Virus record (IMG/VR): IMGVR_UViG_3300030451_002041
Location: 1,735-41,179 of that record
DNA: 39,445 nt
DNA from: a virus
Strand: one strand, 5' to 3'
The position numbers and the translations under genes were made by a program. Position 1 is the stretch's first letter. The number at the start of each line of letters is the position of its first letter. The notes beneath the pieces are model-generated. The model was not told where the DNA came from. It made no database searches and saw only the letters and a list, made by a program, of their open reading frames with translations. Shown one piece after another: positions 1 to 39,445 of the stretch.

Positions 1-405
1 GCTTACACGGCTACTGCTGGTGGTAAATACGGTATGTTTACTTACGAAACAACAACTGGTAGAGCGAGTAGTGGATTCTACATGCGTGCTACTGACCCTG
101 ATGCAAATGCTCCTTACCAACCTGTATACTTAATAGAAGATTCTAGTGATACTGTGCCTACTTCAAAAGGCCCGAAGTTATTAGGAACTGAAGTTACTGG
201 CTATGATAAGACAAGTTTAAAATCAAATGTAACTAGATTGGTTATTAGTGAAAACACCCTACAGCACTTTAGAAGTGATGCACCAAGAAGAGACGGTGTG
301 GATAAAGACTATACTGTAAAGCCTAGATTTAGTCAAGCATTACACGGTAAAGGACACAAAGGTGATGTTGATTATAGTAAAAGAACACATGGAGGGAATA
401 GTTGA
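1..405 (+). CDS. virion (tail-module) protein, 5' end outside window
   Basis: The reading frame is open from base 1, so the gene starts before the window; 134 codons are visible, and the first in-window ATG (34) is probably internal. I do not recognise the family. The C-terminal end is basic and glycine/histidine-rich (HGKGHKGDVDY, then KRTHGG). The stop overlaps the next ATG (TGATG at 403-407), and the GGAGGG ribosome-binding site of the next gene lies inside this frame, so the two are translationally coupled. Its place directly upstream of a tail-hub-like gene suggests a tail or baseplate structural protein; this is inference from position only. Confidence 0.6.
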   Translation, partial: AYTATAGGKYGMFTYETTTGRASSGFYMRATDPDANAPYQPVYLIEDSSDTVPTSKGPKLLGTEVTGYDKTSLKSNVTRLVISENTLQHFRSDAPRRDGVDKDYTVKPRFSQALHGKGHKGDVDYSKRTHGGNS

Positions 406-1829
406 TGCCGTTAATAAGTTCCCATAGATTAGGTGCAGTAAACAACTTAACGATTATGAAGTCTGTTCGTAAACCTGTTTTTGTAGATAATGCATTACAT
501 CTAGGTGAATACACAAGTGATAGTAATTTACAAAATAAGGTCACCGTGAAGCAAAAGAAAACTGCTACATACGGAGTGGCTACTGGGCGTGCTTATGATA
601 TAACTGAATTAGAAAATTCTATGATTATCAAACACCCTCAAACTCATGGTAGTAAATACCAAGGCTCAATTTTCTACATGGACTCTACTATAACAGACGA
701 TAACGCTGACAACAAACCTGTTTTGTTCTACGCAAAAGGGCTTACTCACCAAAGATTAAGACCGTCTAATGTAATGAATAGCGGCACAGGCACAACTTTT
801 GCTGTTAAGAATACAAAGTCTAAGTCGTTTTTTGATTTAGGTTTTGAGTCCACTCAAGCACACATAGCACAACCAATTGATGCTGGTTTAAGAACTACAG
901 ACCTAGCGATTCGTATTAGTAGAGATATAGCAGACACTTTGACATCAGTGAGTATATCCTTACCGTTAAGTGCTGCTAATTCTAAAATTGACAGGCGGAG
1001 ACATAGTAATGTTTTCTTAGGCACTGATTTCCATGGTATAACATTGATAGATGCTCTACGCTTTATTAGTAGACACGATGGTAGGGTAGTGCATTTCGAT
1101 AGGTTTGGTAACTTATTGTATGTTCCATTCCAATTTGAAGAAGGTAGTAGAGTGGTCAACGCTGCTGCTAGAATTGGTGACAAAATAAACAATCCAATAG
1201 AAAACATTTCCAATCGTGTTATAGTAGAAGGTTTACCTACAGCAGTGAATGATACTGCTTTTGCTGAAGTTAATGATTCCGAAAAACAGTCAGGTTCTAA
1301 TGGTGAGATATTAGAAGAGCCACAAGTTGTAGGTGATTTCACTGTTCGTAGTAACGAACAAGCAAGAGAAGTAGGTCGGAACATATTGAAAGCCAACTCA
1401 GTAATGAAAGGTAATTTAACTAGCAACGGACATCCTAACTCTTGGGATTTAAGACCGGGTATGATAATAGAGTATGAAGGTAGAAGAAAAATACTGGTAG
1501 AGGTTAGACACAATTTAGCAAACAATACTGCTGATTTAGTATTCTTAAGTGTAGAGACTGGTGTAGAAGGAGTGTTACAAGGTATACTCGATGGTAGTAA
1601 AAATACAGGTGAACAACAGGATACCATACAACAAGTTATCGAAAAGAATTTAGCGTTCTTTGGCGATATAGAAATAGTATCCATTATCACCACAGAAAAG
1701 GTAATTCATGGCTTACCGGGGGATGGCTTCATTATAGGTAGAGGCATGGGTAGAGGCGTGGTCGGAGTCACTAACGCTGAAACAATAGGTGGTAGTAAGT
1801 CTACTAGAATAATAGAGAGGGGTGAATAG
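405..1829 (+). CDS. tail hub / baseplate-like protein (gpD/gp27-like)
   Basis: A 474-residue protein. I chose ATG 405 over the TTG at 402 because GGAGGG at 391-396 gives normal spacing. The middle (around residues 210-245: GITLIDALRFI then FDRFGNLLYVPF) and the late segment DLRPGMIIEYEGRRKILVEV, followed by a His and beta-rich stretch, resemble the last domain of phage late-control-D/tail-hub proteins, which carry a 'L-PG-x-v-x-y-x-g' turn before a 'V-x-H' strand. The C-terminus is glycine-rich (GDGFIIGRGMGRG). A hub would cap the tail tube and hold the fibre or spike proteins encoded just downstream. The match is by motif shape only; it could be another baseplate component. Confidence 0.5.
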   Translation: MPLISSHRLGAVNNLTIMKSVRKPVFVDNALHLGEYTSDSNLQNKVTVKQKKTATYGVATGRAYDITELENSMIIKHPQTHGSKYQGSIFYMDSTITDDNADNKPVLFYAKGLTHQRLRPSNVMNSGTGTTFAVKNTKSKSFFDLGFESTQAHIAQPIDAGLRTTDLAIRISRDIADTLTSVSISLPLSAANSKIDRRRHSNVFLGTDFHGITLIDALRFISRHDGRVVHFDRFGNLLYVPFQFEEGSRVVNAAARIGDKINNPIENISNRVIVEGLPTAVNDTAFAEVNDSEKQSGSNGEILEEPQVVGDFTVRSNEQAREVGRNILKANSVMKGNLTSNGHPNSWDLRPGMIIEYEGRRKILVEVRHNLANNTADLVFLSVETGVEGVLQGILDGSKNTGEQQDTIQQVIEKNLAFFGDIEIVSIITTEKVIHGLPGDGFIIGRGMGRGVVGVTNAETIGGSKSTRIIERGE

Positions 1830-2174
1830 ATGCCTATATCGAATCATGTAAGGCGGCTTTTGATAAATACTATTGCTAATAATATCAATGAAATGGTAAT
1901 TGGCTTTGATGGTAGCCCAGCGACTAAAAGCGACGGGTCAGCAGGTAGACCTGCTAAAGTCATCAATCCTACTGTTCGTATAATCAGCGATTCGTCATTG
2001 TTGGTAGAAGGTTTCTTACCTGCGACTGATAGTTTCGATGAAAATTTACAAGAAGTATTCGTGCAGTTTAGAGGTGCTCTTAGTAGTATACCTATCGCTA
2101 GACATACGATAGCATCATTTAAGAAAACAACGGCTAACGAAGTTAGAATTCAAATATTAATAGAGGTGAGATAA
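1830..2174 (+). CDS. small structural protein of the tail module, unknown
   Basis: A 114-residue protein starting at the ATG that directly follows the preceding stop (TAG ATG), with GAGGGGTGA just upstream as ribosome-binding site. It has a helical N-terminal third (HVRRLLINTIANNINEMVIG) and then a predicted beta-rich part (VRIISDSSLLVEGFL, VFVQFRGALSSIPIARHTI, VRIQILIEVR). No cysteines and no recognisable catalytic motif. It ends 1 base before the fibre gene. The size, beta content and position between hub and fibre would suit a baseplate adaptor or fibre-attachment protein, but the family is not recognised. Confidence 0.55.
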   Translation: MPISNHVRRLLINTIANNINEMVIGFDGSPATKSDGSAGRPAKVINPTVRIISDSSLLVEGFLPATDSFDENLQEVFVQFRGALSSIPIARHTIASFKKTTANEVRIQILIEVR

Positions 2175-2175
2175 G

Positions 2176-4533
2176 ATGGCACAAAACCCATTATCAGGAC
2201 ATACAGCAGGAACTAATGACGGACTAAGAGACGGTGACCACATACTATCTCCATCCCTGACCAACATATACGAAGGGTTACATGGTAACGGTATACTAAA
2301 CCCACACGATACTGCTTTTGGTAGCACAGATAGAAACAATGTCGCCAACTTACCCGGTGCTGTAACTAACTCTAGTGACCACATACTCACTATCAAGTCA
2401 TTCCAATGTGTTCTTGATGGTGTCTTATACAACATGGATGACGGCGCAGGTGGTGCTACATTCAATGTAACACTGGCTGTTGGTGCTGATATGTTAACGG
2501 GCACTTCTATGACTAACCTAGTCAGTGGTCAAGAGTGTCTGTTTGCCATAGTCGCCGTTGGTGGTTTGGATAACGGTAGTGTTAAGTTTGTTCAAGGCGC
2601 ACCAAGCAGTATAGGTGCTGGTAATTATCCATCGCTATCGGGTAGTAACGCAGATGCTTACTTGAAAATGAGTGTGGCTAGCACTGCTCAAAATAAACAA
2701 AGCATGGTGATTGCTACTGTGAGGGCAGTTCACAATAATTCACCGGGCGCTGGTAACACTGGCGCACTCACTATAACGGAAGTAAACGACAAGCGTGTGT
2801 TTATCCGACCTTCGCCTTTCTATCTATCTCCTGTCACTACAGGTTCTCCGGGTGATTCAGACCATCTAAATTCACACACTGCTTTAGCACAGATACACGG
2901 TGCAGGTGAACACGGTAATTTTGGTAACAACGGTGTATTATGGATGTCGTATAACGAAGATGATAACGCACCAAATCTTTACTTTAGTAGCGCTGACTCG
3001 AATGGTGCAAACCGACACACACATCTACTTGGCCCTAGTCGCATCAAAGCCTTAACAGCGAGTCGTAACTTTGAGTTTGACGATGCACAAGTGTTTACTT
3101 TCACAGGTGCTGGGACTAAAAATCTCACACCTACTGGAACATTCCCTCCGGGTCACGCTATCATAGTAACAGTGCTGAGTGGAGGTGCTGTAACATTCGA
3201 CCCAAGCGGGATAAACACTACATTGACTGCTAGTGATGCTGTGATGTTTGTGTATAACGGCACTGCTTTTGTAAAAGTCATTCACAGTGGAATTACATCT
3301 CAATCGTCAAGTGGTGCTACTGGTCTAGTTCAACTGTCAGACGGCAGTGGTGGATATACAAGTGACGCTAAGTTATTTTGGACTACAGCCTCGTCTACCT
3401 TTACTGTCAACGGTAAACTTACAGTTACAGGGTTGATAGACCCTACTGGACTCGAGTTTACTCCGGTTGGTAGTAACCCCGGTGGAACTGCTGCTAACAC
3501 TCTATGGTTAGACAGTGGTGCTTCAAATGCACTTAAGCATGGGGCTAACACAGTTCTTAACTCAGCATCGAGTGTTGCTGACTTAAGTGATGTCACAAAC
3601 GCTGGGTCAGGTGCTATAATAACTTCAAGTGAGCGCACTAAACTGACTAATATAGAGACTAATGCTGATGTTACAGATGCAACTAATGTTAACGCTGCTA
3701 TCGCTGGTCACACTTACACAGCAGCAACAGTGGCTGCTAACGATAAAGTGTTGATACAAGACACAGATGGTAGTAATGCAGTCAAGACTGTAACTGCTTC
3801 CTCTATAGCAGCGTTAGGTGGCGGTGGTGGTGGAAGTAGCAGCACGATAGTAGACGCTGATAATGACACTAAGATAAATGTGGAAACTACATCAGATGAT
3901 GATAAAATAATCATGACTACCGCCGGAACTGATGCAGTTGAAATACACGATGCTGGTTTATTACAGGGAACAAATATGCGACTTCTGAACGCTACTCAAC
4001 TCGCTTTTCATAATGGTAATGCTGCTTCAAATTTTGTGTCTATAGGAATAACTAACTCTCATGTTTCTGCTGGTAGTAAGATACTTACATTCAATGCAGA
4101 CTTAGGCGCTCTTGGTGATACAATTCTAACAAGTAATGGTGTGGCTGTGGCTGCTGGTAGCGGAACTTTTGATTTAGGTTTAGCAGGGCAAATTGCTAGT
4201 GGTGTTTCAGAATTAATAAAACTACATGCATTTGGTTTACAAAACACAATAGTATCTTCAGGAAATGTAACTGGTGTTGCTAATCATTTAGGTCAATATG
4301 TTATAATGACAGGTTCGGGTCAAACTTTCAATTTACCTAATGGTGTAGCGATAGTTGCTGGTTCTCATGTTACTATTCTAGCAGGGTCGTCAAATTCTGT
4401 TACTGTAACAGCCACTGGTGGTGCTACTATCAACGGTGGTGCTGCTAACGGTAGTATAACAGTAACAGGGTATAATGGTGTTACTTGTATATGTATAGAC
4501 GCTAGTAACAACTGGTTAGCACTAGGTGTGTGA
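2176..4533 (+). CDS. putative tail fibre / receptor-binding protein
   Basis: 785 residues, low in charged residues and very rich in Gly, Ser, Thr, Asn and Ala, as in phage fibre shafts. The N-terminal about 330 residues carry HILSPSLTNIYEGLHGNG and repeated small beta elements; around 450-530 is a segment typical of marine phage fibres (SERTKLTNIETNADVTDATN). A six-glycine linker near residue 548 leads to a repeat-like region with VDADNDTKI and TAGTDAVEIHDAG. The C-terminal about 70 residues alternate short beta strands and Gly turns and end in NNWLALGV, as in trimeric fibre tips. Start ATG 2176 has GAGGTGAGA upstream. The stop overlaps the next gene's start. It probably contacts the host surface; this is inferred from composition and position. 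Confidence 0.65.
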   Translation: MAQNPLSGHTAGTNDGLRDGDHILSPSLTNIYEGLHGNGILNPHDTAFGSTDRNNVANLPGAVTNSSDHILTIKSFQCVLDGVLYNMDDGAGGATFNVTLAVGADMLTGTSMTNLVSGQECLFAIVAVGGLDNGSVKFVQGAPSSIGAGNYPSLSGSNADAYLKMSVASTAQNKQSMVIATVRAVHNNSPGAGNTGALTITEVNDKRVFIRPSPFYLSPVTTGSPGDSDHLNSHTALAQIHGAGEHGNFGNNGVLWMSYNEDDNAPNLYFSSADSNGANRHTHLLGPSRIKALTASRNFEFDDAQVFTFTGAGTKNLTPTGTFPPGHAIIVTVLSGGAVTFDPSGINTTLTASDAVMFVYNGTAFVKVIHSGITSQSSSGATGLVQLSDGSGGYTSDAKLFWTTASSTFTVNGKLTVTGLIDPTGLEFTPVGSNPGGTAANTLWLDSGASNALKHGANTVLNSASSVADLSDVTNAGSGAIITSSERTKLTNIETNADVTDATNVNAAIAGHTYTAATVAANDKVLIQDTDGSNAVKTVTASSIAALGGGGGGSSSTIVDADNDTKINVETTSDDDKIIMTTAGTDAVEIHDAGLLQGTNMRLLNATQLAFHNGNAASNFVSIGITNSHVSAGSKILTFNADLGALGDTILTSNGVAVAAGSGTFDLGLAGQIASGVSELIKLHAFGLQNTIVSSGNVTGVANHLGQYVIMTGSGQTFNLPNGVAIVAGSHVTILAGSSNSVTVTATGGATINGGAANGSITVTGYNGVTCICIDASNNWLALGV

Positions 4534-5267
4534 TTGTATTGTATAACGCTGTAGCGGGTGCTTGTGCTGAAGATAAGGCTAACTCCGGCGGTGGCGGCCC
4601 TCCTCCGGGTCAAATCCCTTTTACTATAGGGGTTGATGCTTCTAGTGGTGCTAATAACGCTATGACAGGTGGATTGCATAATCCAAGTGTATTATTTGGT
4701 TCAAATCAGGGTGAGTATATAGATTTTGCAGACGGAACTTCGGGAACAAGCGCAGGTCAATCTACTTATGGAACAGCATCAAGCCCTACTAGAACAACAC
4801 AAACTGCTCATGTTAGAACAAGTGAAGTTTCAGCATCTTACTCTACTGCACCTATGTTTCAAGCCCTTTTATTTGTTGGTGGATATGTTAGACAAGGAAA
4901 TATGGGGGCAGTAAGTAATATTCACTGGCAAATTGCATCTAGCATGACAACTTCTTTGAGCAATGGCACTTTTATTGGGCCACCTAACGAAGTTTTGGAT
5001 ATGAATGAACATAATCAAAACAATGTATTAGCGGCCGGCCCTAGTTTTAGTTCCAGCACAGGTTTTATTCCTCAAGGAATTTATGGCAGTCCGTCTAAAA
5101 GTATTGGTAGTAATTTTTATTTATTCGGTTTAAGGTGGGGAGGAGGTAGAGGAACGCCTACATTCCCTGCTGTTAATGACACAATGACACTTCAGATTAC
5201 CGTTGATGCTGATGTAGGCGGAGTTACTTATACTAAAATACACGATTTCATAATTAAATTTATTTGA
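4530..5267 (+). CDS. putative tail-tip / fibre-associated protein, unknown
   Basis: 245 residues. The start is the GTG at 4530, which overlaps the fibre stop (GTGTGA); no ATG is available before the GGGGPPPG linker at about residues 19-26, so the GTG is likely real, though the first 18 residues are uncertain. The rest is Gly/Ser/Thr/Asn-rich and looks like beta-sandwich, with few charges and many aromatics late on (FYLFGLRWGGGRG). The C-terminus, VTYTKIHDFIIKFI, is a clean beta strand. Immediate overlap with the fibre gene suggests an accessory tip, chaperone or receptor-binding head. The family is not recognised. Confidence 0.55.
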   Translation: MIVLYNAVAGACAEDKANSGGGGPPPGQIPFTIGVDASSGANNAMTGGLHNPSVLFGSNQGEYIDFADGTSGTSAGQSTYGTASSPTRTTQTAHVRTSEVSASYSTAPMFQALLFVGGYVRQGNMGAVSNIHWQIASSMTTSLSNGTFIGPPNEVLDMNEHNQNNVLAAGPSFSSSTGFIPQGIYGSPSKSIGSNFYLFGLRWGGGRGTPTFPAVNDTMTLQITVDADVGGVTYTKIHDFIIKFI

Positions 5268-5276
5268 GGTGATAGA

Positions 5277-5837
5277 ATGACAAGAATACAAGTTAATATT
5301 CCTGCGGGAGTTTCGGGTAATTTTGAAGTAGCACATTATACAGACCAAACAACTGATAATCAATGGCAAATATACTTAGAAATGAAAGATGAAAGTCATT
5401 CTAACTATTGTGTTTTAATTAAAGATAGTTGCCCTATGCCAATTATGCAAGACTCCGAAGGAGAATATAGAGAGCATCAGTGGTTATGGGATAATGCAAC
5501 AGGAAATGTATTTATTGCCGGTTTAGGGATAGGGATGGTAAATGAATTTTTGATTAACGCTCCTAACATTACTTCAGTGACAATTGTTGAAAACTCACAA
5601 GATGTAATAGATTTAGTTTGGCCTTACTGTGCTAAAGACGATAGATTTACTTTAATCAAAGCAGATATAGAAACTTGGACTCCACTTGCTAATTCTCATT
5701 GGGATGTAATGTGGTTTGATACATGGTGTGGTGATAATATTTTATCCTGTGAAGGCTATAAAAATGCCATGACTAACAAGTATTCTCAATACTGCGACGA
5801 GATTGGCTTTTGGGGCAGTTTACCTCCATCTAATTGA
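5277..5837 (+). CDS. class I SAM-binding / spermidine-synthase-like methyltransferase fold
   Basis: 186 residues; ATG 5277 with GAGGTGA upstream. A Rossmann-fold nucleotide loop is visible: NVFIAGLGIGMVNEF (GLGIG at 82-86), then the acidic residue at the end of strand 2 (VTIVEN, E105), an acidic residue at the end of the next strand (IKAD, D130) and the strand HWDVMWFDTW (143-150). This order matches class I methyltransferases and the spermidine-synthase-like branch. It is short, with an N-terminal beta segment that might bind substrate. It is the last larger gene of the tail module, so it may modify a virion or host-surface component, or be a scavenging enzyme; the substrate is unknown. Confidence 0.6.
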   Translation: MTRIQVNIPAGVSGNFEVAHYTDQTTDNQWQIYLEMKDESHSNYCVLIKDSCPMPIMQDSEGEYREHQWLWDNATGNVFIAGLGIGMVNEFLINAPNITSVTIVENSQDVIDLVWPYCAKDDRFTLIKADIETWTPLANSHWDVMWFDTWCGDNILSCEGYKNAMTNKYSQYCDEIGFWGSLPPSN

Positions 5838-5841
5838 TAAA

Positions 5842-5946
5842 ATGTTTTTGATTCTCTTATTTCTCCTTAGCGCCATTTTTGGCTTTTTAGTAACATGGTT
5901 CTTACTAAAAGAAGATGATGTGTCATTTATTTTGCTCGACGAGTAA
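5842..5946 (+). CDS. 34-residue single-pass membrane protein
   Basis: A short ORF starting ATG 5842, four bases after the methyltransferase-like stop. The first 22 residues are almost all hydrophobic (MFLILLFLLSAIFGFLVTWF, then LL), followed by KEDD and an acidic end (LLDE). This is one transmembrane helix with a short acidic tail. Its last 20 bases overlap, tail to tail, the end of the convergent zinc-ribbon gene. A holin-like or envelope role is possible at the end of a late operon, but size alone cannot decide. Confidence 0.45.
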   Translation: MFLILLFLLSAIFGFLVTWFLLKEDDVSFILLDE

Positions 5947-6103
5947 ATGCACTATCTTGCCAAAGGTGACCACACTCTTTGCACTGCCACAGGCTTATTC
6001 GCTCACGCTTACCATCGAGATAGCGTGCTTGCAGCCTTCTTGGTATATGTTCGTGTAAGCAAGCCCTACACTTTACTTTGAGTTTGTCTAACAGTCTACC
6101 CAT
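5927..6103 (-). CDS. 58-residue zinc-ribbon protein
   Basis: A small basic protein starting at the ATG that overlaps the thermosome stop (ATGA at 6103-6100). It contains CRAC near residue 12 and CKEC near residue 41 spaced by a basic stretch (RRLQARYLDGKRER), ending GHLWQDSAFTRRAK. The two CxxC pairs make a zinc ribbon, typical of small DNA- or RNA-binding or transcription-accessory proteins. It is the last gene of the minus-strand helicase, exonuclease, thermosome operon. Its 3' end overlaps the convergent late microprotein by 20 bases. Confidence 0.6.
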   Translation of the reverse strand: MGRLLDKLKVKCRACLHEHIPRRLQARYLDGKRERISLWQCKECGHLWQDSAFTRRAK

Positions 6104-7578
6104 CACTCAGCACCTCTACGCCCGATGACATCATCAATGCGTAGGATGGCGCTAGTAACTTCAGTAGCCCCACTGATAGCACTGCGAATAAGCGATGTTG
6201 GTTCATATACTCCATTCATGAGAACAATACCTCCTTCATGCACATCAGGCCCATAGAACTCAGGCACTTCGTGACGCATAGCGAGTATTGTATCTAGTGG
6301 GTCATACCCTGCGTTTTCTGCAATAGTAGCAGGTATTACCTCAAGAGCATCAGCGAATGCTTCTATTGCCATTTGAGCACGCCCACCTATAGCAGTAGCA
6401 TTAGCACGCAGATGCATGGCTATGGCTAGGTAAGTAGAACCTCCACCAAAACGCATAGAGTCACCATTCTTGATAAGCGACACAACACCAAGAGCATCAT
6501 CGAATCCACGCTGTATCTCATCGAGTGTGGATTGAGTAGCACCAAACAGTATCAGCGTAGCCTCTTTTTCTTGTGAATGCATGAATAGATAGGATACATC
6601 GTTGTAAGTTTCTCTCTTGATGAACACTTTACCTGTAGTAGAGGTAGCATCAGGGAACATGTGTATCGGCGCACCTACTTCATTGGAGAGCCTTCTCATT
6701 GTGCTTTCAGGAACTCTTTGCACTAGAGATATACCTTGCTTGCGTAGATAGGCTATGGCTGTATCGTGAACACCGTCACGACACACTACAACATTAGCAC
6801 CACTACTGACTACAGCCTTCGCTGACGCTAACAACTTGTCTCTACTCATTGATTGAACTTGACTGTATGAGTTAGCATCAGTCACTTGCACTGATACATT
6901 ATTCGCCTCTTTACCTTCTGTCAAGCCACCGTTGAGTAGTAGAACTTCTACACCGTCATCACTAGCCCAGTTGTTGAACTCATCCCCTCCACCAATGAAG
7001 TCCTTGTTAAGAACTACACCACGGAACAGGTATGAATCAGATAAAGCCCCACCCGGTGCAGCGAGTGTTTTGACCTCACGAGCATCACCAACGGCTTCTA
7101 TGGTTTCTACACACAATTCAGCAACCTTATCCTCACATGCTTCTAACGATTTACCAGTAATGGCTGTCTTTGCTATCGCTAGTAAATCCCCACCTGCATC
7201 ATCCATACCTTCTAGGCACTCAATAGCCATATTTCTTGCTACAGAATATCCTTTGTTGACAACATTAGGATGTAAGCCCTTAGCAAATAAATTCTCGCTG
7301 TTGGCTAATAATTGACTAGCAAGCACTACTGTGCTTGTAGTTCCATCGTAAGCGTTAGATTCTTGCATCTTAGATACTTCTACTACCATTTTAGCAGCAG
7401 GGTGTGCTGTATCTACCTCTCGCAAGATAGTAGCGCCGTCATTGGTAACGATAACATTACCACCACCGTCTACCATCATCTTATCCATACCTAATGGCCC
7501 AAGGGTCGTTCTTACAGTTTCAGCGATTCGCTTTACTGCTTCTATATTCAGTCTTTGTGTTGTATTACTTTCAGTCAT
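6103..7578 (-). CDS. group II chaperonin (thermosome subunit)
   Basis: 491 residues, a clear thermosome/CCT-type ATP-dependent folding machine. Equatorial motifs: RTTLGPLGMDKMMVD (23-37), TNDGATIL (45-52), DGTTS with the nucleotide-binding Asp at 78. The intermediate-domain Asp region is present (FDDALGVVSLIKNG before GGGS), and the end shows ALEVIPATIAENAGYDPLD and ILRIDDVIGRR. It is shorter than cellular thermosomes (about 540-550) and lacks the Gly/Met-rich C-terminal tail; the Gly of the usual GDGTT motif is Tyr here. It probably forms its own ring or joins host rings to fold virion or replication proteins. ATG 7578 overlaps the exonuclease stop, so it is translated from the replication operon. 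Confidence 0.96.
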   Translation of the reverse strand: MTESNTTQRLNIEAVKRIAETVRTTLGPLGMDKMMVDGGGNVIVTNDGATILREVDTAHPAAKMVVEVSKMQESNAYDGTTSTVVLASQLLANSENLFAKGLHPNVVNKGYSVARNMAIECLEGMDDAGGDLLAIAKTAITGKSLEACEDKVAELCVETIEAVGDAREVKTLAAPGGALSDSYLFRGVVLNKDFIGGGDEFNNWASDDGVEVLLLNGGLTEGKEANNVSVQVTDANSYSQVQSMSRDKLLASAKAVVSSGANVVVCRDGVHDTAIAYLRKQGISLVQRVPESTMRRLSNEVGAPIHMFPDATSTTGKVFIKRETYNDVSYLFMHSQEKEATLILFGATQSTLDEIQRGFDDALGVVSLIKNGDSMRFGGGSTYLAIAMHLRANATAIGGRAQMAIEAFADALEVIPATIAENAGYDPLDTILAMRHEVPEFYGPDVHEGGIVLMNGVYEPTSLIRSAISGATEVTSAILRIDDVIGRRGAE

Positions 7579-8185
7579 TCCAATCTACCTCAATTTCAAC
7601 TATAGAGCCATCCTCCATATTTCGGCTCTTTACAATGCCGTTGTCTACACCATACTTGTATAGGTCGTAGGTCAACTGGCAATCTTTGAGGCAGTAGTCG
7701 GCTACCTCGAGATACTTACCTTCCCGCCATGCTGCGGGTGCGTCACTGCTTTGCATACTCTTTGATAGGTCGAGTGTGCTACGAGTGAGTGTGTCTAGTG
7801 TGGTGTGAACTTTACCAACAGCCAATGCTGCTTTATCAATGAGTATCTTGGTATCAATGATGCTATCACTCTTACCAATCAATTCACCAGCAGTCCAACA
7901 ATCTAGTGCTGCGTTTAAAACAGGTAAGTCAAATTTACGAATGTTGTGACCGAGTATCTTACCACCACTGTCTAAATGCTTCTGTAAGTGGTCACCAAGT
8001 GTGCGTGGGTGTAGAGGGTGAACGGTAGCATTGACCATTTCTATATCTTCTTTAGCAAATACATGACCATCATTACCATCCCATGTGGCTACGACAGTAG
8101 GCTCAAACAAAGAGTGTTTATCCCACCCGCCTATCTCCCAAGAGTAGTTACCAGTCTCTATGTCTAATGCCATTATCCCACTCAT
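7571..8185 (-). CDS. DEDD-family 3'-5' exonuclease (RNase H fold)
   Basis: 204 residues. The three exonuclease motifs are visible: Exo I ALDIETG (D8, E10), Exo II LGHNIRKFDLPVL (N81, D86) and Exo III VADYCLKDCQLTYDLY (Y164, D168), which makes it a DEDDy enzyme like the proofreading domain of family B polymerases and archaeal predicted RNase H-like nucleases. It would remove 3' nucleotides from DNA (or RNA) during replication or repair. The ATG has GAGGTG at suitable spacing. It lies 33 bases after the helicase gene and overlaps the thermosome by 8 bases, so all are one operon. Confidence 0.85.
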   Translation of the reverse strand: MSGIMALDIETGNYSWEIGGWDKHSLFEPTVVATWDGNDGHVFAKEDIEMVNATVHPLHPRTLGDHLQKHLDSGGKILGHNIRKFDLPVLNAALDCWTAGELIGKSDSIIDTKILIDKAALAVGKVHTTLDTLTRSTLDLSKSMQSSDAPAAWREGKYLEVADYCLKDCQLTYDLYKYGVDNGIVKSRNMEDGSIVEIEVDWND

Positions 8186-8218
8186 ATTACAGCCACCTCA
8201 CATCTAGTTTTTGAAACT

Positions 8219-9625
8219 TCACACATCAGCCTCTTTCAAACGAAGATAAACTACCTGTGCGTCTTTTGCCGCATCGAACAGGTGTGCGCCCCATTTAGTA
8301 AAACGATTAAATGCTGTGCCTCTAGTAATTTGTTCACTGAGACAATACTGTTTGATAACAGAAGCCTTCTTTCGCCACCCCTCACCTTTCTTGTCTAATT
8401 CAACAGGCGAGACTAAGTTGTAAGCAGCCTTCCAATTCTTAGCATGATTAGCCTTCTCGGTTTGCTTAGCGCCCACTTCTACTTCGCCCTCGAGCCATAG
8501 TATTAGATTCTTGAATAAGTCGTAAATGATTTCTTTAGCCATGTCTAAGTGGTCACCAGTGACCACCCACTTCTCATCCATCATGGCTATGTGAGTAGCA
8601 AGAATAACAGAATAGTTCTCCATAGCAGGAACGAATGATGATACCACATTCGCTATGGCGAAGTTTAAGTCATCTAGTAATGAATACAAATCCTCAACTA
8701 AATCGTAGGTGGCTGCATAGAAAGAATCATCAGCAGTAAACACTTCATGCATTACTGACTGAACTAAATCTTCTTGCTCCTCACGAGTCATACCATCCCA
8801 CTCAGCGAATCCAACTTCGGTTAAGTCTAGTATGCGGTCACGCAACCGCTTTTGTAGTCCTTCAAAATATTCAATGATTTCTTCGTATGACAACTTCTGT
8901 TTGGGAGTCTTAGTGAATGCTCTTTCCATACGCTTCATACTCACACCCATACGCCTATCCATATCCCAGTCAGACCAATACAATAGAACACGCTGAAAGA
9001 TACCCTTTGTCAAGACATACTCTTTGACACCCGCAGGAGGGTAGGTAGTAATCCACAGCGACACGAGAGATTCAGTTTCAATACGGCGACCACTCAAGTG
9101 TTTTACGAGTATGTTTGAGTTACTACCGATAGGGTTACACGCTGACTGTAGATACAGAACAGTCTCTTGCGAGTGTTTACCCGGGTTGAGAATGATACTA
9201 CCTTCATCGAAGTTCAATGCTTTTTGACCGGCTAGCATACCTTTTGTTTGAACGGCTACTTCTTCCTTCTTACCGTTCTCATCAACGATAACTTCCTTGG
9301 TAACACCTCCGATAAGACCCGCATCCGAACCCGAGGTATACATATCCTGTTCTAACCCACAATCTTTCAACACATCCCCTATGAATTCCCACGCTACAGA
9401 TTTACCAGTTCTTGAAGGTTGAATCCAAAACACATGCACACGAGGGTCAAGATGGCTAGCATCCCATGGAATACGAATGAAAGGCGCTGCTATTTGTCCT
9501 TGGATATAGAAGAAAGATAACATAGCAGGTATCTCATTGTCTATACTTGTTCTACTAAATCTATCTACATAGCCCTCGAAGAAGGGATATTTCTTTACCG
9601 CAAGGTAGTCTGTAACTTCTCTCAT
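8219..9625 (-). CDS. P-loop ATPase, candidate replicative helicase
   Basis: 468 residues. A Walker A loop is present but with the first Gly replaced: QPSRTGKS, Lys at about 75; a Walker B-type strand KALNFDEGS (D140, E141) follows, then an Asn/Ser-rich sensor-like region and basic residues (LSGRRIE). The arrangement suits a ring ATPase of the AAA+/DUF3987-like primase-helicase type. No MCM or DnaB helicase is seen elsewhere in the window, so this is the best candidate for the fork helicase. It is the first gene downstream of a strong promoter element, with GAGGT before the ATG. Exact family uncertain. Confidence 0.55.
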   Translation of the reverse strand: MREVTDYLAVKKYPFFEGYVDRFSRTSIDNEIPAMLSFFYIQGQIAAPFIRIPWDASHLDPRVHVFWIQPSRTGKSVAWEFIGDVLKDCGLEQDMYTSGSDAGLIGGVTKEVIVDENGKKEEVAVQTKGMLAGQKALNFDEGSIILNPGKHSQETVLYLQSACNPIGSNSNILVKHLSGRRIETESLVSLWITTYPPAGVKEYVLTKGIFQRVLLYWSDWDMDRRMGVSMKRMERAFTKTPKQKLSYEEIIEYFEGLQKRLRDRILDLTEVGFAEWDGMTREEQEDLVQSVMHEVFTADDSFYAATYDLVEDLYSLLDDLNFAIANVVSSFVPAMENYSVILATHIAMMDEKWVVTGDHLDMAKEIIYDLFKNLILWLEGEVEVGAKQTEKANHAKNWKAAYNLVSPVELDKKGEGWRKKASVIKQYCLSEQITRGTAFNRFTKWGAHLFDAAKDAQVVYLRLKEADV

Positions 9626-9642
9626 AACTCTACCTCTTTTAC

Positions 9643-9657
9643 TGCTTTATATACTAA
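9643..9657 (-). promoter_or_regulatory. early promoter (TATA element) of helicase-exonuclease-thermosome operon
   Basis: Minus-strand TTAGTATATAAAGCA. The centre of the TATATAAA box is about 24.5 bases upstream of the helicase ATG, which with usual archaeal spacing would give a leaderless or nearly leaderless message. Identical copies precede other operons. Confidence 0.85.
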
Positions 9658-9685
9658 CCCTGAACATTTGATTTACGATGCTGCT

Positions 9686-10396
9686 TTATAAACCCCGTCT
9701 ACGCCTAACATTTCTTTCAATATGAACAGGTGATTCGCTTGTTAAAGTCTCTACAATCAGTTGTCTTTTCTTATCACCTAAGCCCTTTACTTGTTTAAGC
9801 GACTCAGGAAAACACATCTCCTCTAGGCTACCGCATTTAGTAAGTAACCTTTCTGCTAGTTCAGCACCTACACCCGGTATGGTGAGTAACATATCCACCC
9901 TTACATCGTTAGTAGACACTCTCCTGATAGCATGAGCACCATGCTTACTAGCGGGCTTGTGTAACTTGTTGTGTAGTTTTGTGATGAACATGGCAGCCTC
10001 ACTAATGTTAGCAGTGAAGAAAACTTGGCACTCAAAGTCAGCCATGATTCTAGCGATAGTGCCAGTCAATTCATTCTGCACTCTACTGTGTGTTAGATTT
10101 CTACCTTGCTTCTTAGCGAATGCAACATACTTAGCGATAGAGCCATGGATGACTAGAAAGAAGCGCTCATAATTAGCATCCATGTTGTCGAGTTGCCTCC
10201 ACAAATGACCACTATGACTTGATTGAAATAAATCGGTAACACTTTTTGCTTCTACACACGCAGCACCTAATAGATAATCACCTACTACCAAAGGTTGTCT
10301 TACTACATTAAGCCCTTCCTTCTTAGCCCTTCGTTCTATAGATTCACAAAGAGCACCACGCTCATTAGAGTCAATGATTAAATCAGGCTTCACCAT
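9686..10396 (-). CDS. XPF/ERCC4-type structure-specific nuclease with helix-hairpin-helix tail
   Basis: 236 residues from ATG 10396, which has GGGTGA upstream; a longer frame starts at 10435 but would overlap the previous gene by 53 bases. Nuclease core: LIIDSNERGAL (D9, E12), VVGDYLLG (GDY 39-41) and CVEAKSVTDLFQS, the counterpart of the ERK-x3-D motif with the Arg changed to Ala. The C-terminus carries two helix-hairpin-helix units (TIPGVGAELAERLL and VKGLGDKKRQLIVETL). Such proteins cut branched or flap DNA, and would process forks or recombination intermediates. It closes the clamp-PolB-primase operon. Confidence 0.85.
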   Translation of the reverse strand: MVKPDLIIDSNERGALCESIERRAKKEGLNVVRQPLVVGDYLLGAACVEAKSVTDLFQSSHSGHLWRQLDNMDANYERFFLVIHGSIAKYVAFAKKQGRNLTHSRVQNELTGTIARIMADFECQVFFTANISEAAMFITKLHNKLHKPASKHGAHAIRRVSTNDVRVDMLLTIPGVGAELAERLLTKCGSLEEMCFPESLKQVKGLGDKKRQLIVETLTSESPVHIERNVRRRRGL

Positions 10397-10613
10397 TTTC
10401 TTCACCCTGACTTTTATGATGGTGACAATACCCATCTATTACTATCGCTTTACATCTTTTACCTGATTTAGAAATACCCTTACAGAAGTATTCTTCCGGT
10501 AAATTATCTCTATCACTTAAACATGATAAACAAACAGTGGTTGATTTTTTAACACGACAACCTAAACCTTTACCGCAAATAACACATTGTCGTGCATGTA
10601 TTGTATGTTTCAT
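10383..10613 (-). CDS. small double zinc-finger protein
   Basis: 76 residues with two cysteine clusters: CVICG and CLSCL in the N-terminal half, then a C-x8-C-x7-C-x2-H pattern (FCKGISKSGKRC and DGYCHHHKSQ), a motif common in small phage and archaeal-virus proteins. The ATG directly follows the primase stop with no gap, and its end overlaps the ERCC4 gene by 14 bases, so it is made with primase and nuclease. A DNA-binding accessory role is likely but not shown. Confidence 0.65.
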   Translation of the reverse strand: MKHTIHARQCVICGKGLGCRVKKSTTVCLSCLSDRDNLPEEYFCKGISKSGKRCKAIVIDGYCHHHKSQGEENGEA

Positions 10614-11717
10614 TTAATCACCTATACTACCGTCAAAATAACGGCACTTACCAAGACATAACCCATCGTATTCAAGTGTAGCGCATGACGCTGCTGAGTA
10701 TCCGTTATTACCAGCCCCACCGTAAACTATGTTTTCTACTTGTTCACGAGTAATTCTAGGGTTGTAGTCCACCCACCCTTGCTCTTCTATGATACGAATG
10801 ATTCTCTCCACATGACCTGCTTTTATCTCATTAGCAATAGCATCGGGAGGGAAGAACCAACGAAACCTAGCCGCTAAAAATGAGGCTAAATGGAATCTTG
10901 CTTTGTGTGTAGGGTTACCCTCACCTAGTGCTGACTGAGCCAAGCATGGTAATACTATGATATCACCAAGTGTAATGTCGGGTAAACCATCAACCTTCTC
11001 TACATGTTTTTTGAAAGGACTCTTACGCTGAGCCACAGTGATTTGTATGTTTGTCTGACCATGTTCTATGTATCCACTGATAGGCTCTTGTGCCTTCTCC
11101 ATTAACCCATCATGAGTCAAGTTTAGTATCGAGTCACTATCTAATGGTATGCTCCAACAACCTCTCTTGCTATTGTATGAGTTAGGAATGCGAATCATAC
11201 CCGATGTATCAAACGCTACAGTAGGGTCATTACATGATAGGTTCAGTTTCTTATGCCATGATGATATTAGTTTTCTACCACCCTCTTTTACTCTAGCAAC
11301 ACTGTAACCATCCGAAGGAGTGTGAATGTTCTTTAACGGAATCCAAAAATGAAAGCCACCACCACTAAACCAAACATAGTGCCTAACATCTTCGTGTAAC
11401 AAAAAACGATGTAGCCTTTTAACCTGTTCGTGCATGAACGCAAAGTCCACATCAGCACCACGCTGTTTGAAATCTTTACAATCAAAGTCCATAACGAAGT
11501 GACGGATGATGGGTGTATCGTAATCCACTCTATGGTTTCTAGGTGGCTTGGTCGCTCGGTATCCGTATGCTGTAAAGTAAACATTACCACTACCGTTCTT
11601 ACCTTTCCAGTATCGTTCTAACTCTTCCCAGTTTCTAACACAGTAACGCCCCCCTTGTTTTCCATTGGAGGCTATCTCTAATACCTCACGAGGGAAGTCA
11701 AGTGTGATAAAAGACAT
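10614..11717 (-). CDS. archaeo-eukaryotic primase (AEP), catalytic subunit-like
   Basis: 367 residues. The three AEP motifs are present in order: HFVMDFDCKD (D77, D79), WFSGGGFHFWIP (H123, the S-x-H type motif) and AFDTSGMIRIPNSYNSKRG (D170, with basic residues). The C-terminal end has a Cys cluster (SCATLEYDGLCLGKCRYF), recalling the cysteine-rich C-terminal domain of primase large subunits or a zinc/Fe-S module, so one polypeptide may combine both. It would make the primers for the PolB encoded upstream. One base separates it from the preceding gene. Confidence 0.85.
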   Translation of the reverse strand: MSFITLDFPREVLEIASNGKQGGRYCVRNWEELERYWKGKNGSGNVYFTAYGYRATKPPRNHRVDYDTPIIRHFVMDFDCKDFKQRGADVDFAFMHEQVKRLHRFLLHEDVRHYVWFSGGGFHFWIPLKNIHTPSDGYSVARVKEGGRKLISSWHKKLNLSCNDPTVAFDTSGMIRIPNSYNSKRGCWSIPLDSDSILNLTHDGLMEKAQEPISGYIEHGQTNIQITVAQRKSPFKKHVEKVDGLPDITLGDIIVLPCLAQSALGEGNPTHKARFHLASFLAARFRWFFPPDAIANEIKAGHVERIIRIIEEQGWVDYNPRITREQVENIVYGGAGNNGYSAASCATLEYDGLCLGKCRYFDGSIGD

Positions 11718-11718
11718 A

Positions 11719-11997
11719 TCAATCCCTACTCTCCAAGATATAGACCTGCTTCATTATTTCACTGACAATAGAATTGAATGTGTTTGATATGTTAGGGGAG
11801 GTTAACATTGATGGATGGATAGTTATGTAGAAGCACGATAGAGTTTCTTCGTTGCTAGGTTTGTTTGCCATAACAACGCTGATTCTCTTATGTTTACCAA
11901 CTCTCGCTAGCCGAACATTGAACTCAAGATTAGGCCACTTGACAGAAAGACCCAACCTAATAGTTTCACAAGCAACTTCCAAACCTTCTCTATCCAT
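11719..11997 (-). CDS. 92-residue protein of the replication operon, unknown
   Basis: It begins DREGLEVACETIRLGLSV, an amphipathic helix, followed by alternating strands (FNVRLARVGKHKRISVVMA, SCFYITIHPSML) and a final helix (SNTFNSIVSEIMKQVYIL), an alpha-beta-beta-alpha outline. No catalytic motif seen. It is tightly packed between the Cas4-like nuclease (4-base gap) and primase (1-base gap), with GAGGTGATG before the ATG, which argues for a role with them, perhaps as a primase partner. Confidence 0.6.
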   Translation of the reverse strand: MDREGLEVACETIRLGLSVKWPNLEFNVRLARVGKHKRISVVMANKPSNEETLSCFYITIHPSMLTSPNISNTFNSIVSEIMKQVYILESRD

Positions 11998-12001
11998 AAC
12001 A

Positions 12002-12973
12002 TCACCTCATGTCCTCCGGGTCAATTGCTAAGTCTCCCATCCAAGCAGGGCACATTTCCATAAAGTCGCAATACTCACACTTTCTTTCGTGGGCTTCAGC
12101 AGGGAAATCATCATTCAAGTGTGCGTCTACTACACGCCTGAGTCTATTCTCTACAGTCTTTGGGGCATAACGACCACCCGGGCCTTTTACACTTTCATAA
12201 TCCCACATTGGCCCGTCTCCTCCATTAATACCACCACCGGGGAACTGCCAACCCCAACCAACTACAGGTAGGTATTCTATGTGTGGGCTATGTTCTAACA
12301 TCATACGGTAGAACTGCATTTCAGCACGCATAGAAGAACGCTTACGACCACCCTTCTCTACCCACTTACCAGTCTTTAACTCCATCAAAATGATACCTGT
12401 ATGGTCTGCATCAATGAATATACGGTCAATAAAACCCTTCATGTGTATAGGAACTTCAGTCCCATCACTAGCAACTACTACTCTAGTAGCGTGAATCTCT
12501 ACCTCATTACCAACGGGTAGCCAGTCTCTTGCATTCTGACGCATGTGCATGAGTCTTTCAAATTGCCAGTCACTGTATTGATTCATTTGCGCTCTCTCAC
12601 CATAGATGTAAGGTGTAGGCGGGATAGGCATAGCCTTTCGTAATTCTTTCTTCGCCAACTCAGTATTACCATCAGCGATAAAACTCTCAACTTGAGGTAT
12701 TATCTCAGGCGCTTGCTTCCAAAACCATTCAACAGCATCGTGAACATTACTACCACGAACATGGTAGTCTCTTTCTTCACCACGCAAGCCCAGTATGTTT
12801 TGAAAGTAATACTGTTTAGGACAGAAATCAAATGTGCCTACTGATGACTTAGTGACACGCAGAATCTTGTCATCCATGTCAGGTGACCAGTTGTAGCAAG
12901 ACTTATCGTAAGATTCTAACAACTCAGGATACTGATACTCAGTATCATTCTTTTGATTCGGATTGAACCTCAT
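12002..12973 (-). CDS. Cas4/RecB-type PD-(D/E)XK nuclease with Fe-S cysteines
   Basis: 323 residues from ATG 12973, chosen because GGAGGT lies at good spacing; a TTG at 12988 would place the site inside the gene. Nuclease motifs: KSSVGTFDFCPKQYYFQ (first Cys, C51), HVRGSNVHDAVE (His 78), GFIDRIFID (D183), ILMELKTGKW (E198, K200) and QFYRMML. The end has CEYCDFMEMCP (C299, C302, C308), completing four cysteines for a 4Fe-4S cluster as in Cas4 and AddB. There is no CRISPR array or cas1/cas2 nearby, so it is more likely a replication or end-processing exonuclease of the virus. It overlaps the upstream gene by 29 bases. Confidence 0.88.
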   Translation of the reverse strand: MRFNPNQKNDTEYQYPELLESYDKSCYNWSPDMDDKILRVTKSSVGTFDFCPKQYYFQNILGLRGEERDYHVRGSNVHDAVEWFWKQAPEIIPQVESFIADGNTELAKKELRKAMPIPPTPYIYGERAQMNQYSDWQFERLMHMRQNARDWLPVGNEVEIHATRVVVASDGTEVPIHMKGFIDRIFIDADHTGIILMELKTGKWVEKGGRKRSSMRAEMQFYRMMLEHSPHIEYLPVVGWGWQFPGGGINGGDGPMWDYESVKGPGGRYAPKTVENRLRRVVDAHLNDDFPAEAHERKCEYCDFMEMCPAWMGDLAIDPEDMR

Positions 12974-13298
12974 TCTTCTTACCTCCAAACTTGTTTGTTT
13001 TTATCTTCACAACAGGGGCTTCTTGAGGTTCATCTTCCATAGTTAAACGGAGTAGTATGAAGTATCCAATCAAATCTTCTATAACATCTTTATCAGTTTC
13101 GATGCTATCATTTCCACGCATCAGTCTACTTAGTTTGTCATCTATTCGCACTCTTAAACCAGCATCAGGCCCGAGGTCGCTAAAGAATCGTATAGGGTCA
13201 AATGCACTATCTCCATACTGTTTGTTCTTTTCACCTAGTAAGTTTAGAACCTTAGCCGCAATCTTAGCGCATTTTAATTTAAACGATTCCTCAGTCAT
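12945..13298 (-). CDS. DUF1599 / MazG-like nucleotide-metabolism protein
   Basis: 117 residues, mostly helical: LLGEKNKQYGDSAFDP, then GPDAGLRVRIDDKLSRLMRG and KDVIEDLIGYFILLRL. The pattern K-x3-YG-(D/N)S, then G-x-x-x-R-x-x-D-K-x-x-R and D-x-x-x-D-x-x-G-Y matches the phage family called DUF1599 (nucleotide modification associated domain 1), related to all-alpha NTP pyrophosphohydrolases; the acidic residues suggest Mg-dependent nucleotide handling. The C-terminus is charged (KKNEVQSESKE). ATG 13298 overlaps the stop of the 48-residue ORF (ATGA), and a degenerate promoter copy lies about 32 bases upstream. Confidence 0.7.
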   Translation of the reverse strand: MTEESFKLKCAKIAAKVLNLLGEKNKQYGDSAFDPIRFFSDLGPDAGLRVRIDDKLSRLMRGNDSIETDKDVIEDLIGYFILLRLTMEDEPQEAPVVKIKTNKFGGKKNEVQSESKE

Positions 13299-13441
13299 TT
13301 TTCCTCACCTTTATCTGCTTTGTTACCTTTTATACTAACTTTCTTTACAGTCATACCCCACTCAGTGAGTTTAGTCTGTCTAGTTCCATCAGTATGTAAG
13401 CCCCATTCATTCAATGTTGTTTGTCTTGTTTTATCTTTCAT
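13295..13441 (-). CDS. 48-residue protein with internal tandem repeat
   Basis: Starts ATG 13441 with a strong GGAGGA ribosome-binding site 13 bases after the PolB stop. The sequence holds two copies of a unit: RQTTLNEWGL (6-15) and RQTKLTEWGM (21-30), i.e. RQT-x-L-x-EWG. The end is highly basic (KKVSIKGNKADKGEEK). The stop overlaps the next ATG. The repeated short helix with invariant Trp could be a bivalent peptide binding a partner such as the clamp or polymerase. No known family recognised. Confidence 0.55.
   Translation of the reverse strand: MKDKTRQTTLNEWGLHTDGTRQTKLTEWGMTVKKVSIKGNKADKGEEK
13327..13338 (-). promoter_or_regulatory. degenerate internal copy of the early promoter
   Basis: Minus-strand TTAGTATAAAAG, one base off the common element. 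Its box centre is about 32 bases upstream of the DUF1599 gene ATG, a spacing seen at other copies. It lies inside the 48-residue coding region, so it may be a secondary promoter or chance. Confidence 0.4.
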
Positions 13442-13454
13442 AATTTATTCCTCC

Positions 13455-15893
13455 TTAGATGTATGACTTAGGCACAATGCTACCGGAAGCAACATCTAAA
13501 TCCCAGTCAAGACTCTCATATATTCGCATCAGTTTAGACTTCACCATCACACTCAAAACCTTATCCCAGTCTATCGCATAGTTATCTAACTCTTCTTTGT
13601 TGCGGAATGCAACGAAGTCTACTTTCTTGCGCTCGCCTTTGTATGTGTAGTAATCAGGAACATCATCATAAAACCCTTTAACATACAACCACGATACACT
13701 GTCACCCTTACCCCACTTGTCATCAGGTAACTTGGCAACATGCTCATTGTAATATAAAGCAGCCTTGGCTACCGCAGGTAATGATTTGTAATCGTTGAAG
13801 TCCATTGTTAATCTAGTGGAACAGGCTACATCTTCAATCGGTATGTTCCCATCTATAACATCCAAACTAACTTTTCTAAGCACATCAGTGACACTTGTTT
13901 CATCTTTACCCTCACCTATCATCTGCATGGCTGTCCTTTGTATCTGCTTAGTCAAGCGAGAAGAACTAGATGCTTTGATTTCATATCCGGCAATCTTCAT
14001 TTCACCCTTACTTTTTTCAGGCCACACCTTGATACCAAAGTATCGGTTCTTTACAGGCGCAGTAATCCAATAGTCAAAGTATGCTTCAAGTTCAACTTCC
14101 ATAGTATTGAGTTGTAGATTCTCTTGTGCTGTCTTAGTCAAGTGGTCTGCTAACGATGCTGCTTTATTAAAGGGCACTTGGATGAACGCCGAATCTGTGT
14201 GACCATAGAGTGACTTGTAGCCCTGAGCCTCACTTTCTTGTAGTAGATGATGGATAGCCTCACGCCCTCGATGTGTGATAGCAGCAGCGATATCATTGTC
14301 AATCCACATACCTTGTAGGGCTTTCATCCCAGTCATACCGTATAGAGCATTGACTAGAACCTTAGCAGCAGTCTGCATCATGTCGTATCCTAGTTTCTCA
14401 TCAGGGTCAGTAGACTCACGCATGAGTTTCTTATACTCAGCACGCAGTGCTAGCATCTCCTCTACTACAGAAGGTAACAGCCCCTTTTCTTTTTGACACC
14501 AGTGAGAACCATCGCCAAGTGTTTTGATGCCCTCTCCGGGTGCATCACGCTTGGTTTCATAGGATAGATTATCGCTGAGTATAATGTTAGGATACAGTGA
14601 AGCGTAGTCCACAATGGCTACACCTTCGTGACGACCCGGTATGGGGTCAGGAATGTGAGCAGCAGTGAGTTGTTCACGGCTGACATTTACTGCACTCTTC
14701 GCTTTCTTGTCGGTTCTTCTACCGATAAGTCCTCTAAAGTAACGAGTTACTTTGTGTGTGCTCGCCCACGATACACCACACAATTGTTGAGTTGCTATGA
14801 AGAAATCAAGAGCGTTTAGTTTCTTATCTATGTCACGCAGTAGTGTGGTATCAAGGAGACAGTAATCCACGAAGTCATCCCAGTGCTCAAACCAACCATT
14901 GTGAACAGTCATACCTTCAATCTCTTCTGTAAGTTTACTACCCAAATCTAAAGACTCCGCTATAGTATTCAACCTACGGTTAGGTAGTTGTCCTCTTCCC
15001 GACTTCTGCCATATAGTCTCGAACCCACTACCTGACTTCCATGGCGCTGCTGAATCCCAACACAGTCTACCTTTGATTGGTTGTTGAGTATCCTTGTAGT
15101 GGTCGGCCTTGAACGGTCTAATAACTTGGTCTAGTGGTGAGAGTTGGTCGGGGTCTTTCAGTCTACGCATAAGGTGTGGTAAGTCAGCCCACATCATAGC
15201 ATGGGCTACGAGAATATCAGGGTCACGCTCATGTAGGAAATTGATGAAGCCTTCATGCATAGCAACCTCGCTCGGATAAAGGAATAAATTGTATTCTTCA
15301 TCACGAACTTTTTTCTTCATGCTAATGGTCTTTGGATTATCAATCCAAGCATCATGCGGCCCATTCATCTTACCAAAATAAGGACAATTGGTTCTCTCAT
15401 CAGCCCAAGCAAATACAACAGGTGTGTCGAGGTCGCTATCCACTACAGCCATAACTGTAGTGAAGTCATCTTTAGTATCCCATTCTAAATCGAAATACCA
15501 TACACGAGGTTTGAACTCAGGTAGTTTGTCGGGATACATCTGTAGAAGAAGTTGGTCTAAGTAATTCAAGTCTGCTTCATAAGTAACCATTTCATCTTTG
15601 ATATCCCACAGGTCTGTAGGTCTGTCTACTTCTACTTTCATCAGTTGCTTACCATCTATACCAGTAGCACGAACATCCTGATGTAGAATAACACTAGGAT
15701 GCCGATTGAGCATTCTTGTTAACTTCCAGTTATCTGTATCAGTAGGTATCCAGCAGTGTGGTTTGATGTATTCGTTATCATGAGGCTCTATGTGCTTCTC
15801 ATGCAACACCCCGTCTTTACCACGAGTTCGTATGTATAGATTCGGCTGTCCGAAGTCATCTGTATCAGGTGGGAAATACCAGTCAATAATCAA
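13455..15893 (-). CDS. polB: family B DNA polymerase with proofreading exonuclease
   Basis: 812 residues, the replicative polymerase. Exonuclease motifs: VWYFDLEWDT (D135, E137), ILVAHAMMWADLPHL (D237; His replaces the usual Asn) and FVDYCLLDTTLL (Y344, D348). Polymerase motifs: A EGVAIVDYASLYPN (DYxSLYP 429-435), B KVLVNALYGM (511-520) and C YGHTDSAF (563-570). Motif C has His 565 in place of the first Asp of the usual DTDS, while the metal-binding second Asp (567) is kept. The only usable start is TTG 15893, five bases after the clamp stop, so it is made by read-on from the clamp gene. Confidence 0.97.
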   Translation of the reverse strand: MIIDWYFPPDTDDFGQPNLYIRTRGKDGVLHEKHIEPHDNEYIKPHCWIPTDTDNWKLTRMLNRHPSVILHQDVRATGIDGKQLMKVEVDRPTDLWDIKDEMVTYEADLNYLDQLLLQMYPDKLPEFKPRVWYFDLEWDTKDDFTTVMAVVDSDLDTPVVFAWADERTNCPYFGKMNGPHDAWIDNPKTISMKKKVRDEEYNLFLYPSEVAMHEGFINFLHERDPDILVAHAMMWADLPHLMRRLKDPDQLSPLDQVIRPFKADHYKDTQQPIKGRLCWDSAAPWKSGSGFETIWQKSGRGQLPNRRLNTIAESLDLGSKLTEEIEGMTVHNGWFEHWDDFVDYCLLDTTLLRDIDKKLNALDFFIATQQLCGVSWASTHKVTRYFRGLIGRRTDKKAKSAVNVSREQLTAAHIPDPIPGRHEGVAIVDYASLYPNIILSDNLSYETKRDAPGEGIKTLGDGSHWCQKEKGLLPSVVEEMLALRAEYKKLMRESTDPDEKLGYDMMQTAAKVLVNALYGMTGMKALQGMWIDNDIAAAITHRGREAIHHLLQESEAQGYKSLYGHTDSAFIQVPFNKAASLADHLTKTAQENLQLNTMEVELEAYFDYWITAPVKNRYFGIKVWPEKSKGEMKIAGYEIKASSSSRLTKQIQRTAMQMIGEGKDETSVTDVLRKVSLDVIDGNIPIEDVACSTRLTMDFNDYKSLPAVAKAALYYNEHVAKLPDDKWGKGDSVSWLYVKGFYDDVPDYYTYKGERKKVDFVAFRNKEELDNYAIDWDKVLSVMVKSKLMRIYESLDWDLDVASGSIVPKSYI

Positions 15894-15897
15894 GTAA

Positions 15898-16665
15898 TCA
15901 CGCCCTTTGGTCTACGATAACCAAGACATCATCATCTTTCTCTAGCGCTAGTATGGTAGACTCACCCATGTATACAGTAGCCTCACCACTGCCTAACAAC
16001 GCTATATTATCCATCAACCATGGCCCGAATGTAGATGCTACACTACCCTGCACAGGGCCGGTAGAATCACGCAACTCAAGAGTAGTAAACAGTTTAGTTT
16101 CATGTCGCTTACCTGCCGATATCAAAAATTCATTCTCACTAGCATGAGCAGTCACTTTAAACACAGGGCTACTATTGAGGATACCTCTCATCTTCGAGAC
16201 TGTAGTAAGGTCGTCTAATGTAATAGTGCCCGAGGTATTTAATTCACAATCGTGAAACTTAGTCCACTTAGATTCAATGGCAGCATCTACCAGTTTTTGA
16301 AAGAGCACTGCCTTTGTGTGGCTGACAATAGTTGACGATGTAGGCATGGTAATCTTAGATGACCCACAGGTGAGGTTCAATGTTTTGGCTGAACCTAACT
16401 GAACTATACTTACATTATCACCCTTGGCTGCCTTAAGAAACTGTCTTACCTTCACCAGTTCACTGATAGATAGTGTCCCTGCTTCCTTAACAACACCCTT
16501 CACTTGGCGCTTCTTCCTCAAGTAGTGTGAGATGAAGGCTATGCTAGTCTCCATCCAACCTACACCATCAGTAAGTGAGAACTTAATCTGTAAGTCCTCA
16601 GTATTCTTACCAAAGGCTGATAGATACTCTATGAATTGCTTTCTGTCAATTTGAACTTTAGTCAT
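15898..16665 (-). CDS. sliding clamp (PCNA-like) candidate
   Basis: 255 residues, the length of an archaeal PCNA. It has an N-terminal helix (DRKQFIEYLSAFGKN), repeated beta-alpha units (TLSISELVKVRQFLKAAKG; TITLDDLTTVSKMRGI) and a C-terminal stretch FGPWLMDNIALLGSGEATVYMGESTILALE followed by DDDVLVIVDQ, which mirrors the end of PCNA, where a helix is followed by strands in the form G-x-x-x-V-x-x-G-x-x-x-P-L. Sequence identity to cellular PCNA looks low. The position directly before PolB strongly supports the call. It is the first gene after its own promoter and would tether PolB, loaded by the RFC encoded upstream. Confidence 0.65.
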   Translation of the reverse strand: MTKVQIDRKQFIEYLSAFGKNTEDLQIKFSLTDGVGWMETSIAFISHYLRKKRQVKGVVKEAGTLSISELVKVRQFLKAAKGDNVSIVQLGSAKTLNLTCGSSKITMPTSSTIVSHTKAVLFQKLVDAAIESKWTKFHDCELNTSGTITLDDLTTVSKMRGILNSSPVFKVTAHASENEFLISAGKRHETKLFTTLELRDSTGPVQGSVASTFGPWLMDNIALLGSGEATVYMGESTILALEKDDDVLVIVDQRA

Positions 16666-16682
16666 AATGATACCTCTATTGC

Positions 16683-16697
16683 TGCATTAAATACTAG
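16683..16697 (-). promoter_or_regulatory. early promoter variant of clamp-PolB-primase operon
   Basis: Minus-strand CTAGTATTTAATGCA, the most divergent of the clear promoter copies (TATTTAAT in place of TATATAAA). The box centre is about 24.5 bases upstream of the clamp ATG, as for the helicase and RFC operons. Confidence 0.7.
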
Positions 16698-16719
16698 GTG
16701 GGGGAAATCACACGAAGCG

Positions 16720-16732
16720 AAAAAGAAAAAAA
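16720..16732 (-). terminator. poly-T transcription terminator after RecA-like gene
   Basis: On the minus strand this is TTTTTTTCTTTTT, about 90 bases downstream of the stop at 16820, in the longest non-coding stretch of the window (16666-16819). Archaeal RNA polymerase stops at such T-runs. It would end the RFC, RPA, RecA transcript just before the clamp promoter. Confidence 0.65.
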
Positions 16733-16748
16733 CTCCGCTTGGGAACAA

Positions 16749-16770
16749 CATCGGGGATAGGAAACCGATG
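16749..16770 (-). other. RNA hairpin candidate in 3' untranslated region
   Basis: CATCGG pairs perfectly with CCGATG across a 10-base loop, between the stop of the RecA-like gene and the T-run. It may stabilise the transcript end or aid termination. It also folds on the other strand, so orientation is inferred from the flanking operon. Confidence 0.4.
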
Positions 16771-16819
16771 AGATGTGATATACTTGTGATTTTTTTTACT
16801 CCCAAAACCCCCATGAGTA

Positions 16820-17821
16820 TCATAGTGTTCCGTCATACAGTTCAGGTAGACCGAACCATTGAGGGTCTTTACCTGCTTCCGTGACGAGTGTAGTCCTCTT
16901 CTGTCCTTGTAGTTTAGCGTTAGTCTTACTCTTCTCAAAGGTAATCGTGTATTCTGACTTGATAACATCACCAGTATCTTCATCTAATGTGTCTTGTCTC
17001 TCACACATCAATATTTGATAGACGAAGTTATTACTAGCCTTCTCCCAGTCAGGTCGCCATTTAGGAGCGATATCTTCTGCTTTACCCCAAGAGTAGTTAG
17101 TGAGTCGTAGGTGAGTCTCCCAAAAGACACGAACACCTAGTTTTACAAGTGCTCTACACAAACCAGTGAGTTGATGGAAACGAGTCTTACGGATAGCCCA
17201 ATCCCATTGATGACCTACCTTCTTGTTCCAATCAGCAGCCTCTATACCGTTCTTAGCGATATTCAAATCAGTGATTCTCATACAGTTGACACACACGCTA
17301 TCCCAAAGGTCTACTCCAGTAACATGCACGCCCCATAATCTAGGCCCATCGTAATCAGACTCTCGCTGCTTCTGTGCTGTGTCTACAGCAAACTGAAGTA
17401 GAGACATCACTCTATTGTGTGTCTCAGGATAATTGTAAGCAGTGCTGTCTCCCTTCATCATAACCCAAGGCTCGAAACATTTGATATTTCTATTGTCACG
17501 ATGGAAGGCTGACTTGTTAGCAGCACCACCGCCCTCAAAATCAATAATCCACAGTTGTTGTCGTCTCTCTTCATCTGTGCGTATATCATTATCAATCCAC
17601 TTAGAGAATGCGTCGGTAACTATGGCTGTCTTTCCAGTGTTATCGTGACCTGCTATACCCATGAAGATGTGTGTCTGTGGTGTGTTGTTCATGATTTCTA
17701 GTTCCTTGCGTAGAGCAGCGAAAGGGTCGCTATCTGTGCGCTTTATAGCAGGAGTCTCCTCAAGTTCTTGAGTTGCTTCTGCTTCTATTTTTGCTTCTTT
17801 AGTCTTTCCAAATCCTGCCAT
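16820..17821 (-). CDS. RecA/RadA-fold ATPase (Sak4-like recombinase candidate)
   Basis: 333 residues. The P-loop is GHDNTGKTA (58-66), preceded by the strand IFMGIAG; LWIIDFEGGG (about 88-97) and a Walker B-like strand LWGVHVTGVDLWDSV follow. The layout is a single RecA-core ATPase without the HhH N-terminal domain of cellular RadA, as in phage Sak4 single-strand-annealing recombinases, which are typically encoded beside an SSB, as here. It would promote strand annealing or exchange for recombination-dependent replication. It ends the RFC operon; an archaeal poly-T terminator lies downstream. Confidence 0.7.
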   Translation of the reverse strand: MAGFGKTKEAKIEAEATQELEETPAIKRTDSDPFAALRKELEIMNNTPQTHIFMGIAGHDNTGKTAIVTDAFSKWIDNDIRTDEERRQQLWIIDFEGGGAANKSAFHRDNRNIKCFEPWVMMKGDSTAYNYPETHNRVMSLLQFAVDTAQKQRESDYDGPRLWGVHVTGVDLWDSVCVNCMRITDLNIAKNGIEAADWNKKVGHQWDWAIRKTRFHQLTGLCRALVKLGVRVFWETHLRLTNYSWGKAEDIAPKWRPDWEKASNNFVYQILMCERQDTLDEDTGDVIKSEYTITFEKSKTNAKLQGQKRTTLVTEAGKDPQWFGLPELYDGTL

Positions 17822-17830
17822 TTAATCACC

Positions 17831-19174
17831 TCAGTTAAACTGTGCTTCTCCTGTATCTCCACCAGTCTGTCGTCTACGGATACGCCTTGCATCAGCATAG
17901 ACACCCATGACCTTGATACTAGGTATGTCAACACCATCTTTACGCTTGATACCTACTCTACCACAAACTAATACGGTAGAGCGCTCAGCGTAAGGAATAA
18001 TAGCATCATCAGTCTTTGCTGCAAAAGGAGCAGTCAAGTCATTACAAGCACTACCAATCCAACACATGACATCTGCTGAATCCTTAGTGCCGTATGCACT
18101 TTGTAATGCTGTAGATGTAAGCGTTATAGAGTAACTTCTATTATCTTCATCCCATTGACTCTCACGAGGTTCAGTAGACATACGATTAACTGTTCCTTTG
18201 GTAAGGATAATCGGCCCACTGCGACCTTGCTCTCCATTGATTGTGAATGTTCTGCTACCTGACTCAAAGACTTCTGCTAAATCTTCTAGTGACGCATAGT
18301 GTGAATGTAACTCAGGGTCAGTCCAAAACTTGAATGGTTGTAACAACTTTCTTTGACCTTCATTGACAAACTCATCTGTGTATTCGATAGTCTTTGATGC
18401 TCCTAGACCTGTGCTCAAGACATCTTTGAAACCTTCAGCAGCATTTTCACTCGGAGGTCTTGCCATGATACGACAAGGCTCGCCTATGAGAATCGGAGCA
18501 TCAGCATCTTCACCTTGCATGTCTAAGCGCCATAGTTGAATAGCACCATCATTGGTAAAGTCTGATTCAGGAGCGCCCAAGAAGTGGTAGTTCCTGCCGT
18601 TCATTGACATAGCCTTCGCTCTACCGCTTTTAGCCAACAAGCAAATGCGCTCATTGTCTGCTACGAAAGAGTGAGGTGGAGTTTCACCAACGGGCGTTTC
18701 AGTTTTAGTAGTGCCGTTGTTAGTGGTCAGTGACCATACACCATCTGTCTTTGTGTAGTGACCTACTTGGCCGCTTGTTATAGCAGCGAGTGGGTCAAGA
18801 GTGAAGTCACGCTTAGCACGAGTAACTAAGTTGCTTCTTCTATCTCTTCTCTTCTCATCTACACCAACGAAGCAGCCAACGAATGGCACTGAACCTGCCA
18901 TTACACTTCCGCCACTACTGACATTTCTTGTTTCAATGAACATCTGTTCAGCCCAGTCAATGAGTAAATCCTCATCTTCATCAGCAGGGTTACCGCACTC
19001 ATGTTCCTTAGCAATCTGTTCAAGATAGTCATTGACTACTTTCTTCAATTCTTGCTTGGTGCGGGTAGCGTATTGGCTAAGTCTCTCCAATACTCCTGCC
19101 GGTAATGTGACATTACCAGTATCCATTTCTTCTTCTACTTGCTCATCATTTGTTTCTTCGTATTCTTCAGTCAT
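17831..19174 (-). CDS. RPA-like single-stranded DNA-binding protein candidate
   Basis: 447 residues with an acidic N-terminus (EEYEETNDEQVEEEMD), a helical section to about 90, then OB-like beta-rich regions: SVPFVGCFVGVDEKRRDRRS, and later GPIILTKGTVNRMST with YSITLTSTALQSAYG and STVLVCGRVGIKRKDGVDIPSIKVMGVYADARR, which looks like a complete OB barrel. The C-terminus is basic then polar (RRIRRRQTGG). The start overlaps the RFC stop (ATGA) and the gene ends 9 bases before the RecA-like gene. RFC, SSB and recombinase in one operon is functionally coherent. The fold is inferred; no zinc motif is seen. Confidence 0.5.
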   Translation of the reverse strand: MTEEYEETNDEQVEEEMDTGNVTLPAGVLERLSQYATRTKQELKKVVNDYLEQIAKEHECGNPADEDEDLLIDWAEQMFIETRNVSSGGSVMAGSVPFVGCFVGVDEKRRDRRSNLVTRAKRDFTLDPLAAITSGQVGHYTKTDGVWSLTTNNGTTKTETPVGETPPHSFVADNERICLLAKSGRAKAMSMNGRNYHFLGAPESDFTNDGAIQLWRLDMQGEDADAPILIGEPCRIMARPPSENAAEGFKDVLSTGLGASKTIEYTDEFVNEGQRKLLQPFKFWTDPELHSHYASLEDLAEVFESGSRTFTINGEQGRSGPIILTKGTVNRMSTEPRESQWDEDNRSYSITLTSTALQSAYGTKDSADVMCWIGSACNDLTAPFAAKTDDAIIPYAERSTVLVCGRVGIKRKDGVDIPSIKVMGVYADARRIRRRQTGGDTGEAQFN

Positions 19175-20100
19175 ACTTTTACCTCCTTTCTAAGTCGTGC
19201 CACTAGGCAATCAACAAAGGAATGTGAACCGATAGGCCACTCATACATGTGGGGAATCATCTCTCCCAACACACCCATGACAAGCCATGTAGTATCTTCA
19301 TCCATCTCAAAGAACTCGGTTAGGTTCTCATGGAATGTTCGCATGATGAAGGTCAGTGACAACCCTCGGTCAAGCATGGAATAAAATTGTTTTCGCATGT
19401 CGCCATACTCGCCGCTAATAGCAGCAAGAGCAGCCTGTGATGGGTTACCCCCATCCTCCAAGGCTTTCTCTAATGACAAAGGACTATCATGGTTTCGTGC
19501 GATGGATATGGCACTGCGAAGGTCACCACCAGTGAAGTGAACGAGTTTCATGTATACGCTACTGAAGTCATGAGGTTCTGTTCTACCATCACAAAAGATA
19601 CTCAGTAGTCTAGCACCACCATCTATAGGGTTAATAGGCTTAAACTCATACACGAGACATCTGCTTTTGATAGCAGGTTTAATCTTGCTAACATCATTAC
19701 ATGTAAAGATGTAAATGACATTTTCAGCATACTCTTCCATGATACCTCTCAGTGCATCCTGAGCAGCAGGAGTAAGACCATCAGCCTCATCTACAATTAT
19801 ACCTCTCCTGTCAGTGCCTACAGCCTTGACTGCACTCATCTGTTTGAATTGGTTGCGAATATAATCCAAGCCTCTATCATCTGAGGCATTGATAATAATG
19901 TAATTCATAGGGTCAAAGTATTCACCCATCTTCTCACGGAGCATAACCTTAGCAGCAGTGGACTTACCTGTTCCCGGCCTACCGTATAGGAGAACAGCGC
20001 TGGGCCAGTTGTCACCATCACGCCAGCCCTTTGCGTCTGAGACGAATGCGCTTTGACCTGCAATCTCCTCTAAAACAATTGGCTCAACACTATTCTCCAT
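19171..20100 (-). CDS. rfcS: replication factor C small subunit (clamp loader)
   Basis: 309 residues of AAA+ clamp loader. Walker A YGRPGTGKST (39-48), Walker B IIVDEADGL (DEAD 104-107), sensor 1 IFTCNDVSKI, the SRC box IKSRCLVYEF (146-148) and sensor 2 TGGDLRSAI are all present. It would load the clamp encoded at 15898 onto primed DNA. There is no separate large subunit in the window, so a homomeric loader or one that uses a host subunit is possible. The gene lies directly after a promoter element, with AAAGGAG before the ATG. It carries one copy of an unexplained 21-bp direct repeat at 19482. Confidence 0.95.
   Translation of the reverse strand: MENSVEPIVLEEIAGQSAFVSDAKGWRDGDNWPSAVLLYGRPGTGKSTAAKVMLREKMGEYFDPMNYIIINASDDRGLDYIRNQFKQMSAVKAVGTDRRGIIVDEADGLTPAAQDALRGIMEEYAENVIYIFTCNDVSKIKPAIKSRCLVYEFKPINPIDGGARLLSIFCDGRTEPHDFSSVYMKLVHFTGGDLRSAISIARNHDSPLSLEKALEDGGNPSQAALAAISGEYGDMRKQFYSMLDRGLSLTFIMRTFHENLTEFFEMDEDTTWLVMGVLGEMIPHMYEWPIGSHSFVDCLVARLRKEVKV
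19482..19502 (+). repeat. 21-bp direct repeat, copy A
   Basis: GACTATCATGGTTTC followed by GTGCGA, inside the RFC gene. It is one of three copies in the same orientation; the first 15 bases are identical in all. The protein frame differs from that of the other copies, so shared protein sequence does not explain it. Confidence 0.6.
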
Positions 20101-20117
20101 GATTATATCTCCTTTAC

Positions 20118-20132
20118 TGCTTTATATACTAA
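20118..20132 (-). promoter_or_regulatory. early promoter of RFC-RPA-RecA operon
   Basis: Minus-strand TTAGTATATAAAGCA; box centre about 24.5 bases before the RFC ATG. The TAG in the element is also the stop codon of the upstream gene (20129-20131), so promoter and coding end are fused. Confidence 0.85.
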
Positions 20133-20563
20133 TTAAGATTCTCTATCGAAACACTCTCATGCTCTAGGTCGTAAGATTCAGCCCATGCTATGAAGTCCTC
20201 ATAGGCAGTTGGCACAGGATTATCGTAAGTCCACTTCCACATGTGATAACCAACAGCATCAGCAAACGCATTCACTATGGGATACTCTTTGTCGAGGGTT
20301 TGTATTAGGTGATAGATTCGTAGTTGTGAATCTTTATCCATCCATATAGACTGATAGGTAAGCCCTCCAATGTCTAACACTTGTTGGATACATGAGAGTA
20401 TGTGTAGAGAAGGCTCTTTGTTTCTCCACTCTACAGTGCGCCTTACACGATAACCTATCCTAGCAGTAGATGTCATGCTTGTGTAGACATTGAACTTCAA
20501 TTGACCTAGTATGTATCCTATACCGATACCCAGTTCTGCTTTATCATCCATCCTTACGCTCAT
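20129..20563 (-). CDS. 144-residue protein, unknown (weak LAGLIDADG-like outline)
   Basis: The order of elements is helix (ELGIGIGYILGQL), strands with basic residues (ARIGYRVRRTVEWRNKE), helix (LHILSCIQQVLDIGG), strand (SQLRIYHLIQ) and helix, loosely like a single LAGLIDADG unit, but no catalytic acid sits where the LAGLIDADG helix would need it. I treat it as unknown. The start overlaps the ligase-like stop (ATGA), and its TAG stop lies inside the promoter of the RFC operon. Context suggests a DNA-related accessory protein. Confidence 0.55.
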   Translation of the reverse strand: MSVRMDDKAELGIGIGYILGQLKFNVYTSMTSTARIGYRVRRTVEWRNKEPSLHILSCIQQVLDIGGLTYQSIWMDKDSQLRIYHLIQTLDKEYPIVNAFADAVGYHMWKWTYDNPVPTAYEDFIAWAESYDLEHESVSIENLN

Positions 20564-21840
20564 GACATTCCCCTCTCTACCAGTTCCGTAAACTGAGTGA
20601 CATCACCTATACCCAAGTCTTTTCTGACACCGACCACTGTGAAATCAAGAAGTTGTCCTTTAGCACTTACTCGAACTGCTGCTACTTCTACAACATAGCA
20701 GTCTTGCTTATACATGCTCATAGTTGTTTTTACATTTTCATCATGAGTTTCGCCTACAGCAACATACTCACTCACACCATCCAAAGCGCACAATACAATT
20801 GTATCACGATAATCATTAGCCATTAGGAATACTTTGGTTCTATCAGCATGCATAACATACCCACCAATACCATCAGGTTCAAACTCTTGATGCTGCTTTA
20901 TAAGCCGAACACATCTAACATCGGGTCTTGTTAATACATTGATTATGTCTCTCCAGTTGTTGTCAGTATCACCAAGTAGATGACCAAACCCTTCATAGTT
21001 CTGCATACGCTTACTGAATATTTCTTTTGGTTTCTTAGAGAATACTCGGTCAATAATTGTATAGTCTGAACTGTTGTGCCGTAAAGAATCAGCATTATCC
21101 ACCATCTCAAAATAAGTATCAAAATTGTAGAAATGACCATCATACTTAGCCAAGGGCAGTCCAGCCCTGTTGCGAATTTTTCCTTTGTAAGCATAGTAAA
21201 TTTCTCCCTCGGGAATCATTACTGCTAAGTGATTGTCTTTAGGAGGTGCGAGAGTAGTGTATGCTTTCCAACGCATAGGTGCGGGTGTGGTATCATACTC
21301 CCACCATCTTCCAAGACCAAGTATGGACTCAGGGGAGTTGAAAACTTGGTCTATTGTTTTGATATTCATGTTCGCTTGTAATACATTAGCGGGTAGTGAA
21401 TGTATCTTAGAAAGGATATTGAAGAACGCTCTTTTTGAAATCACAGGTTTACAGTGTAAAGCCCATCTCCAAAGCAAGCGTGCTTCTTTTTCATTGAATA
21501 GTTTAGCAATCTCGCTGAAAGATTTTTTTGTTTTGAGTAATGCTGCTACATAATCACAGTTGAAATTTCTTGAGCCATTGTTAGCGCTTTCCGATGCTAA
21601 CATCATCCACTCATTCTCATCAGGTAACATGTTTCTTACAACATCATAGTATGATGATGCTTCATCAGCAAGCATTCGTATCGGGTCATTACTTATGTGA
21701 TTAGGGAAGGTGAAGAAGTAGAAATCAATAGCCTCTTCAGCAGTTGTTAATCGTGCGACTTGTTTTAGTTTTTCATCTCGGTCACCCAAGCGAATACGCT
21801 CATGTATGTCAGCGATAAAAGAAAACTTCGTCATAGCCAT
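20560..21840 (-). CDS. divergent, possibly inactive ATP-dependent DNA ligase-like protein
   Basis: 426 residues with the overall plan of an ATP-dependent ligase: a helical N-terminal part, a nucleotidyltransferase-like core and an OB-like end. Recognisable shapes: PMRWKAYTTLAPPK (candidate motif I with Lys 192 but no K-x-DG), YAYKGKIRNR (motif Ia position), AKYDGHFYNFDTYF followed by YTIIDRVF (motif III position), GIGGYVMHADRTKVFL (motif IV position) and an end AVRVSAKGQLLDFTVVGVRKDL like the ligase OB 'sG-x-L-x-x-P-x-F-x-x-x-R-x-D'. Alternatively KYDG (232-235) is the nucleophile motif itself. Either way key motifs are altered, so it may bind nicks without sealing them. It overlaps both neighbours. 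Confidence 0.5.
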   Translation of the reverse strand: MAMTKFSFIADIHERIRLGDRDEKLKQVARLTTAEEAIDFYFFTFPNHISNDPIRMLADEASSYYDVVRNMLPDENEWMMLASESANNGSRNFNCDYVAALLKTKKSFSEIAKLFNEKEARLLWRWALHCKPVISKRAFFNILSKIHSLPANVLQANMNIKTIDQVFNSPESILGLGRWWEYDTTPAPMRWKAYTTLAPPKDNHLAVMIPEGEIYYAYKGKIRNRAGLPLAKYDGHFYNFDTYFEMVDNADSLRHNSSDYTIIDRVFSKKPKEIFSKRMQNYEGFGHLLGDTDNNWRDIINVLTRPDVRCVRLIKQHQEFEPDGIGGYVMHADRTKVFLMANDYRDTIVLCALDGVSEYVAVGETHDENVKTTMSMYKQDCYVVEVAAVRVSAKGQLLDFTVVGVRKDLGIGDVTQFTELVERGMS

Positions 21841-22169
21841 CCCTCGATTAAATCAGCAAATTCTTTCTGCCAACTGTTAGGTCTAGGTTGTGTGCTGACA
21901 CCAAACACTTTGCTAGTCAGTTCTCTTATCCTGACAGCGCTTGTCTTGATACCGTTCCGCTTAGCGGATAGATACAAACAGTCTACCATCAGTCCATGTG
22001 GGCTACGCTGATTGTTCCAACGCCCGTCACCTGATACTTTGATAGCCAACGCTTTCGCAGCAGCATACTGACCGCCTGATAATCCTAATGCTAGTGCCAG
22101 TTCTATACCACGGTCTACACCTGCGTGTGCCGCCACTGACTTAGCCAATATTTCTGCTTTCTCACTCAT
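21831..22169 (-). CDS. TFB-like cyclin-fold protein (single repeat)
   Basis: 112 residues. The region 25-110 resembles one cyclin repeat of archaeal transcription factor B: YAAAKALAIKVSGDGRWNN, then RSPHGLMVDCLYLSAKRNGIKT, echoing the TFB pattern where a 'P-x-x-x-A-A-A-x-L-Y-x-A' helix is followed by R-T-x-x-E-V, then IRELTSKVFGVS and a last helix with basic residues. It lacks the N-terminal zinc ribbon and second repeat of full TFB. It could bind the promoter or host TBP/TFB and redirect RNA polymerase to the viral TATA elements. The start overlaps the upstream gene and its end overlaps the ligase-like gene by 10 bases. Confidence 0.45.
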   Translation of the reverse strand: MSEKAEILAKSVAAHAGVDRGIELALALGLSGGQYAAAKALAIKVSGDGRWNNQRSPHGLMVDCLYLSAKRNGIKTSAVRIRELTSKVFGVSTQPRPNSWQKEFADLIEGWL

Positions 22170-22416
22170 CTCCTAACACCTTCTTTCTTGACATCTTCAA
22201 ATCCCCAAGCACCCAGCGAAGTCCTCTAATGACACCCTCCAAGCCCTTGAATTTTCTCATGTGATACATTCTCTCCCTTTTGTCAGTGCCCTTTCGATTG
22301 ATAGCCATTAAATGCTTATTCTGTTTTCTTTCAGCCTCACTTAGCATTTGTTCTATCTCCACCCAACTACGGTTGTAAGAGAAGTTCTCGCTGTCTTGGT
22401 GGTCACTCATTGGCAT
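22162..22416 (-). CDS. 84-residue basic helical protein, unknown
   Basis: ATG 22416 is favoured because AGAGGTGA lies at normal spacing; in-frame ATGs at 22422 and 22410 are alternatives. After an acidic start the protein is one long basic helix (WVEIEQMLSEAERKQNKHLMAINRKG, then KFKGLEGVIRGLRWVLGDLKMSRKK), probably a coiled coil. No family recognised. It is embedded with overlaps at both ends between a 191-residue unknown gene and the TFB-like gene. Confidence 0.6.
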   Translation of the reverse strand: MPMSDHQDSENFSYNRSWVEIEQMLSEAERKQNKHLMAINRKGTDKRERMYHMRKFKGLEGVIRGLRWVLGDLKMSRKKVLGDE

Positions 22417-22978
22417 TAGCATTCACCTCTTGCTTGTTCCTTACGATAGCCGATGTATCCATCATAGCAGTTTCAACCGGAGTGATTGTAACATTGATGA
22501 GTGTGTCTCCTGCACGAGTGGATAGAGTCATATCCATCAACTCACTAATCGCTTTGTTCAAAGCAGGAGCGTGCTTCTCATCTTCTACATTCCACTTAGT
22601 GTCATCAGTAAGTGCTGCTGCTATGTCTTTGATGGCTCTCTCTACAACTACACTGTAGTGGCTAGGGTCTGTATCCTTGGGAACAAAGTTACGAATAGCC
22701 ATACTCAGTAGGCGACCCATCACTTTCTTCTGAGGGAACTTAGCAGGTATACGCTGCTGCACTTGAGCACATCTACGATAACCTCTACCCTTTGTCTTTC
22801 CATCTTCGTTCTCACGGTTAGGCTCAATCAGCACTGCTGCACCTGAATCCATATCCATGACAAACAAACGAGGGTCTGCGAAGTAATCTTCTGCACCCTC
22901 ATGTCTGCTCTTTTCTTCTTTGCTTAGTTGCGCTCCAAACTTCTGTAACGCTTTTCCTGTTCCATCATTCCATTTCAT
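22403..22978 (-). CDS. 191-residue protein, unknown
   Basis: First gene of the operon that includes the TFB-like and ligase-like genes. Notable segments: LFVMDMDSGAAVLIEPN (acidic D-x-D in a strand, no further AEP motifs), a basic stretch KGRGYRRCAQVQQRIPAKFPQKKVMGRLL that could bind nucleic acid, and a helical middle (VVVERAIKDIAAALTDD). The C-terminal NANANE is low complexity. Its ATG lies 26.5 bases downstream of a promoter box. No function is proposed. Confidence 0.6.
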   Translation of the reverse strand: MKWNDGTGKALQKFGAQLSKEEKSRHEGAEDYFADPRLFVMDMDSGAAVLIEPNRENEDGKTKGRGYRRCAQVQQRIPAKFPQKKVMGRLLSMAIRNFVPKDTDPSHYSVVVERAIKDIAAALTDDTKWNVEDEKHAPALNKAISELMDMTLSTRAGDTLINVTITPVETAMMDTSAIVRNKQEVNANANE

Positions 22979-22982
22979 ATTA

Positions 22983-23180
22983 TCACTTTTTTATTGCTGC
23001 TTTATATACTAAATCTGTTAACTCCGAACATCTATCACACAGTGGGAGTGTCTTGGCAAACTTATCATTGAGACATCTATTGTGCCAACTAGACCCGTCT
23101 TTCTTTATCCCACATAGGTATTCGTCAGGCTTGTCGCCTGATATGTGTATCACTTTCGGTAGGTATGTTTTCACTCTCAT
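22983..23180 (-). CDS. small zinc-finger protein
   Basis: 65 residues, basic, with Cys pairs: EYLCGIKKDGSSWHNRCLND and PLCDRCSEL, giving a C-x12-C / C-x2-C zinc-binding set. The last codons (LVYKAAIKK) are written by the promoter element of the next operon, so the C-terminal end is constrained by regulation rather than by protein function. The start overlaps the winged-helix candidate gene (ATGA). Confidence 0.6.
   Translation of the reverse strand: MRVKTYLPKVIHISGDKPDEYLCGIKKDGSSWHNRCLNDKFAKTLPLCDRCSELTDLVYKAAIKK
22998..23012 (-). promoter_or_regulatory. early promoter of the TFB-like / ligase-like operon
   Basis: Minus-strand TTAGTATATAAAGCA inside the 3' end of the upstream zinc-finger gene. 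Box centre about 26.5 bases before ATG 22978. Confidence 0.85.
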
Positions 23181-23461
23181 TTTATCACTTTCCTAAAATA
23201 CGGTGTGGGGTATGTTCTGTCTGAGATTGATAACGACAACGGATGCCTTTCATAACGCATCTCTTTTGAATAATTCTTATTCAAAAAAAACATCAATTCT
23301 TGTCTAGTCGGTATGTGTCTATTTCTTGTTCTGCCCTCATACAGTGCATCAAGTATTTGTGATATATTACGAGGCTTACCGTCATTCATGATAACCTCTA
23401 TATGCCCCTTCATACGATTGCTCATCTTCTTATCGGAGGTTCTACGCTCGAATTCTCTCAC
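23177..23461 (-). CDS. 94-residue winged-helix DNA-binding candidate
   Basis: A basic N-terminus (EFERRTSDKKMSNRM) precedes MKGHIEVIMNDGKPRNISQILDALYEGRTRNRHIPTRQELMFFLN (written in parts: GHIEVIMNDGKPRNISQILD and PTRQELMFFLNKN), the helix - 'g-k-P-r-x-x-x-x-I' - helix - 'P-T-x-x-x-L' order of a small winged helix. The tail is rich in Arg, Tyr and Pro. It may regulate transcription or act as an accessory DNA-binding protein. It overlaps both neighbours by 4 bases. Confidence 0.5.
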   Translation of the reverse strand: MREFERRTSDKKMSNRMKGHIEVIMNDGKPRNISQILDALYEGRTRNRHIPTRQELMFFLNKNYSKEMRYERHPLSLSISDRTYPTPYFRKVIK

Positions 23462-24006
23462 GCTGTCACCTCTAGTTCAGGCGCTACCCACCAGTGTGGT
23501 GTAGGTGACCTATCCCATCGTGGTGGCCCATTAGCGAATCGTTTAGTGTGGTAGTAAAGACGGTATGCTTCTACTGCTGTATACTTAGTTTCATCATACC
23601 ACTCATCGTGGTCAGGGTTTGTTTTGTCAAACGCTCTAGCGAATGGAGTAAGTTCACCGTTAGGGATTAGGTGACCCATCTTAGCCAAGTGGCGTATACC
23701 TTTCTCGCTGAAATGAACTCTACCAAACCGACGAGTGTATTCTTCACACAACTCTATGGCGTGTAGAGCAGCCCATACAAAGTTGGCTCTTGAATCACCA
23801 CACCATACAGTGCAAGGGTGATGATGGTAACCGCCTTTGAGTGGCGTTCCCTTCTTAGTTAGTGGCATCATGTCAGGTGTAGCACCATGACGAATCACTG
23901 CACTGCCAAGTTGTTGTAATAATTCAGTTACCATTTTAGGCGAATGTTTGTCACAGTAATGTCTTGCTGCTATCACAGGGTTATCATGTAAAACAAATAT
24001 ATTCAT
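23458..24006 (-). CDS. conserved phage-type protein, pyrimidine-dimer glycosylase-like
   Basis: 182 residues from ATG 24006, one base after the stop of the 26-residue ORF; a GTG at 24015 is the alternative. The sequence MNIFVLHDNPVIAARHYCDKH, then SPKMVTELLQQLGSA, GYHHHPCTVWCGDSRANF, ALHAIELCEEYTRRFGRVH, follows a pattern widespread in phages ('N-I-F-x-x-x-x-x-P-x-x-A-A-x-x-x-C-D-K-H' then 'H-P-C-x-x-W') that is often annotated as related to T4 endonuclease V (pyrimidine dimer glycosylase). If active it would start repair of UV damage, useful in surface seawater. The enzymatic activity is not certain. Confidence 0.55.
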   Translation of the reverse strand: MNIFVLHDNPVIAARHYCDKHSPKMVTELLQQLGSAVIRHGATPDMMPLTKKGTPLKGGYHHHPCTVWCGDSRANFVWAALHAIELCEEYTRRFGRVHFSEKGIRHLAKMGHLIPNGELTPFARAFDKTNPDHDEWYDETKYTAVEAYRLYYHTKRFANGPPRWDRSPTPHWWVAPELEVTA

Positions 24007-24007
24007 G

Positions 24008-24088
24008 TCACTCACCTATAAATTCGCCAATGTATGGCATGCTAGTGTATTCGTCTACTATCGTTATAATGTATATTTCATATTCCAT
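24008..24088 (-). CDS. 26-residue microprotein at leaderless position
   Basis: ATG 24088 to TGA 24008-24010, an acidic peptide (MEYEIYIITIVDEYTSMPYI then GEFIGE) with a beta-strand-like hydrophobic start. The ATG is 25.5 bases from the promoter box, exactly where leaderless messages of other operons begin, and no ribosome-binding site precedes it. The next gene starts one base after its stop. It could be a real peptide or a leader ORF that couples translation of the glycosylase-like gene. Confidence 0.45.
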   Translation of the reverse strand: MEYEIYIITIVDEYTSMPYIGEFIGE

Positions 24089-24106
24089 GATAGCAGTATT
24101 TATTGC

Positions 24107-24121
24107 TGCTTTATATACTAA
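24107..24121 (-). promoter_or_regulatory. early promoter of microprotein / glycosylase-like operon
   Basis: Minus-strand TTAGTATATAAAGCA, with GCAATAAATA following. Its TAG supplies the stop codon of the PC4-like gene (24118-24120). Box centre about 25.5 bases before ATG 24088. Confidence 0.85.
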
Positions 24122-24369
24122 CTTCTATCGTCTTGCTCTTCTTCCGATTGTGCTTTCTCGATAGCCTCTACGAGTCTAGGTAACATCTCCCTTGCCTGTT
24201 CTATAGACAACCGCACACCATGTCTTGTGTGCTGCTTACCATCACGAAGTATACGAAGGTCAATCCATTTCTTACCATAGAAGTCTACAGATGCAAGACG
24301 GACATCTCCACGCCCATCCTTCCACTTTGCTTCTAAACTACTTGACTGCCATACTACTTCTTCTGTCAT
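24118..24369 (-). CDS. PC4/Sub1-like single-stranded DNA-binding transcription cofactor
   Basis: 83 residues. VRLASVDFYGKKWIDLRILRDG, then HTRHGVRLSIEQAREMLPRL and VEAIEKA follow the PC4 fold: strands with 'K-x-x-x-D-I-R' and 'G-K-x-x-P-x-x-x-G-I-S-L-T' before the long helix. PC4-like proteins bind melted DNA and stimulate or tune transcription and also protect single strands. In this virus it could act at the TATA promoters or at forks. Its TAG stop is part of the next promoter. It closes an operon that begins at 27799. Confidence 0.6.
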   Translation of the reverse strand: MTEEVVWQSSSLEAKWKDGRGDVRLASVDFYGKKWIDLRILRDGKQHTRHGVRLSIEQAREMLPRLVEAIEKAQSEEEQDDRS

Positions 24370-24371
24370 GT

Positions 24372-24566
24372 CTACTCCTCCTCATCTAATGGAAAGTCAT
24401 CTCGCTCCCAATGTCTGTATAAGTCACGAGCACTCCAGTTTTGATTCTCAACTTTCATGTCAAGATACTTTAATTCGTAGACACCAATTGAAGGCTCAAA
24501 GACTACTACTGCATGTTTCTTAGTGTATTTGTTAGTCCACTTAGTGCCTATCAGGGGATTGTTCAT
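24372..24566 (-). CDS. 64-residue protein, unknown
   Basis: A small protein starting at the ATG overlapping the upstream stop (ATGA). It reads as beta strands with aromatics (GTKWTNKYTKKHAVVVFEPS, GVYELKYLDMKVEN) then a short helix (SARDLYRHWERDDFPLDEEE), an outline like small SH3-like phage proteins. No conserved motif recognised. It lies 2 bases before the PC4-like gene. Confidence 0.6.
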   Translation of the reverse strand: MNNPLIGTKWTNKYTKKHAVVVFEPSIGVYELKYLDMKVENQNWSARDLYRHWERDDFPLDEEE

Positions 24567-25294
24567 TCTTCCTCACCCTCTATTGATTTCAAGAAGTAAT
24601 GTTCAGCCTTGACTCTCTTACAGTATGTGCCCCACATCCAAGGTGGAACTTTAACACCAGTATCAGGGCATTCACTACCTACAAGAACACCTAACTCATC
24701 AGTCTTGGTCATATTGAACATCTCTTGCCTAGTCATGGCGACTAAGTATGTATCTTCATCAGACTTGTATCTCATGAACAAAGCATCACCTGCTAGTAAG
24801 TTATAGTCATCAGGATTCATTACAACAAACCCATCTCCACAACCAACGGAAGGAACGGATACACCCCAGTCCTCCACTGTAGCAGTCTCTCCATCATCTA
24901 GTAGGACTTCTCTCTCACCTAGGTATACAGGTTCTGCTAACTCAAGTGGTAATGATGAAAGCGGCTCTCCACATTCATTAGTCCACGAGGCTGCTATCGC
25001 TTGTCGCTCTTGCATCTCCTGTCTAAACGCTTCTTCTGCTGATAAAGCAGCACTTGTTATCATAGGGTTATCATCTATCATACCAATGTTAACCGATGCA
25101 AACAGTTCAGTTATTCTATTATGTTGTAGTTCAGCATCAGGATGGTCTTGTCGCTGCTCAAGTGTTAGCGTTTGCTCATCGGTCTTTCTGTATCTACAAC
25201 CTGTGCCTTCGGGTCGCCACACGGCTTGTATAGCCATTTGGTTAAAGTGTTCTAAAGCCCATACTTTTAGTTCCGGTTCAAATTCTTCTGTCAT
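24563..25294 (-). CDS. 243-residue acidic protein, unknown
   Basis: Rich in Glu and Asp, with a helical region (SAALSAEEAFRQEMQERQAI) and a C-terminal part of strands (GDGFVVMNPDDYNLLAGDAL, RYKSDEDTYLVAMTRQEMF). Single cysteines are spread out and no zinc pattern is clear. It starts directly after the previous stop without a gap and overlaps the 64-residue gene. The family is not recognised; context gives only membership in the operon from 27799 to 24118. Confidence 0.6.
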   Translation of the reverse strand: MTEEFEPELKVWALEHFNQMAIQAVWRPEGTGCRYRKTDEQTLTLEQRQDHPDAELQHNRITELFASVNIGMIDDNPMITSAALSAEEAFRQEMQERQAIAASWTNECGEPLSSLPLELAEPVYLGEREVLLDDGETATVEDWGVSVPSVGCGDGFVVMNPDDYNLLAGDALFMRYKSDEDTYLVAMTRQEMFNMTKTDELGVLVGSECPDTGVKVPPWMWGTYCKRVKAEHYFLKSIEGEEE

Positions 25295-25612
25295 TTATCT
25301 CATCTTCCTTACATTCAATTTTTGGTTTTCATACAATAGTAGTTTGTCACAACATCGAGCAACTAGGTAATGGTAATTCTCCATAATCAATATCATTGAA
25401 TCATCCATCTTCTTCCTACACTCAGGGCAAACATCGTAGACACCTTCTGCTGATAGTGCTACTCCGACAACCCACTCCTTACCCCTCCCATCGGGAAGTT
25501 CTAATTGAACATGCCGGAGGTCACAGGTGTGACCATCCGGTAGCATCCAATACCCATCAGGAGTGATGGCCGAGGGTTTTAGTGACTCATTCAGAAACTT
25601 GTCATCAACCAT
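25295..25612 (-). CDS. 105-residue protein with Cys pair, unknown
   Basis: Contains CPECRKK near the middle and further Cys (HTCDL, ARCCDK), so it may bind one zinc. The segment GYWMLPDGHTCDLRHVQLEL reads as a small beta unit, followed by a helix (DSMILIMENYHYLVARC). Starts 8 bases inside the end of the 530-residue gene. No family recognised. Confidence 0.6.
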   Translation of the reverse strand: MVDDKFLNESLKPSAITPDGYWMLPDGHTCDLRHVQLELPDGRGKEWVVGVALSAEGVYDVCPECRKKMDDSMILIMENYHYLVARCCDKLLLYENQKLNVRKMR

Positions 25613-27197
25613 TTGTCACTCCCTCGGTAGTAGTAGTTGGGGCTTGTGTGACGGTGTATTGAGGAGTTCTCTCGAAGTTAGACTTATGTTCATCAAGGAC
25701 AGCAGGAGCAGCGTGTCGCCACATAGTGACAACTTCTTGAGGAGATAAGTAATCATCAGGGTCAATACGACCATGCATAGTCATATTGATTTCAATAGAG
25801 CGTATGCTCCACTTACCTGCTTCATTCTTCTCAAGACCACTGTGCTCACGCTTTGCATAGTGACCACCTGCGTCGATGTGTGCTTCCGCTATCGTCTCCA
25901 TGAACTTCTTACACGCTTCCTTAGTAGGGAAGCGCAGGTTCTGCATGATACCTGATGTGTAGTAGTCAGAAGGCTCTTGCCTACCTACAACATAGTCCTT
26001 GATTTGTTCTTGTGGTCGCCATACGAAGTCAGCAATTTCGTGACCATAGGATTTGCGAGCACGAACTTTGGTGTATACCCAACCGTTCTCGACATCACCT
26101 GCTTTACGGTTCTTGCTGCTTGTGTTCTTGACATAAGCGCTCATTTCAGCGAGCCAACCCCAGTCTGACCATCGGTGAGTAGAGTTTTTACCACGACCAG
26201 TCTTTGATACGATGTTGTCATTACGCTTGAGCATACGAGTCAACGACTCACGGATATGCTCAATGACTCTATCTTCAGGGATAGCCTGAGCCATACCACG
26301 GCGCATAGTATCCCATGCAACCACATTCTTTGGCGTTATCTTAGCACTACTGAAGTTCCATTGATTGTAGTTGTCTCCGCTACCACATGGCGTTCTAAAC
26401 CACGCAGTGTGGTAACCGGACATACCTGCATCTTTACCATCCTTTCTAATCATAGACCAAATGCGGGATGTAGGTCTGTCGTGGTGCAAGCAAACTTTGT
26501 CACTACCCTCCCACTTACATTCTCCGTAGGTCTTGTTTCTTGACTTTATCATGTTGCTTCCCATTGAAATCTTTAGAGGTTTCAACACTTTAGGAGTATC
26601 AAACTCATCATCACCACGGTTGAAAGCATCAACAAGTAAGGCGAGTAACTCGGAGAACCACTCATCTGTAACTAACATACTAGCAGGTAAGTCCATATTC
26701 TTGCTCATCCTGATACCTACATACTTCTTCTTGATAGCATCGAGGTCATGTGCTTCATAGTGAAGTGGGTCAAGGTCATCCAACCATTGACCGAGTGTTC
26801 TGTAACCATACGATGACGCTAGGAATAAAGCACCTTGACTTGATATCTTTGGCTCACCAAGTTGAACGATGTAACCCTCTACCTCATCATGACCACAAGA
26901 AGGTGTATCAGGAGTAGGCACTACACCATATCCAACCTTGCCTGTCATCATGACAGCAGCAGCACGAGTGTATGTGTTAACCATGTCACGCCATGTAAGC
27001 GCAGCATCAGGCCCACCTTTCATCAATGTGTATGCTACAGCAGCATCCATAGGCCAACATTTGCCAATAGCACTTTTTGTCCTACCCACTGCGTGGTCTA
27101 CGATAATCGCTTCTTCGCTGAAATCTACAGCATCCTCCACTATACCTGCTTCTTTGTATCTAGCCCAATTTTGCCAACCTTGCCATTCTCCACTCAT
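25605..27197 (-). CDS. 530-residue protein, unknown
   Basis: The largest gene here without any recognised motif. It is Trp-, Gly- and Asp-rich (GEWQGWQNWARYKEAG; MKGGPDAALTWRDMVNTYTR; HRWSDWGWLAEMSAYV), with possible metal ligands in EWKGSDKV-like and VCLHHDRP segments, but no P-loop, nuclease or methylase motif could be found. The C-terminus is Thr/Pro-rich and looks disordered (TVTQAPTTTTEGVTNG). ATG 27197 has GGAG at good spacing and overlaps the upstream stop. Its size and place in an early operon suggest an enzyme or host-takeover protein; this is a guess. Confidence 0.7.
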   Translation of the reverse strand: MSGEWQGWQNWARYKEAGIVEDAVDFSEEAIIVDHAVGRTKSAIGKCWPMDAAVAYTLMKGGPDAALTWRDMVNTYTRAAAVMMTGKVGYGVVPTPDTPSCGHDEVEGYIVQLGEPKISSQGALFLASSYGYRTLGQWLDDLDPLHYEAHDLDAIKKKYVGIRMSKNMDLPASMLVTDEWFSELLALLVDAFNRGDDEFDTPKVLKPLKISMGSNMIKSRNKTYGECKWEGSDKVCLHHDRPTSRIWSMIRKDGKDAGMSGYHTAWFRTPCGSGDNYNQWNFSSAKITPKNVVAWDTMRRGMAQAIPEDRVIEHIRESLTRMLKRNDNIVSKTGRGKNSTHRWSDWGWLAEMSAYVKNTSSKNRKAGDVENGWVYTKVRARKSYGHEIADFVWRPQEQIKDYVVGRQEPSDYYTSGIMQNLRFPTKEACKKFMETIAEAHIDAGGHYAKREHSGLEKNEAGKWSIRSIEINMTMHGRIDPDDYLSPQEVVTMWRHAAPAVLDEHKSNFERTPQYTVTQAPTTTTEGVTNG

Positions 27198-27799
27198 ATT
27201 ATCATCTCCTTCATTTTGTTTTCTTTTTCTGTCTGTTTTATTTTCTCACTTTCGTATTTGTATACACCGTCTTTCGGCATGTCCTTGAATCCAACTTGTA
27301 GTATGTCACCTACATCGAAGAAATAACTTAGGTCATTCTTGATGAAGTAACCATTACCGTCATACAAGTATAGACTGCTATAATTACCTAGCCACTTATC
27401 TTTGAAGTGCATAGACACTACATTCCAATTCATGCGGTCACTGTCTATCGTATCCATGAACTCAAGCATCTTGGTAAGATACTTGTGTCTGTCAGATTCT
27501 TCATTTACAGGTAACGCTTTCCACTGACCTGCTATCTTCAAGTCACCATTAGAGTATAGTTGCTCTATGATAGGGTTGGCGCTACGACTAGCCCTGAAGC
27601 CCAAAAGCACACCTGTTGGTGTGTGATGGAAGCCAAGGAAGTTTCTAGGCTTTCTCTCGTGATACAAGTTGTAGTAGTTGGTTTGACCACGCCAAGTATA
27701 GTATGAGCCATACGATTGCATCATCAATATTTCTCCGTCATTCTTTTCTGTTGGTATAGCAATTTTGCTACGACCAATGTATTCTATTTCTTTCTTCAT
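27194..27799 (-). CDS. 201-residue protein, unknown
   Basis: First gene of the operon, with AAGGAG before ATG 27799 and a leader of about 17 bases from the expected start of transcription. It is Tyr-rich (YGSYYTWRGQTNYYNLYH), with beta segments (GFHHTPTGVLLGFRASRS) and a strongly basic/acidic C-terminus (KIKQTEKENKMKEMII). No family recognised. It overlaps the 530-residue gene (ATGA). Confidence 0.6.
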   Translation of the reverse strand: MKKEIEYIGRSKIAIPTEKNDGEILMMQSYGSYYTWRGQTNYYNLYHERKPRNFLGFHHTPTGVLLGFRASRSANPIIEQLYSNGDLKIAGQWKALPVNEESDRHKYLTKMLEFMDTIDSDRMNWNVVSMHFKDKWLGNYSSLYLYDGNGYFIKNDLSYFFDVGDILQVGFKDMPKDGVYKYESEKIKQTEKENKMKEMII

Positions 27800-27834
27800 T
27801 TTGTTTCTCTCCTTTCATTCTTTATTGTTATTGC

Positions 27835-27849
27835 TGCTTTATATACTAA
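27835..27849 (-). promoter_or_regulatory. early promoter of unknown-gene / PC4-like operon
   Basis: Minus-strand TTAGTATATAAAGCA. The box centre is about 42.5 bases before ATG 27799, giving room for a leader with an AAGGAG ribosome-binding site, unlike the leaderless-type copies. Confidence 0.85.
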
Positions 27850-27850
27850 A

Positions 27851-28129
27851 CTATCGGCTTTGGTTGTATTCTCTCATGAGGTCATCTATGCGATGCATAG
27901 ATTCCATACAGCCCTTACACCACTCATCTCCGTTAGGAGCATTGTAGACCTGCTCGACTGTTTCACCACACCCTTCGCAGCGAGGACAGACAATACATCC
28001 CTCCTCATCGTGTGGTAGCCAACACACATCACATATCTTGAATTCATATTCATCCAACACATGCTTCAGTTGTGCTTTGAGTAATGCATACTTAGCGAGC
28101 AAAGGGGTTTTGATATTCTCTTTCATCAT
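27851..28129 (-). CDS. 92-residue zinc-ribbon protein
   Basis: ATG 28129 is chosen over TTG 28144 because it lies 25.5 bases from the promoter box. After a helix (LLAKYALLKAQLKHVLDEY) come several Cys pairs: ICDVCWLPHDEEGCIVC, PRCEGCGE and EWCKGC, enough for two zinc sites. The end is a helix (MHRIDDLMREYNQSR). It appears to be a one-gene transcript with its own promoter. DNA- or RNA-binding is likely. Confidence 0.65.
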   Translation of the reverse strand: MMKENIKTPLLAKYALLKAQLKHVLDEYEFKICDVCWLPHDEEGCIVCPRCEGCGETVEQVYNAPNGDEWCKGCMESMHRIDDLMREYNQSR

Positions 28130-28147
28130 AATTACCTCTATCAATGC

Positions 28148-28162
28148 TGCTTTATATACTAA
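28148..28162 (-). promoter_or_regulatory. early promoter of the 27851 zinc-ribbon gene
   Basis: Minus-strand TTAGTATATAAAGCA; box centre about 25.5 bases before ATG 28129. It is immediately preceded (on the minus strand) by a perfect 8-bp inverted repeat. Confidence 0.85.
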
Positions 28163-28163
28163 A

Positions 28164-28183
28164 GATTCAGGCGCTCCTGAATC
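28164..28183. other. perfect inverted repeat (8-bp arms, 4-base loop)
   Basis: GATTCAGG, loop CGCT, CCTGAATC. It sits between the stop of the 28201 gene and the promoter at 28148, directly next to the TTAG of the promoter. It could be a terminator hairpin for the upstream operon or an operator for the promoter. It lies 4 bases from a copy of the 21-bp direct repeat. Confidence 0.55.
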
Positions 28184-28187
28184 AAGA

Positions 28188-28208
28188 GACTATCATGGTT
28201 TCATGCGA
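28188..28208 (+). repeat. 21-bp direct repeat, copy B
   Basis: GACTATCATGGTTTC followed by ATGCGA. It spans the stop codon of the 28201 gene and the intergenic space, next to the inverted repeat and a promoter. Confidence 0.6.
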
Positions 28209-28842
28209 GTGATACATCATCTCCCGTAGGCTGATTTGCTACATCAAAGAAAGACATAGTATCACCACCAAACACATGCTTAATCATGTCGTCAAACATA
28301 GACACCTCTTCAAACGATAGTGCCAACGCAGGTGGGTATAGTTCTGCTAAATCCCAGTCATACGCTTCTGCATATCTGTTGGCATACGCTACAAACTCAG
28401 GTGTAGTTTTCTCATCTATGTGCATCGGTTTGACTCCTGCTACACGAACATACGGCTTAGCAGGGTCACCTGATATAGCCATGTGTAGACAATTAATTTC
28501 TTCTACTGAAGTAGCGTATTTTGTTGATAGTCTGTTATACAACATTTCCCATGCGATGGTATCTACTAACTCGGTTTGTTTCATCATATCCATGTGATAA
28601 TGCACCCATGTAAGGTGTAAACCTAGAGTATCCTCAGCCCTACATGAAGCAGTAGACAAGGCATCCCTTCGTATACTAATGTAGTTACTAACTATCGTAG
28701 GTAATGGTAAGTGAAAACTATCCCCTATGATTTGACCATTGATAGACTCTATAGAATCTAATTTCATACTTGCTATCAGTTTCTCTACTCTCGCATTCAT
28801 CTGTGGGTATATCTTCAACTCGTCTGCTATCACAGTAATCAC
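28201..28842 (-). CDS. 213-residue protein, unknown
   Basis: Mostly helical by eye (NARVEKLIASMKLDSIES; DALSTASCRAEDTLGLHL; VDTIAWEMLYNRLSTKYA), with scattered His and acidic residues (HLTWVHYHMDMM) that could bind metal, and an acidic C-terminal third (AEAYDWDLAELYPPAL; FEEVSMFDDMI). No recognised family. ATG 28842 overlaps the preceding stop, so it is co-translated with the 28839 gene. Its stop codon is part of repeat copy B. Confidence 0.6.
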   Translation of the reverse strand: MITVIADELKIYPQMNARVEKLIASMKLDSIESINGQIIGDSFHLPLPTIVSNYISIRRDALSTASCRAEDTLGLHLTWVHYHMDMMKQTELVDTIAWEMLYNRLSTKYATSVEEINCLHMAISGDPAKPYVRVAGVKPMHIDEKTTPEFVAYANRYAEAYDWDLAELYPPALALSFEEVSMFDDMIKHVFGGDTMSFFDVANQPTGDDVSLA

Positions 28843-29252
28843 TCTTCCTCTTCTTTAGTAGAATAGACTTCACCGCTTTGTATTGTCAAACCTGACGCTG
28901 TAGACCTAACAAAGTCAAGTAATGTCTTGACAGCAAGTGAATCATCTTTCACATCTAACATAGCGCCTTTCGGATGATTAAGTTCACTACCCTCAATCAG
29001 TAGTTGCATAACCTCATCATGTTCTACATAGTTAATCACAGACAAAGGTGCATAGAGGATAGACCCACTTGCCGGACTTGCCAGTGTAGGCTCTTGTTCA
29101 CTCAACCATTCAGTCAAAGCAGGTGGCGCTCTAAGTTCTAAAGCAACACCATACTTGCGATTGACATTAGGCTGACCTACACCCTGTATGTGTATTCTGT
29201 TTGTATCAAACTGCGTTCTTACTTGTAATCTTGGTTTACCAAATTCTTCCAT
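28839..29252 (-). CDS. 137-residue protein, unknown
   Basis: The start may be ATG 29252 (GGAG 8 bases upstream) or GTG 29261, which would be at the leaderless distance of 24.5 bases from the promoter box; I list the ATG. The sequence alternates strands (RLQVRTQFDTNRIHIQGVG; KYGVALELRAPPALTEWL) and helices, and ends in acidic residues (STKEEEE). The segment KYGVALELRAP and PLSVINYVEHDEVMQLL does not match a family I know. Confidence 0.55.
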   Translation of the reverse strand: MEEFGKPRLQVRTQFDTNRIHIQGVGQPNVNRKYGVALELRAPPALTEWLSEQEPTLASPASGSILYAPLSVINYVEHDEVMQLLIEGSELNHPKGAMLDVKDDSLAVKTLLDFVRSTASGLTIQSGEVYSTKEEEE

Positions 29253-29280
29253 ATTTCTCACTCCTTTTTTTGTTTTGTTT

Positions 29281-29293
29281 CTTTATATACTAA
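29281..29293 (-). promoter_or_regulatory. early promoter of the 28839-28201 operon
   Basis: Minus-strand TTAGTATATAAAG, without the usual GCAGC tail (here AAACAAAAC follows). Box centre is 24.5 bases from GTG 29261 and 33.5 from ATG 29252. Confidence 0.8.
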
Positions 29294-29295
29294 AC

Positions 29296-30480
29296 TTATC
29301 TCCATTCATCTAGTATAGACTGTATATCATCTGCTTGTCTTTGCATGATTTCTTGCTTGCTTTGCTTCTTGCTTTTCTTCTTCTTAGCAGGGTAGTTCTT
29401 GGCTTTGTTCTTGCCTTTCTTCTTCCTCTCTTCCGCTTTGATGCGTGTCTTACGAATGCAATCGTGACAGTGATACATCTGTGTATCCATGTCAATGAAC
29501 TCAGGAAGCACAAACTTCTTACACTTACGACATTGAATCTTATCATCTTGAACTTTGGCTTTCCTGTTATCTTCTGTGTAACAACATAGACACACACCAT
29601 CTTTCATTTCAGCGAAGGTAGATATGGTATTGTCACACTTAGGACATATATCTGTCATGTTGTATAATCCATCTGTAGCCAACATCATGTCAGGGCAACC
29701 ACAACTGTCGCAGTGAAAGTCTTTCTTCAACTTAGAATCATCAGCATGAAGCCACTCATAATGGCCGCAGTCAGGACAAGAATATACATCCCAACTGTCA
29801 GGAAAGCCTTGCTCATCATCCCAGTCATCCTCCTCGAAGTAAATCTTAGGTGCGTTCTTGGGCTTGGGTTTGTCCTCTACAAAGTTGAACTTGTTACCTC
29901 CACTGAATGATTGGAATAGTGACTTACCCATAGGTATACCAAGAATGTCAGCAACATACTGTTGTTGTGACTTACCCTCGACAGCATGGTGACAGTAGAT
30001 GCTACGAACATACTCAATGAGAGAAGCAGCATCAGGTTGCTTGAGACACTCAGCATCACCCATGAGGTAACCAAGGATACACAACTGAACACCTGTCCTA
30101 CCATGACCACCGACACACTGTGTGGATACAGTCTTGATACCGAGACGCTTGATGTCGTCAACAAGGGCAACCCAAAACTCACGACCAACATCCTGTGGGA
30201 TGCTGAAGTCAGGCCAGTCAATACTAATGATGTGACTAGATGCCCCATCAACATGGTTGCCACAAGTAAAACCATCAGGCGCAACTGTTCGATTAGAACT
30301 TCTATCCATCACTTGAGCAGGGCCGATAGCGAGGTCAGGCGCAGGTGACATGACATGGTAACCACCGTTACGAGTGTGACCACCTGCATGTATTGCTACT
30401 CCGTCTACTGTAAACACAACAGGGTTGCCTGTGTGACAGTTTGCTTTACTTCCAAATCCATTCATCCAATTATTGTTCAT
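29296..30480 (-). CDS. protein-tyrosine/dual-specificity-phosphatase-like domain fused to zinc ribbons
   Basis: 394 residues from ATG 30480, which has GGAG at normal spacing (ATG 30489 is the alternative and would be too close). N-terminal part: a WPD loop SIDWPDFSIPQD and the phosphatase signature TQCVGGHGRTGVQL, i.e. C-x5-R-T-G with Cys about 122 and Arg about 128, preceded by Gln rather than the usual His. C-terminal part: several zinc ribbons (CPDCGHYEW, CDSCGCPD, CPKCDNT, CLCC, CRKCKK, CHDC) and a very basic tail (KKKGKNKAKNYPAKKKKSKK). It may be a phosphatase acting on nucleic-acid-bound or ribosome- or polymerase-bound targets. It overlaps the end of the PEP-synthase-like gene by 11 bases. 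Confidence 0.7.
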   Translation of the reverse strand: MNNNWMNGFGSKANCHTGNPVVFTVDGVAIHAGGHTRNGGYHVMSPAPDLAIGPAQVMDRSSNRTVAPDGFTCGNHVDGASSHIISIDWPDFSIPQDVGREFWVALVDDIKRLGIKTVSTQCVGGHGRTGVQLCILGYLMGDAECLKQPDAASLIEYVRSIYCHHAVEGKSQQQYVADILGIPMGKSLFQSFSGGNKFNFVEDKPKPKNAPKIYFEEDDWDDEQGFPDSWDVYSCPDCGHYEWLHADDSKLKKDFHCDSCGCPDMMLATDGLYNMTDICPKCDNTISTFAEMKDGVCLCCYTEDNRKAKVQDDKIQCRKCKKFVLPEFIDMDTQMYHCHDCIRKTRIKAEERKKKGKNKAKNYPAKKKKSKKQSKQEIMQRQADDIQSILDEWR

Positions 30481-32833
30481 CTTTTTCATCTCCTTTTATT
30501 TGTTTGAGGTAGTCCTCAATGTTGTCTTGCTTAGCAAGATACTTGCTCAACACCGCAGTCATCTCAGGAGTATCAGGGTCTGATGGGTCAATTGCCTCAT
30601 ACAGTTGTATGAACTCCTGTGCTGTGGGGAAGAACTCTTTTGCTTTGATAAGAGCAATCTGTTCTTTGACACTCGCTCTTGTCTCTTGTATCGAACCTAC
30701 CAACCATACATCAACAGGTGGTGGTGCAATCATTAAGTTTGCATTGTAGTCATCAAACAATGACTTCATCTTAATGAGTTGTGATTGTGTTAGTGCTGTT
30801 GGGTTCTCGGTAGCCCACTCAATGTGCTTAGCACACATCGAACAAGAAGCCACGCCACACATGATGAAGTCCTTGTTCATTGGGGAGTTGTGTGAGCCTC
30901 GGTCACCGTGTCTCCAACCAACAGGTAGAATCTCCATAACTTTTCTTAGTGACTCATGAACCTTAGTGCTTGTAGCGATAGGGTTCTTGCGCCAATACGA
31001 AGGAGTCTTGGTTAGCACAAAGTCAAGTATCTCACTCCAATTGTTTTCAGGTGAAGAGGCTGCTTCCATGGTATCTCTTGAGTCATTGTCTAAGAACTCA
31101 CGAGCCATTTGAAATACTGATGACATACTGTTCATGTCTCTACGAGGATTGAAACCTTCTGTGCCTACATCGAAGGCATACTTGCTCAACCACTTGTTGA
31201 ATAGGTGGCCGCCATTGTGCACAGCATTCTCGGCTACATTGACAACCTTGACAAGATTGGCAAGTGTATCTTCGTTAGCATTGTCAGTGAATGCTTGTAG
31301 TGCATCACACACTTCAGCGCCCTTCTGCATGGACTCACCCCACTTAGCACCACCGTATGATGATGACCAACCTGCTTGGAAGTGTTTGTCTAAGAAGCGA
31401 AGTAACTTTGCTGTGTCGCCCCAGTCAACCTTGATGTGAGAGATAGCAGCATAGTAGTGACCACGAGTAGAGTCTAGGTATGGAGTGTTAGTGATTTTCT
31501 TCCACACATTACTACCAACACAGGCAGTCATAGTAGCGAACAGTTCAGCGTTAGCATTTGACTTAAGACTACGAGCGTGTCTCATCTCACCAAGACCAAG
31601 CGCAAGCATAGCCTTGGGTAACCAAGCACAGAACATACCTGCTAGGTATGCTACATGTTGTGGTTTGCTCATCGGTAGGCTAACCCACTGATGGAAGAAA
31701 GTAGAGAACCATCCCTGTTGCTTACGCCAGTATGTATTACCATCATCAAGACCACGCCTGAAGTCATCAAGGTAAGCATAAGGAGCATACGGCTTAGGCT
31801 CAAATTTGTTGTCATTATCCATGACAACCCATCCGGCTGAAGCCTCAACCCAACGGTCACCTACAGTGACAGAAGGAGTGATAGCATAAGCAACACCTAC
31901 ACCACGACAGTGAGCGTAGATGTGTGAGAGTCGAGAACCACTCGGCTCGACTACCATGAAACCATCAGGACATTTCTCGGGAGTAATGTTCTCTTCAAGC
32001 CATGCAACTTCTTCAAGACCACTCATCACAACGAAGTCTTTGACAATCAACTCACCCTGTGGAATCATACCGATAGTATCTACACCTTCAGGTGGTGGGT
32101 TGACAGGAGTATGTGAAGGAGCACCACGAATCTGTGTGAGTCTGTGGCTCATCTTTGGTAAATCCAAAACACCACGGTCACGGTGGTCTTGTAGTTGTGT
32201 GAAAACAAACTCAAGTTCGTGGTGAGTAGGTGCATAAGATAGTGAATTCATAATCATGTTGTCTTTACTATATTCTTCTACACGAAGAGGAAATGCTAGA
32301 TTGAAACCATGTCCGGCTGTAATACCATCATGACCTACGCCCATGATATTGTAACCTTGGAACATCTTTGGTTTATCCATACCTGTCTCCTCATCGGGTA
32401 TCATTATAGTCAACCCATCTGCATCTACTTCAGGATGTGAGAGCGCCATAACACAAGACGCTGCTGCATCCACGAATGGCATAAGAATCATGCACCCATC
32501 AGGGTCATGCTCTTTCATAACGCCACTCAAGTATTCAAACTTCGATATCAAATCTTCTTCATCATCACACTTGATAGACTCAATCACACCGTGGCGTGGA
32601 GTCTCAGGGCAAGCCCGCAAGAAACATGGGTAACCCATGTGATTCCCTGCTGATACTACCTGTAACACATTGTCGCTGATATTGACCAATGCCATTTTTA
32701 GTGGATTCCAGTCTTTGGGTATTGCATACATCTCATGGGCTGAGCGATGTGTAAACAACGCTCTTGCCTTCTGCGATTTGATGCTCTTTATCCTATCTGA
32801 ACTATTCAATTCTGCTAATTCCATATATTCCAT
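30470..32833 (-). CDS. PEP-synthase-like protein with phosphohistidine (swivelling) domain
   Basis: 787 residues. The N-terminal 180 residues resemble the ATP-grasp part of PEP synthase/pyruvate phosphate dikinase: FLRACPETPRHGVIESI, ILMPFVDAAASCVMAL and MGVGHDGITAGHG. Residues about 250-340 look like the mobile phosphohistidine domain: PSGSRLSHIYAHCRGVGVAY (His 304 in an S-H pattern) then VTVGDRWVEASAGWVV. The C-terminal 450 residues are helical and unassigned, with a small Cys cluster (CGVASCSMC); the usual PEP-binding TIM barrel is not obvious. It may transfer phosphate from ATP via His to an unknown acceptor. ATG 32833 has AAGGAG upstream. First gene of a two-gene operon. Confidence 0.5.
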   Translation of the reverse strand: MEYMELAELNSSDRIKSIKSQKARALFTHRSAHEMYAIPKDWNPLKMALVNISDNVLQVVSAGNHMGYPCFLRACPETPRHGVIESIKCDDEEDLISKFEYLSGVMKEHDPDGCMILMPFVDAAASCVMALSHPEVDADGLTIMIPDEETGMDKPKMFQGYNIMGVGHDGITAGHGFNLAFPLRVEEYSKDNMIMNSLSYAPTHHELEFVFTQLQDHRDRGVLDLPKMSHRLTQIRGAPSHTPVNPPPEGVDTIGMIPQGELIVKDFVVMSGLEEVAWLEENITPEKCPDGFMVVEPSGSRLSHIYAHCRGVGVAYAITPSVTVGDRWVEASAGWVVMDNDNKFEPKPYAPYAYLDDFRRGLDDGNTYWRKQQGWFSTFFHQWVSLPMSKPQHVAYLAGMFCAWLPKAMLALGLGEMRHARSLKSNANAELFATMTACVGSNVWKKITNTPYLDSTRGHYYAAISHIKVDWGDTAKLLRFLDKHFQAGWSSSYGGAKWGESMQKGAEVCDALQAFTDNANEDTLANLVKVVNVAENAVHNGGHLFNKWLSKYAFDVGTEGFNPRRDMNSMSSVFQMAREFLDNDSRDTMEAASSPENNWSEILDFVLTKTPSYWRKNPIATSTKVHESLRKVMEILPVGWRHGDRGSHNSPMNKDFIMCGVASCSMCAKHIEWATENPTALTQSQLIKMKSLFDDYNANLMIAPPPVDVWLVGSIQETRASVKEQIALIKAKEFFPTAQEFIQLYEAIDPSDPDTPEMTAVLSKYLAKQDNIEDYLKQIKGDEKDEQ

Positions 32834-32868
32834 ATTATCACTTCTCCTTCATTCTTTCTTTTTATTGC

Positions 32869-32883
32869 TGCTTTATATACTAA
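32869..32883 (-). promoter_or_regulatory. early promoter of PEP-synthase-like / phosphatase-like operon
   Basis: Minus-strand TTAGTATATAAAGCA; box centre about 42.5 bases before ATG 32833, the same long spacing as the 27835 copy. Confidence 0.85.
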
Positions 32884-32885
32884 CT

Positions 32886-33005
32886 TCATTCTATTCTGCT
32901 AAATGGGTTCTTGGTTGTCGAGCGCCAACAGTCATCACATATCTTGTAGATAGGATGTATGTCTACACCTTTGTCTTTGTTACACTTAACACACTTGAGT
33001 TTCAC
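32886..33005 (-). CDS. 39-residue zinc-ribbon microprotein
   Basis: Starts at a GTG overlapping the upstream stop (GTGA at 33005-33002). Cysteines are arranged as LKCVKC and, after 14 residues, ICDDCW, a minimal zinc ribbon, with a short basic tail (RSTTKNPFSRIE). Last gene of the micro-gene chain starting at 33770. Confidence 0.55.
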   Translation of the reverse strand: MKLKCVKCNKDKGVDIHPIYKICDDCWRSTTKNPFSRIE

Positions 33006-33241
33006 TCTTCCTCACTCCATACTGTTGAATGCGATGGTATCCTGTATCGTGGTCGTGTAGCATCTATGTCTGAGAACGCTACCAACCCTACCTTAGTTTG
33101 CTCTAATAGGTCGCCTACCTTCACTTCATTACACCTGAATGATTCTGTCACTTGATATAAATTACCTCTACCTCGAGGCTTACCTATGTATTCTACCTTC
33201 AAGTATTTGTGCTGTCCTATTGTTACTATGTGTGTTTTCAT
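33002..33241 (-). CDS. 79-residue protein, unknown
   Basis: A basic, beta-rich small protein (THIVTIGQHKYLKVEYIGK; ESFRCNEVKVGDLLEQ; GLVAFSDIDATRPRYRI) ending in acidic residues. The pattern of short strands and a 'V-G-D' turn recalls small SH3/OB-like RNA-binding folds. It overlaps both neighbours. Family not recognised. Confidence 0.6.
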   Translation of the reverse strand: MKTHIVTIGQHKYLKVEYIGKPRGRGNLYQVTESFRCNEVKVGDLLEQTKVGLVAFSDIDATRPRYRIPSHSTVWSEEE

Positions 33242-33459
33242 TTAGTTCCCTCCTTATGTTTTTTGTAGCCTAGTTTTAGATTATTTAGATAAGCAGGATG
33301 AGTCTCTTCAGCCCAACTAAGAAAACCATGCAACCGTTTGTATTCTTTGAGTATCTTCATCCCAAGTGCTTGTATTCGCTTCGTTTGCGGCCAATAATCA
33401 GACACAGGGTATTCTTTGAAAGCCTTATCAAAGTCAATCAATTCGTCTGTGTCAATCAT
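33238..33459 (-). CDS. 73-residue helical protein, unknown
   Basis: Two or three helices (TDELIDFDKAFKEYP; KRIQALGMKILKEYKRLHG; WAEETHPAYLNNLKLG), basic overall, ending KKHKEGTK. ATG 33459 overlaps the upstream stop (ATGA). No family recognised; a DNA-binding helical bundle is possible. Confidence 0.6.
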   Translation of the reverse strand: MIDTDELIDFDKAFKEYPVSDYWPQTKRIQALGMKILKEYKRLHGFLSWAEETHPAYLNNLKLGYKKHKEGTK

Positions 33460-33575
33460 TCATCATCACTCCATGCAATTAATTCCTGTTCTATAGGTTT
33501 GAACTCCGGCATTAGAAAACCTCCTAACCAATACAGTAATGCAAATATTCCTATCAATGTGATAACCCAAATCAT
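33456..33575 (-). CDS. 39-residue single-pass membrane microprotein
   Basis: MIWVITLIGIFALLYWLGGF is one hydrophobic helix; an acidic tail (MPEFKPIEQELIAWSDDE) follows. The start overlaps the upstream stop and the stop overlaps the next start (ATGA both sides). An early-region membrane peptide could act on the host envelope or in superinfection control. Confidence 0.5.
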   Translation of the reverse strand: MIWVITLIGIFALLYWLGGFLMPEFKPIEQELIAWSDDE

Positions 33576-33679
33576 TGATTAATCAACTCCAATACGATTT
33601 CTAGTGTTCCGTCTCTATGTTCTATCCTACAGAAAGGCACTGCCTCTCCATGTCTTGTCTGTATAATCTGTTCATTCAT
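33572..33679 (-). CDS. 35-residue microprotein
   Basis: Sequence features: MNEQIIQTRHGEAVPFCRIE then HRDGTLEIVLELINQ, a strand-turn-strand-helix outline. It is held in frame by 4-base and 8-base overlaps with its neighbours. Unknown function; support comes from the coupled overlaps rather than from homology. Confidence 0.45.
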   Translation of the reverse strand: MNEQIIQTRHGEAVPFCRIEHRDGTLEIVLELINQ

Positions 33680-33770
33680 TGTTATCACTCCTTAGTTGTT
33701 CATTCTCTTCTTCTAATTCTTTTATTCTCTTTCTTGCTTTCGCTAATTGTATTGCTAATCCTTTACTCAT
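33672..33770 (-). CDS. 32-residue coiled-coil microprotein
   Basis: First ORF after the promoter at 33794: MSKGLAIQLAKARKRIKELE, EENEQLRSDNNE. Heptad-like Leu/Ile spacing and the E-L-E-E-E-N-E-Q-L end form a short leucine-zipper-like helix with a basic first half. It could dimerise and bind DNA or cap another coiled coil. A GGTGA sequence lies 5 bases before the ATG, and the box centre is 30.5 bases away. Confidence 0.5.
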   Translation of the reverse strand: MSKGLAIQLAKARKRIKELEEENEQLRSDNNE

Positions 33771-33793
33771 TTTATCACCATCTAATAAATTGC

Positions 33794-33808
33794 TGCTTTA
33801 TATACTAA
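33794..33808 (-). promoter_or_regulatory. early promoter of the micro-gene chain
   Basis: Minus-strand TTAGTATATAAAGCA followed by GCAATTTATT. It drives six overlapping small genes from 33770 down to 32886. Confidence 0.85.
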
Positions 33809-33816
33809 GTCTAAAG

Positions 33817-34134
33817 TCATTTCCATAATTGGGCTTTGTATGTGTTTGTTTCTCTATCATAATGCATTAACTCAATGGTTTCAAACTCATCCCAAGTTAA
33901 TCTAAACATTTTCAACACACTCGTTAAAGCCATAGTTAAACCTGTAACATAGATGTAAACTGTATCAAAATTGGGAGCGATATCTATTATCTTATCCCAT
34001 GCTGTTTTTTCTATGTGTAGATAATCATGAGGGTTTACTATCTTCTCAAAGAAGAACTCGGTTACCTCTTCACCATCGTTAGTCAATATGTCATGCCTTG
34101 CTTTGCACAGTCCTATGTGTAATTCTTTACTCAT
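33817..34134 (-). CDS. conserved phage-type protein of unknown function
   Basis: 105 residues. The segment DTVYIYVTGLTMALTSVLKMFR followed by ELMHYDRETNTYKAQLW matches a pattern I recall from many phage proteins ('Y-V-T-G-L-T-x-A-L' then 'H-Y-(D/N)-R-E-T-x-x-Y-x-x-Q'), which have no assigned function. The N-terminus has KARHDILTNDGEEVTEFFFE. Last gene of the ArdC operon; the start overlaps the upstream stop (ATGA). Confidence 0.65.
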   Translation of the reverse strand: MSKELHIGLCKARHDILTNDGEEVTEFFFEKIVNPHDYLHIEKTAWDKIIDIAPNFDTVYIYVTGLTMALTSVLKMFRLTWDEFETIELMHYDRETNTYKAQLWK

Positions 34135-34511
34135 TCAATCACCTTCTCGTAGCCTATTACTTCTTTAATGAGGGTATGTAACCAAGGGTCAAACGGTATG
34201 TTCTTTCCAATTAGTTCAAGTGTCTCAGTCAACCGCTTGACTTCCTCAAGGAGAAGTGGTGCGTCTGCCATCAGTATTTTGTTAGCCATCATTGTTGTGA
34301 ATTCTTCATCGGGGAAATCTTCACCCTCCGGTAACGAAGCCATAGTAGCAATCGGCACTTCTTCGTAGCCCGGTCTGCCGTAGTATAAGTGAGTGGAGGG
34401 GTCAGTAAAACTCTCACCATTGTAAAGGCACTTCCATATTTCTCGCCCTTCTATATTGTTGTAAGTCCAAGGCGCAGGTGTGTGTCCTTCGTATTTGTCT
34501 GTGTTAATCAT
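34131..34511 (-). CDS. phage-type HTPAPW / ADAPLLL protein
   Basis: 126 residues with the two hallmarks of a common phage accessory family: EGHTPAPWTYNN at the N-terminus and MMANKILMADAPLLLEEVKRL near the C-terminus ('A-N-x-x-L-x-A-x-A-P-x-L-L'). Function is unknown in the family. It lies between the ArdC-like gene and the 33817 gene with 4-base overlaps on both sides, so it belongs to an accessory or anti-host module. Confidence 0.65.
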   Translation of the reverse strand: MINTDKYEGHTPAPWTYNNIEGREIWKCLYNGESFTDPSTHLYYGRPGYEEVPIATMASLPEGEDFPDEEFTTMMANKILMADAPLLLEEVKRLTETLELIGKNIPFDPWLHTLIKEVIGYEKVIE

Positions 34512-35458
34512 GCTATCACCTCTTCAAGTATGGAACAGTTAGCAAGAACGAAGTCTGCTGCTGCCTGTGCTTGACTGAACGCTCTATCAAGTGCGCTGTC
34601 TTGCTCATCACAAGCCTTCAACCAATGTTTCAGGTATGCTTGAGAGTTAGCGTGCTCTTCCTGTAACTCATGAGGATTAAACTCACCGCCTAGTGATAGG
34701 GTGAGGATAAGTGAACCTAATTCAGCAACTAATTCCTCGAAGGCATACTCAGCACTACCAAACTTATTGGCTAGGTTGCGCTCACACCTCTTTGGATGAC
34801 CTGTGCTGTGGATAGCCTCATGCATAGATGTAGCAACTTCAGCCAAAGGAGTCTCAAAGTCCTCGGTCTTTGGTAGTTGAATCAGGTCGCCACTTAATCT
34901 ATAGAACGCTTGATTGCCCTGCCTTTTCAGGTCAATACCTTGAGTCTCTACGAATGCGTTAAAGTGTTTCATCATATCCGATTGGGAAGTGACTATCATG
35001 GTTTCAGGCGAGGTCTTAGGTGCTTCGTAGTCCTCGCATTGTTCCACGCAAAAGACCTCCCACCAATTAGTGATGTAGCCTGTGCGTGTAACTTCTTCGT
35101 CAGTCTTTTTGTCCTTAGTGGTGTAGGTGGATTGTTTGAAAAACTTAACCAAACAACCTTCGCCATTCTTCAATCCCTTGATACTCATACCTAACTTCTT
35201 CAGTTGGTTGCGTGTGCCGAATCTCATATCAGTGTAACCATTACCCATAGCCCAAAACCATAGTGATACTATGTTACCACCTTTGTAGTGTTTCTTACTC
35301 ACGACATTCATAGGCATGACTGAACCGCCTTTCCACTGCTTGCGCCATGGAACATTGTTTGATTCCATGCCCGCCTTTAGGTTCTCATACCATGCTACCT
35401 TATTGGCAGCCTTCTTCTGTTTCATGTATTCTTTCTTTTCTGCTTTACTCCAAGTCAT
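34508..35458 (-). CDS. ardC: ArdC-type anti-restriction protein (ssDNA-binding domain plus zincin)
   Basis: 316 residues from ATG 35458 (GGAG 8 bases upstream); GTG 35467 is at leaderless distance from the promoter and is the alternative. The N-terminal half matches the ArdC N-terminal domain (MESNNVPWRKQWKGG; NIVSLWFWAMGNGYTD; RFGTRNQLKKLG). The C-terminal half has the metallopeptidase motif SMHEAIHSTGHP (HExxH about 213-217) and the downstream FEELVAELG with the third ligand Glu. ArdC proteins coat incoming single-stranded DNA and protect against restriction; here it would guard the viral genome or attack a host factor. It carries repeat copy C. Confidence 0.88.
   Translation of the reverse strand: MTWSKAEKKEYMKQKKAANKVAWYENLKAGMESNNVPWRKQWKGGSVMPMNVVSKKHYKGGNIVSLWFWAMGNGYTDMRFGTRNQLKKLGMSIKGLKNGEGCLVKFFKQSTYTTKDKKTDEEVTRTGYITNWWEVFCVEQCEDYEAPKTSPETMIVTSQSDMMKHFNAFVETQGIDLKRQGNQAFYRLSGDLIQLPKTEDFETPLAEVATSMHEAIHSTGHPKRCERNLANKFGSAEYAFEELVAELGSLILTLSLGGEFNPHELQEEHANSQAYLKHWLKACDEQDSALDRAFSQAQAAADFVLANCSILEEVIA
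34991..35011 (+). repeat. 21-bp direct repeat, copy C
   Basis: GACTATCATGGTTTC followed by AGGCGA, inside the ArdC-like gene, where the minus strand encodes ETMIV; in RFC the same bases encode RNHDS in another frame. Confidence 0.6.
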
Positions 35459-35471
35459 TTCTATCACTCCT

Positions 35472-35717
35472 TCATTTCAATGTTGCTTTATATACTAACC
35501 GTTCTGATTCAAGGAATTCCATGACATCATTCATGTTAGTAAACGATTCAGTGACTGCATCCATTTGGCAGTCTCTACATACCTCAGTGCATACTAAGTT
35601 TGCACCATTCCACTCATGGTCACACTTGTGACAGCGAGTGTCCTCTACATTTGAATTCATTACATACACCACTCTTCCGAGTAAGTGTTCTGCTTGTTTG
35701 TATCTAACGGGTATCAT
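35472..35717 (-). CDS. 81-residue zinc-ribbon protein
   Basis: Two CxxC pairs, TRCHKCDHEWNG and VCRDCQMD, form a ribbon; a helical end (NMNDVMEFLESERLVY) follows. The last residues LVYKATLK are encoded by the promoter of the ArdC operon, which lies in its 3' end. It overlaps the 35714 gene (ATGA). A role in binding nucleic acid is likely. Confidence 0.65.
   Translation of the reverse strand: MIPVRYKQAEHLLGRVVYVMNSNVEDTRCHKCDHEWNGANLVCTEVCRDCQMDAVTESFTNMNDVMEFLESERLVYKATLK
35484..35498 (-). promoter_or_regulatory. early promoter of the ArdC operon
   Basis: Minus-strand TTAGTATATAAAGCA, inside the 3' end of the 35472 gene. Box centre 23.5 bases from GTG 35467 and 32.5 from ATG 35458. Confidence 0.85.
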
Positions 35718-36013
35718 TGTTCATCACCATCCAAATCTCTTTCTTCATACTCTTTCTGTAATTGTTCATCAGTCAATTGATTATATGGAATCCAACCATC
35801 ACCTCTCAATACTGCATCAAGGAATGATTCATCACCCATAGCGAGCGAGCGTCTAATAGATGCTATATCATCATCAACTAATGCGTTAATCATATATTCC
35901 TTCGCCGCCTCGCAAAACTCTTGGTGAGCGTGTAGCAAATCATAATCAATGTCATCTTTGTCGTCAACAAGTGGCGTTTCATATCCACAAATACATGATG
36001 CTGAATACCTCAT
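35714..36013 (-). CDS. 99-residue acidic protein with Cys/His finger, unknown
   Basis: Begins RYSASCICGYETPL and continues to LLHAHQEFCEAAKEY, giving a C-x-C ... H-x4-C zinc-finger arrangement. The rest is acidic and helical (ALVDDDIASIRRSLAMGDES; LTDEQLQKEYEERDLDGDEQ). Overlaps both neighbours by 4 bases. No known family; an acidic protein of this sort can mimic DNA, but nothing shows that here. Confidence 0.6.
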   Translation of the reverse strand: MRYSASCICGYETPLVDDKDDIDYDLLHAHQEFCEAAKEYMINALVDDDIASIRRSLAMGDESFLDAVLRGDGWIPYNQLTDEQLQKEYEERDLDGDEQ

Positions 36014-36345
36014 TCTTCTTCACCTTCCTCTATCAATTCAAATCCAACATTCTCTACTCGATACACTTGTGTGAATCCACTCTCATGTATCATGGTAATA
36101 GTATCTCCAACAGATGTAGAGCGCAAGCCTAGTCTACCTGTGAGGTCTACTAAACAAGTGACTCGCTCATGTCCGTCATGCTCCATGTTCTTAGACCAAC
36201 TATCGTGTATGTTCTGAGTCCACCTGTATGCAAACGCTAGGTTCTCCTTGATGGATGCTGTATCATCTACAGTGATACTCGCAGCATCATATTGTTCATT
36301 CTCTCTTTCAAACGCTATGTGTTTAACAATCATTTTCGTTTCCAT
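36010..36345 (-). CDS. 111-residue protein, unknown
   Basis: First gene after the promoter at 36372, with GGAG 8 bases before ATG 36345. It has strands and a helix (KMIVKHIAFERENEQYDAAS; SIKENLAFAYRWTQNIHDSW), then a beta-rich region (RVTCLVDLTGRLGLRSTSVG; GFTQVYRVENVGFELIEEG) with a 'VGDTI' turn. No family recognised. Confidence 0.6.
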   Translation of the reverse strand: METKMIVKHIAFERENEQYDAASITVDDTASIKENLAFAYRWTQNIHDSWSKNMEHDGHERVTCLVDLTGRLGLRSTSVGDTITMIHESGFTQVYRVENVGFELIEEGEEE

Positions 36346-36371
36346 TTTTCTTCACTCCATATTTCTAATTC

Positions 36372-36386
36372 TGCTTTATATACTAA
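36372..36386 (-). promoter_or_regulatory. early promoter of 36345-35472 small-gene operon
   Basis: Minus-strand TTAGTATATAAAGCA, four bases after the SNF2 helicase stop codon. Box centre is about 33.5 bases before ATG 36345. Confidence 0.85.
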
Positions 36387-36389
36387 ACC

Positions 36390-39445: not shown

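Follow-up and report, generated by a model that had tools for sequence, protein, structure and literature searches.

Genes A and B, two neighbouring minus-strand genes of the window (the whole 39,445-nt stretch of viral DNA that was analysed), on balance probably belong to an undescribed, widespread phage system, in which a swivel-histidine dikinase, a helical module of apparently new fold and an obligate Cys phosphatase would make and unmake, in the infected cell, a phosphorylated product that could be a metabolite, a nucleotide or a protein. Its label would have hidden this system as glycolytic. A 2023 survey of the rhodanese-phosphatase superfamily may mention it. Gene A is most likely a dikinase of the rifampin phosphotransferase (RPH)/HpeHI type. 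The locus has the following layout:

30470–32833, minus strand: gene A, 787 aa, comprising a compact ATP-grasp domain, a swivel phosphohistidine domain and the HNNG helical domain
32114–32833, minus strand: ATP-grasp domain of gene A, about residues 1–240 (invariant residues; ATP-grasp folds match the model with Z up to 10.7)
31799–32074, minus strand: swivel phosphohistidine domain, about residues 254–345, GSRLSHIYAHCRGVGV (weak colinear hhalign match; 2ols alignment; PF00391 in relatives)
31922–31924, minus strand: codon for His304, the histidine predicted to carry the phosphate
31154–31663, minus strand: HNNG domain, about residues 391–560, GExRH ... SSxYGGxxW ... HNxG...NK (hhalign to separate phage proteins)
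29296–30489, minus strand: gene B, 397 aa, a PTP/DSP-type phosphatase with zinc ribbons and a Lys-rich tail
29920–30432, minus strand: phosphatase domain of gene B, about residues 20–190, DWPD at 91–94, CVGGHGRTG from Cys125
29458–29778, minus strand: residues 238–344 of gene B, with six CxxC pairs in three zinc ribbons
32871–32883, minus strand: promoter-like motif TTAGTATATAAAG, copy before gene A
29281–29293, minus strand: next motif copy, past the end of gene B, at the start of the following unit

Both ORFs were found where the first-pass annotation had placed them, and they lie behind one copy of the phage promoter motif TTAGTATATAAAG. At up to 2 mismatches this motif occurs 14 times in the window compared to 1.55 copies expected, a count reached in 0 of 100 shuffles, and the same search of the window detected no copy between the two genes, in agreement with the shared promoter proposed earlier. 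The reported 11-base overlap holds when gene B is read from the in-frame ATG at 30480, and grows to 20 bases from its first ATG at 30489.

Sequence searches with gene A returned no match in Pfam (E ≤ 1), NCBIfam, PADLOC or the PDB and only a chance-level match in PHROG; hhalign against phage PPDKs gave nothing useful with a small alignment, and with larger alignments a colinear match of the N-terminal half (E 0.01, probability 4%) that is not significant alone. The active-site residues are intact across the family: K22, R73, E208, Q234 and R236, which correspond to nucleotide-site residues of PPDK and RPH, are invariant in 49/49 distinct sequences at identities down to about 20%, and H304 is invariant in all 48 gapless sequences. 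In RPH itself, Lys22 and Arg117 are required for resistance (PMC4844700). In the family members of G003 and G004, PF00391 aligned at the His motif (DGSPTSHVAMQAKCHGVPAV in one of these relatives) with E-values of 6e-3 to 6e-4, below the cut-off. The structural model of gene A was of moderate confidence only (mean pLDDT 63.8, pTM 0.48), and its best Foldseek match was RPH (5hv1, E 3.2e-3, 784 columns), with marginal Foldseek E-values throughout. Structure comparison aligned the model with PEP synthase 2ols (Z 9.4, 258 residues aligned, rmsd 7.8), RPH 5hv1 (Z 9.2, 176 aligned, rmsd 4.1), HpeI 9goj (Z 8.7, 193 aligned, rmsd 5.3) and PPDK 5lu4 (Z 8.7, 178 aligned, rmsd 4.3); the 2ols alignment runs over residues 9–342 and includes the phosphohistidine domain. 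A BFVD search gave weak ATP-grasp matches only. The family profile also matched the SH3-domain protein 4nqi (E 8e-4) over its helical part, which we took as a chance match of helical stretches. Membership of gene A in the PPDK/PEPS/RPH superfamily of swivel-phosphohistidine dikinases is well supported as enzyme homology, and the ATP-grasp domain, swivel domain and candidate His304 suggested at first pass are upheld by the invariant residues, the structure comparison and the PF00391 matches in relatives.

The absence of a PEP barrel from gene A, likewise claimed earlier, was also borne out: at the barrel position, where Pfam gave no match at E ≤ 1, the swivel domain is fused to a helical domain that other phages encode as a separate protein. 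Profile alignment to those separate proteins (hhalign E = 5e-9 and 3e-11) marks the C-terminal half of gene A as a third module, for which we coined the name HNNG. The first-pass annotation had missed this module. The model of a separate HNNG protein is all-helical (pLDDT 93.8), and no relative was found in the PDB (Foldseek best E 0.98; second structure comparison best Z 3.9), so that the fold may be new, the lack of a match being no proof. Many polar residues of HNNG are invariant (R,E,R,H,D,H,N,N,K,D,Q), and the module probably holds the phosphorylation target. It is not linked to a kinase everywhere, because LR756511, a 595-kb phage, carries two HNNG-like proteins and gave no detectable swivel, PPDK or phosphatase domain.

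The gene set is conserved in many unrelated phages of very different genome type. HNNG is a separate gene in 80–100-kb Vibrio, Stenotrophomonas, Rhizobium and Rhodobacter phages, where a barrel-less "PPDK" gene is followed by HNNG and then by one or two phosphatase genes; cultured phages with this split form are DLP3, DLP5, J26, PG28, SIO-2 and RcZahn. The residues K, R, E, Q, R and H are invariant in 63/63 split PPDKs. Linkage is near-absolute, with a phosphatase downstream of gene A in 50/50 loci with 3′ sequence, a PPDK-like gene at each of the 74 split loci whose contig extends far enough upstream, and a downstream phosphatase in each of the 78 split loci where the contig reaches. The first-pass annotation had named beforehand two outcomes that would overturn it, a predicted structure lacking the phosphohistidine domain and relatives in which the genes are never adjacent; neither came about, and the pairing of a barrel-less phosphohistidine ATP-grasp protein almost always with a tyrosine/dual-specificity-type phosphatase stands. 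Within the 80–100-kb phages, co-occurrence partly reflects the fixed gene order of one lineage. Several other candidates were set aside: the 365-aa "PPDK" gp139 of Bacillus phage G is without recognised cassette neighbours; plasmid PPDKs resemble ordinary bacterial PPDKs, with no HNNG on plasmids; and Listeria, Enterococcus and faecal "phage" PPDK matches look bacterial, come from poorly filtered records and were left out of the counts. None of six proteins tested matched the anti-phage defence families of PADLOC-DB.

Papers on such phages list genes for "pyruvate phosphate dikinase" close to PTP genes, as separate auxiliary genes (PMC12038007, PMC9229204, PMC7326821), a point that the first-pass annotation had missed. 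The "PPDK" genes of J26, Virtus, DLP3 and relatives are the split form of the gene A/B system; the literature treats them singly, as auxiliary or miscellaneous genes, and names the HNNG gene as a hypothetical or membrane protein. A role of phage PPDK in glycolysis, as an auxiliary metabolic gene acting on pyruvate/PEP next to an unrelated phosphatase, agrees with the annotation and the papers on J26 and Virtus, and the similarity to PPDK is genuine up to about residue 515–540. We nevertheless consider this reading very improbable because the barrel is missing: in the split J26 protein PF02896 (PEP-utilizers_C, the PEP/pyruvate barrel) was not found even at E ≤ 10, alignments to PDB PPDK chains end at residues 513–540 with none beyond 540, and gene A carries an unrelated domain at the barrel position. 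The linkage of HNNG and phosphatase is also much tighter than an unrelated neighbour would explain.

Gene B shows the WPD loop, C-x5-R signature, zinc ribbons and Lys-rich tail described at first pass, the last 60 residues containing 20 Lys/Arg. The protein (P0002) matched phrog_17568 (1.2e-11) and PTP profiles and had no Pfam PTP match; its relatives matched Pfam PTP-SAK or Tc-R-P near the cut-off of 27 bits (L024, 30.5 bits; J26, 39.5 bits). The phrog_17568 label "thymidylate synthase" is a wrong name, its members here being these phosphatases. Cys-x5-Arg was present in 43/43 distinct downstream phosphatases, and a DWPD/WPD-like Asp in most. The zinc ribbons are not a general feature, because 24 of the 43 have no CxxC pair past the catalytic loop; the nucleic-acid-bound target suggested earlier rests on ribbons and a Lys tail that are missing in most relatives. 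The same count bears on the possibility that the target of the dikinase is a protein of host or phage, perhaps HNNG itself, and that the phosphatase reverses this on a timer. PTP/DSP folds act mostly on phosphoproteins, the genes are adjacent in all lineages, and in the window lineage ribbons and Lys tail could serve to dock proteins bound to nucleic acid. We regard a protein target of this kind as unlikely, given the ribbonless majority, the action on small molecules of the swivel dikinases with non-PEP acceptors considered here (RPH, PMC4844700; HpeHI, PMC12167813) and the many invariant polar residues of HNNG, which are more pocket-like than a single modified residue.

A tree of 159 phosphatases built by a quick method placed two types, termed A and B, in separate groups, with both present at most split loci. 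Two different phosphatases are more than would be needed if the phosphatase served to regulate the dikinase by taking phosphate off His304 or a regulatory residue, and we know of no Cys-based phosphatase that acts as the phosphohistidine phosphatase of a dikinase; despite the tight gene packing that speaks for it (the median gap is 1 base at split loci, and short overlaps predominate at fused ones), such self-regulation seems scarcely probable.

We lean slightly towards a scheme in which phosphate would pass from ATP through His304 to an HNNG-bound acceptor, and the resulting product would be the substrate of the phosphatase. The ATP-grasp domain would transfer phosphate from ATP to His304 with release of AMP and Pi, the swivel domain would turn, and His304 would hand the phosphate to the acceptor bound by HNNG, which would stand where PPDK has its PEP/pyruvate barrel. 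Gene B, sharing its transcript with gene A, would dephosphorylate the product in a writer/eraser logic of kinase and phosphatase, or use its Cys in a second step; larger phages would run the same machine split into barrel-less PPDK, separate HNNG and one or two phosphatases. By analogy with RPH and HpeHI, the characterised members with non-PEP acceptors considered here, which both phosphorylate small molecules, the acceptor is more likely to be a small molecule or nucleotide than a protein. Alternatively, chemistry in two steps would serve a phage modification pathway: phosphorylation would activate a hydroxyl on a metabolite, such as a nucleotide or DNA base, and the PTP-fold enzyme would then finish by removing or transferring the phosphate. 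In the split form, the gene for DNA polymerase I directly follows the cassette, an arrangement that may reflect conserved gene order only, and split PPDKs also resemble the prodigiosin ligases PigC/RedH (NCBIfam), which share ATP-grasp and swivel domains. With no further base-modification gene recognised among the cassette's neighbours at the loci examined, and neighbouring conserved families without informative Pfam match except a CsrA-like one, a modification pathway appears distinctly unlikely.

The favoured scheme of an HNNG-bound acceptor finds its closest parallels among known dikinases. PPDK and PEP synthase share ATP-grasp and swivel domains and catalytic residues with the phage proteins, whereas their TIM barrel went undetected in the split PPDKs of phages and, in gene A, gives way to HNNG. 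RPH (5hv1, PMC4844700) also combines ATP-grasp domain, swivel His and a non-PEP acceptor domain, but in the order ATP-grasp, acceptor domain, C-terminal His, in contrast to ATP-grasp, His, HNNG in gene A, and its acceptor domain has no recognisable similarity to HNNG. Gene A gave no match to the NCBIfam model RIF_Ptrans_rph; its His is central and followed by HNNG, so the RIF-binding domain arrangement differs. HpeHI (9goj, PMC12167813) is a two-polypeptide dikinase like the split form in larger phages. Unlike the phage system it is a catabolic bacterial enzyme, and HpeH unites swivel and acceptor domains, whereas the phage swivel domain remains on the ATP-grasp polypeptide. To our knowledge, RPH has no dedicated phosphatase and HpeHI no linked PTP. 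Glucan, water dikinase (GWD), a phosphohistidine dikinase, is opposed by the dual-specificity-type glucan phosphatases SEX4/laforin, much as genes A and B are paired. GWD (PMC7569903) and SEX4/laforin differ in being eukaryotic, with unlinked genes, carbohydrate-binding domains and another domain order, and the sequence link to them is limited to one phage with a weak match to PF22973 (E 0.06).

If this scheme is true, the published reading, in which PPDK boosts glycolysis, gives way to a dedicated kinase-acceptor-phosphatase machine. The split form occurs in cultured phages, which makes direct testing feasible, and a structure of HNNG with its ligand would probably show both an unfamiliar fold and the chemistry that the phage needs.

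Gene A, which joins ATP-grasp, swivelling phosphohistidine and HNNG regions, and gene B, a phosphatase with zinc ribbons and a Lys-rich tail, were found where the first-pass annotation had placed them:

30470-32833, minus strand, gene A, ORF of 787 aa
29296-30489, minus strand, gene B, ORF of 397 aa

The ORFs overlap by 20 bases counting from the first ATG of gene B, or by the 11 bases reported in that annotation when counted from the in-frame ATG three codons further. A copy of the motif TTAGTATATAAAG, present 14 times in the window versus 1.55 expected, lies directly before gene A and another directly after gene B, while the motif search of the window found none between them; hence the two genes plausibly form one transcription unit, and the shared promoter proposed earlier is upheld to that extent. 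The motif is promoter-like and phage-wide, usually followed by CAGCA, and its copies mostly lie a few tens of bases 5′ of gene starts. Examples from the motif search, together with other genes of the window, are:

9645, 20120, 23000, 24109, 27837, 28150, 29281, 32871, 33796, 35486 and 36374, minus strand, TTAGTATATAAAG sites
6103-7578, minus strand, match to phrog_5725 (family named chaperonin GroEL), E 5e-40
34508-35467, minus strand, ArdC-type anti-restriction protein with zincin-like peptidase domain
36390-38981, minus strand, SNF2-type helicase

Gene A gave no match in Pfam (E≤1), NCBIfam, PADLOC or PDB sequences, only a chance-level match in PHROG, and no significant similarity to phage pyruvate phosphate dikinases (PPDKs) by sequence profiles alone. 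Its N-terminal half is most likely a dikinase. K22, R73, E208, Q234 and R236 were invariant across 49 distinct family members, and H304, the candidate phosphohistidine, was present in 48/48 gapless sequences; the invariant residues agree in order and context with those of PPDK and rifampin phosphotransferase (RPH). Resistance activity of RPH requires Lys22 and Arg117 (PMC4844700), and on our assignment from the motif R73 would correspond to Arg117. The swivel family PF00391 gave a below-cut-off signal at the His motif in gene-A relatives, and a second gene-A copy in a 108.6-kb phage carries the textbook signature DGSPTSHVAMQAKCHGVPAV. An AlphaFold2 model built from 17 sequences, of moderate quality (mean pLDDT 63.8, pTM 0.48), matched RPH best in Foldseek (E 3.2e-3) and many ATP-grasp enzymes with probability near 1.0; a second aligner returned ATP-grasp folds with Z up to 10.7, and PEP synthase with Z 9.4 over residues 9-342, including the swivel domain, at an rmsd of 7.8. 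Structure prediction thus bore out the ATP-grasp fold and gave a looser match across the swivel domain.

The PEP-binding barrel, already noted as not evident in gene A, is replaced after the swivel domain by a region named HNNG for its motif HNNGxIFNK. In tblastn searches gene A weakly matched a 569-aa gene of podovirus MW202742 that overlaps an annotated dual-specificity phosphatase, and gene B gave weak matches in phages of Vibrio, Stenotrophomonas, Rhizobium and Rhodobacter. The latter matches fall in operons that also contain an annotated PPDK, separated from a phosphatase by a “hypothetical” protein of roughly 330-480 aa. This intermediate protein is a homologue of the C-terminal half of gene A (hhalign E 5e-9; E 3e-11 with larger alignments), and the motifs ExRH, GGxxW and HNxG..NK are near-invariant in the fused and split forms. 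A separate HNNG protein (L074, 70 sequences) was modelled with mean pLDDT 93.8 and pTM 0.87 as helices almost throughout; Foldseek found nothing in the PDB (best E 0.98), a second structural comparison gave a best Z of 3.9, and the family profile matched no PDB sequence (best E 0.78). No HNNG was found in plasmids. In the PPDKs of the split phages, Pfam detected only PPDK_N and the mobile domain. The PPDK of Vibrio phage J26 has been called glycolytic, with its barrel assigned from a model and full overlap with 1GGO given for residues 1-527 only (PMC12038007); with the threshold relaxed to E≤10 it still did not match PEP_utilizers_C, and its alignment to PPDK chains ended at residue 513-540 of 691, suggesting from sequence that this enzyme, too, lacks the barrel.

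Only gene A or HNNG served as seed for the locus scans, which keeps the phosphatase counts from being circular. Among fused-form loci (51 plus the podovirus), a phosphatase followed in 50/50 with sequence beyond gene A, mostly overlapping or touching it and in a few cases within about 700 bases. In the split form, PPDK lay upstream in 74/80 loci (the other six end at a contig edge), a phosphatase downstream in 78/80 (the remaining two likewise cut) at a median gap of 1 base from HNNG, and a second phosphatase upstream in 75/80, counts that are not independent because the cassette holds a fixed position before polA and portal; the surroundings of the fused form differ. Some Vibrio phages (J26, LV6) have the upstream phosphatase only. 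Six matches in a bacterial genome collection carried the same cassette, and comparison of match lists from a phage collection showed HNNG or the fused gene in 41/41 records in which the DLP3 phosphatase has a relative. In one phage the second gene-A copy is divergent from two phosphatase genes in tandem, and the one exception to the linkage was a 595-kb phage with two HNNG-like proteins, one also matching an SPT5 KOW profile, and no profile match to dikinase or phosphatase in its genome:

75204-77075 and 84102-86291 of IMGVR_UViG_3300005077_000007 (G004; loci L131, L130), two gene-A relatives
7338-12283 of locus L118 (LR756511.1), tandem large proteins with HNNG-like domains

Gene B weakly matched protein tyrosine phosphatases and, at E 1.2e-11, phrog_17568, whose label “thymidylate synthase” we rejected as a wrong name for a tyrosine-phosphatase-like family; the label, probably a propagated error, also stands in GenBank records DLP3_141, DLP5 and SIO-2. 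The Cys-x5-Arg signature first read in gene B was retained in 43/43 distinct fused partners, 24 of which have no CxxC pair after it, and the zinc ribbons are therefore a local addition. A quick tree separated upstream (A), downstream (B) and fused-partner phosphatases into three groups, and the loop His (CxGGHGRTG) is common to nearly all of the latter two.

Most split cassettes also carry one or two small CsrA-like proteins between PPDK and phosphatase (PF02599, E 0.0018 in one case), which may regulate the cassette by binding RNA. In split cassettes the place after HNNG is taken by a conserved family (f5) of about 290 aa; the gene at this position is labelled transporter in PG28 and LV6, and pyruvate decarboxylase, with no Pfam family match, in J26:

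2811-3128 of locus L083 and relatives, and 6575-7057 of locus L116, CsrA-like proteins
8651-9505 of locus L116, J26 gene annotated pyruvate decarboxylase

The enzyme class is already known; we found no description in the searchable literature of the dikinase-phosphatase combination, the putative acceptor module or the phage-wide pairing. Dikinases of this type with other acceptors include RPH (PMC4844700) and HpeHI, which is split over two components (PMC12167813). Mainly because its fusion to the swivel domain puts HNNG where the PEP barrel would be, we regard it as the probable acceptor module. As less likely alternatives to the reading given next, the pair may be a writer and eraser acting on a protein, or may modify a nucleotide or base in two chemical steps. 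On our best reading, the dikinase half of gene A would transfer phosphate from ATP to His304 and from there to an acceptor held by HNNG, and the phosphatase would act on the phosphorylated product.
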